Assembly (NCBI GenBank): GCA_019636755.1 | Contig: JAHBWZ010000010.1 | Span: 1-64,000, forward strand | Length of the DNA stretch: 64,000 bases | Direction of reading: 5' to 3' | Source of the DNA: Phycisphaeraceae bacterium | Lineage (GTDB): Bacteria; Planctomycetota; Phycisphaerae; Phycisphaerales; SM1A02 | In this document: piece after piece, positions 1 through 64,000 of the stretch | Position numbering within the stretch: the stretch's first letter is position 1 | Layout: every line of letters starts with the position of its first letter | Notes under the pieces: generated by a model | Told to the model about the DNA's origin: nothing | What the model saw: only the letters and a program-made list of their open reading frames with translations | The model's database searches: none | Program-made: the position numbers and the translations under genes

Positions 1-430
1 GCTCGCCGTCGCACTCGAAGCCCTCGCCGTAGGGGAGCACCAGCACCCGGATGGCCCGGCCCTGGTACTCGCGGACAATCGCCGAGCCGGGCGGCGGGAC
101 ACGCGGGTCACGCTCCGCCTCCGGGTCGAGTCTCCGCGTCACTGTGGCGGACCGCCCCGTCTGTGGCGGCGTGACAAGCGTCTTTGGGGCCATCATCCGA
201 ACCTCAGCGTCGTCCGCGAGCTCCGCGGCCCGCTTCCTCGCCCGCTCGCTGAGGTCGCCCTCCGCGTTGGCCTGAAGCCGCCAGGCGATCTTGCGGATCA
301 GGTACGTCCGGTGGCGTGTCCGCGTCTGGTAGCCGTGCAGCTCGACAAACCGCTCCACGAGCTCGTTGGTGGACATGTCTTTGAGCGATTCGATCTCGTC
401 CTCGATCCGTTTTGCCGTCGCATGCTTCAT
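1..430 (-). CDS. DUF2924 family protein, C-terminus cut by window edge
   Basis: The frame is open from ATG at 430 to the window edge (143 codons). It reads MKHATAKRIEDEIESL, then a conserved-looking block (ELVERFVELHGY, RTYLIRKIAWRLQ) and a beta-rich part (GSAIVREYQGRAIRVLVLPYGEGFECDGE). This matches my knowledge of DUF2924: an N-terminal helical part with IRKIAWRLQ, followed by a G-ReY-G-hrV-VL strand region. DUF2924 genes usually sit beside serine-recombinase genes in integrated elements; any recombinase here would lie beyond the left edge. A small gene precedes it at 457-705 in the same orientation. Codon choice (AAA, TTT, AAG) looks less GC-extreme than in the rest of the window, which fits acquired DNA. 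Molecular function is unknown. Confidence 0.75.
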   Translation of the reverse strand, partial: MKHATAKRIEDEIESLKDMSTNELVERFVELHGYQTRTRHRTYLIRKIAWRLQANAEGDLSERARKRAAELADDAEVRMMAPKTLVTPPQTGRSATVTRRLDPEAERDPRVPPPGSAIVREYQGRAIRVLVLPYGEGFECDGE

Positions 431-456
431 GCGGCCTCCTGTGGCTGGTGTCTCCA

Positions 457-705
457 TCACGCGTCTCCTTCACCCGCCGGTCGGGATTTGGATCGCGTCG
501 CCACAGTGAGGCTCGGATCGCTCGAAAGTTCAAGGCATGTCGCGGCACCTTCTTCAACTTCGCGCAACGCCCGCGATGCGGCGTCCCGCTCGATGCGAAC
601 CGCGCGCACGAGACCACGCGCGAGGATGCGTGAGATCTCGTCCTGCCGCTCTTCGGATGTCATGGCTTCGGGGTTGCGCCGGCTGTCGTCGCTCGCTCGT
701 GGCAT
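457..705 (-). CDS. Small hypothetical protein upstream of DUF2924 gene
   Basis: An 82-residue frame. I chose ATG 705 because GGAG lies about 6 nt upstream on this strand. The N-terminal half contains TSEERQDEISRILARGLVRAV, a helical pattern I associate with short proteins in recombinase/DUF2924 loci; the C-terminal half is low-complexity and charged. It has no signal peptide or TM segment. It is probably cotranscribed with the DUF2924 gene 26 bp downstream. Coding status is supported mainly by the ribosome site and the locus context. Confidence 0.5.
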   Translation of the reverse strand: MPRASDDSRRNPEAMTSEERQDEISRILARGLVRAVRIERDAASRALREVEEGAATCLELSSDPSLTVATRSKSRPAGEGDA

Positions 706-1097
706 GGGTCGCTCCAAGGCGACCCGCGTGCATCGCATCGTCGCCACGGGTGACCTATGACGCCGCGTACCAACGGTGCGCGCCCGCTTCACCACGGCGC
801 ATCGATTGGATCAATGTCGCGAGCAGCCCTTGCAGTTGATCACCCCCGTCAAACCCGCTCACCCGGTCGGACAGAGACTTCACCGCGGCGGGTGTCTCTC
901 GGCGAGCGGCAGAGACTTCGGGGCGATTCGGGCGAGGTCGTGCCCACCGGGCGGCCGAGCCGGTTATCCCGGCGTCCAGACCAGAGACCGCGTCACGGTT
1001 GGGGAGCGTTGGCCCAGCGGCCCCACGGCCGCGGGAACGGGGCCCGAAGGGGCCGACACGCGCGGGTGTCTCTCATCGGCCCGGTCCAAAAACCACA
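706..1097. other. Intergenic region between putative mobile element and tRNA-fMet
   Basis: About 390 bp without a convincing gene on either strand. A 13-bp direct repeat, GCGGGTGTCTCTC, occurs at 888-900 and 1062-1074. If the DUF2924 locus is an element inserted near the tRNA, its boundary should lie here, but no clear attachment core matching the tRNA sequence is visible. Confidence 0.4.
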
Positions 1098-1123
1098 AAG
1101 CCGGTTGCTTTCGCAACCGGCTT
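1098..1123 (-). terminator. Rho-independent terminator of tRNA-fMet
   Basis: A perfect 11-bp stem (AAGCCGGTTGC / GCAACCGGCTT) with a TTTC loop. On the minus strand it lies just downstream of the tRNA and is followed by TGTGGTTTTTGG, giving a U-rich tail. Confidence 0.8.
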
Positions 1124-1128
1124 GGGAA

Positions 1129-1202
<74 letters not shown>

Positions 1203-1214
1203 TCAGGGTCGCGG

Positions 1215-1244
1215 AGTATAGCGATCGTGCGAAGAACCCGTCAA
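1215..1244 (-). promoter_or_regulatory. Sigma70-type promoter of tRNA-fMet
   Basis: On the minus strand TTGACG (1239-1244) and TATACT (1215-1220) are 18 bp apart, and the -10 ends 12 nt before the mature tRNA 5' end. This is the clearest -35/-10 pair in the window and calibrates the -10 consensus used at other genes. Confidence 0.8.
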
Positions 1245-1366
1245 CAACACCAGCAACGGCGGACGGCGTCGCTCCTGTGGCGCCGGCCGTGTTCGTGCGG
1301 TGGTCTCGACAGGGGCGATCGTGCGGTCGGTCGGTCGGTCGGCCAGGCGGGGTCGAGGAGGCGTGC

Positions 1367-1759
1367 TCAGATCGATCGCATGCACCGGCAGGCGTTGGCC
1401 ACCTGCGTCAGCCTGGCCCGCTGCTCCGGCGTGACCTCGACGAACTCGATGCCGGACTCGAACAGGCCCTTGCGGCGCGGCGTGGACCACGCGACCCGGC
1501 CCTTGACGGTGAGTTCGATCGGCACGTCCCCGGCGATGGCGACCTCGGAGGTGATCCGGATCAGGATCGATGACCCGACCGGGACCGCGGGGCCGTTCAC
1601 CCGGAGCCCGCCCGCGGACAGGTCGAGCAGCCGGCCGAGCGAGCACTGGAGCATCTCCACGCCCAGCCGACCGGTCCGGCGGCGCTGGTTGGAGACGTCC
1701 GTCACCTCGAGGAGGTTGCGCTGGGGGTCGAACTGCTTCGCGTGTTCGTTGCCGTGCAT
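1367..1759 (-). CDS. PilZ domain protein
   Basis: A 130-residue soluble protein made almost entirely of one PilZ-type beta barrel. The c-di-GMP signature appears as R27xxxR31 followed by DLSAGG (46-51), fitting RxxxR plus D/N-x-S-x-x-G. The C-terminal part (GLFESGIEFVEVTPEQRARL) matches the usual end of the fold. Its expected role is to bind cyclic di-GMP and pass the signal to a partner by protein contact, since no output domain is attached. It is divergent from the acidic-repeat membrane protein at 1990; nothing nearby identifies its target. Confidence 0.85.
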   Translation of the reverse strand: MHGNEHAKQFDPQRNLLEVTDVSNQRRRTGRLGVEMLQCSLGRLLDLSAGGLRVNGPAVPVGSSILIRITSEVAIAGDVPIELTVKGRVAWSTPRRKGLFESGIEFVEVTPEQRARLTQVANACRCMRSI

Positions 1760-1989
1760 GGCTCGTGGCTCCTGGGCCCGTCATCCTGCGCGCCCGGCAT
1801 GCGGACCCGGCGCAGGATGGCGTTCTCGGTGGTATCCGGGTCCGGATCGGCCGCCATCCGGGAGACCGGGCCCTGCATCATCGAACGATCGGCCCGGCCG
1901 GCCGCCGTCTTGACCCCGGAACGGGCGGCGCGGCGGTGCCCGGTGCATTGGTTGGGCGCCCGCGGCGGCGACGGCCGATAAACCGCTTC

Positions 1990-3537
1990 GTGGAGCATGA
2001 CCACGACGCGGACGACGGCGATCGCCCCCCGGACCGCGCGGCCGGATCGCCGCCGCGCGGTGCCTGGCTCTTCGACCCCGGCTGGCTGTTCGTGCTCGCG
2101 GGCGTGGCGCTCTGCGCTGCGTGGCTGATTCTCCCGGCCGAACGGGAACTGATCGATCTCCGCAATCAGCGCCGCGCACTGGAAGCGGAGCATGTCCGCA
2201 TGCTCGGCGCCCTGCGCGCCCACGCGGACTTCCTGGAGGAGTTCGAGCGCCGCGAGCCCGCGCTCATCGAGCACCTGGCCGCCGCACAGCTCAACCTGGT
2301 GCCGGCCGGTCACCAGCCCGGCCTGCTGGCCACCCGGACCGATGCGTCGCCGAGCGCCCGGATCGCCGAGTCCATGGCCGCGCGATACACCGCGCCTGCA
2401 CCGGAGCGCCCGATCAACTCGCGCCTGGAGCACCTCGTCCTGGGGCCCGCCCGGCTCTGGGTGGTCGCCGCGGCGATCCTCTCGATCTTCATGGGACTGA
2501 TCCTCGGGCCCGGCATCCCGACGACGACGCCGGCCGCCGCCGGGGACGACGCGGAGGAAGGGAAGGGCGACGCAGCGTACGACGGCGACCTGGCGTGGGA
2601 GGAGGAGGAGGAGGAGGACGACGACGATGACGATCGAGAGGACGGCCGCGCCGGCGTGTCCGCCGGGCGGGACGCGGAACTCGGCCGGTGGCGAAGCCGC
2701 TGGGCGACCGCGCGGGAGGCCGCGGCGGCGGCGATCGCGGCGCACCGCGCCGGGGAGAGACATGATGTGCCGTCCGTCGACCGGTCCGCCATCGATCCGG
2801 CGTCCGCGACGACCACGGGCGCCGGCGGCACGGTCGACGGCGAACCGATGGTCTCGGTCGTTTCCGGGCACGAAGGCTGGACCGCGCTCTTTGACCTGGG
2901 CACGACGGCCGCCGCCGGGGAAGGCACCGGGGGCCGCTCCACAGATGCGGCACCCTTCCCACGCGCGTCCCGGCGCGGCGGTGCCGCCGGTCACGACGCC
3001 GGCGCCATGCTCTGGGATGCCGTGACGACACCGCCGCGCGATCCGGACGCCGCCGCCGATCACCGGACGGGCGCCGCGGCCGTCGACACGGATGACGACG
3101 AAGACGTCGACGAGGACGTTTCCGTCGACGAGGACGACGATGCCGACGAAGGCGACGAAGACGAGTATGAGTACGTCTCCGTCGACGAGGACGGCAACGA
3201 GATTCCCGCCGACGAAGCCGACGACGCCGCCGACGAAGACGACGAAGACGACGAAGACGACGACGAGTACGAGTACGTTTACGTCGACGAGGACGGCAAC
3301 GAGATTCCCGCCGACGAAGCCGAGGAAGGCGACGAAGACCTCGATGAGGACGAGGACGACGGCGACGACGGCGAGTACGAGTACGTCTACGTCGACGAGG
3401 ACGGCAACGAGATCCCCGCCGACGAGGTGGAAGACGGTGACGAGGATCTCGAGGTGGACGAGGTCGACGCGTCCGCCGCCGCCCCCGCGGACGAGGCGTG
3501 CCGAGGCGCCGGGAAGTCGCCGCGACACCGCCGCTGA
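1990..3537 (+). CDS. Two-TM, coiled-coil protein with long acidic repeat tail
   Basis: No ATG fits the protein-like region, so GTG 1990 is proposed (515 aa). Residues 31-48 form a TM helix, followed at once by a coiled coil (about 50-100, with heptad-like LRNQRRALEAEH). A second TM lies at about 154-173. The TM plus coiled coil recalls FtsB/DivIC-like septum proteins, but only in layout. After the second TM comes about 330 residues of Ala/Asp/Glu-rich sequence: an acidic run near 200-215, a more ordinary stretch, then three copies of a YEYVxVDEDGNEIPADE motif. The tail should be strongly negative and probably extended. Function is unknown. The start codon is uncertain because no clear ribosome site precedes it. 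Confidence 0.65.
   Translation: MEHDHDADDGDRPPDRAAGSPPRGAWLFDPGWLFVLAGVALCAAWLILPAERELIDLRNQRRALEAEHVRMLGALRAHADFLEEFERREPALIEHLAAAQLNLVPAGHQPGLLATRTDASPSARIAESMAARYTAPAPERPINSRLEHLVLGPARLWVVAAAILSIFMGLILGPGIPTTTPAAAGDDAEEGKGDAAYDGDLAWEEEEEEDDDDDDREDGRAGVSAGRDAELGRWRSRWATAREAAAAAIAAHRAGERHDVPSVDRSAIDPASATTTGAGGTVDGEPMVSVVSGHEGWTALFDLGTTAAAGEGTGGRSTDAAPFPRASRRGGAAGHDAGAMLWDAVTTPPRDPDAAADHRTGAAAVDTDDDEDVDEDVSVDEDDDADEGDEDEYEYVSVDEDGNEIPADEADDAADEDDEDDEDDDEYEYVYVDEDGNEIPADEAEEGDEDLDEDEDDGDDGEYEYVYVDEDGNEIPADEVEDGDEDLEVDEVDASAAAPADEACRGAGKSPRHRR
3160..3432 (+). repeat. Three in-frame copies of a 63-bp acidic repeat
   Basis: Near-identical 63-bp units start at 3160, 3262 and 3370 (periods 102 and 108 bp). 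Each encodes EYEYVxVDEDGNEIPADE and the units are separated by variable Asp/Glu spacers rich in GACGAAGAC. Spacer lengths differ by whole codons, so the frame is kept. Confidence 0.9.
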
Positions 3538-3612
3538 TCGACGGCGCCCGTGACGCCGGCGCTTCCGCATCGACCGGCCGGCGTGGCGTCGCACCGCGGT
3601 ACGCTCCGGGCC

Positions 3613-4755
3613 ATGGAGCCCGAGGAGGAAGCGCGGATCCGGATCGCCGCGGCGGTCGGGGTCGGTCCGTTCACGACCAGGCGGCTGCTGCAGAAGCTGG
3701 GCACAGCAACGGCGATCGTCGGATCCGATGTCTCCGCACTGGCCGACGCGCTGGGCGCGGACGGGCGCGGCGGCGGAAGGGTGGCCGAATCGCTGCACCG
3801 CGCGATGGCGGCGGTGGAGCCGGGCGCGATCGCGCAGCGCGCCGCCGCCGCCGGGGCGCGGCTGCTCTTCCTGGAGGACAGGGACTTCCCGGCCATGCTC
3901 CGCCCGCTGGATGATGCGCCCGCGTACCTCTGGTGCCGCGGGACGGTGCCGGGCGACGAGGACGCGGAGGGACACGCGGCGCGCCGCGCCTGGCTGGCCA
4001 TCGTGGGGTCACGGCATGCCGGGCCGCGCGCCCTGCTGGCGGCGCGCCGGGTCGCGGAGATGACCGGGTCGGCCGGCGCGGTCATCGTCTCGGGCGGCGC
4101 CCGCGGCGTGGACGCGGCCGCGCATCGCGGCGCGTGCGCAGCGACGGGGTGCACGACCGTCGTGCTCGGCACCGGTATCGACATCGCCTATCCGCCGGAG
4201 CATGCGGCGCTCTTTCGAGAGATCGTCGCGGCGGGGGGATGCCTGCTGAGCGAGTTCCCGCCGGGAACGCCCGCGCGGCCGGGGCACTTTCCGAGGCGGA
4301 ACCGGATCGTCGCCGGGCTTTCGCACGCGGTGCTTGTCATCCAGGCGCGCGAGCACAGCGGCGCTCTGATCACGGCACGCCTGGCCACCGAGGCGTACGG
4401 CCGGGAGGTGATGGTCCTGGCCGGACCGGGCGACGAACCTGCCTGGCGCGGAGGACTGCGCCTCGTGCAGCGCGGCGAGGCGATGCTGGTGCTCGACGCC
4501 GCGGATGTCGCGGAGGCGCTGCGGCGCGAGACCGCGGTCCACCGCGGCGGACCGTCCCCGGCGGAACTCTTCTCGCTGGGACCCGCGGCGGCGCAGGTCG
4601 AGTCGCTCCTGCTGGCGCACGGCCCGCTCACCGCGGCGTCGGTGGCGGCGCGCCTGGACCTCTCCGGCGCGGAGATCGCGCAGGCGATCACGCTGCTGGA
4701 GATCTCGAAGCGCCTCCGCCGCGACGGACCGCGATTGATCGGCCTGCCCGGATGA
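3613..4755 (+). CDS. dprA: DNA-processing protein DprA
   Basis: A 380-residue protein with the standard three parts: an N-terminal helix-hairpin-helix-like segment (VGVGPFTTRRLL, about 15-26), an extended Rossmann fold (about 125-285) and a C-terminal winged-helix-like domain (about 310-380). The SGGARGVDAAAH motif at 160-171 and GTGIDIAYPPEH, LLSEFPPGTP and FPRRNRIVAGLS are family signatures. DprA binds single-stranded DNA and loads RecA during natural transformation. ATG 3613 was chosen because the family starts just before the HhH segment; an upstream ATG at 3550 adds 21 unlikely residues. No other competence gene is in the window. Confidence 0.95.
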   Translation: MEPEEEARIRIAAAVGVGPFTTRRLLQKLGTATAIVGSDVSALADALGADGRGGGRVAESLHRAMAAVEPGAIAQRAAAAGARLLFLEDRDFPAMLRPLDDAPAYLWCRGTVPGDEDAEGHAARRAWLAIVGSRHAGPRALLAARRVAEMTGSAGAVIVSGGARGVDAAAHRGACAATGCTTVVLGTGIDIAYPPEHAALFREIVAAGGCLLSEFPPGTPARPGHFPRRNRIVAGLSHAVLVIQAREHSGALITARLATEAYGREVMVLAGPGDEPAWRGGLRLVQRGEAMLVLDAADVAEALRRETAVHRGGPSPAELFSLGPAAAQVESLLLAHGPLTAASVAARLDLSGAEIAQAITLLEISKRLRRDGPRLIGLPG

Positions 4756-4766
4756 CGGGGGGCGGC

Positions 4767-6290
4767 TCAGTCGCTTCCGGCGCGCAGCGCCGATCGCTGC
4801 ATGTCCTCGGCGATCGCCGCGACGATGCGATCCTGCACGTCCTTCGCGACCGCATTCGAGGCACGCATCTGGTTGAACATGATGCTGAAGACCCGGCGCT
4901 CCCCGTTCGTCGTGATGACGCCGCTGAGGCAGGAGACGCCGCGGATGTATCCCGTCTTCGCCTGCACGGTGACACCCCTGAGGGCCGGGCGGCGCATGCG
5001 GTCGCGCAGCGTTCCCGTCTCCGCGCCGACGGCGAGGCTGGCGAGGAACGGATCCGCCAGGCGCTCATCGTTGACGAACGACTCGATCCATCGCGTCAGG
5101 AGTGCCGGCGAGACGCGGTTGGAGCGGGCAAGCCCGGAGCCGTCGGCGATGATGAGCAGTTCCGACGGCATGTCGCTGATGCGCTCATGGGCGGCCAGGC
5201 GGACGAGGGCGGCGCCATCCGACCACGATCCGGGGCGGCCGGTGCCCGCATGCCCGATCCGCTTGAAGATCGCCTCGGCATGCAGGTTCTGGCTGTCGGT
5301 GTTGGCGCGGGCGAGGACGACCGCGAGCGGCGAGACGATCTCCGGCCCGATCGGTTCGCCCGACGGCGGCGGCGCCGCGGCGTCGGCCACGCGCGGCGCA
5401 TCCTCCGGCACATCGATGCCGCGGGCGCGCAGGCGGTCCGCCAGGATCTCCGCGAAGAGCTGCGCGGGATCGTGCATCGTGACCTGGATCGGCACGCGGT
5501 AGGCGTGCCGCACGTTGCCATAGAAGGTCAGTCGGTTCGTCCCCGGCCGGCGCGCGATCCACGCGGTGTTCTCCGCCTTCGCGCCGGTCACGCTGGTGGC
5601 GCTGTTCGCCGGCGAAAGCCATGACGTCCGCGGCACCGACGCCCCGATCTCCGGGCGGTTGGGCGGCAGGGGGCGCGGGAAGAAGTGCAGCGTGTTCAGG
5701 TGGACGTTGAGTCCGCAGACCTGCGCGCAGTAGGGCCGGTTGAGCTGGTCCTCCGGCCACTCCGGATGCACGAACTGACGGTCGAAGACCCGGTCGTCGA
5801 CGATGAGTCCGCCGACGCGCGTCAGGCCGGTCCCGGCAATCGCCGTCACGAAGAGGTCCAGGAACGTCTCCACGCAGATGCCCGGATCGGCCTCGCCGAG
5901 CGTCGTCATCGCCAGCAGGTCCGGGTCGCCGAACGCGGGATCACCGTCGCCGATGATCGTGATGCGATCGCCGTCCCGGAGCAGGCGCGTCCGGAACGCG
6001 AAGTCCGGGCCGAGCACGTGCAGCGCCGCGCCCGTGGTCAGGAGCTTCATGTTGCTGGCGGGAATGAATGACTCGTGCGCGCGGATGCTGACCAGCGGGC
6101 GACCCGAGCCGGACTCGAGCACGCTCACGCCGCAGATCGCCGTCGAGAGTTCGCTGGACCTGAGGATCCGGTCGATCTCGGCGGGAAGCGTGCTTGCCCG
6201 GACACCACCGGGCAGCAGCAGGAGGGCGAGGAGCAGCACGGCGACAGGACAGCGCGGCGGGAGGTGCGGGCGGCGGACGATGGATGGCAT
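4767..6290 (-). CDS. dacB: D-alanyl-D-alanine carboxypeptidase/endopeptidase, PBP4 (S13) family
   Basis: A 507-residue secreted protein with a signal peptide (residues 1-32: Arg-rich start, Leu-rich core, cleavage near GVRA-S). The three penicillin-binding motifs are in order: S79-N-M-K82 in PASNMKLLTTGAAL, S333-Q-N335, and K445-T-G447, plus the ADGSGLARSNRVSP block typical of peptidase S13. The long insert between motifs 1 and 2 is characteristic of PBP4. It should trim or cleave peptidoglycan peptides in the periplasm. Presence of this gene supports a peptidoglycan wall in this planctomycete. It is convergent with dprA (gap 11 bp). Confidence 0.93.
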   Translation of the reverse strand: MPSIVRRPHLPPRCPVAVLLLALLLLPGGVRASTLPAEIDRILRSSELSTAICGVSVLESGSGRPLVSIRAHESFIPASNMKLLTTGAALHVLGPDFAFRTRLLRDGDRITIIGDGDPAFGDPDLLAMTTLGEADPGICVETFLDLFVTAIAGTGLTRVGGLIVDDRVFDRQFVHPEWPEDQLNRPYCAQVCGLNVHLNTLHFFPRPLPPNRPEIGASVPRTSWLSPANSATSVTGAKAENTAWIARRPGTNRLTFYGNVRHAYRVPIQVTMHDPAQLFAEILADRLRARGIDVPEDAPRVADAAAPPPSGEPIGPEIVSPLAVVLARANTDSQNLHAEAIFKRIGHAGTGRPGSWSDGAALVRLAAHERISDMPSELLIIADGSGLARSNRVSPALLTRWIESFVNDERLADPFLASLAVGAETGTLRDRMRRPALRGVTVQAKTGYIRGVSCLSGVITTNGERRVFSIMFNQMRASNAVAKDVQDRIVAAIAEDMQRSALRAGSD

Positions 6291-6458
6291 GTGCGGCACG
6301 GACTCCTGCGGGGTGATGGGACCGTGGAGGGTATCGGCCGAGGGACGTGCCGACCTCCAGCCGCGCCGTCCGTCTGTCCCCCGGCGTCGCGGGCACCGCG
6401 ACATGGCTCGCACAGTCCGCGCGGGCCGCCCCTCCGGGGGAGGGGCGCCCGGGCGCTG

Positions 6459-6464
6459 TACACT
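6459..6464 (+). promoter_or_regulatory. -10 box (TACACT) abutting GTG start
   Basis: TACACT ends 6 nt before GTG 6471, so initiation at the usual distance would begin on the start codon. No Shine-Dalgarno is present. Confidence 0.6.
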
Positions 6465-6470
6465 GGCCCG

Positions 6471-7073
6471 GTGCCGAGGCATCAACGCGCCGCGTGCGAG
6501 CGCCGCGTGTACCGGCTTGCCCTGCTGCTGACCGGCTCGTCGCGTGGAGCCACGATGGTCCTTCGCGCCGTCGTCACGTCGGCGGTCGACCTCGTGCGCC
6601 TGGACGGGGCGCACCTGGATCGACTGACCGTCCTGCGCGCCCGCGAGGTCGCCGCGCGGAGCGACGCGCCGGCCGAAGGTCCGCTCGCGCGGATCGCCAT
6701 CCTGCCGATGCAGGCGCGGGAGGCATGGACGCTGGCGGAGGTCTACGGACTGCCCGCGCGCGAGGTGGCACGGGCGATGGACTGCTCCACCGACGCGATC
6801 CGTCGCCACCTGGCGACGGCGACGGACGCGCTGGCCGCCGCGCGTCCCGAGGACGAACCGGCGGCGGCGCTCACCGCAATCCTCCGGCGCTGGTCCATGC
6901 AGCAGGCCCCGTCGATCGCGGTCGCCCGTCGCGTGCACCTCAGCCGATACGCGCGCCACGCGCTTCGCATCCTGCTCCCGGTGCTCGGGGCACTCGTGCT
7001 CTTCGGCGGCCTTGCGGCGATCGTGTGGTGGCTTCTCGGCAGCGCCACGCCCGCGCCGTCGCCAGACGGCTGA
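6471..7073 (+). CDS. Membrane-anchored sigma-70 region-4-like HTH protein
   Basis: A 200-residue protein from GTG 6471, chosen because a TACACT box lies 6 nt upstream and the frame is sigma-like from there. Residues 79-120 (LPMQAREAWTLAEVYGLPAREVARAMDCSTDAIRRHL, split here only for naming) fit sigma region 4 of ECF factors: LP..REA..L...GL...E.A......A.R..L. The N-terminal 60 residues resemble the start of region 2 (RLALLLTGS) but lack the acidic D-AED-Q-TF core. A hydrophobic helix at 165-189 would tether the protein with the HTH in the cytoplasm. It is either a degenerate ECF sigma turned membrane regulator or a decaying one. It lies just upstream of the cytochrome/propeller operon. Confidence 0.6.
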   Translation: MPRHQRAACERRVYRLALLLTGSSRGATMVLRAVVTSAVDLVRLDGAHLDRLTVLRAREVAARSDAPAEGPLARIAILPMQAREAWTLAEVYGLPAREVARAMDCSTDAIRRHLATATDALAAARPEDEPAAALTAILRRWSMQQAPSIAVARRVHLSRYARHALRILLPVLGALVLFGGLAAIVWWLLGSATPAPSPDG

Positions 7074-7191
7074 CGGTGCCGTCGCCGCCGGGTCCCGGGT
7101 CGCGCCGCGCGGCGGCGGGCGACCGCCGGGTATCCTGCGCGCCGTCCGCGCCGGGCCGGAGCACGGCGACTTCCAGCGCCCACCGACGACG

Positions 7192-9938
7192 ATGCCGCAC
7201 GCTGCCCGACTCTCTCCGTCCTGGTCATGCCTGCTCCCGACGATCGCCATCGCATGCACCGCCGCGATCTGCCTCCTGCTCGGCGGGGCGCTGCCCCCCT
7301 CCAAACCGACGGTTGATCTCGCCGTCGTGGTCCATGCCGGCCCGCGTGCGCGCCCGGCGCCGCAGGGCGTGCGCGTCGCGCTGCTCCAGGACGGCCGGAC
7401 ATTCGAGCGGACGCTCCCGGCGGCGGGCTTCACGCTGGATGGCGCGCAGACGCTCGATCCGCGTCTCGCGCCGGGTCCGTTCGAGGCGACGTTCACCATC
7501 ACGCTGCCGCCGACGCGAGCGCGAGCCGTCCGCATCGGCGCCCGGTTCTCCGGCGGCGTACTCCTGGTCCGCGCCGACGACGCCGTGATCCTCGCCGATG
7601 CCGCCGGCGCTGATGAGCGCGAGTCCATGACCGCGCTTCCGATCGCGATCCCCGCGTCGCGCACCATCGTCTACACCTTCCGGCGCACGGGCGAGGGTCC
7701 CGCGCACTTCCGGGCGCTCTGGCAGCCCGAGGAAGCGCTGCTGCCGCTGCCGCTCACCGGGGACGGCGCCCCGCTCGCGGCGTCCGCGGCCCTGCGCGGC
7801 GAGGCGCTCTTCGTGGATCATCGCTGCGCCGCATGCCATGCCGCCGCGGATCCCGTGCTCCAGGCGCGCCTGGATCGCGCGCCGGCCCCCGCGCTGGAAG
7901 GGATCGGCGACCGCGTGCGCGCCGAGTGGATCCGCGCCTTCCTGCAGGACCCGGCCGGCGCCTCGCCCGGCACCCTGCACCCGGTGCTGCCGCTCGACGG
8001 CGCGCTGATCGACGCCCTCGCCCGGACGCTTGCACCGCGCCCGGACCGCGGCGGCGATCGGCCAGCAGCGCCGGCGGGAACGCCGCCGCCGGCGGAGATC
8101 GTGGCGGCGGGACGGGCGCACTTCCACCTCGTCGGATGCGTGGCATGCCATGGGCCGCGTGAACCGGCGGCCGTGATCCCGGGTCTCGTGGCGTCGCCGT
8201 TCGCGCCGCGGGGCGGATACGTTCCACTCGGCGCCCTGGGCAGGAAGTGGCGTCCCGGCGCGCTGGCGCGCTACCTGCGGTCGCCGCTCGCGACGCATCC
8301 CGCCGGACGGATGCCGGACCTGGCCCTCAGCGACCAGGAGGCGGAGGCGATCGCGGCATACCTGCTGGCGGACGATCCGGGCGCGTGGATCGAATCCCGC
8401 GGGACGGTCGACGCGCCCGGCGGACCGCCCGACGCCGCGCTGCTTGCCGCCGCCGGGTGCACGGCGTGTCATGGAGATCGCGGCGTGACCGGTGGCGCGA
8501 GGCAGACCGGCGCGGTGGAGGGCGGCGCGCTGTCGTCGATCACCATCGCGGCGACGGCGTGTCTCGGCGACGCGCCCACCGCAGACGCGCCGTGGTTCCC
8601 GCTGGCGCCCGGTGACCGCGCAGACCTGCTCGCTTTCCTGCACCACGCGCGCGAGACCCGATCCGCCGGCAGCGCGTGGGACGCGCTGGCGGTGGACATG
8701 ACGCGCCTGCGCTGCACGGCGTGCCATGCATTCCACGGCGAGCACGGTCCGGAGGCGGCGATCCGCGCGTATTTCGTCGCCCTGGTGGAGGCGGACATGG
8801 GCGACGAGGGCCGGCTTCCGCCCGATCTGAGCGATGCAGGCGGCCGACTGACACCGACCTGGATGCGCGCGGTCCTGGAGGACGGCGCGCGGTCGCGGCC
8901 CTGGCTCGCGGCGCGGATGCCGACCTACGGCGACGCCGCGGCGCACCTTCCGGCGCTGCTGCACGCCGCCAGCGGTGTCGGCGCCCGCGCGGACCGGGAA
9001 CCCGAGGTCACCCCGCAGCGGACGCGCGACGGCCGTGAACTCGTCGGCGCACGCGGCCTGAACTGCCTGGAGTGCCACGGCATCGCGGGACATCCCTCGA
9101 CGGGAACGCCCGGCCCCGACCTGGTCCAGATGGTGGAGCGGCTGCACCCGGAGGCATTCCGGCGCTGGCTCGCGGATCCGACGCTGCTGCGTCCCGGGAC
9201 GCGCATGCCGGCCTTCTTCATGCTCGGCCGGAGTCCCGTCACCTCGATCTGCGGCGCCGAGGCGCTGTGCCAGATCGATTCGATCCGCGCCTACCTGCTC
9301 CAGGGATCGTCGCTGCCGCTCCCCGAGGGCCTGTCCGATCCGACGGGGTTCGAACTCGTGCCCGGACAGGCACCCATCATCTTCCGCACCTTCATGAAGG
9401 ACGTGGGCGTGCGCGCCATCGCGGTGGGCTTCCCGGAGGGCGTGCACGGCGCCTTCGATGCCGAGCGGTGTGAACCGGTCCTGGCCTGGAGCGGCCGGTT
9501 CCTGAACGCCCAGGGCGCCTGGGGCGGACGCGGCGGCACGGAAACGAATCCCGACCGCGCGGCGTGGCGCAGCCCGCCCGATGCGTGGTCGCTCCGCCTC
9601 GTGACCGGCACCGAGTCGGCGCGCGCCCCGAGATTCCGAGGCTACCGCGTCGACGGTGACGGTCGCCCCGTCTTCCTGTACGACCTCCAGGCGGACGGAT
9701 CGCCCGTGCAGATCGAGGAGGCATGGGCGCCCTCGTTCAGGGACGGACACTTCCGGCTTCGCCGGACCCTGACGCTGCGCGGCGCGCCGGATGCGCGCGT
9801 GGCCATCGGTCCCGCGCTGGGCGCGTCGACGCCGGGGAGCGACCGCGGCCGCGCGCCCGATGAACTGCGGCTGGACGCGACCGGCCGCGCAGAGATCGTC
9901 CGGGAGATTCCCGCCGACGCCGATGGAGAGAGCCGACC

Positions 9939-9942
<4 letters not shown>
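7192..9942 (+). CDS. Large multiheme c-type cytochrome (five CxxCH)
   Basis: A 916-residue exported protein; residues 1-30 form a signal or anchor segment. Five CxxCH heme sites begin at Cys212, 316, 423, 508 and 625 (CAACH, CVACH, CTACH, CTACH, CLECH), spaced about 85-120 residues apart, so the middle is a string of cytochrome c-like domains. Residues about 40-190 are beta-rich with no heme motif; residues after 700 form a beta-rich C-terminal domain (about 200 aa). The role is likely periplasmic electron transfer for the partner protein encoded next, whose ATG overlaps this stop (ATGA). It resembles planctomycete heme-binding dehydrogenase systems; the substrate is not evident. Confidence 0.85.
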
Positions 9943-14191
<4,249 letters not shown>

Positions 14192-14230
14192 CCGGTCCGC
14201 GCGCCGCCGGGACGGCGCGGCGCGGGTGGC

Positions 14231-14236
14231 TACAAT
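14231..14236 (+). promoter_or_regulatory. -10 box (TACAAT) 8 nt before ATG 14245
   Basis: TACAAT with an 8-nt spacer to ATG. It decides the start of the next gene and implies a leader of only one or two nucleotides. No matching -35 is seen. Confidence 0.6.
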
Positions 14237-14244
14237 CGCCGCCC

Positions 14245-14793
14245 ATGGGTCAGCTCGCGCTGGGCTTCCGCAGCCTGCTCATCAAGATGGCCGTGTTCGT
14301 CGCACTGGCCTCGCTGCTGGCGTGGGTCCTGGGCGGCACGCTGCTGCCCCGGCGGGAGAGTGCGCAGGTCTTCCGCGCGGTCATCGACGGGACCTCGTGC
14401 GCCTGGCGGATCACGCTCGGCGGCTCGCGCCGCGGCCCCGGCCGCGAGGGCACCCGGGAGGGCACCGTGCACTGGGCGCTGGTCCTCGACCACGGCGGCG
14501 GCGAGCCGCGCGTCCTGTTCGACGGCATCTTCGACGAAGTCGCAGGCCCGTATGCGCGCGGCGACGACTTCGTCCTGGCCGGGCGCCCACGGGCCGCGGG
14601 TGGCGCGTGGCAGGTCGTCCGGCTCGCCCGGGACGGGACGCCCAGGGCCCAGGCGATGGTCGCCTCGCGGGAGGACGCAGCGCGCTGGCTGCTGGATGCG
14701 GGCGCCGGGTCCGGCGCGGCGCGGTCGAACGCGCCGGATTCGGACGCGCCGCCGGGGACCGGCGCCGGGGAGGGCAGCGCGGGCAGTCCATGA
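14245..14793 (+). CDS. Hypothetical single-TM protein
   Basis: A 182-residue protein. ATG 14245 is preferred over ATG 14188 because it sits 8 nt after a TACAAT box. A TM helix spans about residues 14-31 (KMAVFVALASLLAWVLGG), then a basic stretch and an extracytoplasmic beta-rich domain (about 40-145) with GTVHWALVLDHGGGEPRVLFDG. The last 30 residues are Gly/Ala/Pro-rich. I do not recognise the family. It could be transcribed with the CYTH gene 55 bp downstream. Confidence 0.6.
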   Translation: MGQLALGFRSLLIKMAVFVALASLLAWVLGGTLLPRRESAQVFRAVIDGTSCAWRITLGGSRRGPGREGTREGTVHWALVLDHGGGEPRVLFDGIFDEVAGPYARGDDFVLAGRPRAAGGAWQVVRLARDGTPRAQAMVASREDAARWLLDAGAGSGAARSNAPDSDAPPGTGAGEGSAGSP

Positions 14794-14848
14794 GTCCTGC
14801 GCGGCCGCACCGGCGCGTGCCGGCTGCGGCGGACACACGCACGTCGCG

Positions 14849-15373
14849 ATGCAGAATGTCGAGATCAAGTTCGAACTGCGCGATCCGGAGGCGGCACGGA
14901 TGCAGTGCCGCCTCGGCGGCGCGGCGCGGATCGGGATCCTGCGGCAGGTCGACACCTGCTACCGCCTGCCCGAGGGCCGGCTGAAGCGGCGCGAGTCGGC
15001 GGGGGAGCCGGTCGAGTGGATCTTCTATCACCGCGCCGATGTCGCGCGGCCGCGGCTGTCGTCGTTCACGATCCTCAGCGATGAACAGGCCAGGACACGG
15101 TGGGGCGTCCTGGGCCTCGTGCCGTGGCGCGTCGTCACCAAGGCGCGCGAACTCTGGCTGGACGGCAACGTCCGCCTTCATCTGGATGAGGTCGAGGGGC
15201 TGGGACGCTTCCTCGAAATCGAGGCGCTCGTCGGTCCCTCCACCGACCCGATGACGTGTCACGAGCGCATCCGGACCTGGCGTGATCGACTGGCCCCGGC
15301 ACTCGGGGAGCCCGTCTCCGCGGCGTACGCGGACCTGGTCGACTCTCCACCGGAAGAAAGCGATCGCCGATGA
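14849..15373 (+). CDS. CYTH domain protein (CyaB/ThTPase superfamily)
   Basis: A 174-residue protein starting MQNVEIKFELRD, the typical CYTH N-terminus in which charged residues of the ExExK strand bind metal and phosphate. Further conserved features are the CYRLPEGRLKRR strand pair, ARELWLDGNVRLHLDEVEGLGRFLEIE near residues 92-118, and a C-terminal YADL. CYTH enzymes act on triphosphorylated substrates (class IV adenylate cyclase, thiamine triphosphatase, tripolyphosphatase); which activity applies here cannot be read from sequence. Its stop overlaps the next ATG. Confidence 0.85.
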   Translation: MQNVEIKFELRDPEAARMQCRLGGAARIGILRQVDTCYRLPEGRLKRRESAGEPVEWIFYHRADVARPRLSSFTILSDEQARTRWGVLGLVPWRVVTKARELWLDGNVRLHLDEVEGLGRFLEIEALVGPSTDPMTCHERIRTWRDRLAPALGEPVSAAYADLVDSPPEESDRR

Positions 15374-15636
15374 GCCGCCGCGTCCATGATCATGATGACG
15401 GACCGAGCGACGAGGACCTGGACCGGTTCGCCGGAGACTCGGCGCATTGCCCGCTCTGCGGCGCGCTGGTGTATGACGACGCGTGGTCGTGTCCGTCGTG
15501 CGGCGAGGTGATCGAAGGACGGACCTCGCACCTGCACCCGGATGTCCGGAGCACCCGGCAGCGACTCTGGGTGGTCCTGGCGATCACCATCTCGCTCATC
15601 CTGAGCGGGCTGATCGTGCTGGTCCGGCTGCTCTGA
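15370..15636 (+). CDS. Small zinc-ribbon, single-TM protein
   Basis: An 88-residue protein coupled to the CYTH gene by a 4-bp ATGA overlap. Two CxxC knuckles (CPLC at about 27, CPSC at about 41) form a likely zinc ribbon; a TM helix (WVVLAITISLILSGLIVLV) ends the protein, which would leave the ribbon in the cytoplasm. The N-terminus is rich in His and Asp. Family and role are unknown. Confidence 0.7.
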   Translation: MSRRVHDHDDGPSDEDLDRFAGDSAHCPLCGALVYDDAWSCPSCGEVIEGRTSHLHPDVRSTRQRLWVVLAITISLILSGLIVLVRLL

Positions 15637-15738
15637 CGGCGCGCTCCGCATGCCGGCCGGAGCGTGTCGGACGCGCACGCGCGGACCGGCGTCCCGGGCG
15701 CCGTCGTGCCGGTCGTGCGGTCCCGTCGGACGGCCCCG

Positions 15739-16386
15739 TCATCTCGAAACCGCGGACGCGCTCCGCAGCTGCGCCAGCGTCGCCGCATCCAGGCCCAGGA
15801 ACTCGTGCATGTACCGGTCGTACGTCGCCTGGTCCTCCTCGCGGGAGAAGTCGAGGCGGAGTTCGTTGATGACCTTGGTGCCCTGGCCGATCCACTCCGT
15901 CCATGTCTCCTGCGTGATGTGCTCGCGGATCCAGGCACCCACCGGGCCGCGGAAGGGGGGCGCCGACATCCGCGTGCCGCGGCGGCCGGTCCGGCTGCAG
16001 ATGAACCGGTCGCCCGCCGGTCCGTCGTGATCCGGCGGCGCGGCGGAGACCTTCGGCGGCTCGATGCCGAAGACGGACTGCAGCAGGTTCGCCATCTCCC
16101 GTTCCGGCAGTCGATCACCCTTGCCTGCCGCGATGCGATGGCCTTCCAGGAGCAGCGTCTTCGCGGCGTCGCGCTCACCGGCCTGGATGAGCGCCGTGCC
16201 GGCCATCTGCCACGCCTTGCTCATCTCCGGGTTGATCTCCAGCACGCGCCGGAAACGGGTCGCGGCGTCGGACGGGCGTCCGGCCTCCAGGTAGAGCGAC
16301 CCCAGCGAGAAGTGCGCCATCTCGTTGTCCGGATCGGCGGCGGTCATGTGCTCGAAGCGGGCGATGCGTTCGGGAAGATCGGACAC
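15739..16386 (-). CDS. TPR protein fused to YggX-like Fe(2+)-trafficking domain
   Basis: A 215-residue protein. GTG 16386 is chosen because AAGGAG lies 6 nt upstream. Residues 1-110 hold TPR-like repeats (NEMAHFSLGSLYLEAGRPSDAATRF, then KAWQMAGTALIQAGERDAAK, quoted as separate pieces). Residues 128-200 match the small YggX family: Cys130 at the start of the domain, PPFRGPVG (143-150), then IREHITQETWTEWIGQ and KVINELRLDF, ending YMHEFL. Stand-alone YggX (about 90 aa) protects Fe-S clusters and handles labile iron. The TPR extension suggests a docking function; conserved Cys and the NE motif suggest the domain is intact. It is divergent from pyrD. Confidence 0.8.
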   Translation of the reverse strand: MSDLPERIARFEHMTAADPDNEMAHFSLGSLYLEAGRPSDAATRFRRVLEINPEMSKAWQMAGTALIQAGERDAAKTLLLEGHRIAAGKGDRLPEREMANLLQSVFGIEPPKVSAAPPDHDGPAGDRFICSRTGRRGTRMSAPPFRGPVGAWIREHITQETWTEWIGQGTKVINELRLDFSREEDQATYDRYMHEFLGLDAATLAQLRSASAVSR

Positions 16387-16392
16387 CTGGGA

Positions 16393-16398
16393 CTCCTT
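16393..16398 (-). promoter_or_regulatory. Ribosome binding site fixing GTG 16386
   Basis: AAGGAG on the minus strand, 6 nt before GTG. An in-frame GTG 15 nt further upstream has no such site. Confidence 0.7.
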
Positions 16399-16560
16399 GC
16401 TCACCGGACTCTGTGCGGACCGCATCCCGCGCCGGAGGCGCCGGGCCCGGGTGAACGGGCGGTCGGCGATCCGCGCGGGCGCACCGGGTGCGACGCGAGC
16501 GTGCACGGCCGCACGCCCGCGGGTCCGGATGGTACGCGACGACCTCGCACATGTCCGGGG

Positions 16561-16566
16561 TACGAT
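16561..16566 (+). promoter_or_regulatory. -10 box (TACGAT) before pyrD
   Basis: TACGAT is separated from ATG 16576 by 9 nt, with no Shine-Dalgarno; it predicts a 2-3 nt leader. Confidence 0.6.
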
Positions 16567-16575
16567 CCCGACCCG

Positions 16576-17523
16576 ATGCCCGACGCCCCGGATCTCTCCG
16601 TCGATCTCGCCGGCCTCCGCCTGGCATCGCCGCTCATTGCCGCCGCGGGCACCTGCGGGTACGCACATGAGTTCGACGCGGTCCTGCCCGCCCGCGCGAT
16701 CGGCGCGATCGTGACGAAGTCGATCACGCGCGAGCCGAGGGCGGGCAACCGCCCCTGGCGCATCCTCGACAGCGGCGCCGGGATGCTCAATGCCATCGGC
16801 CTGGCGAATGTCGGCGTCGAGGCGTTTCTCGGGGAGAAGCTGGCGAACGGGCGCGCCGGCGCGGGACACGCGCCGCCGGTCCCGCTCATCGGCTCCGTCG
16901 CGGGTGACTCCATCGACGCGTACGTCCGTGTCGCCGCCGCCTTCGCCGCCGAGCCGCGCCTCGCCGCCATCGAACTCAACGTCTCCTGCCCGAACACCGC
17001 GGACGGGCGCCAGTTCGGAGACGATCCCGCGGCGCTCGGCGACCTGGTCGCCGCGGTCCGCGCCGCGATTGCGGACACGCCACTGCTGGTCAAGCTCTCG
17101 CCGCTGGCACCGGATCCGATCCGCATCGCCGCGGCCGCGGTGGAGCGCGGTGCCTCCGCGCTCACGATCATGAACACGGTTCCCGCGCTCGCGATCGACG
17201 TGGAGTCGCGCCGTCCACGGTTGAGCAACGGCATGGGCGGACTCAGCGGACCGGCGATCCATCCGATGGCCGTCCGGCTGGTGCGCCTGGTCTACGAGGC
17301 GGTCGCGCGCCCGGCGTCCGTCCCCATCATCGGCCTGGGCGGCGTCATGCACTGGCGCGACGCGGCGGAGTTCGTGCTCGCCGGCGCGTCCGCGGTCGGT
17401 CTCGGCACCGCGCTCTTCGTCGATCCTCGGTGCCCGGCCAGGATTCACCGCGGACTCGCCGCCTGGGTCCGGCGGCAGGGGGCCGCGCGGCTCGCCGACC
17501 TGACCGGCGGGATGGAGGCGTGA
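16576..17523 (+). CDS. pyrD: Dihydroorotate dehydrogenase, class 1
   Basis: A 315-residue soluble TIM-barrel enzyme. It contains SPLIAAAGTCGYAHEF at the FMN end, GNRPWRI, LNAIGLAN, the catalytic loop NVSCPN with Cys as base (class 1, as opposed to Ser in class 2), KLSP, TIMNTVPALAID and the FMN phosphate site GLGGVMHWRDAAEFVLAGA. It oxidises dihydroorotate to orotate in pyrimidine synthesis; the class 1B type would use a PyrK electron-transfer subunit, which is not in the window. It is first in an operon with the metallopeptidase gene (4-bp overlap) and the THUMP methyltransferase gene. Confidence 0.93.
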   Translation: MPDAPDLSVDLAGLRLASPLIAAAGTCGYAHEFDAVLPARAIGAIVTKSITREPRAGNRPWRILDSGAGMLNAIGLANVGVEAFLGEKLANGRAGAGHAPPVPLIGSVAGDSIDAYVRVAAAFAAEPRLAAIELNVSCPNTADGRQFGDDPAALGDLVAAVRAAIADTPLLVKLSPLAPDPIRIAAAAVERGASALTIMNTVPALAIDVESRRPRLSNGMGGLSGPAIHPMAVRLVRLVYEAVARPASVPIIGLGGVMHWRDAAEFVLAGASAVGLGTALFVDPRCPARIHRGLAAWVRRQGAARLADLTGGMEA

Positions 17524-17921
17524 TGGACATCCTCCCGCGGCGCGAGCGTGCCCGGTTCGACCGGCTGCTGGAGACGGTGCTCGACGACCTGCCCGCGGCG
17601 CTGCGCGATCTGCTGGAGGACGCGCCGCTCATCGTGGACGATGCGCCGGACGACGCGCTGCTGCGTGAGCTCGGCATGGATCCGGCCGCGGACGACCTCT
17701 GCGGCCTGCACACGGGCGTCCCGCTGACCGAGCGCTCCGTCGAGGGCGGCGGCGAGACGGAACAGATCCATCTCTTCCGCGCCGGCATCATCGATCATGC
17801 CGGCGGATGGGAGGCAGGAGAAGACGCGGTGCGCCGGGAGATCCGCGTCACGCTGCTTCACGAGATCGGACACCACTTCGGACTGGACGAGAACGACCTC
17901 GAGGCGCTTGGCTATGCGTGA
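17523..17921 (+). CDS. Minimal zincin-like metallopeptidase
   Basis: A 132-residue protein beginning at the ATG that overlaps the pyrD stop. It carries HEIGHHFGLDENDLEALGY near the C-terminus, the HExxH-x-x-G-type signature of the small family Pfam calls Zincin_1, whose members are about 120-140 aa and usually of unknown substrate. LLRELGMDPAADDLCGLHTGVPLTER in the middle (two pieces) matches the family pattern of a conserved loop before the active helix. No signal peptide. It overlaps the next gene by 8 bp. Confidence 0.85.
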   Translation: MDILPRRERARFDRLLETVLDDLPAALRDLLEDAPLIVDDAPDDALLRELGMDPAADDLCGLHTGVPLTERSVEGGGETEQIHLFRAGIIDHAGGWEAGEDAVRREIRVTLLHEIGHHFGLDENDLEALGYA

Positions 17922-19131
17922 TCGACGGACAGGTCCGCCCGATCGCACCCGCCGGCCCGCCGTGCCGTTCGCGGATCCGATCACCGACCGGTCGACGCTC
18001 TATGTAACCTGCACGCCGGGGCTCGCCCCCTGCGTCGCGGACGAGATCGCGGCCCTCGGTCTCCCGGTCGGCATGGTCGACGCCACCGGCGTCGCCACCG
18101 AGGGCGGCCTGGACGAGGCGATCCGGCTGAACCTTGAACTGCGGACCGCGATGCACGTGCTCTTCCAGGTGGCCCGGTTCCCGTGCAGCACGCCGCAGGA
18201 CCTGCAGCAGGCGCTGCGCGGGCTGCCGTGGGAGCGCTGGATCGACGTGGACAGCACGCTCAGCGTCCTTTCGCGCGTGAACCATCCGTCGATCCGGAAC
18301 ACGATGTACGCGAACGTCGCGGTGAAGGACGCGGTCGTCGATCGCATCCGCGCCGAGCGCGGCGCCCGGCCGGATTCCGGTCCCGACCTGGACGGCGTCG
18401 TGCTGGATCTCTTCTGGTCGGGCGACACGGCGGTGATCTCCGTCAACACCTCCGGTCCGAAACTCTCCGATCGCGGATACCGCCGGCTTCCCCACCATGC
18501 GCCGGTGCGCGAGACGCTGGCTGCGGGCGTGCTGCACCTGGCGGGGTACGATCCGGCGCGCCCGCTGCTCGCGCCCATGTGCGGCAGCGGCACGTTCGCG
18601 ATCGAGGGCGCCCTGCGCGCCGCGGGGCGCGCGCCCGGACTCCTGCGCAGCGCGTTCGCGCTGCGCCACCTGAAGGGGTTTCCGACCGCCCGGTTCGATT
18701 CCATCCGCGCCGACCTGCGCAGGCGCCGCGCGCCGGCGCAGGTCGGTCCGGTCTTCGCGAGCGACCTGGATCCGGGCGCCATCCACGCCGCCCGCGCCAA
18801 CGCGATGACCGCGGGCGTCGAGCAGCGCATCCGGTTCGAGGTCGCGGACTTCGAGTCGGCGGCGATCCCGGACGAGCCGGGACTGGTGGTGATGAATCCC
18901 GAGTACGGACGGCGCCTGGGCGACCCGCAGGCGCTGGCCGGCACCTGGCGCCGGATCGGCGACTTCCTCAAACAGCGACTCCCGGGCTGGCGGGCCGCGA
19001 TCCTCTGCGGCGAGAGCGCCCTCGCCAGGCAGATCGGCCTGCGCCCGGCGCGGCGCATTCCCGTGGTGCACGCGGGCCTGGATGCGCGCATCCTGCTGTT
19101 CGACCTGTACGAAGGGTCGCGGAGACCGTAG
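17914..19131 (+). CDS. THUMP-domain class I RNA methyltransferase (RlmL/YpsC-like)
   Basis: A 405-residue protein: N-terminal ferredoxin-like/THUMP region (about 25-165, starting LYVTCTPGLAPCVADEIAALG) and a Rossmann methyltransferase with APMCGSGTFAIEGAL as SAM motif I and SDLDPGAIHAARANA as motif II. The catalytic motif is NPEYG where the family normally has NPPYG, so the second residue of the [ND]PPY loop is Glu. Relatives methylate N2 of guanine in 23S rRNA (G2445 for RlmL). Lack of the RlmK half makes it YpsC-like. The altered motif leaves activity uncertain. Confidence 0.85.
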   Translation: MRDRRTGPPDRTRRPAVPFADPITDRSTLYVTCTPGLAPCVADEIAALGLPVGMVDATGVATEGGLDEAIRLNLELRTAMHVLFQVARFPCSTPQDLQQALRGLPWERWIDVDSTLSVLSRVNHPSIRNTMYANVAVKDAVVDRIRAERGARPDSGPDLDGVVLDLFWSGDTAVISVNTSGPKLSDRGYRRLPHHAPVRETLAAGVLHLAGYDPARPLLAPMCGSGTFAIEGALRAAGRAPGLLRSAFALRHLKGFPTARFDSIRADLRRRRAPAQVGPVFASDLDPGAIHAARANAMTAGVEQRIRFEVADFESAAIPDEPGLVVMNPEYGRRLGDPQALAGTWRRIGDFLKQRLPGWRAAILCGESALARQIGLRPARRIPVVHAGLDARILLFDLYEGSRRP

Positions 19132-19178
19132 CGGCAGGCGCTGCGGGCATCGCGCGAGATCCCCGCGACGGTCCCGGA

Positions 19179-21191
19179 TCAGGCGCTGCGCAGCCGCTCC
19201 GCGGCGCGCAGCGGCTTGACCGGCCGTGCCGCCTCGCGCTGCCGCCGCATCTCCTCCGCCGCGCTGAACTCCGCACCGAACCGGACGAGGCGCATGGAGT
19301 TCAGGATGACCAGCAGGTACCCGAAGGCGTACAGCACCGGCGCAAGCCAGAGCGTGATGTTGCCGGTGGCGGCGAGCGCGAGCCCGAGAACCGCGAGGGC
19401 GAGCGAGAGCCCGATGTTCTGCGCGATGACCGATCGGGCGCGCCGCGCGAGTTCCAGCAGGAAGGGGATGTGGCGCAGATCGTCGTTCATCAGCGCCACG
19501 CCCGCGGAGTTGGTCGCGATGTCCGAACCGCTCAGTCCCATCGCGACGCCGACGTCGGCGCTCGCCAGGATGGGACCGTCGTTGATGCCGTCGCCCACGA
19601 CCAGCGTGCGGTGTCCCTTCCGCATGAGGTACATGAGTTCGCCGTGCTTCTCCTCGGGCAGGCACTCCGCCTCGATGGCATCCACGCCCACCGCGACGCC
19701 GACGCGCTTCGCGACCGAGAGGCGGTCGCCGGTGAACATGCAGACGCGCCGCACACCCAGGTGCCGGATGCGATCCACCACCTCGCGGGCGTTGCGGCGG
19801 AGGCGGTCCTCCAGGCCGATGGCACCCAGGTAGATGCCGTCCCGCATGACGTGCACGCCGGACATGCCCTCGATGCGTCCCTCCACCGCCCGCGCTTCAT
19901 CGCGGATCTCCGGCCTGAGCTCGATCAGCCAGTCCGCCCGGCCGGCGTGCAGGCTGGCGCCGCCCGCGCGGGCATGGACGCCGCGCCCGTGGGCTTCCTC
20001 GTAGTGTTCGATCGACGCGGGTTCGATCCGCGCCTGCGCGGCGGTGTCGAGAATCGAGCGGGCGAGCGGATGGTTGGAGGACTGTTCGGCATCGGCGGCC
20101 GCCTGGAGCAGGTCCGCGCCTTCGACGCCGGTGGCCGGCACCAGGCGGCTGACCGCGAAGCGACCCGTGGTCAGCGTGCCGGTCTTGTCCAGGACGACGG
20201 TATCGATCCCGCCGGCGGCCTCCAGCGTCTTCGTGTGCTTGATCATGATCCCGAGCCGCGCCGCGGCGGCGAATGCCGCGACCATCGCGGTCGGATGCGA
20301 GATCAGCAGGGCCCCGGGGCATGTGACGACCAGCACCGTGATCGCCCGCAGCGCCGCGTCATTCCGCACCAGTTCGTTGTCGCTCTTCGCGGTGAAGAAC
20401 CAGACGAGGCCCGCGACCATCAGGACGACGGGCACGTAGTACGCGGCGAGCTGCTCGATCAGTTCCTGCCGCTCCGTCCGGCTCGACTCCGCCTCGCGGA
20501 TCAGCGCCTCGACCTTGCCGATGGTCGTCTCGCCGGCGACGGCGGTGACCTCGATGTCGATCTGTCCCGTCAGGTTCGTCGTACCGGCGTAGACATCCGT
20601 GCCCACGGTGGCCTCGACCGGCACCGCCTCACCGGTGAGCGACGCCTGGTTGATGTCGCTGGAACCGGCGCGGATGCGACCGTCGACCGGCAGGTTCTCG
20701 CCGGGGCGGACGCGGACCATCTGGCCGACGCGCACCTCCGCGAGCGAGACCTCCCGCTCCACGCCGCCCTCGACCAGGCGGGCCGTATCCGGCGTGAGTT
20801 CGATGAGATCGCGGATGGCGCGCTGCGCGCCCCACGCCGTGCGGCTCAGGACCAGGTTGGCGGTCCACAGGAAGAACGCGAGGAATCCGGCGGCAAGGAA
20901 GTTCCCCGTGGCGACGGCGGCGGCGACCGCGAGGGACGCGAGCGTCTCGCTGGACGGCTGCCCGCGAAGCAGTTCCCGGCGCGCCCCCAGAATGAGCGGG
21001 ATCGCCAGGATGACGGCGCCGGCCGCCGCCGGGAGGGTCGCGATCTGCTCCTGCCAGCCGGCGATGGTGAGGATCCACGAGACGAGCAGCAGGACGCCGC
21101 CGAGCAGCGCGACGAAGAGGCGCCGCTCGAGGCGCTCGGCGCCGAGGCTCGGATCCATCACGGCAAGACCGGTGTCGGGGTCTCTGGACAT
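19179..21191 (-). CDS. P1B-type heavy-metal ATPase with CPG metal motif
   Basis: A 670-residue P-type ATPase: A-domain SLTGEAVPVE, phosphorylation site DKTGTLTTG, SSNHPLA (the HP motif of P1B pumps), MFTGDRLSVAKRVG and GDGINDGP hinge. The TM metal-site motif is TCPGALLISHP instead of the usual CPC, so one cysteine ligand is missing. There is no N-terminal metal-binding domain; TM helices begin at about residue 24. ATG 21191 has GGAGAG 8 nt upstream. Subtype and metal cannot be assigned; Cd/Zn/Co-type pumps and CPG-bearing relatives are possible. It is divergent from gpsA. Confidence 0.88.
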   Translation of the reverse strand: MSRDPDTGLAVMDPSLGAERLERRLFVALLGGVLLLVSWILTIAGWQEQIATLPAAAGAVILAIPLILGARRELLRGQPSSETLASLAVAAAVATGNFLAAGFLAFFLWTANLVLSRTAWGAQRAIRDLIELTPDTARLVEGGVEREVSLAEVRVGQMVRVRPGENLPVDGRIRAGSSDINQASLTGEAVPVEATVGTDVYAGTTNLTGQIDIEVTAVAGETTIGKVEALIREAESSRTERQELIEQLAAYYVPVVLMVAGLVWFFTAKSDNELVRNDAALRAITVLVVTCPGALLISHPTAMVAAFAAAARLGIMIKHTKTLEAAGGIDTVVLDKTGTLTTGRFAVSRLVPATGVEGADLLQAAADAEQSSNHPLARSILDTAAQARIEPASIEHYEEAHGRGVHARAGGASLHAGRADWLIELRPEIRDEARAVEGRIEGMSGVHVMRDGIYLGAIGLEDRLRRNAREVVDRIRHLGVRRVCMFTGDRLSVAKRVGVAVGVDAIEAECLPEEKHGELMYLMRKGHRTLVVGDGINDGPILASADVGVAMGLSGSDIATNSAGVALMNDDLRHIPFLLELARRARSVIAQNIGLSLALAVLGLALAATGNITLWLAPVLYAFGYLLVILNSMRLVRFGAEFSAAEEMRRQREAARPVKPLRAAERLRSA

Positions 21192-21335
21192 GGGGCGGAC
21201 TCTCCGGGCGCGCGATCGCGCGGCTCGCATGCGGGCGGGGCGGCATGGTACGGGAACCGGCAGGGCGAGGTTCGCCTGCAGGGGCAGGCTGCGCGGGTTG
21301 CTCCCCGCGGGCGCTTCGGGTGCAATGCGGGTCCT

Positions 21336-22376
21336 ATGCCGACCGCCCACGCCACCACGCCGGCAGCGCCCGTCGCCATCGTCGGTCCCGGTCAGATGGG
21401 GCTGGTCCTCGCGGACGCGCTGCACGCGGCCGGCCAGGCGGTCTGCCTGCTGGCCCGCGACGAGCACGAGGCGGCCGTCCTCCGCACCGATCGCGTGGAC
21501 GAGGTGCGACTGCCGGGGTTCGTCCTCGAGCGTGGCATCGAAGTCACCGCGGATCCGGAGGCGCTGCGCGAGCGGACGGTCATCATCGCCGCCGTTCCCG
21601 CGCAGTCCATTCGTGCCGCCTTCCGGCCGTTGCGCGGCGTCATCGACCCGGAAGCGCTGGTGATCTCTGCCGCGAAGGGGATCGAGGTCTCCACGCTCCT
21701 GACGCCGACCTCCGTCCTGGCCGAGGTGCTGGCGGACGGTGATCCCCCGGGCGGGCGCTTCGCGGCGCTCTCCGGCCCGACGGTCGCGGTCGAACTGGCG
21801 CGTCGACTCCCGGCCACGATGGTGGCCGCATCGCCCGACGAGCCGGTGGCCGCGGAGATCCAGAGGCTCTTCGATGCGACGCCATGGCTGCGGATCTACC
21901 GCCACCGCGATCGCCTGGGCATCGAACTGGCGGGCGCGATCAAGAACGTCATCGCGCTGGCGGCGGGAATCATCGACGGCATCGGCGCGGGCGCCAACTG
22001 CAAGAGTGCGCTGCTGGCCCGCGGACTCGCGGAGATGGCGCGGCTCGGCACCTCGCTGGGCGCCCAGCACGAGACGTTCTTCGGCGTCGGCGGGGTCGGT
22101 GATCTCGCCACGACGTGCTTCAGCGCGAGCGGTCGCAACCGCAGCTGCGGCGAACGACTGGGCCGGGGCGAGTCGCTGGACCGGATCCTTGCCTCGATGG
22201 TCACGGTGGTGGAGGGCGTACCGACCACCCGCGCCGTCCGCACGCTCGCGACGCGGGCCGGCATCGAGATGCCGATCTGCGACGCCGTCCACGAGATTCT
22301 CTTCGAGGGCCTGGAGCCTTCGCGGGCGATCCAGCGGCTCATGAACCGCCGGCCGATCGCGGAGATCGTCGGGTGA
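21336..22376 (+). CDS. gpsA: Glycerol-3-phosphate dehydrogenase [NAD(P)+]
   Basis: A 346-residue cytosolic protein: Rossmann motif VAIVGPGQMG (family GxGxxG/A), VISAAKGIEV, ALSGPTVAVELA, the catalytic lysine region LAGAIKNVIALAAGIIDG with GANCKSALLARGLAEM, and GVGGVGDLATTCFSASGRN. It reduces dihydroxyacetone phosphate to sn-glycerol-3-phosphate for phospholipid synthesis. ATG 21336 gives the expected length; the preceding box is TGCAAT at 9 nt, a weaker variant of the TAnnnT pattern. Confidence 0.95.
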   Translation: MPTAHATTPAAPVAIVGPGQMGLVLADALHAAGQAVCLLARDEHEAAVLRTDRVDEVRLPGFVLERGIEVTADPEALRERTVIIAAVPAQSIRAAFRPLRGVIDPEALVISAAKGIEVSTLLTPTSVLAEVLADGDPPGGRFAALSGPTVAVELARRLPATMVAASPDEPVAAEIQRLFDATPWLRIYRHRDRLGIELAGAIKNVIALAAGIIDGIGAGANCKSALLARGLAEMARLGTSLGAQHETFFGVGGVGDLATTCFSASGRNRSCGERLGRGESLDRILASMVTVVEGVPTTRAVRTLATRAGIEMPICDAVHEILFEGLEPSRAIQRLMNRRPIAEIVG

Positions 22377-22397
22377 CACGGCGCTGACCGGCCGCGG

Positions 22398-22685
22398 TCA
22401 CTCCTCCTCGTGAAAGCGGGCGCGGACCAGGTCATCGAGCGCCGCGACCGCCTCGTCGGCATCGGGGCCCACGGCAATGATCTCGATCTCCGTGTGCTGC
22501 GTGGCCGCGAGCACCATCATCTGCATGATGGACTTGCCGTCCGCCTCGGTGGCACGATCATCCAGGCGCTGCACGCGGATCGATGAGCCGAACCGCGATG
22601 CGGTCTCCGTGAAGAGCATCGCCGGTCGGGCGTGGAGTCCGAGCCTGTTCGCGATGCGAACGGTCTTGCGGCAGGTCTTTCCCAC
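22398..22685 (-). CDS. ptsH: Phosphocarrier protein HPr
   Basis: A 95-residue protein from GTG 22685. NRLGLHARPAM carries the phosphorylated histidine, and DGKSIMQMMVLAA carries the serine used by HPr kinase in other bacteria. GGAG lies about 10 nt before the GTG. It is the last gene of hpf-ptsN-ptsH (24-bp gap). No PTS permease or enzyme I is in the window, so a regulatory PTS is likely. Confidence 0.93.
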   Translation of the reverse strand: MGKTCRKTVRIANRLGLHARPAMLFTETASRFGSSIRVQRLDDRATEADGKSIMQMMVLAATQHTEIEIIAVGPDADEAVAALDDLVRARFHEEE

Positions 22686-22708
22686 GGCGGTCGGACTCCG
22701 GACGACCG

Positions 22709-23185
22709 TCAGCCGACCTGCGCCTTGGCATCCCACTCCTCGAGGAGCGCCACCACCTCGTCGGCGGTACGTGCCTGGCGGAGGAATCGCCGATGGGTGA
22801 GCTTGCTCAGGTTGCCGACGATCGCCTCCATCGCGTCCAGGTGATCCTCGGGCCGGTTGGCCGGGCTGATGAGGAGGAACACGGAGAAGACCGGCTGGCG
22901 GTCGAGCGCGTTGAACTCGACGCCCTCCACGGACCCGCCGATGCCCACGACCATCCGGTCGATCGCCGCATGCTTCACGTGCGGAACCGCGATCCCGTGC
23001 CCGAACCCGGTCGAACCGTGATTCTCCCGCTTGATGATCGACTCGAGGCACTCGTCACGCAGCGACGCGGGCAGGCCGCCGGCGGCGACGAGCGCGTCGA
23101 GCATCTCTGCCAGCGCCTCGTCGCGTTTCGTGCTGCGGAGTTCCGGGATGATCGCGTCCCGGACGACAAGATCAAGGAGCCTCAT
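22709..23185 (-). CDS. ptsN: PTS EIIA domain protein, PtsN/fructose type
   Basis: A 158-residue single EIIA domain. TGFGHGIAVPHVKH contains the phospho-accepting histidine; RPVFSVFLLISP-like and HLDAMEAIVGNLS segments follow the EIIA(Fru/Ntr) pattern. It takes phosphate from HPr and probably regulates rather than transports, because no membrane EIIB/EIIC is nearby. Its ATG overlaps the hpf stop by 4 bp, and ptsH follows, so the phosphate donor and acceptor are coexpressed with a ribosome hibernation factor. Confidence 0.9.
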   Translation of the reverse strand: MRLLDLVVRDAIIPELRSTKRDEALAEMLDALVAAGGLPASLRDECLESIIKRENHGSTGFGHGIAVPHVKHAAIDRMVVGIGGSVEGVEFNALDRQPVFSVFLLISPANRPEDHLDAMEAIVGNLSKLTHRRFLRQARTADEVVALLEEWDAKAQVG

Positions 23186-23505
23186 TGCTCGGGGCCTCCG
23201 GTCGCCTGGTGGTGGCGATTGTCGCGCAGGCGGCTCTTGTGATCGGTGAGCTGCCGGACCGACCGATCGGCACAGAGGTCGATCGAGGCGTAGAGATCCT
23301 CATGCTCGCCGCGGGAGATGAAGGGTTCGTGATGCTCGACGTCCACGATGATCTCTGCCGAGAACCCGCGCGGAACCTTGTCGAGGATGACCTCGACCTG
23401 CTGCACCCGGTCGAAGTACCTCGGGAGCTTCTCCGCCTTCTTGCGTGCGTACTCCTCGATCGCCACCGTGAGCTCCATGTGCTTGGAGCTGACCTTGATT
23501 TCCAC
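23182..23505 (-). CDS. hpf: Ribosome hibernation promoting factor, short form
   Basis: A 107-residue protein beginning MEIKVSSKHMELT (GTG start), matching the HPF/RaiA beta-alpha-beta fold: AIEEYARKKAEKLPRYF helix, VQQVEVILDKV strand, AEIIVDVEHHEPFISRGEHEDLYASID (two pieces) and a second helix DRSVRQLTDHKSRLRDNRHH. It binds the 30S subunit in stationary phase. It lacks the C-terminal dimerisation domain of long HPF. A strong AGGAGG lies 6 nt upstream, unusual for this window and consistent with a leadered mRNA. First gene of its operon. Confidence 0.93.
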   Translation of the reverse strand: MEIKVSSKHMELTVAIEEYARKKAEKLPRYFDRVQQVEVILDKVPRGFSAEIIVDVEHHEPFISRGEHEDLYASIDLCADRSVRQLTDHKSRLRDNRHHQATGGPEQ

Positions 23506-23511
23506 GCAGAT

Positions 23512-23517
23512 CCTCCT
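23512..23517 (-). promoter_or_regulatory. Strong Shine-Dalgarno of hpf
   Basis: AGGAGG on the minus strand 6 nt before GTG 23505; it fixes the GTG as start. Confidence 0.85.
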
Positions 23518-23595
23518 GATCTCGACCCGGGGACGGGAAGGCGCCCGCGGTCCGTCCGTTCCGTGCGGCGCACGATGCCGTCCGCATCGGCCCGT

Positions 23596-23601
23596 ACCAT
23601 A
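23596..23601 (-). promoter_or_regulatory. Possible -10 (TATGGT) of hpf-ptsN-ptsH
   Basis: TATGGT in an AT-richer patch about 90 nt upstream of hpf. It would give a leader of roughly 80 nt, in keeping with the strong ribosome site. Confidence 0.35.
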
Positions 23602-23754
23602 TCACGACCGACACCGCGGCGGCGTGGCGCGGCGGCCGGTGCGGCCCGGCGGCGTGCCCGAGCGTGCGTTCCGGCCGCATTCGTCCGATGCCGCCGTGCA
23701 TCCCGCCGGCGGGCGCCGCGGGGCGGCGCCGACACCCGGCGCACCGTCAGGCGG

Positions 23755-24708
23755 TCACGGACCGTGCGGCGCTGATGTCCGCGCTGCGCCGCCATCGATA
23801 CGTGCGTCCTCCGCGGTCCGGGCGCCGGTGGCGGCGGCCGGCGCGGCTCCCGGCTCGGCCTGCGCCGCCGGCAGGGGCGGTCCCGGCGAGACCACCAGTG
23901 CATCGCCCGGAAGGCCGCGCGAATCGGGCGCGAGCACGCCGCCGCTCACCGCGAACCGGATCGCCTCGTCGACCGTGATCGGGAGTTCGATCACGTCCGA
24001 CGGAGGAATACTGACCGTGTACCCCGTGAACGGCGTCGGCGAACTGGGAATGAACACGGTGACGAGTTCTCCGGTCCGTCGCTTGAGCGCCGCGATGGAG
24101 TCACCGGTCATGAAGCCGATCGACCAGACGCCGCGGCGCGGATACTCCGCGGCCACCACGCGATTGAACTTGATCGGCTGATCGTCGCTGAACAGGAAGT
24201 CCACGACCTGCTTGACGTGCGGATAGACCTGCTTGAAGACGGGCAGCGAGGTGATGATGCCTTCCAGTCGCCGGTAGAGGCGCCGACCGACGAACCCGCC
24301 CAGCAGCCGGCCGGCGATGTACACCGCCAGGATCGCGACCAGGAGTCCGATCGCATCCAGAATCCACCAGGAGTCCCACCACGTCAGGATGCGGTCGCGG
24401 CGGAGCCGCGCGACCATGATGCGTTCGTCCGGCAGCGCGCCGCCGGCCGCCGCGATCCGGAGGCGCTCCTGTCGCAGGTCGTCCTCGGCCGGGTTGAAGA
24501 CCTGCTGGAGCGGCTGCCAGACATGCGCGGCGTTGATGATGCCGACCTTGATGCTCTCGTTGATCGGCTTCGCGATGCGCGTGTGAACGAAGCCGTAGGC
24601 GGCGACGACGAGCCAGAGCGTGATGACCGAGGGAAGGAGGACCGCCAGGCCGCGCATGAAGGCACGACGGAAATCCTGGCCGAAGGTACGCGGTGCTGAG
24701 TCGCTCAT
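23755..24708 (-). CDS. DUF502 family membrane protein
   Basis: A 317-residue protein with two TM helices (about 20-42, GLAVLLPSVITLWLVVAAYG; about 120-142, AIGLLVAILAVYIAGRLLGG). The signature segments are LPVFKQVYPHVKQVVDFL, VAAEYPRRGVWSIGFMTG and VFIPSSPTPFTGYTVSIPPSDV, all typical of DUF502. About 55 residues separate the two TM helices, more than usual for the family (about 200 aa total), and the Ala/Pro-rich tail of some 60 residues is also extra. Function is unknown for the family. A TATACT box lies 30 nt upstream. Confidence 0.85.
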   Translation of the reverse strand: MSDSAPRTFGQDFRRAFMRGLAVLLPSVITLWLVVAAYGFVHTRIAKPINESIKVGIINAAHVWQPLQQVFNPAEDDLRQERLRIAAAGGALPDERIMVARLRRDRILTWWDSWWILDAIGLLVAILAVYIAGRLLGGFVGRRLYRRLEGIITSLPVFKQVYPHVKQVVDFLFSDDQPIKFNRVVAAEYPRRGVWSIGFMTGDSIAALKRRTGELVTVFIPSSPTPFTGYTVSIPPSDVIELPITVDEAIRFAVSGGVLAPDSRGLPGDALVVSPGPPLPAAQAEPGAAPAAATGARTAEDARIDGGAARTSAPHGP

Positions 24709-24738
24709 CCGGATGGCGGTGCTGGAACGAAGGACGCG

Positions 24739-24744
24739 AGTATA
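24739..24744 (-). promoter_or_regulatory. -10 box (TATACT) of DUF502 gene
   Basis: TATACT on the minus strand, 30 nt before ATG 24708; predicts a leader of about 23 nt. Confidence 0.5.
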
Positions 24745-24817
24745 CCGGCGGGGGTGTACCCGGACACGACCGGCGGCGCGCCCGCGTGCAGGCGGCCGTG
24801 GCCGCCGCGGCGACGCC

Positions 24818-26248
24818 TTACCGTCGTGCCATCGGGAGTGGAATGAGCAGGTAGCCGCCGCCGCGCCGGACGGTCAGGTCCAGGCGTTCACGCGGCGCGA
24901 GCGTGAGCGCGCGGCGGAGGTCGACCGGGCAGCGGATCGGCAGAGGTCCCACCATGACGACGGTGTCACCGACGCGCACACCGGCCGCATCCGCGATGGA
25001 GCGGGCGGTGACACGGGTGACGAGCAGACCGTCGTTCGTGCCCTCCGCATCGAACGCGATGCCGAGCCGCAGCACCGGTTCCGCCGGCGCGCGCAGGCGG
25101 GCGGTCCATCGCGCGAGGAGCGGTTCGATCTCCGCAAGCGGGCGATCGAATGCACGCTCGAGGGCGTGCAGGCCGCTCTGGTCGTCCCACCAGCCGTCGA
25201 CCAGCGCGCGGTACCACGCGCCCAGCCGGCCGTGCCCGGCGACAAAGCGGAAGAGCGCCCGCGCCTGCGGATAGAGCTGGTTCGCCCGCGCCATGAAGTG
25301 CGCCGCGGGCATCGCGGCGAGTTCACGCAGCGGGACGAGGCGACCGCTGCGGGCCAGTTCGCCGGCGTGGGCATCCCGGTCATTCGGAAGAAACTCGACG
25401 ACGCCGTCCCGGCGGATCTCAGCGTGTTCGTGGAGCGACGCGAGTCCCTCCTGGAACCAGAGCGGGTGCGGCTGCCGCTGCGCCAGTCGCTCCATGTGCC
25501 CGAAGTGCATGGCGTGGACGAACTCGTGCCGGAGCGCCGGTCCCGTGTTGCGCGTCACCAGCGTCCTCGACGCGTGTTCGTACCGGCCCGCGACCCGGGA
25601 TCCGGCGTCGATCAGCCGCGCGGCGATCACCGGCGCCGGGATCACGATCGCCACCGGATCCGGGAGTCCGCCCGCGAAGTACTCCCGCGCCAGTCGATCG
25701 TGCAGGTCCTCGATCATCCGCCGCGTGGCGTCGTGGGCACGCCGATCGAGCGCCGAGACCCAGAGGATGCGCCGCGCCGGATCGCGTTCGAGGATCGCGT
25801 CCGCGCCGAGGACACCCGACCAGCGTGCCTCGAGCGTCCGGAAGGCGCGTTCGATCCCGTCGCGCCAGTCCGCTTCGAGCGCGGCGAAGCCCGCCGCGGC
25901 ACGGACCGGTGCAAGCGCCGGTTCCGCCAGGATCCGATCCATGTCACGGAAGCCGCGGACCATGGCCTGGCGGAGATGGCGCGCGGCCTCGTCGGTCCGT
26001 CCGATCATCGCCGCGGCGACCGCGCAGTCGTACGCGGTCAGCGGATGCAGGTCGCCGATCTCCGCGGCGCGGTCCAGCGCCGCCTCGCGCGCGCCGTCCC
26101 GGCAGAGGTCCCGGATCGCCTGCTGCGCGGACCGCGACGCGGCGTCGGGAATCCCCGCACGGGCGTCGGCGGGCATCATCAACAGGAGGCCGGCGCTGAG
26201 GCCGGCGCGCAGGCCCGACCGCGTCATCCACCGGCGGTCCGCGCTCAT
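24818..26248 (-). CDS. Exported zinc peptidase-like protein with PDZ domain
   Basis: A 476-residue protein with a signal peptide (about 1-31, ending MPADARA-G). Residues 40-95 look like TPR-type helices. HEFVHAMHFGH in the middle, followed by QPHPLWFQEGLASLHEHAE, forms a gluzincin-like HExxH...E site, as in DUF1570-type planctomycete peptidases. The last 90 residues form a PDZ domain (NDGLLVTRVTARSIADAAGVRVGDTVVMVG, in pieces). Probably a periplasmic or surface protease whose PDZ module binds substrate. Last gene of thioesterase-purN-peptidase (4-bp overlaps); no functional link is obvious. Confidence 0.75.
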   Translation of the reverse strand: MSADRRWMTRSGLRAGLSAGLLLMMPADARAGIPDAASRSAQQAIRDLCRDGAREAALDRAAEIGDLHPLTAYDCAVAAAMIGRTDEAARHLRQAMVRGFRDMDRILAEPALAPVRAAAGFAALEADWRDGIERAFRTLEARWSGVLGADAILERDPARRILWVSALDRRAHDATRRMIEDLHDRLAREYFAGGLPDPVAIVIPAPVIAARLIDAGSRVAGRYEHASRTLVTRNTGPALRHEFVHAMHFGHMERLAQRQPHPLWFQEGLASLHEHAEIRRDGVVEFLPNDRDAHAGELARSGRLVPLRELAAMPAAHFMARANQLYPQARALFRFVAGHGRLGAWYRALVDGWWDDQSGLHALERAFDRPLAEIEPLLARWTARLRAPAEPVLRLGIAFDAEGTNDGLLVTRVTARSIADAAGVRVGDTVVMVGPLPIRCPVDLRRALTLAPRERLDLTVRRGGGYLLIPLPMARR

Positions 26249-26952
26249 CGCGTGATCTCCGCGGCGCCGGCGCCGCCGCAGCGCCGCTCCGGGCCCCGGG
26301 CCGGCGCGGCGCCCGGCACCAGGACGCCCCGCTCGTAGAGCCGCAGCGCCTCGGGATACGCAAGGCACTCCTGCCGGAAGACGCGCGCGGCGAGCGACGC
26401 GACGGTGTCATCCGGCAGCACGGGGCAGGAGCGGCGCAGCAGGACCGGTCCCTGGTCGTAGTGCTCGTCGACGAGGTGCACCGTGCATCCGCTGTGACGC
26501 CGTCCGGCGGCCAGGACCGCCGCATGCACGCGGTCGCCGTGCATCCCCGGACCGCCGAAGTCCGGGAGGAGCGATGGATGGATGTTGACCATGCGATGCC
26601 TGCGATGCGGCGCCACCCGCACCCAGCGCAGCCAGCCGCAGAGACAGACCAGGTCCGGCGCGGCGCTGTCCAGCAGCCGGTCGACGGCATCGTGCGCCGC
26701 CGCCTCCGCAGCCGCGTCACGCGGGTCCCGCACCGGCACGATCTCCACGCGCACACCGCGCGCCCGGACCCGTTCGATGCCCGGCGCCGACGGCCGGGAG
26801 GCGATCGCGAGGTCGACCGTCGCCGAGAGGCGGCCGCTGTCGATCGCATCCAGCAGGTTGAGCAGCGTGCGCCCGCCGCCGCTCAGCATGCCCGCGAGGC
26901 GCAGTCGCGGCGCCCGTGCCCGGCCCCCGGCGGCCGCCGCGCACCCGCTCAT
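26245..26952 (-). CDS. purN: Phosphoribosylglycinamide formyltransferase
   Basis: A 235-residue protein with the formyltransferase core: LAGMLSGGGRTLLNLLDAI (phosphate loop; most family members have GSGSN), VNIHPSLLPDFGGPGMHGDRVHAAVL carrying the catalytic His and the HPSLLP motif, and VDEHYDQGPVLLRR with the catalytic Asp. It transfers a formyl group to GAR in purine synthesis. The GGGRT loop replaces the usual SGSGSN, a mild variation. The Ala/Arg-rich N-terminal 15 residues and the 25-residue C-terminal tail are extra. ATG overlaps the upstream thioesterase stop. Confidence 0.88.
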   Translation of the reverse strand: MSGCAAAAGGRARAPRLRLAGMLSGGGRTLLNLLDAIDSGRLSATVDLAIASRPSAPGIERVRARGVRVEIVPVRDPRDAAAEAAAHDAVDRLLDSAAPDLVCLCGWLRWVRVAPHRRHRMVNIHPSLLPDFGGPGMHGDRVHAAVLAAGRRHSGCTVHLVDEHYDQGPVLLRRSCPVLPDDTVASLAARVFRQECLAYPEALRLYERGVLVPGAAPARGPERRCGGAGAAEITR

Positions 26953-27359
26953 CGTGCGGAGATCCCCACCGTGGATGCCGATCGGAACGGGATCGGCCTG
27001 CCTTCGGCGTCGACGGCGACCATGGTCACCGCGGCCTCGGTCACGAGGACGATCTCCTGCGTCAGGTACCGCTCGGACTCGACGACGATGCGCACCGTGA
27101 TCGACGAGGTCCCCAGTCGCGTGCTCTGGGTCCGGAACGACACGACATCGCCGACCAGCACCGGCGCGCGGAAGTCCACCCGGTCCAGGCTCGCCGTCAC
27201 CCAGCGGTGATGGCCGTGCCGGCGCGCCTCGATGAACGCCGCCTGGTCGATGAATGAGAGAACGACACCGCCGAAGATCGTCCCGTACTGGTTCGTGTCG
27301 CGCGGCATCATGACGACCCGAAGGGCGTCGTGAAGCGGGGGGGCGGGGGATGTGGTCAT
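26949..27359 (-). CDS. Acyl-CoA thioesterase, hotdog fold (YciA-like)
   Basis: A 136-residue hotdog protein. MMPRDTNQYGTIFGGVVLSFIDQAA holds the family pattern P.d.N..G..fGG..l..mD, with Asp on the central helix as expected for the YciA/BFIT-like acyl-CoA thioesterases; VDFRAPVLVGDVVSF follows. It hydrolyses acyl-CoA thioesters. ATG 27359 has a GGGAG site 4-5 nt upstream. First of a three-gene operon with purN. Confidence 0.87.
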   Translation of the reverse strand: MTTSPAPPLHDALRVVMMPRDTNQYGTIFGGVVLSFIDQAAFIEARRHGHHRWVTASLDRVDFRAPVLVGDVVSFRTQSTRLGTSSITVRIVVESERYLTQEIVLVTEAAVTMVAVDAEGRPIPFRSASTVGISAR

Positions 27360-27685
27360 GGGCTCCCTGCTGGTGACTCCCGGAACGCCGGGGCGAACGG
27401 CGGGCCCGCGGCCCGCCACGGGAACGTCGGGCGACATGCAGGACCGGACGCACGGTGCCTCCGGCGCCGTCGTGGAATCCCGGCACGATATGCGGAGCGG
27501 GCCCCGCCCCGTCGCCGGTCCACCGCACGCCGGGCCGACCGGCACCGGTCGGTGCACAGGCGCGTCGACGGATGGCGATGGATCTCCGCCGCCGCGCTGG
27601 ACACGCGCGTGCCGCCGTGCAACACTCACGCGGTCCCGCGCCCCCCGGGAGGGGAGGGGGAAGGCGCGGGCATCGACGCCACGCC
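27360..27685. other. Intergenic region, divergent thioesterase operon / FG-GAP gene
   Basis: 326 bp without a gene. It contains a GGCGGGC-CCGCG-GCCCGCC hairpin at 27399-27417 and should hold promoters for both flanking units, though I see no convincing TAnnnT box close to ATG 27686. Confidence 0.4.
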
Positions 27686-28999
27686 ATGCCGATTCCCGTC
27701 CCGGTTCTCTCCGCGCTGCTCCTCGGTGCCACCGCGCAGTTCGACCTCGAGATCACGGGCGTCGTGCCCCTCGGCCCCGCGTTCTTCCCCACGTGCGTCT
27801 CCATCGCGGACCTGGACGGCGACGGCCTGCCCGACCTGGCGGTCAGCGGCCGCAACGTCGCCGGACGGATGGCCATCCTTCGCGGGCAGGGGCCAGGGCT
27901 CTTCGGCGCCCCGGAGCCGATCGTGCTCGGTGCACAGTCGGACTGGGTCGAGATCGCCGACTTCAACGGGGACGGACACCAGGACCTGGCGGTCGCGCTG
28001 CGGACGACCCCGGGCATCGTGCAGATCCTGCGCGGAACCGGGGGCGGCGGGTTCGTCTTCGGACCGTCGCTGGCGGTGGACCGGTTTCCGACCTGCCTCG
28101 CGGTGCACGACATCGATGGTGACGGCACGCTGGACCTGATCGTCTCCAACTACGGCTCGGATACGCTCTCGGTGCTGCGCGGCCACGGCGACGGGACGTT
28201 CGCGTCCGCCGAACGCCTGCTCGTCGGACCGGCGCTGCGCCGGGCACCGCGTCCGTATCACCTGCTGCTGCATGACTTCGACGGTGACGGAACCGCCGAC
28301 CTGGCGGTCAACCACACGTCGACCGGTCGCATTTCCGTCTTCCGCGGCCACCCGGACGGGGCGTTCACGGGGCCGCGCATCCTTCCGTCGGTCTCGGTCG
28401 CATGCATCGCCGCGCTCGACCTGGACCTGGACGGACGCCCGGACATCGCGTCCTTCGGGCTTGCGCCGACCGGTGGCGCGCTGCGCACCTTCCGCAACGT
28501 GGGAGAGCCCGGCGGCCGTCCGCTGCGCTTCGAACCGGGGCCGACGGTGCTGATGGGACTCTGGACGTGGTACCTCGTCGCCGCGGACCTCGATCGCGAT
28601 GGCCGTGACGACCTGATCGCCTCCGACGCGTCACTCAACGGACTGCTGCTGCTGAAGAACAACGCCGTTCCGGGCGTGATCACGCTCGGCCCGCCGCAGC
28701 CGGTCCCGACCGGTCTCTTTCCCCGGATGATCCGGCCGATCGACCTGTTCGGCGACTGCATGCGCGATCTCGTGCTCGTGGACATCGCCACGCACGCCGT
28801 GGTCGTCCTCCGCAACCGGACGCTTCCGGCGGGCCCGTGTGCCGGTCCCGATCTGAACAGCGACGGCGCCGTCGACTTCGCAGACCTGCTGATCCTCCTC
28901 GGCCTCTGGGGCGGACCGGGACCCGCAGGCGACCTGGATGGTGACGGCACCGTCGGTCTCGCAGACCTGCTGATCCTCCTTGCCGCATGGAGCGCGTGA
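27686..28999 (+). CDS. Secreted FG-GAP/VCBS repeat protein with C-terminal dockerin
   Basis: A 437-residue exported protein with a short hydrophobic start (MPIPVPVLSALLLGATA). About seven beta-propeller blades follow, each with a calcium-loop motif such as DLDGDGLPDLAV, DFNGDGHQDLAV, DIDGDGTLDLIV and DFDGDGTADLAV. The C-terminus is a paired GC-type dockerin: DLNSDGAVDFADLLILLGLWGG and DLDGDGTVGLADLLILLAAW. The dockerin is thought to act as a sorting or anchoring module in Phycisphaerae. Its stop overlaps the next gene's ATG (TGATG). Confidence 0.85.
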   Translation: MPIPVPVLSALLLGATAQFDLEITGVVPLGPAFFPTCVSIADLDGDGLPDLAVSGRNVAGRMAILRGQGPGLFGAPEPIVLGAQSDWVEIADFNGDGHQDLAVALRTTPGIVQILRGTGGGGFVFGPSLAVDRFPTCLAVHDIDGDGTLDLIVSNYGSDTLSVLRGHGDGTFASAERLLVGPALRRAPRPYHLLLHDFDGDGTADLAVNHTSTGRISVFRGHPDGAFTGPRILPSVSVACIAALDLDLDGRPDIASFGLAPTGGALRTFRNVGEPGGRPLRFEPGPTVLMGLWTWYLVAADLDRDGRDDLIASDASLNGLLLLKNNAVPGVITLGPPQPVPTGLFPRMIRPIDLFGDCMRDLVLVDIATHAVVVLRNRTLPAGPCAGPDLNSDGAVDFADLLILLGLWGGPGPAGDLDGDGTVGLADLLILLAAWSA

Positions 29000-29976
29000 T
29001 GCATCGGATCGCCACCGCGGGCGCAGCCCGCCACCGGATCACCACGGCACCCGCCCGCCGGTGGGCCATGCGCGGATCGGTTCTGGCCACCGTCACGGCC
29101 GTCCTCGCCGGTGGCGCCGCCGCGCGATACGGATCACCGCCACCACCGCGGGCGTGTCTTGAATCGGACGCCGACTGCTTCGCCCCGCACGACGGCACCG
29201 GGTGCAACTGGCTGCCCTGCTGCACCCGGATCTGCGAGATCGATGCGCTGTGCTGCAACCTTGTCTGGGATGCGTTCTGCGCCGAGGCGGCCCAGGTCCT
29301 CTGCGATCCGCCGCCGGCATGTTTCACGGGCGTCGGTGACTGCTTCGTGCCGCAGGCGGGACCGGCGTGCGGTGACGAACCGTGCTGCTACTACATCTGC
29401 GCCATCGATCCGTTCTGCTGCCTCGGTCGCTGGGATGCGGTCTGCGCCGAATCCGCCCGGCGTCTCTGCGCGACCCTCGACACGTGCCGGCTCCCGCCCA
29501 CCACGGGTGAACTGGAGCAGGAGGCGTGTCAGGCCGGATCCAACGACGGCTGCGCCGAGAATGCCTTCGCGCCGGTCCAGACGCTGCGACCAGGCACGCG
29601 CATCCGCGGCCAGGTGCATGCCGTGATCCGCCGTGACACCGACTGGTACGCGCTCGATCTCGGCGCGCCGACCCGGCTGGAGGTCACGCTCGAGAGCGAG
29701 TTCCCGGCGGAACTCTCGATCGTGGCGGGTACCTGCGAGGAGGGCTACGAAGTCCTCGCCGTGGCGCACGCCGTTCCGTGCAGCATGCTCACGCTGCATG
29801 CCGACATCGGCGCAGACCTCGCGCCGGGCCGGATCCTCGTCGTCGTCGGCCCCGGTTCCGGGATCGGCGGGATCTACGACGGCATCCCGTGCGCGTCGCG
29901 TCCGCCGGACTGGGGCCCGCACATCGGGCGTGCGTACGAACTGGGCACACGACTTCGCCCGCCGACGGGGCCGTGA
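28999..29976 (+). CDS. Secreted Cys-rich repeat protein
   Basis: A 325-residue protein with a long basic signal peptide (to about residue 43). Two roughly 50-residue Cys-rich units follow: DCF.P..G..C....CC..IC.ID..CC...WD..CA..A..LC, with about ten Cys each, most likely disulfide-bonded. A repeat of this kind is familiar from planctomycete secreted proteins; I know no firm functional name. Residues about 190-320 form a beta-sandwich-like domain (DTDWYALDLGAPTRLEVTLESE, as pieces) resembling the pre-peptidase C-terminal type. ATG 28999 overlaps the stop of the dockerin protein, so the two are coexpressed. Confidence 0.75.
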   Translation: MHRIATAGAARHRITTAPARRWAMRGSVLATVTAVLAGGAAARYGSPPPPRACLESDADCFAPHDGTGCNWLPCCTRICEIDALCCNLVWDAFCAEAAQVLCDPPPACFTGVGDCFVPQAGPACGDEPCCYYICAIDPFCCLGRWDAVCAESARRLCATLDTCRLPPTTGELEQEACQAGSNDGCAENAFAPVQTLRPGTRIRGQVHAVIRRDTDWYALDLGAPTRLEVTLESEFPAELSIVAGTCEEGYEVLAVAHAVPCSMLTLHADIGADLAPGRILVVVGPGSGIGGIYDGIPCASRPPDWGPHIGRAYELGTRLRPPTGP

Positions 29977-30005
29977 CCGGACGCGTCCGCCGGCGCGCGC
30001 CAGGT

Positions 30006-31757
30006 TCAGTCACATGTCGTCCCGATGGCGGCGAGCACGATCAGCAGGTCGTCGAACCCGATCGTCCCGTCACCGTTCACATCGCCCTGGGCGCCGGGCA
30101 CGGCCGGCTCGCCGAACAGGCTGAGCAGGGCAAGCAGATCGTCGAACGCGATCGTGCCGTCGCCCGTCAGGTCCGCGGGACAGGCAGGCTCGATCAGCGC
30201 GATGTACTGATCGGCGGGGACATCGAAGAACGTCTGCGTGCGTCCTCCCGGCCACCGGACATGCATCCGGTCGATCACCGCGTGCCGCCCCAGGCCGAAG
30301 TGAAGACCGAGCATGTTCTGCGACCAGTATCCGCTGCCGCTGTGGACCTCCCGGACCTGGAGATGCCGGCCGGTCAGGAGCGTGACGCGCGTCCCGATCG
30401 CGGACCGGTTGGACACGGTCCCGGTCGGCTCGACCACGAGCCAGTGATGGTCCGTCGCCATCGTGTTGCGCAGGAGCCGGGTTGCGGTGCCCGCGCCGAA
30501 GAGGGTCACGACGTCCATGCGCCCGTCGCGATCGAAGTCCGCCCACGCCGAGGACCGGGTGGTTGCTCCCGCGGCGGTCAGGCCGGGGAACTGCGCGGAG
30601 ACATCCTCGAACTGCCCGCCGCCCAGGTTCCGGAAGAGCTTGTCCGTCGTCCCGCTGAGCCCGATCGTGTGAAGGTCGAGCAGCCCGTCGTTGTCGAAGT
30701 CCACCCACGATGCGTTGCGATGGAACCCGCGGTCCTCCAGCAGCGGCGTGGTCGCGTCGGTGAACTGGAAGTCGCCGTCGTTGCGGAACAGCCGGTTGTA
30801 TCCGCCGATGAGACCGACGTTGCCCGGGCCGGCGATCTCCCCCTGGATCGCGAGGTTCGCGACGAAGAGGTCGAGGTCGCCGTCGTTGTCATAGTCGCCC
30901 GCGGCGACACCGCGCGCGTTGTCCGGATTGAGCAGGATCGGTGTGGTCACATCGACGAGCACCCCGCCGTCGTTACGGTACATGCGGTTCCGGGCACGAT
31001 CGATCCACGACTGGGGGATCGATTCCCACGCGCACGGACATCCCATGCCGTTGCCGGCATAGAGATCCAGGTCGCCGTCGTTGTCGAAGTCCGCCCAGAC
31101 CGCCCCGCGCGCGTTGTCGCCGATCAGGAAGGCCCCGGGGCCGACGTTCCAGAAGACATCGCCACCATAGTTGCGATAGAGCTTGTCCTCCAGCGCCGGA
31201 ACGCTGAGCCCGTTCGTGTTGATGTAGAGGTCCAGCAGTCCGTCCCCGTCCACGTCCGCCCAGCCGGCCGCGCGGGCATAGATGACATTGCTCCCCGTCC
31301 ACGGCGTCACGTCCGTGAACTGCAGGTGACCGTCGTTGCGCAGCAGGTAGCCCGGACTGTTGAGCGTGACGACGTAGAGGTCGGTGTCGCCGTCGTTGTC
31401 GTAGTCCGCCGCCACCGCCTGGTGCACCGCGGTGTCGATCGCCAGCAGGGACGGCGGCGATGCATCCACGAAGGATCCGGCGCCGTCGTTCAGGAAGAGC
31501 CGGATGGAGTTGTTGGTGGCGGTGATCAGGAGATCGAGCAGCCCGTCACCATCGAAGTCCGCCCACGCGGGGCCGGTCCGCGCGATCGACGGGAGCATCA
31601 TCTCGACCGGCGTGACGTCGGTGAAGCCCGCGTCCGCGCCGGCGCCGCGCGCCGGCGCGGACGCGACGATGCACAGCAGCGCGGCGAGCGCGTGCGCCCT
31701 GGTCCCCGGCGATCGGAATGCGGACGGCGGGAGCGGGCGCGTGGTTCGATGCATCAT
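30006..31757 (-). CDS. Secreted FG-GAP, ASPIC/UnbV and dockerin protein
   Basis: A 583-residue exported protein from tandem ATGs at 31757 (signal peptide ending near APARGAGA). Seven propeller blades carry DFDGDGLLDLLI, DYDNDGDTDLYV, DVDGDGLLDLYI, DFDNDGDLDLYA, DYDNDGDLDLFV, DFDNDGLLDLHT and DFDRDGRMDVVT. An ASPIC/UnbV segment (GTRVTLLTGRHLQVREVHSG, then SQNMLGLHFGLG and RWPGGRTQTF) follows, as in CRTAC1-like proteins. The C-terminus is a GC-type dockerin pair (DLTGDGTIAFDDLLALLSLFG, DVNGDGTIGFDDLLIVLAAIG). Convergent with the Cys-rich protein gene (29-bp gap). Confidence 0.87.
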   Translation of the reverse strand: MMHRTTRPLPPSAFRSPGTRAHALAALLCIVASAPARGAGADAGFTDVTPVEMMLPSIARTGPAWADFDGDGLLDLLITATNNSIRLFLNDGAGSFVDASPPSLLAIDTAVHQAVAADYDNDGDTDLYVVTLNSPGYLLRNDGHLQFTDVTPWTGSNVIYARAAGWADVDGDGLLDLYINTNGLSVPALEDKLYRNYGGDVFWNVGPGAFLIGDNARGAVWADFDNDGDLDLYAGNGMGCPCAWESIPQSWIDRARNRMYRNDGGVLVDVTTPILLNPDNARGVAAGDYDNDGDLDLFVANLAIQGEIAGPGNVGLIGGYNRLFRNDGDFQFTDATTPLLEDRGFHRNASWVDFDNDGLLDLHTIGLSGTTDKLFRNLGGGQFEDVSAQFPGLTAAGATTRSSAWADFDRDGRMDVVTLFGAGTATRLLRNTMATDHHWLVVEPTGTVSNRSAIGTRVTLLTGRHLQVREVHSGSGYWSQNMLGLHFGLGRHAVIDRMHVRWPGGRTQTFFDVPADQYIALIEPACPADLTGDGTIAFDDLLALLSLFGEPAVPGAQGDVNGDGTIGFDDLLIVLAAIGTTCD

Positions 31758-32064
31758 CGGAGGCGGTCTCACGGGCCACCCGCGCCCGCGGTCCGGTCCC
31801 CGCGCCCGGGCCGACGGTCGACGGGGGGCCGGGAAGGCGGCCGGATGGGGGAGGTGCCGGGCAGAGCGTTGGCGGGGGAGAGAGAACAGGGCGCGTCGGG
31901 CGCGCCCGGTCACGGGCGAGGATACCGGGCAGGGCCGGCCGCGCGAACCCCCCCGGCGGGGGATCGGGGCGCCCGGCGCGCGCCGCGCTCTGACGACGCC
32001 CGGGAACCCGCCCCACGGCCCCCGGCGGGTTCCGGCGGAGAGGCGGCCCCAGTAGACTCGGACC
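31758..32064. other. Intergenic region between divergent dockerin-protein genes
   Basis: 307 bp of very GC-rich sequence with CCCCCCGGCGGGGG-type inverted runs near 31950. The TAGACT box at 32053-32058 serves the rightward gene. I see nothing else I can name. Confidence 0.4.
32053..32058 (+). promoter_or_regulatory. -10 box (TAGACT) 6 nt before ATG 32065
   Basis: The 6-nt spacer predicts a transcript beginning at the start codon. Confidence 0.55.
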
Positions 32065-33468
32065 ATGCAGACGGCCGCTCCGCAGCCCGCCCGCGCCCGC
32101 CGCGGCGCGGGGCCGACGGGACGCATGGTCACCACGGGACATCGCGCGGCGCTCGCCGGCATGGTGCTCTCGGGGGCCGTGCCCGTGATCGGTTCGGCCT
32201 CGTGTCCCGTTGAGACGCCGCTCCTGCCACCGCAGACGATTCTCCTGCCCGGGAGAACGACCGCGGTCGGTGCGATCGACCTGGATGGCGACGGACACGT
32301 CGACCTGGTGGGCGCGATCCGGTCCGACCAGATGCTCGCGATCGTCCACGGCGCGGCGAACGGCGCTTTCACGGCGCCGCTCTTCCTCGCCGCCAGCGAG
32401 TGGCCGCGCGCCGTGGCGCTGGCGGATGTCACCGGGGACGGCCGGCCGGACATCATCAGCGCCGCGGAGTCCGGCGGCGTGATCGCCATCCATGCCAACG
32501 ACGGCAATCGGCGCTACGCGCCCCCGGTCCTGCTCAGCGTGGCCGCGCAGCCCAAGGACGTGACGGCCGCCGACCTGAACGGCGACGGCAGGATCGACCT
32601 GGCCGTGGTGCACATGGACCACGCCGGTGGTCCCGTGAGCGTGCTCTTCAACGTGCATGACGGCCGCGGCGCAGGCCCGCAGTTCGCGGCACCGCTCACC
32701 TGGCCGGTCCAGTCCGGCGCGCGGTCCATCGGCGCGGCGGACTTCGACGGTGACGGACACATCGACCTTCACGTCACGAACCGCGATGCGCGCAGCCTCT
32801 CGCTGCTCCGCAACGACGGCAGCGGCGGATTCGTCATCACCCATCGACCGACGGGACTCGGGACCGGCCCGCGCGACAGCGTGGCCGTCGACCTGGACGG
32901 CGACGGACTGCTGGATCTCGCGGTCGCCGACTTCCAGTCCGGCAACCTGCTGGTCCTCTCCAATCTCGGACATCAGGACGGCGCCTGGTATGGATTCGGC
33001 GCCATCGAGACGATCCCGGGATGCGGGCTCGGTCCGCACGGCATCGACGCCGCCGACCTCACCGGCTCCGGGGCGATGGACCTCGTCATGGTCAACGTGA
33101 ACTCGAACTCGTTCTGCCTCTTCGAGAACGACGGGCGGGGGGGGTTCACCGTCTGCACCGTGAGCGCGCCGGGCTCGGTGGCGGATGTCGTCGTCATCGA
33201 CGTGGACGCGGACGGACGACCCGATGTCCTCACCGCGAACGGCACCCTCGGGATGGGCATGAGCGTCTTCCTGCAGGCCGGTCCCGCGCCGGTGCCATGC
33301 CCGGGCGATGCGGACGACAGTGGCGCCGTCGACTTCGTCGATGTCCTGCTCGTGCTCGCCGCCTGGGGCGAGTCCCTGCCGACGTCCAATCTCTCGGGCG
33401 GCTCGACGATCGGCTACGCCGACCTGCTCATCGTGCTTTCGAACTTCGGGACGTCCTGCGGGCGCTGA
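32065..33468 (+). CDS. Secreted FG-GAP/VCBS repeat protein with decayed dockerin
   Basis: A 467-residue exported protein with a late signal segment (about 27-46, ALAGMVLSGAVPVIGSASC). Blades include DLDGDGHVDLVG, DVTGDGRPDIIS, DLNGDGRIDLAV, DFDGDGHIDLHV, DLDGDGLLDLAV and DVDADGRPDVLT. The C-terminal dockerin has a normal first half (DADDSGAVDFVDVLLVLAAWG) but a second half (NLSGGSTIGYADLLIVLSNFG) in which the Asp calcium ligands are replaced by Asn, Ser and Gly. It either binds one calcium or has lost the function of that half. Convergent with the aspartoacylase-like gene (33 bp). Confidence 0.83.
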   Translation: MQTAAPQPARARRGAGPTGRMVTTGHRAALAGMVLSGAVPVIGSASCPVETPLLPPQTILLPGRTTAVGAIDLDGDGHVDLVGAIRSDQMLAIVHGAANGAFTAPLFLAASEWPRAVALADVTGDGRPDIISAAESGGVIAIHANDGNRRYAPPVLLSVAAQPKDVTAADLNGDGRIDLAVVHMDHAGGPVSVLFNVHDGRGAGPQFAAPLTWPVQSGARSIGAADFDGDGHIDLHVTNRDARSLSLLRNDGSGGFVITHRPTGLGTGPRDSVAVDLDGDGLLDLAVADFQSGNLLVLSNLGHQDGAWYGFGAIETIPGCGLGPHGIDAADLTGSGAMDLVMVNVNSNSFCLFENDGRGGFTVCTVSAPGSVADVVVIDVDADGRPDVLTANGTLGMGMSVFLQAGPAPVPCPGDADDSGAVDFVDVLLVLAAWGESLPTSNLSGGSTIGYADLLIVLSNFGTSCGR

Positions 33469-33501
33469 CGGACCGTCGCCCGCCGGCCGCGCACCCGGCA
33501 C

Positions 33502-34722
33502 TCAGAACCGGATGTCCCGGGGCGCCTGCAGGTCCCAGCGGCGCCGGACGAAGACGATCCGCGCGCGATCGCGGCGGAGCCTGCGGTATCCCAGCGCGTG
33601 CACCAGCTCCGTGGCGAGGAATCGCGCCACCCGCATGTTCACCACGATCGCGTTGGGGAGATCGGGGTGGCGGCTCACACCCGGCAGCAGAGTGAGCAGC
33701 GATCCCGCGCGCAGGCGGCGAAGAACCCGGGATGTGACGAGCCAGACCCGGCCGATGGGACGCGCCAGGAAGTACCCGTCGCTGCCCTGGGCCTGGTAGA
33801 GCGGCAGGAGAATCCGGCTGGCGTGCGGCGCCAGGACGGGACCGCGCACGTCGTCGGCCAGTGCTTCGCCGGCCCGCACCGGCGCCAGGTTGCGGTACCC
33901 GGGCCGCATCCTGAAGCGGTCCGCCGGCAGGATGGCGTGGCGGAGCCGGAGGTCCAGGAGGTCCGGCACGGACCGGCTGCTGGCCGCGAGCAGCCGGTGA
34001 TCATCGGCGGGATCCGGCATGTCCCCGGGCTCGACGTGACCGGCGTGCATGAGCGCCAGGCGCACGGCCGCGGCGAGTCGATCGGCGGAATCCGGATCGT
34101 CGTGCCGGCCGCCCTCGACCACGGCGGAGATGCAGCCGACGTCGGTCAGGAAGTCGGTGACCGTGCCCGGCAGTTCCTCGACCAGGCCCAGGATGCGCGG
34201 CAGCGGCCAGCACTCGGCGAAGCGCCGGTTGCGGAGCGTGTCCGCGAAGACCACGAAGGGCGGACCCTCCGCGGAGAACGTGTGCAGGTCGATCGCGTAC
34301 ACCTCGTGTCCACGATCATGCGCCCGCAGTTCGGCGCGCACGGCCTCGAGCAGCGCGTCCCGCTCGGTGCGTTCCGTCTCGCCCACCGGCTCCTCCAGCG
34401 GGGGCGCCTCCGGGTGCGAGAACGCCCGGTTCAGGTCCGAGTCCAGGAAGCGGACCCGTGCCGAGAGCGCCGGCACGTTCCCGATGAGGACCACGACCCG
34501 TCCACGACCGGAGACCGCGCGGCGCTCGAGATCATCGACCACGCGCCGCGCGGCGAGTACGCCCTTGGGCTCGTTGCCGTGCAGGGCGGCGATGATGATG
34601 GTCGTCGGACCCGGCTGCCCGCCGGTCCATCGCGCACAGACGCGCGTCATGGGTGGTTCGACCGGACAGGGAGTTCGAACGGCGGGCATCGGCATCCGTG
34701 GGTCGAGGAGATGCGCGCTCAT
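33502..34722 (-). CDS. Succinylglutamate desuccinylase/aspartoacylase-like zinc hydrolase
   Basis: A 406-residue protein of the M14-like AstE/AspA group. IIAALHGNEPKG supplies the HxxE zinc pair and YAIDLHTFSAEGPPF the third ligand His. The C-terminal half (about 250-406) is a beta-rich region with VWLVTSRVLRRL. Family members remove an N-acyl group from amino acids (succinylglutamate, acetylaspartate). It overlaps the upstream GCS2-CBS gene by 4 bp. A hydrolase coupled to an amide-bond-forming ligase suggests formation and turnover of one compound. Substrate cannot be deduced. Confidence 0.82.
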   Translation of the reverse strand: MSAHLLDPRMPMPAVRTPCPVEPPMTRVCARWTGGQPGPTTIIIAALHGNEPKGVLAARRVVDDLERRAVSGRGRVVVLIGNVPALSARVRFLDSDLNRAFSHPEAPPLEEPVGETERTERDALLEAVRAELRAHDRGHEVYAIDLHTFSAEGPPFVVFADTLRNRRFAECWPLPRILGLVEELPGTVTDFLTDVGCISAVVEGGRHDDPDSADRLAAAVRLALMHAGHVEPGDMPDPADDHRLLAASSRSVPDLLDLRLRHAILPADRFRMRPGYRNLAPVRAGEALADDVRGPVLAPHASRILLPLYQAQGSDGYFLARPIGRVWLVTSRVLRRLRAGSLLTLLPGVSRHPDLPNAIVVNMRVARFLATELVHALGYRRLRRDRARIVFVRRRWDLQAPRDIRF

Positions 34723-36833
34723 GTCGACTCCGGCGCGCCGGCGTCGGGCGGCGCGGTGCGGAGCTGCTGTTCGAGAAGCTGGCCGGCGATCCGCATGAAG
34801 TCATGCTCGGTGATCAGTCCGACGAGTCGCCCGTCCTGCACCACCGGCAGGCAGGAGACCTTGTGCTCCCGCATCAGGCGGATCCCGTCGAGCGTCGACG
34901 TCGTGGGCGTCACCGTGACGGGATCCTTGCGCATGATGTCGGTCACGGGTATCGACGCCGGATCCCCGAGCCGCCCCGCCTGGAGCTGGCGCGCGAGGTA
35001 TGTGAGCATGGCCCGGTAGGTCACGATGCCGACCAGCCGATGGGACGAGTCTTCCACCGGCACATGGCGCACGCGTTCCCAGTCCATCAGCGAGATGACC
35101 AGATCGAGCGTGTCATCGGGCTGCACGGTGAACAGTTCCGTGGTCATGTACTGCCCGACGCGCTGGAAGTTGCGCGTCCAGCCGCCGCCCTCGTCCAGGT
35201 ACGCGGTCGACCATTCGTGCACGGGATGGACCGGCACGCCGGGCTGCGGATGCTGCCGGTGGAAGATCCCGGCCGTCAGCGCGGCGAGGCGTTCCGCACG
35301 GCTGCCCTGGTTCCGCATCTCCGCCGCGGACGAGAGGAGCCACTGGGCGCCGGTGCGTCGCGTCCGGACACGTTCCTCGATCACGCCGAGCAGCCGCTCG
35401 ATGTCCGCGGAGTCGATCGCGGCACGGACCAGTCCGGCGCGCGACATCGGCAGAAGTTCGTTCAGGATGAGATCCCGCGCGGAGATGTAGCGTCCGCCCA
35501 GCCAGAGGAACTCCGCGTGCATGCCCTGGCGGGCGGCGGCGAGGAAGTTTGAGCGTGCCTCGTCGAACTGGAGCTGCGAAGTCACGTCACCGAGCACCTG
35601 GGTTGCCTCGTGCATGAGGCCCCACCAGAAGGCGCCGTTCGCCATCTCGTCCAGGATCGTGGGGCCCGCGGGCAGGAGACGGTTCTCGATGCGCAGGTGC
35701 GGGCGCCCGTCGGAGACGCCGTAGCACAGCCGGTTCCATCGATAGATGGTCGAGTTGAACAGCCCGAGCGCCTGGAGTTTCGGCGCGCGACCCGCGTCGA
35801 GGGCCGCGAACGGATCCTCGTTCTCCTCGCGGCCGAGAATGATGCGAAGGCGGGAGATGTCCGCGCGGTAGATCTCGAGCGGTGAGGCATCGATCCATCG
35901 CTCACCGAACCGCACGCGTCCCAGGAACTCCCGCTCGAACGGCGTCCGGCCGCGGGCGTCGACGGTCTGCTGGAAGATCGCGATGCGCGTCTCGCGCCAG
36001 AGCCGGCGTCCGAACAGCATCGGGCTGTTCGCCGCACAGGACAGGACCGGCGCCGCGAGCGCCTGCGCCAGGTTGTACTGCAGCGCGAAGAGCGCCGGCT
36101 CCACCTGGTAGTGCACCTGGAACGACGTGTTCAGCGCCTCCAGCAGCACGTTGTCGTGCGTGACGGTCAGTTCGTCGATCCCCTGGAGATTGAGTTCGTA
36201 CGACCCGCCGCGCGCCGCGGTGATCGCGTCGTTGAGCGCGAAGTACCTCGGGCGGTCCGCGATGTTCGTCAGAGACAGGTGCTCCTTCGCCAGGGTCGGG
36301 AGGATCCCGGTGAACACCACGTCCGCGCCGTGCCGGCGGCACGCGGCGCGCGTCAGCGCCACGACCTCGTTGAGTTCCGCCTCCATCTCGCGCAGCGCCG
36401 CGCCGGTGAATACCCGCGGTGCGACGTTGCACTCCAGGTTGAACCGGGCGACCTCGGTGGTGACCCGCGGATCCTCGATGTCCGCCAGGATCTCCATCGC
36501 CGCCGGGCGCGGCTGCCAGTCGCGGTCGATCAGCACCATCTCCTGTTCTGCGCCGATCCGGCAGATTCCGGACTCGAAGCGTCCCTCCTCGAGCATCTGC
36601 TCCATGGCGCGCAGGTCGCGGAGGATCGCCTTCATGAACCGGCTGCGCTCATCGGGCGACAGGTGCGCCTTGACCTCGTGCTTCGCCGAACTGACCTCGG
36701 CCGGCGCGGCGGGCACCCGGGGCGGCGCCGCCGGTCCGGGCCCGCCGCCGGGCGGCGCGGCCTGCGGGGACACCGCTCTCGCGGCGGGCGCGGACGCCGG
36801 GGATGGGATCGACGGCTCGGGGATGGTGCTCAT
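34719..36833 (-). CDS. GCS2-type glutamate-cysteine ligase-like enzyme fused to CBS pair
   Basis: A 704-residue protein. Residues 1-50 are Ala/Pro-rich linker. Residues about 60-440 match carboxylate-amine ligases of the GCS2 group (IGAEQEMVLIDRDWQP, FNLECNVAPRVF, then HLRIENRLLPAGPTILDEMANGAF), where the acidic residues bind Mg-ATP. Residues about 540-690 carry two CBS motifs (MTTELFTVQPDDTLDLVISLMDWERVRHVPVED and DIMRKDPVTVTPTTSTLDGIRLM, each in pieces), which may sense an adenine nucleotide. It should join an acidic amino acid's carboxyl to an amine. ATG 36833 is chosen; ATG 36854 would add seven residues. Partner hydrolase follows immediately. Confidence 0.8.
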   Translation of the reverse strand: MSTIPEPSIPSPASAPAARAVSPQAAPPGGGPGPAAPPRVPAAPAEVSSAKHEVKAHLSPDERSRFMKAILRDLRAMEQMLEEGRFESGICRIGAEQEMVLIDRDWQPRPAAMEILADIEDPRVTTEVARFNLECNVAPRVFTGAALREMEAELNEVVALTRAACRRHGADVVFTGILPTLAKEHLSLTNIADRPRYFALNDAITAARGGSYELNLQGIDELTVTHDNVLLEALNTSFQVHYQVEPALFALQYNLAQALAAPVLSCAANSPMLFGRRLWRETRIAIFQQTVDARGRTPFEREFLGRVRFGERWIDASPLEIYRADISRLRIILGREENEDPFAALDAGRAPKLQALGLFNSTIYRWNRLCYGVSDGRPHLRIENRLLPAGPTILDEMANGAFWWGLMHEATQVLGDVTSQLQFDEARSNFLAAARQGMHAEFLWLGGRYISARDLILNELLPMSRAGLVRAAIDSADIERLLGVIEERVRTRRTGAQWLLSSAAEMRNQGSRAERLAALTAGIFHRQHPQPGVPVHPVHEWSTAYLDEGGGWTRNFQRVGQYMTTELFTVQPDDTLDLVISLMDWERVRHVPVEDSSHRLVGIVTYRAMLTYLARQLQAGRLGDPASIPVTDIMRKDPVTVTPTTSTLDGIRLMREHKVSCLPVVQDGRLVGLITEHDFMRIAGQLLEQQLRTAPPDAGAPEST

Positions 36834-36941
36834 AGACCCTGTCAGATCGTGCATCTGAAGCCGCTGACCGTACCGCGGCACACGGCGTATCCGCAAGGGT
36901 CCATCAGACCGGCCCCCCGGCCACTGTTTTACATAAGATGC

Positions 36942-36947
36942 ATTATA
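36942..36947 (-). promoter_or_regulatory. -10 box (TATAAT) upstream of GCS2-CBS operon
   Basis: A perfect TATAAT on the minus strand in an AT-rich patch (36923-36950) that stands out from its surroundings. It predicts a leader of about 100 nt. No -35 is evident. Confidence 0.5.
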
Positions 36948-36951
36948 GGAC

Positions 36952-38277
36952 TCAGGGCCGGATCGACCCGTCGCCGGCGGGGGGTTCCCGGACCGGACCC
37001 GCGGCCGCCGGCGCGGTCCCGTCGTGCGGCCCGTGGACCGCGCCGTGATCGGCCAGGTCCTCCGCCACGTCATCGCTCCGGCCGTCGCGCAGGTCGTCGG
37101 GCATCGCCTGTGCCGCGCGCCGCCGGACCGCGGCCTCGATCTCCGCGTCGATCCGCGCCACGGACGCGGCCGCCATCGCGGGCGCCAGGTGCCGCGCCAG
37201 CGCACGACGGACCACCCCCGGTTCCGGCGGCGGATGCGCCGGGGTCAGGCCGCGCGCTTCCGCCGGCAGGAGTTCCGGATACGACAGGCGATCCGGAAGC
37301 CACGGCAGACAGCCGGCCAGGAGCGCCTCGGTCACGGCGATGCCGAAGAACTCGTGCCGCGCCGTCGAGAGCACCCAGTCGCACGCCGCGACATGCGCCC
37401 AGTACGCCGCCCGGTCCGGGACGTATCCCGCGTGGTCGATCCGCGCCGCGAACTCGTCGCACAGGATCTCGATCGCACGCGGGACCGCGCGGCCGCGCGC
37501 CCCGAGCAGCGTGAACCGCAGGTCCAGTCGCTCCGCATCGCGACGGGCCAGGTCCAGGAGTCCGTCCGGCCCCTTGTCGTGTTCCCAGCGGTGCGGCCAG
37601 AGAACGCGCACCGGTTTCTGTAAAACAGGGGCCTCGTCGCCGGGGCCCTGCCCGCGCCAGGCGATCCCGTCCGGCGGCGGTTCGACCGGCGGCCACGCGA
37701 TCCCGTGCCGGATCGCGCCGGCGGTACCGTCGTCGCCGGGCAGCAGCGACTCCAGGACACCCGGACGCCGATCGGGTGCCCGCCGGAGCAGGCGTCGCAT
37801 CGCCGCCGCGAACGACGCGGCGTTCCAGCGGCTGTTCCAGAGCACCAGGTCCGCGGCGGCGATCGATGCCAGATTGGTCAGCGCGAACTGCACGTCCCGG
37901 CGCGCGATCTCCGGCGCCGACGGGCCGATCGGATACGCCGCCTGGTTCTCGTGCATGTAGAGCACGACCGTCAGTCGTGCGCTGCGCCGCGGCGCCAGTC
38001 GGCGGATCGCCGCGACGAGTTCCGCCGTCCCGAGCAGGCTGGTCGCGAACAGCACGGAGGCGCCGGTCGCCTCCAGCGCGGCGCCGACGTCCTCGGCAAG
38101 CTCCAGGGCGGCCGTGCGCATGCGCCACTTCCACGCCCGGCCGGGACGCGTGATCCAGGTCCAGCGATGGCGGCTGCGCCGCGCGAGCGACTCGCGGATC
38201 GCGCGATGCGAGCCTGCATCGAACGGCTCCACGCCGATCACCGCCCGCCCGCCCGCGTTCCCCTGTTCAGCCGTCAC
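36952..38277 (-). CDS. Glycosyltransferase, tRNA-queuosine mannosyltransferase (DUF3524/QTMAN) family
   Basis: A 441-residue protein from GTG 38277 (TATCGT box 8 nt upstream). The N-terminal DUF3524 motifs are strong: VIGVEPFDAGSHRA (14-26), WKWRMRTAALELAE (49-62), LYMHENQAAYPIG and LVLWNSRWNAASFAAAM. The C-terminal GT-B half has LWPHRWEHDKGPD and HEFFGIAVTEALLAGCLPWLP, the nucleotide-sugar site with acidic residues. Members in animals mannosylate queuosine in tRNA-Asp. The bacterial members may act on the same tRNA or on something else. The queuosine synthesis genes are not in the window. It is divergent from the Fur-like gene. Confidence 0.82.
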   Translation of the reverse strand: MTAEQGNAGGRAVIGVEPFDAGSHRAIRESLARRSRHRWTWITRPGRAWKWRMRTAALELAEDVGAALEATGASVLFATSLLGTAELVAAIRRLAPRRSARLTVVLYMHENQAAYPIGPSAPEIARRDVQFALTNLASIAAADLVLWNSRWNAASFAAAMRRLLRRAPDRRPGVLESLLPGDDGTAGAIRHGIAWPPVEPPPDGIAWRGQGPGDEAPVLQKPVRVLWPHRWEHDKGPDGLLDLARRDAERLDLRFTLLGARGRAVPRAIEILCDEFAARIDHAGYVPDRAAYWAHVAACDWVLSTARHEFFGIAVTEALLAGCLPWLPDRLSYPELLPAEARGLTPAHPPPEPGVVRRALARHLAPAMAAASVARIDAEIEAAVRRRAAQAMPDDLRDGRSDDVAEDLADHGAVHGPHDGTAPAAAGPVREPPAGDGSIRP

Positions 38278-38285
38278 GGTCCGCC

Positions 38286-38303
38286 ACGATACACGGATAC
38301 ACT
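38286..38303. promoter_or_regulatory. Overlapping divergent -10 boxes, glycosyltransferase / Fur-like gene
   Basis: On the minus strand TATCGT (38286-38291) lies 8 nt before GTG 38277. On the plus strand TACACT (38298-38303) lies 7 nt before ATG 38311. Only 6 nt separate the boxes, so polymerase at one must exclude the other. Confidence 0.6.
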
Positions 38304-38310
38304 TGCCGAC

Positions 38311-38805
38311 ATGTCCGCGAAGGCATCCACCGCCGCCCGGATCGCCGAGGAAGCCGCGGCCGCGCCGCTGTGCGCGGTCTTCCGGCGGCACCTGCGCTCC
38401 GTCCGCCTGAAGTACACGCCGGAGCGTGCGGGCGTCCTGGACGCGATCATCGAGCGCGACGGGCTCTTCGAAGTCGAGGAACTGCTCAACGACCTTCGCG
38501 ACCGGCGCCTGCGCATCTCCAAGGCGACGGTCTACCGGACGCTCAGGCTGCTCCAGGACGCGGGCATCATCATGCCGGCGCAGATCGATGCGCGGCAGTC
38601 GCACTACCAGCTGGTCTACGGCCGCGCGCCGCGCGACCAGATGGTCTGCGTCCGCACGGGCCGCGTCATCGAGTTCACGGACCCGGAGATCCGGACGCTC
38701 CGGGACCGCATCTGCCGGCGCGCCGGCTGGGCGCCGGTCACGCATCGGCTCCAGATCTTCGGCGTGAGCCCCGAGGACGCCGGCGCCGAGCCGCCGGCGT
38801 CATGA
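38311..38805 (+). CDS. Fur-family regulator with degenerate metal site
   Basis: A 164-residue protein. The winged HTH is typical (RLKYTPERAGVLDAIIERDGLFEVEELL, then ISKATVYRTLRLLQDAGII, quoted in pieces). The dimerisation half aligns as HYQLVYGRAPRDQMVCVRTGRVIEF (split) where Fur proteins normally have HHDH-C-xx-C-GKVIEF: the HHDH histidines and one cysteine of CxxC are missing. It should still bind DNA and dimerise, but probably does not sense iron or zinc in the usual way. It may bind another signal. Its stop codon abuts tsaE's through a palindromic TCATGA. Confidence 0.85.
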   Translation: MSAKASTAARIAEEAAAAPLCAVFRRHLRSVRLKYTPERAGVLDAIIERDGLFEVEELLNDLRDRRLRISKATVYRTLRLLQDAGIIMPAQIDARQSHYQLVYGRAPRDQMVCVRTGRVIEFTDPEIRTLRDRICRRAGWAPVTHRLQIFGVSPEDAGAEPPAS

Positions 38806-39303
38806 GTCCGGGGACGACCGCGCGATGCGGATCCGGCGCCGATCACCGCCCTCGCTGCTGATCGTGACATCGATGATCCGTCCCGCGGCGAGCGCATCGC
38901 CAAGGCGCTCCGGCCATTCGATCGCCACCACGGTTCCCGGTGCGTGAAGCCATGCATCCAGCCCGAGTTCGATGAACTCGTCCGGGTGCACCATGCGCCA
39001 GGCATCGACGTGCACCAGCGTGCGGACGGGCGACGGCATCCGCGCCGCAGCCGGCGGGCCGGACGCGCGCGTCGTGACGGCATGGACGTGCATCAGCGCG
39101 AACGACGGGCTGGAGATCTCGTGCGGGTCGGCCCCGAGCCCCCGGGCCAGGCCGCGCACGAACGCGGTCTTCCCGGCACCGAGTGCGCCATGCAGCCGGA
39201 TCACCTCGCCGCCGCACAGGCGTGCGGCAAGCCGCGCCGCGAGCGCCTCGGTCTCTTCCGGACCGTGCGTGACGTATTCGGATGGCATCGGATCCGCCGT
39301 CAT
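38800..39303 (-). CDS. tsaE: tRNA threonylcarbamoyladenosine biosynthesis ATPase TsaE
   Basis: A 167-residue protein. Walker A HGALGAGKTAFVRGLARGLG is followed by SSPSFALM, VHVDAWRM (Walker B-like) and IEWPERLGD, the classic YjeE/TsaE motifs. It works with TsaB and TsaD to put t6A on tRNA; those genes are not here. ATG 39303 overlaps the thiL stop by 4 bp. Residues between SPSFALMHV and VHVDAW include an insert (about 20 aa) not usual in the family. Confidence 0.92.
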   Translation of the reverse strand: MTADPMPSEYVTHGPEETEALAARLAARLCGGEVIRLHGALGAGKTAFVRGLARGLGADPHEISSPSFALMHVHAVTTRASGPPAAARMPSPVRTLVHVDAWRMVHPDEFIELGLDAWLHAPGTVVAIEWPERLGDALAAGRIIDVTISSEGGDRRRIRIARSSPDS

Positions 39304-40268
39304 GGCGCTCCGTGTTCCCAGCCCATCGCGTCCAGGGCGCGCCATCCGGACCCGTTCCCGTCGCGGGCGCTGTCCGTGTCCACGGCCGCGACGACCTCCG
39401 GCCCGCCCGGCCCCGGATCGCGGACGCGACCGATCACGGTGAGCGGCACGCCCGCGCCGGGTCCGATGCGCGGCGGCAGCGGCGGCGCCGCGACCACCAC
39501 CAGTTCGTAATCTTCGCCGTCACCGATCGCGTCGCGCCACGCCCGCCCGGGCGTGCACGGGATGCGCGCGGGATCGATCTCGATCCGGACGCGCGACGCG
39601 CGGGCGACGTGCCCGAGATCGCGACCGAGTCCGTCGCTGACATCGATCATCGCATGCAGCCGGTCACCGATCCGGGCCGCCAGGTCCAGCGCCGCATCGA
39701 CGCGCGGCTGAAAGGTGAGATGACGACCGCCGCCATCGGGAAGCATCGAGCCGCCGATGCACCCGGTCACCGCGACCACGTCACCGGGCCGGGCGCCGTG
39801 GCGCGTGATCACGCCCGCCGGCCCGGGTCGCGCGAGCACCGTCACCGAGAGGACCAACGGCGCCGAGGACGGAACCGCGGCCAGGTCACCGCCGATCAGC
39901 GGTGCGCCGGCCAGGTTCGCCGCATCGACCAGGCCCGCCAGCAGCGCATCGACGCGCTCCCGCCCCCACCGCGCCTCGTCCAGGGGCAGGGCCGCCGCCG
40001 CGAGCGACGCCACCGGCACCCCCGCCATCGCCGCGACATCGCTGACGCATCGATTGATCGCCTTCGCCCCGATCGCCCGCGCATCCGTCTCCGGGACGAC
40101 GTGCCGGCCCTCGATCACCTGGTCGACGGCGACCAGCACCGGCGTCCCGGCGATGTCGAGCGCGGCCATGTCATCCCCGGGCGGCAGCGTGATGGCGACG
40201 TCGGCATCGCGGCTCTTCAAGTCACGCGTCAGTCCGAAGATGCGCTCCAGCAGGGCGAACTCCCGCAT
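39300..40268 (-). CDS. thiL: Thiamine-monophosphate kinase
   Basis: A 322-residue protein with MREFALLERIFG at the start, GDDMAALDI, VDQVIEGRHVV, AIGAKAINRCVSDVAAMAGVP (metal and nucleotide loops), LIGGDLAAVPS, VTGCIGGSM and MIDVSDGLGRDL with GDGEDYELVVV. It phosphorylates thiamine monophosphate to the diphosphate. ATG 40268 is chosen because TACGAT is 7 nt upstream. No TPP riboswitch is visible upstream. Confidence 0.94.
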   Translation of the reverse strand: MREFALLERIFGLTRDLKSRDADVAITLPPGDDMAALDIAGTPVLVAVDQVIEGRHVVPETDARAIGAKAINRCVSDVAAMAGVPVASLAAAALPLDEARWGRERVDALLAGLVDAANLAGAPLIGGDLAAVPSSAPLVLSVTVLARPGPAGVITRHGARPGDVVAVTGCIGGSMLPDGGGRHLTFQPRVDAALDLAARIGDRLHAMIDVSDGLGRDLGHVARASRVRIEIDPARIPCTPGRAWRDAIGDGEDYELVVVAAPPLPPRIGPGAGVPLTVIGRVRDPGPGGPEVVAAVDTDSARDGNGSGWRALDAMGWEHGAP

Positions 40269-40275
40269 GGCGCGC

Positions 40276-40281
40276 ATCGTA
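40276..40281 (-). promoter_or_regulatory. -10 box (TACGAT) of thiL-tsaE
   Basis: TACGAT on the minus strand, 7 nt before ATG 40268; no Shine-Dalgarno. Confidence 0.6.
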
Positions 40282-40531
40282 TCGTGGCGTCGCGGCTGTG
40301 AAGATAGGCGGAATTTCCTGCAGCCTCGAGTGGACGAGGACCGATGCATCGAATCAGCCCGGGCCCGCGCAGACGACGACGCCTGCCGATCCCCATGCAC
40401 CCGGGCGTTCGCGGAGCACACCCCTGCCATGCGGACATCACGCCCATCCCGCACCACCTTCGGCGCTTTCGGGAACCACCGGCCACGGTGATTCCCGGTT
40501 CGCTTCTTTCCTCCTTTCTTCTTTCTCCTCC

Positions 40532-40570
40532 CCGCCTCCCCGGCCTGACAGCCGGGGAGGCGGTTTGTCT
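40532..40570 (+). terminator. Possible terminator hairpin in thiL/waaA intergenic region
   Basis: Stem CCGCCTCCCCGGC / GCCGGGGAGGCGG with a CTGACA loop and TTTGTCT tail on the plus strand. On the minus strand, the direction of waaA transcription, the tail is purine-rich, so termination of waaA by this element would be weak. Confidence 0.5.
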
Positions 40571-40605
40571 CCGCGGCAGCGCGCCCCGCATGGACGTGCA
40601 CGCCG

Positions 40606-41865
40606 TCACGCGATCGCCGGCGTCCTGAGCAGGTCGCCCAGCACCTGGCAGGTGCGACGGGTGGCGCCCTGATGCTGCCGGATCACGGCCCGCCCGCGCT
40701 CGGCCATCGCGTGCGCGCGAACGGGATCCGAAAGCAGGGCGCGGATGGCGTCCGCGAGGCCCGCGCGATCGGTGCGGACGATCGCGTCGGCGCGCTCCAG
40801 CGCCTCGACGGTGTCGGCGAAGTCGGTCACGCGCGGCCCGACGATGACCGGTCGCCCCAGCGCCACCGGCTCCATCATGTCCGATCCGTGCAGCGAGCCG
40901 AACGATCGTCCGATGACGACGAGCGTCGCGAGCGCATACGCCGCCCGGAGTTCGCCGATGGTGTCCAGCAGGAACCGGTCGCATGGAGGCGCGGGCCGGT
41001 CCAGCGGACGCGATCGCCTGATGCACGGGGCAAGGGCGGCGGCGGCGCCGTCGAACCACTCCGGTCGGCGCGGCGCGCAGAGGAGCTGGACGCCGGGCGG
41101 AACCGCCGCGCGAAGGAGTGCGTGCTCATCGTCCGCGGTCGAGCCGGCCACCACCAGCGGGCGCGACGGATCGATGCCGAGGGCGGCACCGAGTTCGACG
41201 GCACCCGGCACCGCGTCGGCGATCTCCGCCGTATCCCACTTCATCGTGCCGGTCGTCTCGATGCGCGCCGGATCGACGCCCAGCGCGATGAATCGTGCCG
41301 CGTACGCGTCCGACTGCACGAGGACGCGCGCCAGGCGGGTGAAGGCGGGACGCACGAGCGGGCGGACGCGCCGGTACCAGCGGAAGCTCCGCGCCGAGAG
41401 GCGGCCGTTCACGACCACGCAGTCGATGCCGCGCCGCGCACAGGCACTGCTGAACTGCGGCCAGACCTCCAGTTCGACGAGCGCGACCAGGTCCGGGCGC
41501 ACGCGATCCAGGAAGCGATCCACCGCGAACGGGAAATCCAGCGGGTAGCGGACGACGTGGCACGTCCCGCCGAAGAGCGACCGGGCCCGCGCGAAGCCGG
41601 TCCCGGTCGTCGTCGCCACCACGATGTCCGGCCGCGCCGGGTGCTCGAGGAGGTGTGCCACGAGCAGCCGGATCGCATTGACCTCGCCTACCGACACCGC
41701 GTGCAGCAGGAGCCGCGCGCGGGTCGGCGCGGGCAGCGCCGCGCCGCGCCCGAGCCGCGCCGTCCACGCGTCGTCGCGCCGTCCGCGGCACCACCGCCGC
41801 AGGAGCAGGACGGGCAGCGCCGGAAGCAGCAGGAGGATCAGGAACGCGTCGAGCACGCGGCGCAT
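40606..41865 (-). CDS. waaA: 3-deoxy-D-manno-octulosonic acid (Kdo) transferase
   Basis: A 419-residue GT-B glycosyltransferase with an N-terminal membrane anchor (ILLLLPALPVLLLRR). LLHAVSVGEVNAIRLLV and VATTTGTGFARARSLFG, then PLDFPFAVDRFLDRVRPDLVALVELEVWP (pieces), are the WaaA acceptor-side motifs with the conserved Glu in HAVSVGE. The donor half has GSTADDEH and SDMMEPVALGRPVIVGP. It adds Kdo to lipid A precursor at the inner membrane. Its presence implies an LPS-like glycolipid. A TACACT box lies 8 nt before ATG 41865. Confidence 0.93.
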   Translation of the reverse strand: MRRVLDAFLILLLLPALPVLLLRRWCRGRRDDAWTARLGRGAALPAPTRARLLLHAVSVGEVNAIRLLVAHLLEHPARPDIVVATTTGTGFARARSLFGGTCHVVRYPLDFPFAVDRFLDRVRPDLVALVELEVWPQFSSACARRGIDCVVVNGRLSARSFRWYRRVRPLVRPAFTRLARVLVQSDAYAARFIALGVDPARIETTGTMKWDTAEIADAVPGAVELGAALGIDPSRPLVVAGSTADDEHALLRAAVPPGVQLLCAPRRPEWFDGAAAALAPCIRRSRPLDRPAPPCDRFLLDTIGELRAAYALATLVVIGRSFGSLHGSDMMEPVALGRPVIVGPRVTDFADTVEALERADAIVRTDRAGLADAIRALLSDPVRAHAMAERGRAVIRQHQGATRRTCQVLGDLLRTPAIA

Positions 41866-41873
41866 GGGACGCG

Positions 41874-41879
41874 AGTGTA
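41874..41879 (-). promoter_or_regulatory. -10 box (TACACT) of waaA
   Basis: TACACT on the minus strand, 8 nt before ATG 41865. Confidence 0.6.
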
Positions 41880-41976
41880 CCGGGACACCGCCATGGCACC
41901 GGGGTTCCGCTACGATCGCGATTCCTGCGATCACCGCCCCTTTCGGCGCCGACCCGCCGACGACCGCCTGCGCCCG

Positions 41977-43251
41977 ATGCTCATCCCGCTTCGTACCAAC
42001 CTCGACGCCCGGCGTCCGCCCCGGATCACCGTCGCGCTCATCCTGGTCAACATGCTGGTCTACCTCGCGCTGCTGCTGGCGGAACGGGCCGGCTTCGACC
42101 GGGAGGCGCTGACGGGCGCCGGCGCGCTGGCATCCGGCAGCGGGCCGCGGGGCTTCCGCGCCTGGGCGCTCATCACCTACCAGTTCCTGCACGACCCGTC
42201 GAGCCTGCTGCACCTCGCGTTCAACATGCTCTTTCTCTGGATCTTCGGCGCCGCGGTGGAGGATCGGCTGCGGCCGGCTGGATTCCTGCTCTTCTATCTT
42301 GCCGGAGGCATGGTGGCGGGACTCGGACACATGCTCGCGGCCCCGGGCGTGCCCGTGATCGGCGCGTCCGGTGCGGTCGCCGCCGTCACCGGCGCGTTCA
42401 TCGCGCTCTTCCCGCGCGCCCGCGTCCTGGTCCTCTTCTTCTTCGTGATCATCGGCGTCTACGCCATTCCGGCGGTCTGGCTGGTCGGTCTCTACGTTGC
42501 ACTCGACCTGATCAACCAGCTCTTCGACCTCCTCGGCTCGCGGCGCGGCAACACCGCCTACATGGCGCACCTCGCCGGCTATGCATTCGGCTTCACGACC
42601 GGCATGATCCTGCTGGCGACCAGCGTGGTCCGTCGCGGCGAGTTCGACGCGCTGTCCCTGCTGGCGCAGTGGCGGCGGCGCCGCGCCTTCCGCCGGGTCG
42701 CGACGCGGTCGGGCGGCGGGGTGTGGGATGTCAGCGCCTCGCCGAAGCCGACCGCCGCGCCGGCGGGGGCGTCCGCCGAGGTCCGCGCCTCGTCGATGGC
42801 GGCGGATGCGCAGCGACGCGCCCGGGAGGTCCAGCGCGAGGAGATCATCTCAGCCGCCCGTCGCGGCGCGTCCATCGAGGCCGCCGAGCGCCTGCTGTCG
42901 GGCCGGCGCACCGACCCGAGGCTCGCGCTGCCGGACCGGACGGAACTGGACCTCGCGCTGGCCCTGGCATCCGCAGGACGATTCGACGAGTCCCGCGCAC
43001 TGCTGGCCGCGCTGCTGGAGCGTGGGCCGCACGCGGGCGGCGACGATCGATCCGGCACGCTCGACGAAGCCGCGCTGACGCTGGCCTTCCTGCTCGGTCG
43101 CCACCTCGGCGCGCCGGGTGAGGCGCGGGCGCTCGCGACGCGACTCGCCGGATCGATGTCGCCGGCCATCCGCGATTCCGCCCGGTCGCTGCTGGAGGAT
43201 CTCGCCGGGCGCGACGATCGCACCGCCGGGGCCGGGAGCGCCGGTCCATGA
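41977..43251 (+). CDS. Rhomboid family membrane protease with long C-terminal extension
   Basis: A 424-residue protein. The rhomboid core (about 1-215) has six TM helices, with QFLHDPSSLLHLAFNMLFLWIFG (split), the catalytic serine in VIGASGAVAAVTGAF and the catalytic histidine in AYMAHLAGYAFGF. The remaining 200 residues are soluble, Ala/Arg-rich and helical (EVQREEIISAARRGASIEAAERLL), possibly TPR-like, and are unusual for the family. It should cleave TM helices of other proteins. A TACGAT box at 41911-41916 gives a leader of about 55 nt. Confidence 0.9.
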   Translation: MLIPLRTNLDARRPPRITVALILVNMLVYLALLLAERAGFDREALTGAGALASGSGPRGFRAWALITYQFLHDPSSLLHLAFNMLFLWIFGAAVEDRLRPAGFLLFYLAGGMVAGLGHMLAAPGVPVIGASGAVAAVTGAFIALFPRARVLVLFFFVIIGVYAIPAVWLVGLYVALDLINQLFDLLGSRRGNTAYMAHLAGYAFGFTTGMILLATSVVRRGEFDALSLLAQWRRRRAFRRVATRSGGGVWDVSASPKPTAAPAGASAEVRASSMAADAQRRAREVQREEIISAARRGASIEAAERLLSGRRTDPRLALPDRTELDLALALASAGRFDESRALLAALLERGPHAGGDDRSGTLDEAALTLAFLLGRHLGAPGEARALATRLAGSMSPAIRDSARSLLEDLAGRDDRTAGAGSAGP

Positions 43252-43372
43252 GCGCCCGCCGGGTCGGAGAGCGCGGTCACCGGTCGCGAGCACCGGTGAC
43301 GCGTCCGCGCGCCGGGTCCGCCCGTCGAGCGATCCGGGACCGCGCGCCGAGGAATCCGGAGCGACCAGCACG

Positions 43373-44047
43373 ATGAAGGCCTCCCATCGCACGCGCATCA
43401 AGATCTGCGGCATCGCCGACGCCGCGACGCTCGCCGCCGCCGTCGATGCCGGCGCGGATGCCGTCGGCTTCGTGCTGGCGGAGGGGTCGCCGCGCACGCT
43501 CGACCCGGGCGCCGCGCGGGACCTGCTCGCCCGCGTTCCGCCACTCGTCACACCGGTCCTCGTGCTGCGGAACACGCCGCTCGAACGACTCCGGCCGTTC
43601 CTGGCGCCGGCAGGCGCGCGCGCGGTCTTCCAGGCGCACGGGGACGAGGACGAGGCGTTCATGGCGCAGCTTCCGCCGCCGCGGATCCGGGCGATCCGAT
43701 ACGACGACGACGACGCCTGGCAGCGCTGGCGTCGATCGCCTGCCGCGGAGATGGTGCTCATCGACGGACCGGTGCCCGGCTCCGGGCGCCCGTTCGATCA
43801 CGCGACATTCAATGCGCGGACGGCCGGGGACCGGCCGCGCGGTGCGGACGACCGGACACATCCGATCATCCTGGCCGGCGGACTCACCGCGGCGAACGTC
43901 GGCGAGGCGATCCGTCGCATCCGGCCGTATGCCGTCGACGTCAGCAGCGGCGTCGAGTCCGCGCCGGGACGGAAGGACCCCGGCCTGATCGCGCGGTTCT
44001 GCGCGGAGGTCCGCGCGGCGGATGCGTCCACGGTCGCGCGGACGTGA
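43373..44047 (+). CDS. trpF: Phosphoribosylanthranilate isomerase
   Basis: A 224-residue TIM-barrel protein. RIKICGIADAATL carries the catalytic Cys, ADAVGFVLAEGSPRTL, VLVLRNTP, LIDGPVPGSGRPFDH (phosphate/catalytic Asp region), ILAGGLTAANVGEAI and VDVSSGVESAPGRKDP complete the family set. It converts PRA to CdRP in tryptophan synthesis. GGAG lies 11 nt upstream. No other trp gene is adjacent. Confidence 0.94.
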   Translation: MKASHRTRIKICGIADAATLAAAVDAGADAVGFVLAEGSPRTLDPGAARDLLARVPPLVTPVLVLRNTPLERLRPFLAPAGARAVFQAHGDEDEAFMAQLPPPRIRAIRYDDDDAWQRWRRSPAAEMVLIDGPVPGSGRPFDHATFNARTAGDRPRGADDRTHPIILAGGLTAANVGEAIRRIRPYAVDVSSGVESAPGRKDPGLIARFCAEVRAADASTVART

Positions 44048-44069
44048 CCGCGCCTCGCCCGGACTGGAT

Positions 44070-45557
44070 CTACGCGCCGGCGCCGGGCCAGAGATCCTCC
44101 CGGCGCAGCAGCATGGCGAGGCGCCCGGGCGGCACCGGCGCCTCCGGCCCCAGCGCCGCAGCGCCCTCTGCCCCGGCGATGCGCGCCGCGGCCCGCCGAC
44201 CTGCATCCGCCTCCCCTTCCGCCGTGCCCGCCCAGGGGACATCGCTGAACCACGTGGCGAGATGCAGGCCGTCGAGACCGCCGGACACCTCGGTGCCGAC
44301 CGCCGCCGGCGGACTGTCGAAGTCGGGCAGCACGGGCGCCTGGGCGCGCTCGATGACGGTGATCACCGATGACACCGCATCGGCGCATGGCGCATCGATG
44401 CCGCGCAGCGCGCGCCACGCCGACTCTACCGGGTCCGGCGGCGCGGAACGAAGCAGCACGTCGACCACGGTCGCCCGTCCGGATCCGCCATCGCCGACGT
44501 CCTCCGCCGGGCGCTCGATGACGTGGTGCTCCGCCGTGAACACCGCGCGCGGGGCGCCGGGGCCCGGCGCGCGGACGGGGCGCCCGGCCGCGCGGAACCG
44601 GACGGTGGTGCAGGACGACGCCGGCGCCTCGCGCAGCCGTCGCAGCCGCGGCTCGATCACCGCGCGATCGGCCCCTTCAACGAGCAGGGCACTCTGCGCC
44701 GGGTCCAGCGCGAGGATCACCCGCCGCGCCGGAACGGGCCCGTGATCCGTCTCGACGCCCGCGATGCGGTCACGATCAACGCGCAGCCGGCGCACCCGGC
44801 ACGTCATGTCCACGCCGCCCCCCAGCGCGCGAAGCCGCCGATCCAGGACCGCGATCGCGGCAGTCCACGCGTGCGGATCGGGTACGCACATCCGGGATCC
44901 GAACCGGCTGGTGAGCCAGCACACCTGCATGAGCGCCGCCAGGCGCGCCGCATCCACGCGCTCGGGATCGAACGTGGAGACCGGCGCCAGCAGCGGGCGG
45001 AGCGATCGCGCCGCGTCGACCGTCGGACAGCGACCGGTGGCCGCGGGCGCCGCATGCATCAGCCGCGCCCGGCGCTTCCCGCCCAGGCGGATCCAGCGCC
45101 GCGCGGTCTGCGCCGCCAGCGGGCCGCCGGCGCGCCGGGCGATCCGGACGCCGTGCCAGGGCGCCGGCGGACCGGGTCCGGCCAGGCGGATCGCCGCGCC
45201 GTCGACCTCGATCCACGCCGGCCATGACGCGGCGTTGAGCGTGCCGAGCGTCGCCAGCACGTCCAGCGCTTCGACCTGCCAGCCCATGATGACCGGCGGC
45301 ATGGCGGCGGAGATCGCCGCCGCCGCGGACGCCGTCGTGGCCGGCGCCGCCGGGTCGGGCCACGCCGGATCGGGCGAGGACGGGTCGAGTCCGGGCCCGG
45401 TCGCCGCGCCGGCAAGCAGCAGTCGTGCAGGAATCCTCGCTTCGGCCAGGTGCAGCGCGGCGGAGAATGCCGCGAGGCCCGCCCCGACGATCAGCACCGC
45501 ATGGCGCTCGGGCAACCGGTCGCAGGCCGCGGGAGCCCGATCGCCCGCGTCGGTCAT
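44070..45557 (-). CDS. HpnE-like FAD-dependent oxidoreductase
   Basis: A 495-residue protein. VLIVGAGLAAFSAALHLAEA is a dinucleotide-binding motif, and PPVIMGWQVEALDVLATLG aligns with the GxHLLxGCYxETLxLLxxxG region of hydroxysqualene dehydroxylase and phytoene desaturase-type enzymes. The usual acidic residue that binds the FAD ribose near residue 45 is replaced (LLLAGAATG). The C-terminal GG...GLHLATWFSDVPWAGTAEG corresponds to the second FAD-binding segment. It overlaps the next gene upstream (45554) by 4 bp, and both sit by ispH, so an isoprenoid role is likely. The normal product is squalene, but divergence leaves this open. Confidence 0.65.
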   Translation of the reverse strand: MTDAGDRAPAACDRLPERHAVLIVGAGLAAFSAALHLAEARIPARLLLAGAATGPGLDPSSPDPAWPDPAAPATTASAAAAISAAMPPVIMGWQVEALDVLATLGTLNAASWPAWIEVDGAAIRLAGPGPPAPWHGVRIARRAGGPLAAQTARRWIRLGGKRRARLMHAAPAATGRCPTVDAARSLRPLLAPVSTFDPERVDAARLAALMQVCWLTSRFGSRMCVPDPHAWTAAIAVLDRRLRALGGGVDMTCRVRRLRVDRDRIAGVETDHGPVPARRVILALDPAQSALLVEGADRAVIEPRLRRLREAPASSCTTVRFRAAGRPVRAPGPGAPRAVFTAEHHVIERPAEDVGDGGSGRATVVDVLLRSAPPDPVESAWRALRGIDAPCADAVSSVITVIERAQAPVLPDFDSPPAAVGTEVSGGLDGLHLATWFSDVPWAGTAEGEADAGRRAAARIAGAEGAAALGPEAPVPPGRLAMLLRREDLWPGAGA

Positions 45558-46441
45558 GCCGCCGGCTCCAGTCGTCCATACCGCGCGATGAGCACCGCGC
45601 GGACGAGCGTCCATGCGTGCATCGGCACCGGCGCCACCGGGGTCGCGAGGAGCGCTTCGAAGTTCCACATCTCCAGGACACGAAGGCGCGCCGCGGCGTC
45701 GTGCGACCAGGCGACCAGGAACGGCCGCATCGCCGCCGGGACGTCGAGCGGCAGCGACTCCGACGCTTCGAACAGCGACCATGTCTCCTGCGTGGCGCGG
45801 CGCAGCGCCGCGCAGACCTGCCCGAGGATCTCCCGGTCGACCCCGTGGCCGATGCGGACGCTCTCGCGACAGCGGTCCTCGAACCGTTCAGTGCTCTCGA
45901 TCACCGACCGGGGCAGATCCGCGAACCCGTCGCGGCACCGCCGGCCGAACCGGAGCCATCGATCCGTCCACAGCCGGGCCGTCAGGAAGGATGCCAGCGT
46001 CTGCAGGCCGCGCTCCGGCGGACCGTTGTCCGTCGCCGGGTCCAGCCCCAGCGCCGGCGCCAGCAGACCGGCAACCACGGCTGCCCGCGGCGCATCGCGC
46101 GCGCGGAGTGCGTCGAAGGTCGCCGGCGGTGTGCGATCGACGCCGGCCGCCACCGCGCGCACCAGCGGTGCCGCGTCGAAGCCGCCCTGCGCCGCAAACG
46201 GCTCCGCCGCGGATCGCGCGCCGTCCTCCGCGTCGGATGCGCCGCCCTCCATCTCGCGCCGCACGAGCGCGTCGCACGCCAGGACGGAGACGACACGGAC
46301 ACGGGCGGCGGGCGGCAGGAGTCGCGGAAGGATCACCCGCGCCGGCCCGGTGCCGAACGCAAGCCGCTCGGGCACCGTCGCGCCCGCGCTCGAAGCAGGC
46401 ACGGTCGGGTCGGGAGGTCGCGTCGTCGTCGTGGTCATCAT
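45554..46441 (-). CDS. Squalene/phytoene synthase-like protein, catalytic motifs not evident
   Basis: A 295-residue helical protein from ATG 46441. The N-terminal segment (RLAFGTGPARVILPRLLPPAARVRVVSVLACDALVRR, in pieces) recalls HpnC-like synthases at the start of the fold. The C-terminal helices (SLFEASESLPLDVPAAMRPFLVAW, then LRVLEMWNFEALLATPV) follow the pattern of the same fold. The Asp-rich DxxxD motifs that bind Mg-diphosphate are not visible, so it may be a non-catalytic paralogue. The extra in-frame codons upstream (to 46489) are made of the tandem repeat. Paired with the HpnE-like gene. Confidence 0.45.
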   Translation of the reverse strand: MMTTTTTRPPDPTVPASSAGATVPERLAFGTGPARVILPRLLPPAARVRVVSVLACDALVRREMEGGASDAEDGARSAAEPFAAQGGFDAAPLVRAVAAGVDRTPPATFDALRARDAPRAAVVAGLLAPALGLDPATDNGPPERGLQTLASFLTARLWTDRWLRFGRRCRDGFADLPRSVIESTERFEDRCRESVRIGHGVDREILGQVCAALRRATQETWSLFEASESLPLDVPAAMRPFLVAWSHDAAARLRVLEMWNFEALLATPVAPVPMHAWTLVRAVLIARYGRLEPAA

Positions 46442-46517
46442 CCGTATCGTCCGTACCGTCCGGATCATCCGGAGCATCCGGATCATCACCGGATCATCGC
46501 CGGATCATCGCCGGATT
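46442..46517. repeat. Imperfect tandem repeat between the divergent isoprenoid genes
   Basis: Nine-bp units CCGTATCGT, CCGTACCGT, CCGGATCAT and CCGGAGCAT (46442-46477) change to three 11-bp units CCGGATCATCA/G (46478-46510) and a partial unit. The change in period excludes simple slippage of a single unit and the content differs from the surrounding coding sequence. It lies in the space serving both the squalene-synthase-like gene and ispH. Confidence 0.85.
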
Positions 46518-46649
46518 CCCCGCCGCCGGGACGATACCATGGCCTCACCGGGCCGCGACCGGACGGCGGCGCGGAACCGCGCGGTCCGGCCGGCGACCGG
46601 TCCGGCACGAGGATGCCCGCCGTACCGGGGAGCCGATGAGCCGCGCCGC

Positions 46650-47747
46650 ATGCACGACCCCATGAAGATCCTGCTCGCCGCGCCCAGGGGATTCTGCGCA
46701 GGCGTGGCGATGGCGATCGACGTCGTCGACATCCTGCTGGATGTCCTCGGGGACGAGCCGCTCTACGTCTATCACGAGATCGTGCACAACCGGCATGTCG
46801 TCGACCGGTTCCGGCAGAGAGGCGTGACGTTCGTGGAGCGCCTCGCGGATGTTCCCGCCGGCGCCACCGTCGTCTTCAGCGCGCACGGCGTCTCCCCGGC
46901 CGTCCGAAGTGAGGCGGCGGCGCGCGGGCTGACGGCCATCGATGCCACGTGCCCGCTCGTGACCAAGGTCCACGCGGAAGCGATCCGCTACGCGCGGAAC
47001 GGCTTCGAGATCCTGCTCGTCGGCCACGCGGACCACCAGGAGGTCATCGGCACGCGCGGCGAGGCGCCGCAGGCGATCCGCGTGATCGAGTCCGTGGAGG
47101 ATGCCCGCGCGGTCCGCGTGGCATCACCCGATCGCGTCGTCTGCCTGACGCAGACCACGCTGAGCATGGATGACGCCGCGGCGATCATCGGCGTGCTGCA
47201 ATCGCGCTTTCCGCAGATGCGCCAGCCGCCGGGAGAGGACATCTGCTACGCCACCACGAACCGGCAGCACGCGGTCCGGCGCCTGGCGCCGCTGGCGGAA
47301 CGCGTGCTCGTCGTGGGGTCCGCGACCAGCAGCAACTCCAGGCGGCTGGTCGAGATCGCCGAGACGACCGGCACCCCGGCACGCCTCATCGATGACGCCG
47401 GCGCCCTCGACGTCGACTGGCTGGACGGCGCCGCGGCGGTGCTGGTGACCGCCGGCGCCAGCGCGCCGGAGGACCTGGTGCACGACGTCGTCCGCACACT
47501 CGTGCGCCGTTTCGGCGCGGTCGTGGAACAGGTGATCGTCGACCATGAGTCGGTCGACTTCAACCTGCCGGTCTCCCTGCGCCGCGAGATGGAACGGCGC
47601 GGACGGAACCCCGGGACCGGCCGCATCCGGATCGATGCGCCGGGCGCCCTGCAGCGCTTCGCCGACGCGGAAGGCCTGCCCGTGCGGACGGTCCCGCTGA
47701 CGGTGGACGGATCCTCCCCGCCGGCCGTGACCGGCGGCGCGCGATGA
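46650..47747 (+). CDS. ispH: 4-hydroxy-3-methylbut-2-enyl diphosphate reductase
   Basis: A 365-residue protein with the three [4Fe-4S] cysteines of IspH: Cys16 (RGFCAGV), Cys101 (ATCPLV) and Cys199 (ICYATTNRQ). YHEIVHN, SAHGVSP, VGHADHQEVIGT, SSNSRRLVEIA and VTAGASAPE are family motifs that bind the diphosphate. It produces IPP and DMAPP in the MEP pathway. ATG 46650 or 46662 (MKILLAAPRGFC) are both possible. The upstream space contains a TACCAT box at 46535-46540 and a tandem repeat. Its neighbours on the other strand are isoprenoid-like genes. Confidence 0.95.
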   Translation: MHDPMKILLAAPRGFCAGVAMAIDVVDILLDVLGDEPLYVYHEIVHNRHVVDRFRQRGVTFVERLADVPAGATVVFSAHGVSPAVRSEAAARGLTAIDATCPLVTKVHAEAIRYARNGFEILLVGHADHQEVIGTRGEAPQAIRVIESVEDARAVRVASPDRVVCLTQTTLSMDDAAAIIGVLQSRFPQMRQPPGEDICYATTNRQHAVRRLAPLAERVLVVGSATSSNSRRLVEIAETTGTPARLIDDAGALDVDWLDGAAAVLVTAGASAPEDLVHDVVRTLVRRFGAVVEQVIVDHESVDFNLPVSLRREMERRGRNPGTGRIRIDAPGALQRFADAEGLPVRTVPLTVDGSSPPAVTGGAR

Positions 47748-47805
47748 CCGACCCGCGGCACGCGCCCGTCGTGACCGGTGCCCGGCGGCGGCGGTGCCGC
47801 GCCGC

Positions 47806-48933
47806 TCAGGTCGGCGCTGCCGCCGCGGACTCGTGGCGGAGCTGACCGCAGGCGGCGGCGATGTCCCGGCCGCGGCTCCGGCGGATGTGCGCGTTGACGC
47901 CCTTCGACCGCAGGATCTCCTGGAAGCGGTGCACGTCCTCCGTCACCGGCCGTCGATAGGGAAGCCCGGCGACCTCGTTGTACCGGATCAGGTTCACGTT
48001 CGCGCGCAGCTGCTTCGCCAGTTTCGACAGCGCCAGTGCATGCCGCGTCCGATCGTTGACCTCGTGCAGGAGCAGGTACTCGAGCGTGATCTCGCGCCCG
48101 GTCGCTTCGAAGTACGCCCGGCATGCATCGAGCAGTTCGTCGATCGTCGCGTACTCCGCCCAGGGAATGAGCGTCCGGCGCAGCGCATCGTCCGGGGCAT
48201 GCAGGCTCAGCGCCAGGTTGACCGGGATATCGAATCGCGCCAGCCGCCGGATGCCCTCCGGGAGTCCGACGGTGGAGACGGTGATCCGACGGGCGCTGAT
48301 GCCGGTGGCCCACGGCGCCGTCAGGATCCGGATCGCCTGCGCCACGCTGTTCCAGTTCGCCAGCGGCTCGCCCATGCCCATGAACACGACGTGGGAGATC
48401 CGCGCCTGCGCGGCGGCGGCGCCCGCGCCCCCCTGCCGCCCGCCGAGTCGCCAGACCTGCTCCACGATCTGGCCCGCGCGGAGGTTGCCCTCCAGCCCGC
48501 CGAGGCCGGACGCGCAGAAGCGGCATCCGACCGGGCAGCCGGCCTGGCTGGAGATGCATGCCGTCCGGCGCGTCCCGCTGGGAATCATGACGCACTCGGT
48601 TTCCCGTCCGCGCGCCGGGCGGTCCTGCACGGGAAGCGCCACGTCCGGCCCGGCCGGCGCTGACGCCGGCCGGGGCCAGCCGAGCAGCATCTTGTGCGTC
48701 CCGTCGGTCGCGTGCTGCTCGCGGAGCAGCGTGCCGGAGAGGAACTCGACGGCCTCGCCCAGGCTCGACCGCGCGGCGGCGGCCAGGTCGGTCATGCGCG
48801 CGGGGTCGGCGGTCCCGCGGACGTAGAGCCAGCGCAGGACCTGGTCGCCGGTGTACGCGGGGAGTCCGCGTTCCAGGCAGAGCGCGCGGAGATCGGCGGG
48901 CGTGAGTTCGAAGATGTGCGGACGCGTGGGCAT
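47806..48933 (-). CDS. rlmN: 23S rRNA (adenine(2503)-C(2))-methyltransferase
   Basis: A 375-residue radical-SAM enzyme. CPVGCRFC (Cys133, 137, 140) binds the cluster; MGMGEPLANW, SARRITVSTVGLPEGI, LSLHAPDDALR, LLHEVNDRTRHA and LIRYNEVAGLPYRRP are RlmN motifs; the C-terminal AACGQL cysteine forms the methylated intermediate. It methylates C2 of A2503 in 23S rRNA and A37 in some tRNAs. A loop of about 20 residues (WPRPASAPAGPDVALPV) before the core looks extra. Convergent with ispH. Confidence 0.95.
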   Translation of the reverse strand: MPTRPHIFELTPADLRALCLERGLPAYTGDQVLRWLYVRGTADPARMTDLAAAARSSLGEAVEFLSGTLLREQHATDGTHKMLLGWPRPASAPAGPDVALPVQDRPARGRETECVMIPSGTRRTACISSQAGCPVGCRFCASGLGGLEGNLRAGQIVEQVWRLGGRQGGAGAAAAQARISHVVFMGMGEPLANWNSVAQAIRILTAPWATGISARRITVSTVGLPEGIRRLARFDIPVNLALSLHAPDDALRRTLIPWAEYATIDELLDACRAYFEATGREITLEYLLLHEVNDRTRHALALSKLAKQLRANVNLIRYNEVAGLPYRRPVTEDVHRFQEILRSKGVNAHIRRSRGRDIAAACGQLRHESAAAAPT

Positions 48934-49051
48934 CGCCCTCTGCTTTCCTTCGGCGGGAGTGGTCGCGATGCACGCGCGGCGCCGGGACGCGGGCATGACG
49001 GAGCGGATCGGACGGGTGCGCCGGGCGCCCGGAGCGCAGACGGTTGACGGT

Positions 49052-50275
49052 TCAGGGCCGGGCGCGGACCCGGATCGTCCGACCCACGTCGTCCAGGATC
49101 TCGCGCAGCCGATCGTAGTCCGGATGGCGCAGCCGGACCCAGGCATTCGCCATGTAGCCGCCCTCCACGCCCTGCGTCGCGGTGCCGACGGGCGGGAAGT
49201 GGGCATCGATGATCGCGTCGCCGTAGCGCTGATGGACGTCCGCGAGTCCCTCGTATCCCGCGATCCGACCGTCCGTGTCCGGCCGCAGCGCGATCATGCC
49301 CGCGGCATACCGGCGACTGGCGCGGTCACCGGTCCGTCCCCGGGTGATCGCGAGCGCCCACTCCCGGTACAGGCTCATGTCGTTTGCGGCGCAGTAGAGA
49401 TCCCACATGCCGACGCCCGGCGGCCGGCAGCCGATCTCGGAGAACTTCAGTCCCTTCGGCCCGAAGAACCACTCCATGTGGACCGCGGATGTCCCGATGC
49501 CCAGGCTTCGGATGACATGCCGGCCGAGTTCGCGGACGTCGCGATACGACTCCAGGTCGATCCGGTTGGTCGTGACGATCTGGGGCGAGATCCAGCGGGT
49601 CCGCATCGCCTCGAGCACACCGGGGAAGTAGTGCGAGATGAACTCGTGGACGACTTCGCCGTCGATGCACAGCGCGTCGAAGAATCCCTCGTGTCCCTCG
49701 ATGAACTCCTCGGCGGCGATCGACTGGCCGCGATCGATGCCGTGCCGGCGGATCGCGTCCTCCATCATCGCGTCGTCGTCCACGCGCTCCGCGCCGGAGG
49801 CGCCGGCGCCGGCCCTGGGCTTGAGGATGACCGGGTACCCCGCGCGCCGTGCGAACGCGAATGCCTCCTCCCGCGAACCGACCGCCGTCGACTGCGCACA
49901 CGGGACTCCCGCGCGACGGAGCACCTCCTTCATCGAGGGCTTGTCGCGGCAGAACCAGGCGGTCTCGACCGTCGTGCCGGGAATGCCGGCGGCCTCGCGG
50001 ACACGGGCGACGGGAAGAATGTGCGCCTCCACCACCGCCTCGAGCCGGTCGATCCAGCCGCGCGACTGGATCCGCCGGACCGCTTCCAGCAGCGATGGTT
50101 CATGACAGACCGACGGCACCTGCTCGTAGTGCACGAGTCGCCGCCGGATCTCGTCCGGCATCGCCGCGGCGGACGACTCGCCCACCGCGCTGACGGCCGC
50201 GCCGACATCGGCGAGCGCGTGGACGAACTGCCGCTGGTTTGCCGGGAAGGATGGCTCGACGAAGATGACGTGCAT
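49052..50275 (-). CDS. ATP-grasp ligase A
   Basis: A 407-residue protein beginning MHVIFVEPSFPANQRQFVHAL, a Rossmann-type pre-ATP-grasp domain (about 1-100). The ATP-grasp region (about 110-320) has KPSMKEVLRRAGVP, GYPVILKPRAGAGASGAERV (phosphate-binding loop; Lys), AAEEFIEGHEGFFDAL and the Mg-binding FSEIGCRPPG at the end. It joins a carboxylate to an amine through an acyl phosphate; the substrate is unknown. GAGG lies 5 nt before ATG 50275. It is divergent, across a 76-bp spacer, from the S51-like gene that starts the four-gene unit at 50352. Confidence 0.8.
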   Translation of the reverse strand: MHVIFVEPSFPANQRQFVHALADVGAAVSAVGESSAAAMPDEIRRRLVHYEQVPSVCHEPSLLEAVRRIQSRGWIDRLEAVVEAHILPVARVREAAGIPGTTVETAWFCRDKPSMKEVLRRAGVPCAQSTAVGSREEAFAFARRAGYPVILKPRAGAGASGAERVDDDAMMEDAIRRHGIDRGQSIAAEEFIEGHEGFFDALCIDGEVVHEFISHYFPGVLEAMRTRWISPQIVTTNRIDLESYRDVRELGRHVIRSLGIGTSAVHMEWFFGPKGLKFSEIGCRPPGVGMWDLYCAANDMSLYREWALAITRGRTGDRASRRYAAGMIALRPDTDGRIAGYEGLADVHQRYGDAIIDAHFPPVGTATQGVEGGYMANAWVRLRHPDYDRLREILDDVGRTIRVRARP

Positions 50276-50334
50276 GGGCGCCTCGTGACGGGGGCGCGGG
50301 CATGCTACCGCGCCGCGTGACACCCGCGACGCCG

Positions 50335-50340
50335 TACAAT
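50335..50340 (+). promoter_or_regulatory. -10 box (TACAAT) before S51-like gene
   Basis: TACAAT ends 11 nt before ATG 50352. On the minus strand TAGCAT (50302-50307) could serve the divergent ATP-grasp gene. Confidence 0.55.
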
Positions 50341-50351
50341 CCGCGTCCCCC

Positions 50352-51296
50352 ATGGGCCCGATCGTCCTCCTCGGTCCACAGCGTCTTGATCCCGTCGTGG
50401 CCGAGTTCGTTCGCGCCGCGGGCATCACCGGTCGGATTGCGCTTCTGACCGCCGGCTGGGAAGAACGCGAAGCGGAAGACGACGAACTCTCCGCCCATCT
50501 CGGCGGACGCACCGTGAATCTCGGCCTCTATCGACGGCAGGAGGAAATCCTGGCCGCGGAGGCCGGGCTGCGCGCGGCGATCCACGCCTATGACGCCGAG
50601 CTGGACACCATCCGCCGCCACTACCGCCTGCGCCTGGGATTCGCGCTGGATGCGGCCAGAGCACTGCTCAACCTCGGCGGGGACTCGCCGCACCTGGTGC
50701 TCGATCGGGCCGGCGCCATCGAGACCGTCCGGCGGCTGGACGCGGAACTGCTCACCCGCGTCGCATCGCTCCGGGCGGAAGTGGCGAGCCGCCTGCGACT
50801 GCCCTCCCACCCGCTGGTCGCCCGCCACAAGGCGGAGATCCGCTCGCTCATCGACGGGTGCGACGCCGTGGCCATCGCGGGCGGGCACGTGGGCGTGCTC
50901 TCGCGCGTCCTGCGCATCTTCGACCTCGTCGACATGCTCGGTACCCGACCGCTCTTCGCGTGGTCCGCGGGCGCGATGGTGATCGGCGAACGGATCGTGC
51001 TCTTCCACGACCACCCGCCGCAGGGTGCGGGCAACTCGGAGGTGCACGACCACGGCCTCGGGCTCTTCACCGGACTGCTGCCGCTGCCGCATGCCCGGCG
51101 CCGGCTCCGGCTGGCGGATCCCAACCGCGTGCGGCTCTTCGCCAGGCGCCACGAGCCCCGCCGCCTGGCCCTCATGAACGAAGGCAGTGCCCTGGTCATC
51201 GATCGCGGGCGGATCGCCCGGCACACGAAGGTCCGGACGGTGTCCCTGGACGGCGCGGTCATCGACTGGCCCGGACCCGGGAGTCCCGGCCGATGA
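50352..51296 (+). CDS. Peptidase S51/cyanophycinase-like protein
   Basis: A 314-residue protein of the class I glutamine-amidotransferase-like fold. AVAIAGGHVGVL (173-183) and FAWSAGAMVIGE (202-213) with Ser205 as presumed nucleophile match the S51 group (cyanophycinase, dipeptidase E). A charged helical insert of about 100 residues (60-165, QEEILAAEAGLRAAI and other helices) separates the N-terminal strand from the core, which is unusual. It likely cleaves an acidic-residue or isopeptide-type bond. Its stop overlaps the esterase start, and ATP-grasp genes flank it, so product turnover is a natural role. Confidence 0.75.
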   Translation: MGPIVLLGPQRLDPVVAEFVRAAGITGRIALLTAGWEEREAEDDELSAHLGGRTVNLGLYRRQEEILAAEAGLRAAIHAYDAELDTIRRHYRLRLGFALDAARALLNLGGDSPHLVLDRAGAIETVRRLDAELLTRVASLRAEVASRLRLPSHPLVARHKAEIRSLIDGCDAVAIAGGHVGVLSRVLRIFDLVDMLGTRPLFAWSAGAMVIGERIVLFHDHPPQGAGNSEVHDHGLGLFTGLLPLPHARRRLRLADPNRVRLFARRHEPRRLALMNEGSALVIDRGRIARHTKVRTVSLDGAVIDWPGPGSPGR

Positions 51297-52429
51297 CGAC
51301 CACGCTCGACCGGGTGATCGAGGCCGCCCGCGACCGCGCGTCGCTCGAGGATCTCCTGCGCGAGCATCCGTTCCCCGTCACGGAGGGAACCACGGCCACG
51401 TTCCTGTTCCACGGCCCGGCGGACGAAGTGCAGCTGAAGCACTGGATCTACGGGCTCGCGTCCCAGCTGCCGTTCAACCGCATCACCGGCACCGACGCGT
51501 GGTACCTCCAGATGGAACTGCCGCGGCAGTCCCGCGTGGAGTACAAACTCCTGGTCCGCACGGGCGACCACTGGGCACTTGTCCGCGATCCGCTGAATCC
51601 CCAGCTCGCGACCGACCCCTACGGGGCGAACTCGGTGGTGCACGGCGAGGGATATGAACGGCCCGAATGGACGTGGCCGGACAGCGAGGCACGGCCCGGC
51701 ACGATCGTCGATACGCGCGTCCGTTCCCATGCCCTGGGCGGTGACCGGCACCTGCGGGTCTACCTGCCGCCGCGCATGCGCCCCAGCCGGCGCTACCCGC
51801 TGCTCATCATGCACGACGGCGAGGACTACCTGCGGTTCGCAAGCCTGCAGGCGATCCTGGACACGCTGATCTACCGCTTCGAGATCCCGCAGATGATCGT
51901 CGCCCTGACGCAGTCGCCGAACCGCCTGAAGGAGTACGCGGCGGACGAGGCGCACGGCCGGTTCCTGCTCAACGAACTCATCCCGGCGCTGGAGTCGAAG
52001 TTCCCCGTCGATCCACGGCCCGAGATGCGCGGACTCGGCGGCGCGTCATTCGGCGCGGTGGCGTCCCTGGCCGCGGCGTGGATGCATCCCGGGGCCTTCG
52101 GCGGCCTGCTGCTCCAGTCGGGATCCTTCGCGTTCACGGACATCGGGGATCACCATCCGCGCGGTCCGCTCTTCGATCCCGTCGTCCGGTTCATGAACCG
52201 CTTCCGCGCGTCCCCCGGCGACCCGGCGCGGCGGATCTTCGTCTCCTGCGGAACCTACGAGTCCCTCATCTACGAGAACCGCTCCCTGGCCCCGCTGCTG
52301 CAGTCCACCGCCGCCGACATCCGGTACGTCGAGTCGCGCGACGGGCACAACTGGGAGAACTGGCGGGACCGGCTGCGTGAAGGTCTCGCCTGGCTCTTTC
52401 CCGGGCCGTTGTGGATGGTCTACGAGTAG
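51293..52429 (+). CDS. Alpha/beta-hydrolase esterase with N-terminal beta domain (Fes-like)
   Basis: A 378-residue protein. Residues 30-125 form an immunoglobulin-like/CBM48-type beta domain as in enterochelin esterases (FLFHGPADEVQLKHWIYG, YLQMELP, RVEYKLLV). The catalytic domain follows: RVYLPPRMRPSRRYPLLIMHDGEDYL (pieces), nucleophile Ser252 in GGASFGAVAS, and His352 in DGHNWENW. No signal peptide, so it is cytoplasmic like Fes. It hydrolyses esters or amides of a bulky molecule. It overlaps the S51-like gene by 4 bp and is followed 144 bp later by the second ATP-grasp gene. Confidence 0.82.
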   Translation: MTTTLDRVIEAARDRASLEDLLREHPFPVTEGTTATFLFHGPADEVQLKHWIYGLASQLPFNRITGTDAWYLQMELPRQSRVEYKLLVRTGDHWALVRDPLNPQLATDPYGANSVVHGEGYERPEWTWPDSEARPGTIVDTRVRSHALGGDRHLRVYLPPRMRPSRRYPLLIMHDGEDYLRFASLQAILDTLIYRFEIPQMIVALTQSPNRLKEYAADEAHGRFLLNELIPALESKFPVDPRPEMRGLGGASFGAVASLAAAWMHPGAFGGLLLQSGSFAFTDIGDHHPRGPLFDPVVRFMNRFRASPGDPARRIFVSCGTYESLIYENRSLAPLLQSTAADIRYVESRDGHNWENWRDRLREGLAWLFPGPLWMVYE

Positions 52430-52508
52430 TCGCCTTTCCGGCCGACCACGCGGCGCCGGAGGCCGCGGCGCCCACCGCGACGCGCTGCGCGCGCCTTCGC
52501 GGACCCGG

Positions 52509-52514
52509 TATAGT
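52509..52514 (+). promoter_or_regulatory. -10 box (TATAGT) upstream of ATP-grasp B
   Basis: TATAGT about 60 nt before GTG 52574, giving a leader of about 52 nt; the second half of the cluster may therefore have its own promoter. Confidence 0.45.
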
Positions 52515-52573
52515 CCCCGACGTTCCCCCTGCGCGGCCCGTCCCCTTTTCCCCTTCGCTCGCGGAGCATCTCC

Positions 52574-53854
52574 GTGGCCCAGATCACACGACTCATCGGT
52601 CTTTCTCTCGGTGCCGATCTCTGCTGGCCCATCTGCTACGAGGAGATCCTCGCGCGGCTGAACCTGCGCATCCCGACGGGATCCGACACCGTCCGACTGG
52701 AAACCGAGCGCGTCACCATCGAGCCGTTCGACCTTGAACAGCCGTGCCGCTACGCGGTGGTCCTCGACCGTGTCACGCACTGGTATCACACGAGCCGGGA
52801 GTGGATCAAGAAGGCGATCCTTCTCAACGATCTCTACGTCCTGAACAACCCATGGGCCATCCAGTCCATGGAGAAGCAGACGACCTACGCCGCGATGATG
52901 CGCCTGGGCATGCCGATCCCGAAGACGTGGATGGTGCCGCCGAAGGAGTACGAACCGTCGACCGATCTTCAGCCGACGCTGGACCGTTATGCGCGGATCT
53001 TCGACCTGCGCAAGGTGGGCGAGGCGATCGGCTATCCGCTCTTCATGAAGCCGTACGACGGCGGGGCCTGGGTCGGCGTGAGCCGGATCGAGAACGGCGA
53101 CCAGCTCGTCGCGGCCTACGAGGCCAGCGGCAAGCGCCTGATGCACCTGCAGAAAGCCGTCGACGGCTGGGATCTCTTCGTCCGCGCCCTGGGCGTCGGT
53201 CCCCAGGTCCGGCTCATGCGCTACAACCCCGACGCACCGCTGCACGCCCGGTACGAGGTCGCCTTCGACTTCCTCACCGCCGAGGAAGCACACCTGCTCG
53301 GGGAGACCGTCCTGACGATCAACGCGTTCTTCGGCTGGGACTTCAATTCCTGCGAGGCGCTGCGGTCCGAGGGCACGTTCCATCCGATCGACTTCGCCAA
53401 CGCCTGCCCGGACTCCCAGGTCACCAGCCTGCACTTCCACTTCCCGTGGCTCGTGAAGGCGGTCCTGCGCTGGTCGATCTTCTGCGCGGTCACGCGGCGC
53501 CCGATGCGCATGACTCTCAACTGGAAGCCGTTCCTCGACATCGCCGGCGAGGACATCCCGTACCGCGAGCGGCTGCGGAAGTACGCCGCGGTGGCGCGGG
53601 CCCACTTCGAGACGGACCGCTTCGAGGAGTTCTGCACGAAGCACCTCGGTCACCTGGATGAAGTCGCGCTGGAGTTCTTCGGCACCGACCAGGCGCGTGA
53701 CGCGGTCCGGCTCAAGGTGCAGGCGCTCTTCCCGGCGCACGAGGTCGACTCGTTCACCGACCACTTCTGGGGCCTGATCCAGTTCTGGCGCTCGACCGAG
53801 GCGGATCGCCTCGGCCGCTCCGGCACCCCGAAGACGCTGCAGGAGACCACGTGA
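52574..53854 (+). CDS. ATP-grasp ligase B (RimK-like)
   Basis: A 426-residue protein from GTG 52574. The N-terminal 100 residues bear VVLDRVTHWYHTSREWIKKAILL. The ATP-grasp part includes NNPWAIQSMEKQTTYAAMMRLGMPIPKTW (pieces), IGYPLFMKPYDGGAWVGVSRI (nucleotide-binding Lys and glycine loop) and IDFANACPDSQVTS (metal-binding end with the Asp/Asn pair). About 100 residues of helical C-terminal sequence follow. It should form an amide bond on a carboxylate; I do not know the substrate. GTGA overlap with the next esterase gene links the two. Confidence 0.8.
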   Translation: MAQITRLIGLSLGADLCWPICYEEILARLNLRIPTGSDTVRLETERVTIEPFDLEQPCRYAVVLDRVTHWYHTSREWIKKAILLNDLYVLNNPWAIQSMEKQTTYAAMMRLGMPIPKTWMVPPKEYEPSTDLQPTLDRYARIFDLRKVGEAIGYPLFMKPYDGGAWVGVSRIENGDQLVAAYEASGKRLMHLQKAVDGWDLFVRALGVGPQVRLMRYNPDAPLHARYEVAFDFLTAEEAHLLGETVLTINAFFGWDFNSCEALRSEGTFHPIDFANACPDSQVTSLHFHFPWLVKAVLRWSIFCAVTRRPMRMTLNWKPFLDIAGEDIPYRERLRKYAAVARAHFETDRFEEFCTKHLGHLDEVALEFFGTDQARDAVRLKVQALFPAHEVDSFTDHFWGLIQFWRSTEADRLGRSGTPKTLQETT

Positions 53855-54597
53855 AACTATCCGTCGACTGGCATTCGCCTCGACTGAGGCAGACGGTGCA
53901 GGTGCGCCGCTGGGGCCACTTCGGCCGCCCGGTCCTCGTGTTTCCGACCGCCGGCGGCGACGCCGAGGAGATCGAGCGGTTCCTGATGCTGCGCGTCCTG
54001 GACCCGCTCATCCAGGAAGGCCGCATCAAGGTGTATTCCTGCGACTCCGTGGCCGGCGCGGCGTGGGTGAAGGGTGACACGAATCCGCGGCACGCGGCGT
54101 GGGTGCAGAACCAGTTCGACGGTTTCATCTACCACGAACTGGTCCCCGCGATCCGGGCGGACTGCGGCCATGCCGACGTGGACATCATCGCCGCCGGCGC
54201 GTCGATCGGTGCCTACAACGCGGTCGCCTCGGTCTGCCGGCACCCGGACGTCTTCAGTCATGGACTCGGGCTCAGCGGCACGTACGACCTGACGCGCTGG
54301 ATCAAGGGTGAGTGGAGCGCGGACTTCTACTTCTGCTCACCGCTGCACTACCTTCCCGGGCTCAACGACTCGGCGCAGCTCCGCCGGCTTCGCGAACGCT
54401 TCATCATCCTCGCCACCGGCGAAGGACGCTGGGAGTCGCCGAAGGAATCGTGGGACATGGCCCGCGTGCTCGGAGATAAGGGCGTTCCGAACCGCGTCGA
54501 CCTGTGGGGGAAGGACCGCGACCACGACTGGACGACCTGGCGGGAGATGCTGCCGAAGTACCTCGGGGACCTGACCGCGGGCGACCCGCGGCCGTGA
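53851..54597 (+). CDS. Alpha/beta-hydrolase esterase, short form
   Basis: A 248-residue protein beginning at a GTG that overlaps the ATP-grasp B stop. GASIGAYNAVA holds the nucleophile Ser118, FPTAGGDAEE is the oxyanion region, and DRDHDWTTW near the end provides His. It belongs to the esterase/PHB-depolymerase-like group that commonly accompanies ATP-grasp genes, as far as I recall. Cytoplasmic. A likely role is release or editing of the ATP-grasp product. Confidence 0.8.
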   Translation: MKLSVDWHSPRLRQTVQVRRWGHFGRPVLVFPTAGGDAEEIERFLMLRVLDPLIQEGRIKVYSCDSVAGAAWVKGDTNPRHAAWVQNQFDGFIYHELVPAIRADCGHADVDIIAAGASIGAYNAVASVCRHPDVFSHGLGLSGTYDLTRWIKGEWSADFYFCSPLHYLPGLNDSAQLRRLRERFIILATGEGRWESPKESWDMARVLGDKGVPNRVDLWGKDRDHDWTTWREMLPKYLGDLTAGDPRP

Positions 54598-54618
54598 CGC
54601 CCTTCCCTGGCCCCCGGG

Positions 54619-54682
54619 CCTTGACGCCCTGCCTTGACCCCCGGGCCTTGACCCCCGGGGCCTTGACCCCCGGGGCGTGACG
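54619..54682. repeat. Tandem GCCTTGACCCCCGGGG repeat between convergent genes
   Basis: Four consecutive units of 13-16 bp based on CCTTGACNCCC(GGGG), with a final CGTGACG, lie just after the short esterase gene. Each unit includes a CCCCCGGGG self-complementary core, so transcripts could fold. No gene overlaps. Confidence 0.85.
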
Positions 54683-54745
54683 TGCCCGGCGCCCGGACAT
54701 GCCCGCAGGCACGCCGGCAGGCGCGGCCGATCCGCGCGACCACGA

Positions 54746-56971
54746 CTACTCGGGTCGCGCGATGCCGCCGGCCTCCGCCGACACCCCGGGCGCGCCGAGG
54801 TAGCGCGCCAGGTACTCGACGCGGAGCTGCTCCGCGTGGGCGGGCAGGCCGTGACCCGACTCGGGGTAGAGCATCAGGTCGAACCGCAGATTCTTCTGGT
54901 GCAGCACGTGCACCAGTTCGAGCGTCTGGTTGAGATGCACGTTGTCATCGGCCGTGCCGTGCAGCAGCAGGAGCGGATCGGCCAGTCGATGCGCCTGGAC
55001 GACGGCGGACCCCTCGCTGTATCCCTCGGGGTTGTCGTCCGGAAGTCCCATGTACCGCTCCGTGTAGATGGTGTCGTACTGGCGCCAGTCGGTGACGGGC
55101 GATGCCGCCACGCCCGCCGCGAAGAGTCCCGGATGCCGGAGCAGCAGCATGATCGCCATGTACCCGCCGTACGAATGGCCGGCCACGCCGACCCGGGCCG
55201 GGTCGAGCCGCGGCTCCATCGCGAGCAGCGCGCGCATCGCCGCGGCCTGGTCGTCCACGTCCACCGCGCCCAGCCGACCGTACCCCGCCGTCAGAAAGTC
55301 CCGGCCACGTCCGGTGGTGCCGCGGTTGTCGATCTGCACGACCGCCCATCCCAGTGCCCCGTAGGCGTGGCCGGCGCGGTACCGGCCGGTGAGCGCCCGG
55401 GAATCCGGTCCGCCGTACACCTGCAGCATCACGGGGATCGGCGCCGCGCCGTCATCCCCGCGCGACGGCGGGTAGAGCACCGCGTCCAGCATCGTCGTGC
55501 CGTCCGCCGCGGGCACGCGGAAGCGCCGGGGCGACGGTCGCACGGGGCGCTCGGCGCCGGCATCGTGATCCTCAGGCGGCGACAGCTGCGCGATCCGCGT
55601 GCCGTCCGCCGCGCACAGCGTGACGACCGGCGGGTGCTCGGGCGACTGCGCGGTCACGACGAGGAACCGGCCGTCGGGCGAGAACGTGATGTCGTGTCGC
55701 CGCGGCGCCTCGGTCCACCGGTCGGGCCGGCGGTGCGGCGCGCCGGCGTCCCCTGTGTCACGACCGGGCAGCGGTGCCCGCCAGATGTGGCGCACCAGCG
55801 GATCCTCGGGATCCCACGCGGAGAACCAGAGCAGACCGGCGTCGGTGTCGATCCGCTCGACCGCGTCGATGTCCGCACCGGGCACCTCGTAGATCGCATG
55901 ACAGCCGCCGTCCAGGTCGCGCAGTTCGATCCGCCGGAAGCCCGTTTCGTCACTGCCGAACAGGAATCGCCGGCCGTCGTCCAGGAATCGCAGCAGCGGC
56001 CGGTTCTCCTGCCAGCCGGCCGGCTGTGACGCGGTGACGACGATCGACGCCGTCTGCGCCAGCGGATCCCACGAAACGACCTCCAGGTTCCGCTGCAGTC
56101 GCGTCGTCCTGGAGAAGAGCAGTCGCGGCGGCGCGTCGCCCTCGCCCGGCGACGGCGCCCACTGCACCCGGTAGATGTACCACTCCGGCTCCGCGGGATC
56201 GGCCAGGGCATGGACGTCGACCACGTGGGTCTCGCCGGTCTCCATCGAGAGCACGTGCAGTCCGACCGTCGGGTTCCGATCACCGGACTTGGGATACCGC
56301 TCCTCCTCGAACATGATGAAGCGCCCGGTCCAGCCGCGCGGGAGGCGATAGGGCGTCACGTGGCGCTCGTCGAACCGGTAGAACGCAAGAAACCGCGCGT
56401 CGGGCGACCACCACATGGCGTCGACCTGGTTGAGTTCCTCGCCGTACACCCAGCTCGCGCGGCCGTAGGCGATGCCGCCGCCGCCGTCGGTCGTCCGGAA
56501 GAATTCCTCGTTGCCGTCCACGCGCTGCACGATGACGTTGTCATCGCGGCAGGTCGCCAGGAACGTGCCGCACGGGGACGGCTCGCTCGCGCGCTGCCGC
56601 CCGCGCGCGGGACGACGGCCCGACGGCGCCGCGCGCGGCGGCCCGGGCGGAACCAGCGCGTCATCGGCCGCGACCGGGCGGGCGCCAGCGACCAGGTCGA
56701 CCATCTGCCAGGCGCCGCCGCGCTGGAAGAAAAGCCGGCCGCCGACGTCGTCCCAGCGCATCTGTCCGAGCGCGAACCTGCGTTCGAGGCTCATGATCCG
56801 CGACCGCTCGCCGGCGACGAGGTCATGCAGCGCCTGCCGGGGCTGCGCGGCGCTGGCCCGCGGCCGCGGCGCGGCGGTGGCGCCGGCAGGCCCGGTGCCG
56901 CCGTCCGACGCAACGGCGCCACCCAGGAGGGCGAGCGCGATCCCGGCGGCCAGCACGGTGTTCGCGCGCAT
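54746..56971 (-). CDS. Prolyl oligopeptidase family (S9) dipeptidyl peptidase IV-like
   Basis: A 741-residue exported protein (signal peptide 1-21). An N-terminal beta-propeller (about 60-480) includes SWVYGEELNQVDAMWWSPDARFLAFYRFDE (pieces), corresponding to the Glu motif that binds the peptide N-terminus in DPP IV. The alpha/beta-hydrolase domain has Ser in GHSYGGYMAIML, Asp in LHGTADDNVH and His in YPESGHGLP. It releases N-terminal dipeptides in the periplasm. ATG overlaps the pfkB stop; it ends the acnA operon. Confidence 0.93.
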   Translation of the reverse strand: MRANTVLAAGIALALLGGAVASDGGTGPAGATAAPRPRASAAQPRQALHDLVAGERSRIMSLERRFALGQMRWDDVGGRLFFQRGGAWQMVDLVAGARPVAADDALVPPGPPRAAPSGRRPARGRQRASEPSPCGTFLATCRDDNVIVQRVDGNEEFFRTTDGGGGIAYGRASWVYGEELNQVDAMWWSPDARFLAFYRFDERHVTPYRLPRGWTGRFIMFEEERYPKSGDRNPTVGLHVLSMETGETHVVDVHALADPAEPEWYIYRVQWAPSPGEGDAPPRLLFSRTTRLQRNLEVVSWDPLAQTASIVVTASQPAGWQENRPLLRFLDDGRRFLFGSDETGFRRIELRDLDGGCHAIYEVPGADIDAVERIDTDAGLLWFSAWDPEDPLVRHIWRAPLPGRDTGDAGAPHRRPDRWTEAPRRHDITFSPDGRFLVVTAQSPEHPPVVTLCAADGTRIAQLSPPEDHDAGAERPVRPSPRRFRVPAADGTTMLDAVLYPPSRGDDGAAPIPVMLQVYGGPDSRALTGRYRAGHAYGALGWAVVQIDNRGTTGRGRDFLTAGYGRLGAVDVDDQAAAMRALLAMEPRLDPARVGVAGHSYGGYMAIMLLLRHPGLFAAGVAASPVTDWRQYDTIYTERYMGLPDDNPEGYSEGSAVVQAHRLADPLLLLHGTADDNVHLNQTLELVHVLHQKNLRFDLMLYPESGHGLPAHAEQLRVEYLARYLGAPGVSAEAGGIARPE

Positions 56972-57881
56972 CACGCCACCTCCGCCATGCGCCGGAACTC
57001 GGTGAGGCGAGTCTCGAACTCCGCCGGCCGCACCTGGCGCAGGCGCTCCAGCGAGAACGACTCGATCGTGAAACTGGCGGTGACCGTACCGCGCACCAGG
57101 CCCTCGCGGATCGCGGCCAGGTCGGTCCGGCCGACGCGCGCCAGGTGGCCCATGAGGCCGCCGGCGAAGGAGTCTCCGGCGCCGGTCGGATCGATCACCC
57201 GCTCGGCCTCCATCGGGAACGCCGGCAGCGCCGCCACGCCGTCGGCGTGAATCAGCAGGCAGCCGTGCTCCCCCTTCTTGATGATCGCGAATCGAGGTCC
57301 CATGCCCAGGATCGCCCGCCCCGCGCTGACGGCGTTGCGACACTCGGTGAGCTGCGTCGCCTCGCTGTCGTTGAGCACGACGCCGTCCACCCGCCGCAGC
57401 AGCCCCAGGAGTTCTCCGTGCGCGATGTTGATCCAGAGATCCATCGTGTCCACGATCGCGATCGCGCGGTCAGGAAAGTGATCGAGCAGCCGCGCCTGTT
57501 CCGTCGGATGGCTGTTGGCGAGGAAGACGAACCGGCTGTCCCGGTACGCATCCGGGACCCGCGGGCCGGGCTCGCCGAGGACGCCGAGTTCGGTGAAGAG
57601 CGTCTCGCGCGCGTTCATGTCCGGCAGGTAGCGCCCGCCCCACGCGAACGTCCGGCTCGCCGGCCGATGCTCCAGGCCGAGGGTGCAGAGCCCCGGGACC
57701 GAGGTCAGCAGTGCGCGATGCGCCTCCGGCCAGTCGCCGCCCACCGCGGCGACGATGCGGACCGGTGCCTGGATGGCCGCCGCGGTCGCGAAGTAGGCGC
57801 ACGACCCGCCGGGAACCTCGACCGCGCTGCCGGTCGGTGCGTGGATCGTGTCGATGCCGATGCTTCCGGTGACGATCAGGC

Positions 57882-57885
<4 letters not shown>
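56971..57885 (-). CDS. PfkB-family carbohydrate/nucleoside kinase
   Basis: A 304-residue protein with the ribokinase fold. [14 protein letters not shown] is the substrate-side GG motif, LNDSEATQL the phosphate-binding helix and [15 protein letters not shown] the PfkB signature 2 with the catalytic Asp. It phosphorylates a sugar or nucleoside; the N-terminal [12 protein letters not shown] is close to ribokinase and adenosine kinase but does not settle the substrate. It overlaps acnA upstream and the peptidase downstream. Confidence 0.9.
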
Positions 57886-60638
<2,753 letters not shown>

Positions 60639-60646
60639 GGCGGCGG

Positions 60647-60652
60647 ATTGTA
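60647..60652 (-). promoter_or_regulatory. -10 box (TACAAT) of acnA operon
   Basis: TACAAT on the minus strand with an 8-nt spacer to ATG 60638. Confidence 0.65.
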
Positions 60653-60851
60653 CGGCAAGCCCGTCGGCCCATGATCCGCCATCGCCGGCGGCGGTACGCG
60701 GCTACGCTTGCGACCCGTCGGCGCCGCCGGCTCGACCCGCCGGGTCCCCCGCGCGCCGATGGGCGCCGGAACACGACGACGCCTGCGGCCCACGGCGGGC
60801 CGTGCACCGCACCGACCGGACCGACCGGCCGGGCGCCGGACGATCGACGCG

Positions 60852-61913
60852 ATGGATACGCCGACACACATGCTGCTGGGAGCTGCGTCCGCGCTGGTGA
60901 TCGCACCGCGCGAAGGCGTGCGCGCCGCGGGGATCGGGGCGCTCGCCGCCCTGATTCCTGACCTGGATGTCCTGCTCGCACCGATCGGCGATCCGGCGCT
61001 TCCGTTCGCGCTTCACCGGCACTTCTCCCATGCGCTCGCCATGGTGCCGGTCATCGCCGCCCTCGCGTGCCTCCCCTTCCTGACCGCGGTGTCGGTGCGC
61101 CGGGCGCCCGCGCCCCTGCTGGTCGCCGCCGCCGTCGCCGCGCTGAGCCACGGCCTGCTCGACGCGGCCACGAGCTACGGAACCCATCTCCTGTGGCCGT
61201 TCACTGAGGCGCGGACGGCGTGGGACGTGCTGCCGATCATCCATCCCGCGGTCACGGGCGGCCTCCTCCTCGCCGTGACGGCGGCCCTGCTGAAGTCGCC
61301 GCTCCGGCGCAGGATCGCGCTGGCGGGCGTGGGTGTCGTCCTGCTCGCCGCGGGGATCGGCGCCGTGCAGCGGACGCGCGCCATCGAAGCGCAGGATCGC
61401 CTGGCCGACGCGCGCGATCACACGATCGTGCATCGGCGCGTCGTTCCCATGCCCGGCACGCTGCGCCTGTTCCGCGGCGTCTACCTGGACGACGCCGGCA
61501 CGCTTCACGGCGACGGGATCTTCACCCCGTTCACCTCCGCGGTTCTCTACCGCGCCGGCGGCTCGGCGCCATCCGGCGATCCGCGCAACAGCATCGCCGG
61601 AGGCGCCGCGCCGACGGATGCGGCGTCCGGCCGCCGGGCACGGGTGTACGCGACGTTCGCCGACGGACTGATGCACGTGACGCCCGGCGACCATCCGGCC
61701 GAGTGGATCTACTGGGATGCACGACTGTCGCTCGACGCCGCCGGGTTCGAGCCGCTCTGGGGCCTCGCGGTGCGACCGGCCGGCGACGCAGAGGGTCGGG
61801 ACCCGCTCCGCTGGGCGCGCGGACCGGGGCGTGACCGGGAGCACATCGCGGCGCTGTGGCAGGAGATCCACGGGCGCGATCCCCGGTACGGTCCGCTGCC
61901 GGATCGGCGCTGA
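60852..61913 (+). CDS. Membrane-bound metal-dependent hydrolase, DUF457/YdjM type
   Basis: A 353-residue protein. MDTPTHMLLGAASAL is the standard start of the family, with His6 as the first metal-site residue. IPDLDVLL, HRHFSHALAM and LSHGLLDAATSYGT give further His and Asp residues, and several TM helices surround them (about 25-45, 65-85, 95-115, 135-150, 160-180). The last 150 residues are extracytoplasmic and lack clear motifs. ATG 60852 is chosen by family length. Family members are annotated as putative phospholipase-like hydrolases; the reaction is not established. Confidence 0.85.
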   Translation: MDTPTHMLLGAASALVIAPREGVRAAGIGALAALIPDLDVLLAPIGDPALPFALHRHFSHALAMVPVIAALACLPFLTAVSVRRAPAPLLVAAAVAALSHGLLDAATSYGTHLLWPFTEARTAWDVLPIIHPAVTGGLLLAVTAALLKSPLRRRIALAGVGVVLLAAGIGAVQRTRAIEAQDRLADARDHTIVHRRVVPMPGTLRLFRGVYLDDAGTLHGDGIFTPFTSAVLYRAGGSAPSGDPRNSIAGGAAPTDAASGRRARVYATFADGLMHVTPGDHPAEWIYWDARLSLDAAGFEPLWGLAVRPAGDAEGRDPLRWARGPGRDREHIAALWQEIHGRDPRYGPLPDRR

Positions 61914-61938
61914 ACGCGCGGCCGGTGCGTCCGCGGAA

Positions 61939-62012
61939 TGGCGATAGGTGGATTCGAACCACCGACCTAGGGTTTATGAATCCCTCGCTCTAACCAACTG
62001 AGCTATATCGCC
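61939..62012 (-). tRNA. tRNA-Met (CAT), elongator type
   Basis: Seventy-four nt: fully paired acceptor GGCGATA/TATCGCC, TAGCTCAGTTGGTTAGAGC D arm, loop TTCATAA with anticodon CAT, T arm GGTGG TTCGAAT CCACC, discriminator A, no encoded CCA. The acceptor is fully paired, unlike the initiator at 1129-1202. A CAT anticodon could also belong to tRNA-Ile2 (lysidine-modified); the sequence looks like elongator Met, but this is not decisive. Confidence 0.93.
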
Positions 62013-62023
62013 GAGGGGTGCAG

Positions 62024-62051
62024 AGTGTAAGCAGTGTCCGCGCCCGGTCAA
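62024..62051 (-). promoter_or_regulatory. Promoter of tRNA-Met
   Basis: TTGACC (62046-62051), 16 bp, TACACT (62024-62029) on the minus strand, the -10 ending 11 nt before the tRNA 5' end. Confidence 0.75.
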
Positions 62052-62137
62052 GGCGGGGCGGCGTCCGGCCCGGCGGTCCGATTCCCGCGCGCCCGCGCCG
62101 CGCCCCGTCCGTCACGACCCGAACGTCAGGACCCGTG

Positions 62138-63748
62138 TCAGGAGAGGATCGGAAGCGGGCTCCGGCGCTCCGCCTCCTCGACCGGCTGCGCGATCAGGTC
62201 ATACCCGTCGCTCGAGACGATCCGGCAGCGGACGAGTTCTCCCGGCGCCCGATGCCCGCGGCTGACCACCCAGGTCGCCGAGTCGATCTGCGGCGCCTGG
62301 AAGCAGGCCCGGCCCGGGAAGAGCCGTCCCTCCGCCTCCACGCCGGCGGTGCGCCGCAGTTCGATCCCGCCCGGGGCCGCGGCCGCCCCGGATGGGCCGT
62401 GGCGCGGCGCCCCGTCACCGGGCGCCGGCGCGCCCTCGATCAGCACGTCGAAGATCGCGCCGCACTCCGCCTGGTACGCCATGTTCTCGAACGCGATCTC
62501 CTGCTGCGCAAGCATGATCTCCTGCTCGCGCGCCCGCTTCACGTCCTCCGGCACATGCAGCCCCGGATCCAGGTCCATCGTGCCGGCGGGCGTCCCCTCC
62601 TCGCGGCTGTAGCGGAAGACGCCGAGCATGTCGAACTGGAACGCGCGGATGAACTCCAGCAGCGTCCCGTGGTCCTCGTCAGTCTCGCCGGGGAACCCCG
62701 TGATGAACGTGGTGCGGATGGCGAGCCCCGGGATCCGCTCCCGAAGCCGCTCCAGCAGCGCGACCTGCTCATCGGCGGACACGTTGCGGCGCATGAGCGA
62801 CAGCATCCGATCCGACATGTGCTGGAGCGGCATGTCGATGTACTTGACGACGTTCGGCAGGTCCGCGATCGCGTCGATCATCGCATCGGTGAAGTACGAC
62901 GGGTAGGCATACATCAGCCGGACCCAGCCGCCGCCGTACTCCCGCGCCACACCGTCCACCGCGCGCAGCATGCCGACCAGCCCCTGGGTGGATGGCTCGT
63001 CATACCCGATGTCGAAGCCGTACGACGTGGTGTCCTGGCCGATCAGGTTGAGTTCGAACGCGCCGTCCGCCATGAGCGCCCTCGCCTCCGCGCGGATCGC
63101 CTCCAGCGGCTTCGACCGCATCTTCCCGCGGATCGACGGAATCGTGCAGAACGCGCAGCGCTGGTTGCAGCCCTCGCTCACGCGCAGGTACGCCCAGTGC
63201 CGAGGCGTCAGTCGGAAGCGGTTGCCGTCGTCCTCGAAGTAGCCCAGCCCCTGGCCGTCGCGACCGTGCACCGTCAGGCCCGTCGTCACGAGTCCCCGAT
63301 CGCGCGCGGCGGTCAGCGCGTTGGCGCTGATCCAGTACCGCGGCCGATCCTCCGGGGCGCCGGGATCGGAACGCGCCGCGGCGCCCATGACCGCGTCCAG
63401 CACGTGGTCACGGTCGAAGACGCCGATCATCGCATCGATGCCGGGCGCCCACTCCAGCAGTTTCGCGCGGTGGCGCTGCACCAGGCAGCCGGCGACGACG
63501 ACGCGGGCGACTTCGCCCCGCGCCTTGCGGGCCACGGCCTCGTGGATCGTCTCCAGCGACTCATCCCTGGACGCCTCGAGAAAGCCGCAGGTATTGATGA
63601 CGATCGCCTCCGCGGCGGCGTCGGAGGAGACGAGTTCGCACCCCGCCGCGCGAAGCGTGCCCAGCATCTTCTCGGAATCGACGAGGTTCTTCGGACAGCC
63701 GAGGCTGATGAAGGCAACGCGCGGTCGGACAGGCGTGGGGTCGGTCAT
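62138..63748 (-). CDS. rimO: Ribosomal protein S12 methylthiotransferase
   Basis: A 536-residue protein with the three-domain layout of RimO/MiaB. N-terminal cluster cysteines lie in SLGCPKNLVDSE, INTCGFLEAS and AGCLVQRH; the radical-SAM cluster in SEGCNQRCAFCTIPSIRGKMRS; a TRAM domain ends the protein. SLGCPKNLVDSE and SIRGKMRSKP point to RimO rather than MiaB. The protein is about 95 residues longer than usual, because of an insert before the radical-SAM domain (about 145-195) and a Gly/Ala/Pro-rich insert in the TRAM domain. It thiomethylates Asp of ribosomal protein S12. Confidence 0.92.
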   Translation of the reverse strand: MTDPTPVRPRVAFISLGCPKNLVDSEKMLGTLRAAGCELVSSDAAAEAIVINTCGFLEASRDESLETIHEAVARKARGEVARVVVAGCLVQRHRAKLLEWAPGIDAMIGVFDRDHVLDAVMGAAARSDPGAPEDRPRYWISANALTAARDRGLVTTGLTVHGRDGQGLGYFEDDGNRFRLTPRHWAYLRVSEGCNQRCAFCTIPSIRGKMRSKPLEAIRAEARALMADGAFELNLIGQDTTSYGFDIGYDEPSTQGLVGMLRAVDGVAREYGGGWVRLMYAYPSYFTDAMIDAIADLPNVVKYIDMPLQHMSDRMLSLMRRNVSADEQVALLERLRERIPGLAIRTTFITGFPGETDEDHGTLLEFIRAFQFDMLGVFRYSREEGTPAGTMDLDPGLHVPEDVKRAREQEIMLAQQEIAFENMAYQAECGAIFDVLIEGAPAPGDGAPRHGPSGAAAAPGGIELRRTAGVEAEGRLFPGRACFQAPQIDSATWVVSRGHRAPGELVRCRIVSSDGYDLIAQPVEEAERRSPLPILS

Positions 63749-63759
63749 CGGAAGCGGGC

Positions 63760-63765
63760 ATTGTA
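63760..63765 (-). promoter_or_regulatory. -10 box (TACAAT) of rimO
   Basis: TACAAT on the minus strand, 11 nt before ATG 63748. Confidence 0.55.
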
Positions 63766-63828
63766 CGGGGCCCGGCCACCCGGCCCGCGTCACAGGCAGG
63801 CGCACCGCCCGCGCGCGCGTGATCTGGC

Positions 63829-63834
63829 TATCCT
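63829..63834 (+). promoter_or_regulatory. -10 box (TATCCT) before partial gene 63845
   Basis: TATCCT ends 10 nt before ATG 63845; no Shine-Dalgarno. Confidence 0.45.
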
Positions 63835-63844
63835 CCCGGCCCGC

Positions 63845-64000
63845 ATGGCCGAGTCCGCCGGTTCCCTCTTTCGTCGTCTCGGCCCCGCCGGGCTGCTCGG
63901 ACTGGCATGGACCAGTTGCCCGGCCATCGGGGGCATCCTGCTGCTCGCGAACATCGGCCTGCTCTCCGACTGGCTCACCGCGCACCTGGTCATCGGCTGG
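63845..64000 (+). CDS. Membrane protein, N-terminal fragment
   Basis: The first 52 codons of a gene cut by the window end. LGLAWTSCPAIGGILLLANIG forms a TM helix with a charged start (MAESAGSLFRRLG), and a second hydrophobic run begins with LTAHLVIGW. The layout would suit a VTT/TVP38-type membrane protein, but too little is present to be sure. The TATCCT box and the divergent rimO promoter support it as real. Confidence 0.5.
   Translation, partial: MAESAGSLFRRLGPAGLLGLAWTSCPAIGGILLLANIGLLSDWLTAHLVIGW

Follow-up and report, generated by a model that had tools for sequence, protein, structure and literature searches.

What could five adjacent genes for two ATP-grasp ligases, an S51-like protein and two esterases make and recycle together? 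The question is raised by one locus in the window, which is the 64-kb stretch of DNA analyzed here. All five genes (P1 to P5) are intact, and their GC content across the codon positions is typical of coding DNA (GC3 0.86-0.91). P1 (49052-50275, minus strand, 407 aa) is transcribed divergently from P2 (50352-51296, plus strand, 314 aa). P3 (51293-52429, 378 aa), P4 (52574-53854, GTG start, 426 aa), and P5 (53851-54597, GTG start, 248 aa) lie on the plus strand as well. A preliminary description of this DNA had named the five gene products and proposed translational coupling of two pairs. Pfam profiles and coordinates bore out the identities, and the coupling was supported by 4-bp overlaps, ATGA for P2/P3 and GTGA for P4/P5.

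P1 was assigned as an ATP-grasp ligase from its Pfam matches (PF02786, 7e-10; PF02222, 7e-8), a phmmer search of the PDB, and its ATP-grasp residues. The best PDB match was the L-amino acid ligase 4wd3 (E 3e-14), and, judged by sequence, P1 is closest to the L-amino-acid ligases and BacD. Two paralogues, P1b and P1c, belong to the same type. P1b matches LAL_C2, and the ATP-grasp Lys, Glu, and Arg residues are kept in all three proteins (K112, K152, E189/E190, E268, E280, R284). Unlike the L-amino-acid ligases and BacD, the P1-type proteins occur as three parallel paralogues per genome, score far under any equivalog cut-off, and lack an antibiotic cluster. P4 is a second, divergent ATP-grasp protein. 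Its sole Pfam match, Dala_Dala_lig_C, is sub-threshold (21.5 bits, cut-off 24), and its fold is nearest to RimK (Z 20.6, rmsd 2.7, 264 residues) and LysX/ArgX. Lys159, Glu261, Asp273, and Asn276 are invariant in 36/36 members. P4 differs from RimK and LysX/ArgX by a C-terminal helical extension (approximately residues 318-417), for which no better relative was found among the matches listed by VIA-align, and by the absence of a carrier protein.

RimK and LysX/ArgX act on a protein C-terminus or a carrier protein. P4 and the other ligases could therefore add amino acids to a protein, such as a glycogen enzyme or a carrier, and the hydrolases could remove them. We regard this post-translational tagging as quite unlikely. 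P4 scores 19.4 bits against the RimK family TIGR00768, under the cut-off of 143.4, and the esterases would be left unused. The clusters also show no conserved small ORF that could encode a carrier or a precursor, which argues against a LysW-type carrier: the most widely shared small ORFs were common to at most 5 of 95 regions, and those shared resemble antisense or low-complexity ORFs. In addition, none of 30 C-termini of the glycogen synthase GlgA, a neighbor discussed below, carries an acidic tail. The missing precursor equally argues against a graspetide (RiPP) cluster in which the ATP-grasp proteins serve as cyclases. MdnC-type macrocyclases are among the Foldseek matches of P4, but RimK fits better, and no transporter is present among the identified recurrent families, so this explanation has hardly any chance of being correct.

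P2 matches PF03575 Peptidase_S51 at 30.5 bits (cut-off 23.9), and Pfam, PDB, and alignment evidence place it in the PepE/cyanophycinase superfamily with an insert of ~100 aa. It had been described as S51-like, of a class of enzymes that cut acidic dipeptide or cyanophycin-type bonds. The profile match upholds the family, but the peptidase activity is not secure because the position aligned to the PepE-type triad His is Asp or Gln in several of 30 orthologues and the nucleophile Ser205, kept in 28/30, is lost in 2/30. Asp220 is nearly invariant in the orthologue alignment, and His219, which is invariant, could stand in for the triad His.

P3 is a Fes/CE1-type esterase by Pfam (PF00756, 1e-23, plus a weak Enterochelin_N match), alignment, and predicted model. 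Ser252 and His352 are invariant in 37/37 members. The predicted model matches the entire two-domain architecture of Fes (3mga, Z 34) and also the CBM48-CE1 esterases (Z 28). The N-terminal part is an E-set domain of the Fes-N or CBM48-like kind. Across the P3 family, the CBM_48 profile matched 2/37 members (E 0.08 or weaker) and the CBM_20 profile 16/37 (E 0.007 or weaker), while hhalign gave 84% over 55 columns between the N-domain and GlgB/AMPK-type modules. Since the domain fits Fes no worse than CBM48, glucan binding is just a candidate function. P5 is a short PF00756 alpha/beta-hydrolase esterase (5e-8), with Ser118 and His225 invariant in 21/21 members. In the alignments, the ligases and both esterases retain their predicted catalytic residues. 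Identity of P3 to Fes and the CBM48-CE1 esterases is ~22%, and its context of glycogen and ligase genes contrasts with the siderophore or xylan context of those enzymes. A secondary-metabolite or siderophore cluster that pairs a Fes-like esterase with ligases would explain the Fes architecture of P3, but is very improbable. None of the identified recurrent neighbors, although not every neighbor was named, belongs to a family for siderophore biosynthesis, transport, or regulation, and the wide distribution and recurring glycogen neighbors of the locus also argue against it.

Several known systems were compared with the locus. An ATP-grasp protein beside an S51-type protein recalls the reserve-like logic of cyanophycin synthetase and cyanophycinase, but a Mur ligase is missing here and the S51 triad of P2 is doubtful. 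Classic cyanophycin synthesis had already been excluded for lack of a Mur-ligase domain, and the profile search agrees: against cyanophycin synthetase (TIGR02068, cut-off 850) the score was 33 bits, over the ATP-grasp part alone, and P1 and P4 are just 407 and 426 aa long. An anti-phage role was rejected when no P1-P5 protein had a PADLOC match at E 0.01. Neighborhoods of ATP-grasp and GCS2 amidoligases were reportedly described by Iyer, Aravind and colleagues in 2009 (Mol Biosyst 5:1636, a paper cited in PMC8939145). Such neighborhoods likewise place peptide ligases of several folds beside peptidases or deacylases, whereas the partners here are glycogen enzymes and two PF00756 esterases.

The preliminary description had named joint retention of the five genes in distant genomes as the sign that would support its reading. 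Across 392 genomes from the phylum, P1 is present in 40, P2 in 38, and P4 in 41, and all three occur together in 38 of the 42 genomes that have any (Fisher P ~1e-49). Synteny of the P1-P5 block recurs in dozens of genomes, which come from the Acidobacteriota, Myxococcota, Planctomycetota, and a few other phyla. Among 80 loci with P4, P2 is shared in 55, P3 in 63, and P5 in 55; four P4 homologues with 31-38% identity (L044-L047) have none of the searched partner genes nearby. That sign was thus seen, and the earlier idea of a conserved make-and-recycle set is supported as well, but five genes proved too small a count. One locus (L169) has 11 contiguous genes, P1 P2 P3 P4 P5 GlgA GlgC P1b P1c GCS2-CBS AstE, where GlgC is ADP-glucose pyrophosphorylase, and another (L168) has a nearly complete version. 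A genome of the same family as that of the window (G020) has P1-P5-GlgA-GlgC-P1b-P1c. The order varies between phyla in several arrangements: GCS2-CBS directly follows P1c in Planctomycetota and P5 in Myxococcota, with AstE after it. P1-P5, P1b, P1c, GCS2-CBS, the deacylases AstE or FGase, GlgA, and GlgC thus form one recurrent multi-phylum gene set, in which four or five enzymes of the amide-bond-forming kind accompany the glycogen-synthesis genes.

In the window's genome, all members of this set are present and are spread over four places. The GCS2-CBS amidoligase gene (34719-36833, minus strand, with the start approximate at 36716 or 36833; Pfam GCS2 and two CBS domains) lies in the window, 12 kb from P1-P5. 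It overlaps by 4 bp the gene for an AstE/AspA-like deacylase (33502-34722, minus strand; PF24827, 6e-18). GCS2-CBS is found in 39/42 genomes with the system and in 42/350 others (P 2e-27). GlgA-GlgC and P1b-P1c are on contigs other than that of P1-P5. Taken alone, this dispersed genome could suggest a coincidental neighborhood of unrelated metabolic genes, a view that is almost certainly wrong and is refuted by the near-perfect co-occurrence and the recurrent synteny across phyla.

GlgA was found in 26/80 loci. Among the 43 loci with full, wide flanks it was found in 12 and not in 31. Where it occurs, the distance to a member gene is at most 520 bp in 22/26 loci, and GlgC, GlgX, and MalQ are also among the neighbors. 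The cluster GlgA is a true GlgA by the curated model TIGR02095 (525-534 bits, cut-off 328) and is the sole copy over the cut-off in 9/10 genomes tested. The window's genome has a GlgA of 524.5 bits (G000:C1:397906) adjoined by a GlgC, which is 66% to the GlgC of locus L055. A divergent P4/P5 branch near GlgB, GlgC, GlgA, and GCS2 (L048, L050, L051, L153, L155, L158) is an independent second case of a glycogen-gene neighborhood. The preliminary description had left the substrate entirely open. With glycogen-synthesis genes as recurrent partners, it can be narrowed to ADP-glucose/alpha-glucan metabolism, to which the gene set is very probably tied in function. Synteny of this kind indicates a common pathway or regulation, not a covalent linkage.

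The pathway resembles the usual GlgC-GlgA glycogen pathway in its GlgA and GlgC, which curated models identify, and differs from it in two ways. First, no branching enzyme was detected in 10 system-bearing draft genomes with two family models, TIGR01515 (GH13 GlgB) and PF09210 (GH57), for which controls were positive. Since the divergent P4/P5 branch accompanies GlgB, an unbranched glucan is not general. Second, it is flanked by ligases and esterases, which none of the papers searched connects with glycogen. In the part searched of a Chem Rev article from 2024 that reviews alpha-glucan enzymes of prokaryotes (PMC11046441), the word "esterase" is absent, and neither this review nor a graspetide paper yielded relevant passages. 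The ATP-grasp mention in a Nitrospina genome paper refers to ATP citrate lyase and does not concern this system. No description of the gene set was found in the open literature searched.

The product could be a free small peptide or amino-acid conjugate, serving as a nitrogen reserve or compatible solute, that is co-regulated with glycogen and has no covalent link to glucan. Three L-amino-acid-ligase-like proteins, a RimK-like protein, GCS2, an S51-like protein, and AstE/FGase are the parts expected for making and recycling a peptide. The divergent branch also has an aminopeptidase-like gene, an NAD-glutamate dehydrogenase-type gene adjoins GlgA-GlgC in the window's genome (L142), and glutamine synthetase neighbors the glycogen genes in L048 and L153. 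This explanation is plausible, short of being probable. It leaves unexplained two conserved Ser-His esterases, one with a CBM48-class E-set domain, and the proximity of GlgA, within a few hundred base pairs, in several phyla with differing gene orders.

As a whole explanation we propose, tentatively, a cytoplasmic conjugation-and-release module tied to ADP-glucose/alpha-glucan synthesis. P1/P1b/P1c, P4, and GCS2-CBS would activate carboxylates with ATP to assemble a group consisting of an amino acid or a short acidic peptide, and the CBS pair may sense the adenylate pool. The group would be linked to, or stored alongside, the alpha-glucan made by GlgC-GlgA. P3, whose N-domain shares its E-set class with the glycogen-binding CBM48, and P5 would free the group, and P2 and AstE/FGase would degrade it. 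Such a cycle could let the cell lay down a reserve of nitrogen or organic acid along with its carbon, or it could control the solubility or turnover of a glucan apparently made without a recognizable branching enzyme. Reversible amino-acid or peptide chemistry is the probable part of this proposal, while covalent attachment of the group to the glucan is doubtful.

With this analysis, five orphan enzymes become part of a gene set that is defined and widely distributed and whose substrate class can be tested. The cultured genus Nannocystis is among the carriers, making direct testing possible there. A widespread and undescribed covalent modification of storage alpha-glucan may exist in GlgC-GlgA bacteria without a recognizable branching enzyme, where ATP-grasp ligases would attach aminoacyl or acidic-peptide groups and dedicated esterases would remove them, although we consider this rather unlikely. 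The gene set suggests that glycogen or a related alpha-glucan in Acidobacteriota, Myxococcota, and Planctomycetota may differ in its construction, decoration, or co-storage from what the papers searched describe.

The five open reading frames that the preliminary description had placed in the window were all found intact at the positions given for them, and both translational overlaps claimed for them are genuine. The domain identities also matched: P1 (49052-50275, minus strand) and P4 (52574-53854, plus) are ATP-grasps, P2 (50352-51296, plus) is S51-like, and P3 (51293-52429, plus) and P5 (53851-54597, plus) are PF00756 esterases. The closest solved relative of P1 is an L-amino-acid ligase. 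P4 fell below every Pfam cut-off in the profile search and, judged by its sequence, is a divergent family. Its predicted structure (mean pLDDT 85) has RimK as nearest match (Z 20.6), compared with which it carries an additional C-terminal helical region. The predicted structure of P3 (mean pLDDT 93) contains the whole Fes architecture (Z 34); CBM48-CE1 esterases are a further match (Z 28). Conserved catalytic residues are kept in the ligases and esterases of the set.

Orthologues of P4, P1 and P2 were detected in 41/392, 40/392 and 38/392 genomes of the phylum, respectively. All three co-occur in 38/392, and any one is present in 42/392 (P about 1e-49); the latter are called system genomes here. 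The P4 gene is scarce in the window's own family (2/61 genomes searched). At least 512 P4 relatives emerged when 84,980 species were scanned, and the best 80 were used for locus comparison. These 80 loci belong chiefly to Acidobacteriota and Myxococcota, the remainder to Planctomycetota, Eisenbacteria and a few MAGs labelled Gammaproteobacteria, Alphaproteobacteria or Actinomycetes. The neighbourhood comparison found synteny, with P2 at 55, P3 at 63 and P5 at 55 of the best 80 P4 loci, counts to be read with many of these loci being truncated contigs. Pairwise distances of P2, P3, P4 and P5 correlate (0.53-0.84), as expected if the genes travel together, although species kinship contributes.

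The five genes do form a set, but the set is not limited to them. Clustering the neighbouring genes and then naming the clusters gave further recurrent partners: GlgA (glycogen synthase), GlgC (ADP-glucose pyrophosphorylase), a GCS2 amidoligase that carries a pair of CBS domains, deacylases of AstE or FGase type, and two P1-family ATP-grasps, P1b and P1c. The last two (31-38% identical to P1) each form their own orthologous group and keep every ATP-grasp catalytic residue. Locus L169 has eleven contiguous genes in the order P1 (minus), P2, P3, P4, P5, GlgA (minus), GlgC (minus), P1b, P1c, GCS2-CBS, AstE; L168 matches it apart from lacking AstE. Myxobacterial loci are ordered FGase, GlgA, P1, P2, P3, P4, P5, GCS2-CBS. 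Of the best 80 P4 loci, 26 contain GlgA, and in 22 of those 26 its distance from a member gene is no more than 520 bp. Gene orders around GlgA clearly differ among Acidobacteriota/Planctomycetota, Myxococcota, a Gammaproteobacteria-labelled MAG (L124) and a Holophagae MAG (L114). In some Acidobacteriota the set is joined by GlgX, MalQ and a protein resembling amylases. An amylase-like protein of 1136 aa (L055:3126-6536, minus), which weakly matches the glycogen-debranching glucanotransferase domain, recurs beside P1 in the Acidobacteriota clusters L058, L062 and L096.

The window's genome (G000) carries the same gene set, divided over four sites: P1-P5 (window 49.1-54.6 kb); GCS2-CBS followed by an AstE-like deacylase, 12 kb away (window 33502-36833, minus); P1b-P1c (G000:C12:58357-60844); and GlgA-GlgC (G000:C1, around 398 kb). 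This divided arrangement may be derived, since G020, a genome of the same family, has P1-P5, GlgA, GlgC, P1b and P1c in a single piece (L032). The GCS2-CBS/AstE pair is broader than the system, with GCS2-CBS in 81/392 genomes, including 39/42 system genomes. Even genomes that lack P1-P5 (L163-L165, L172, L173, L175) keep this pair, so it may be a small separate system. An NAD-glutamate dehydrogenase-type gene adjoins GlgA-GlgC in the opposite direction (L142:6891-12717, G000 contig 1). Converging on P5 is a DPP-IV-like S9 peptidase gene (window 54746-56974, minus), which is not among the recurrent partners observed in relatives; a short tandem repeat with a CCTTGACCCCCGGGG-type unit lies between the two (window 54600-54690).

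Ten system genomes (G000, G020, G209, G147, G217, G253, G164, G110, G130, G290) were examined for glucan enzymes. GlgA exceeded its curated cut-off in all ten and was single-copy in nine. Neither GH13 GlgB nor a GH57 branching-enzyme domain was detected in these ten, and control genomes were positive for both; a missed gene or a branching enzyme of unrecognised type is possible. In other genomes of the phylum, a divergent pair of genes encodes short, divergent homologues of P5 and P4, which share 26-34% identity with the window proteins. Their neighbours include GlgB, GlgC, GlgA, a plain GCS2 ligase, an aminopeptidase-like gene and glutamine synthetase (L048, L050, L051, L153, L155, L158), and in L048 GlgB overlaps the P5 homologue. 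The P4/P5 enzyme family therefore adjoins glycogen enzymes in two separate lineages. Some members of the divergent branch, e.g. L143-L146, have no neighbour of these kinds. An uncharacterised protein of 402-405 aa is conserved in the ATP-grasp/GCS2/GlgB neighbourhoods of this branch (L050:12589-13797; L048:11596-12813; L153:5355-6551); it gave no Pfam match and, for L050, no NCBIfam match.

In the mechanism we propose, amino acids or short acidic peptides would be ligated in an ATP-driven step and released again by the esterases and deacylases, and this cycle would be connected with ADP-glucose-derived alpha-glucan. The product could be a free peptide reserve that is co-regulated with glycogen. 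We rank this slightly below a group carried on the glucan, since the latter would account for there being two esterases, for P3 having an E-set domain and for the close linkage to GlgA. Synteny is not chemistry, and this is a weak point of the mechanism, beside the N-terminal domain of P3, which is equally close to Fes and CBM48, and the incompletely conserved catalytic triad of P2. In the open literature searched, no description turned up of ATP-grasps combined with S51, GCS2, esterases or glycogen genes. The gene set is counted as a variant within the known kind of amidoligase neighbourhoods, and there is a real chance that it represents a new type of glucan chemistry.
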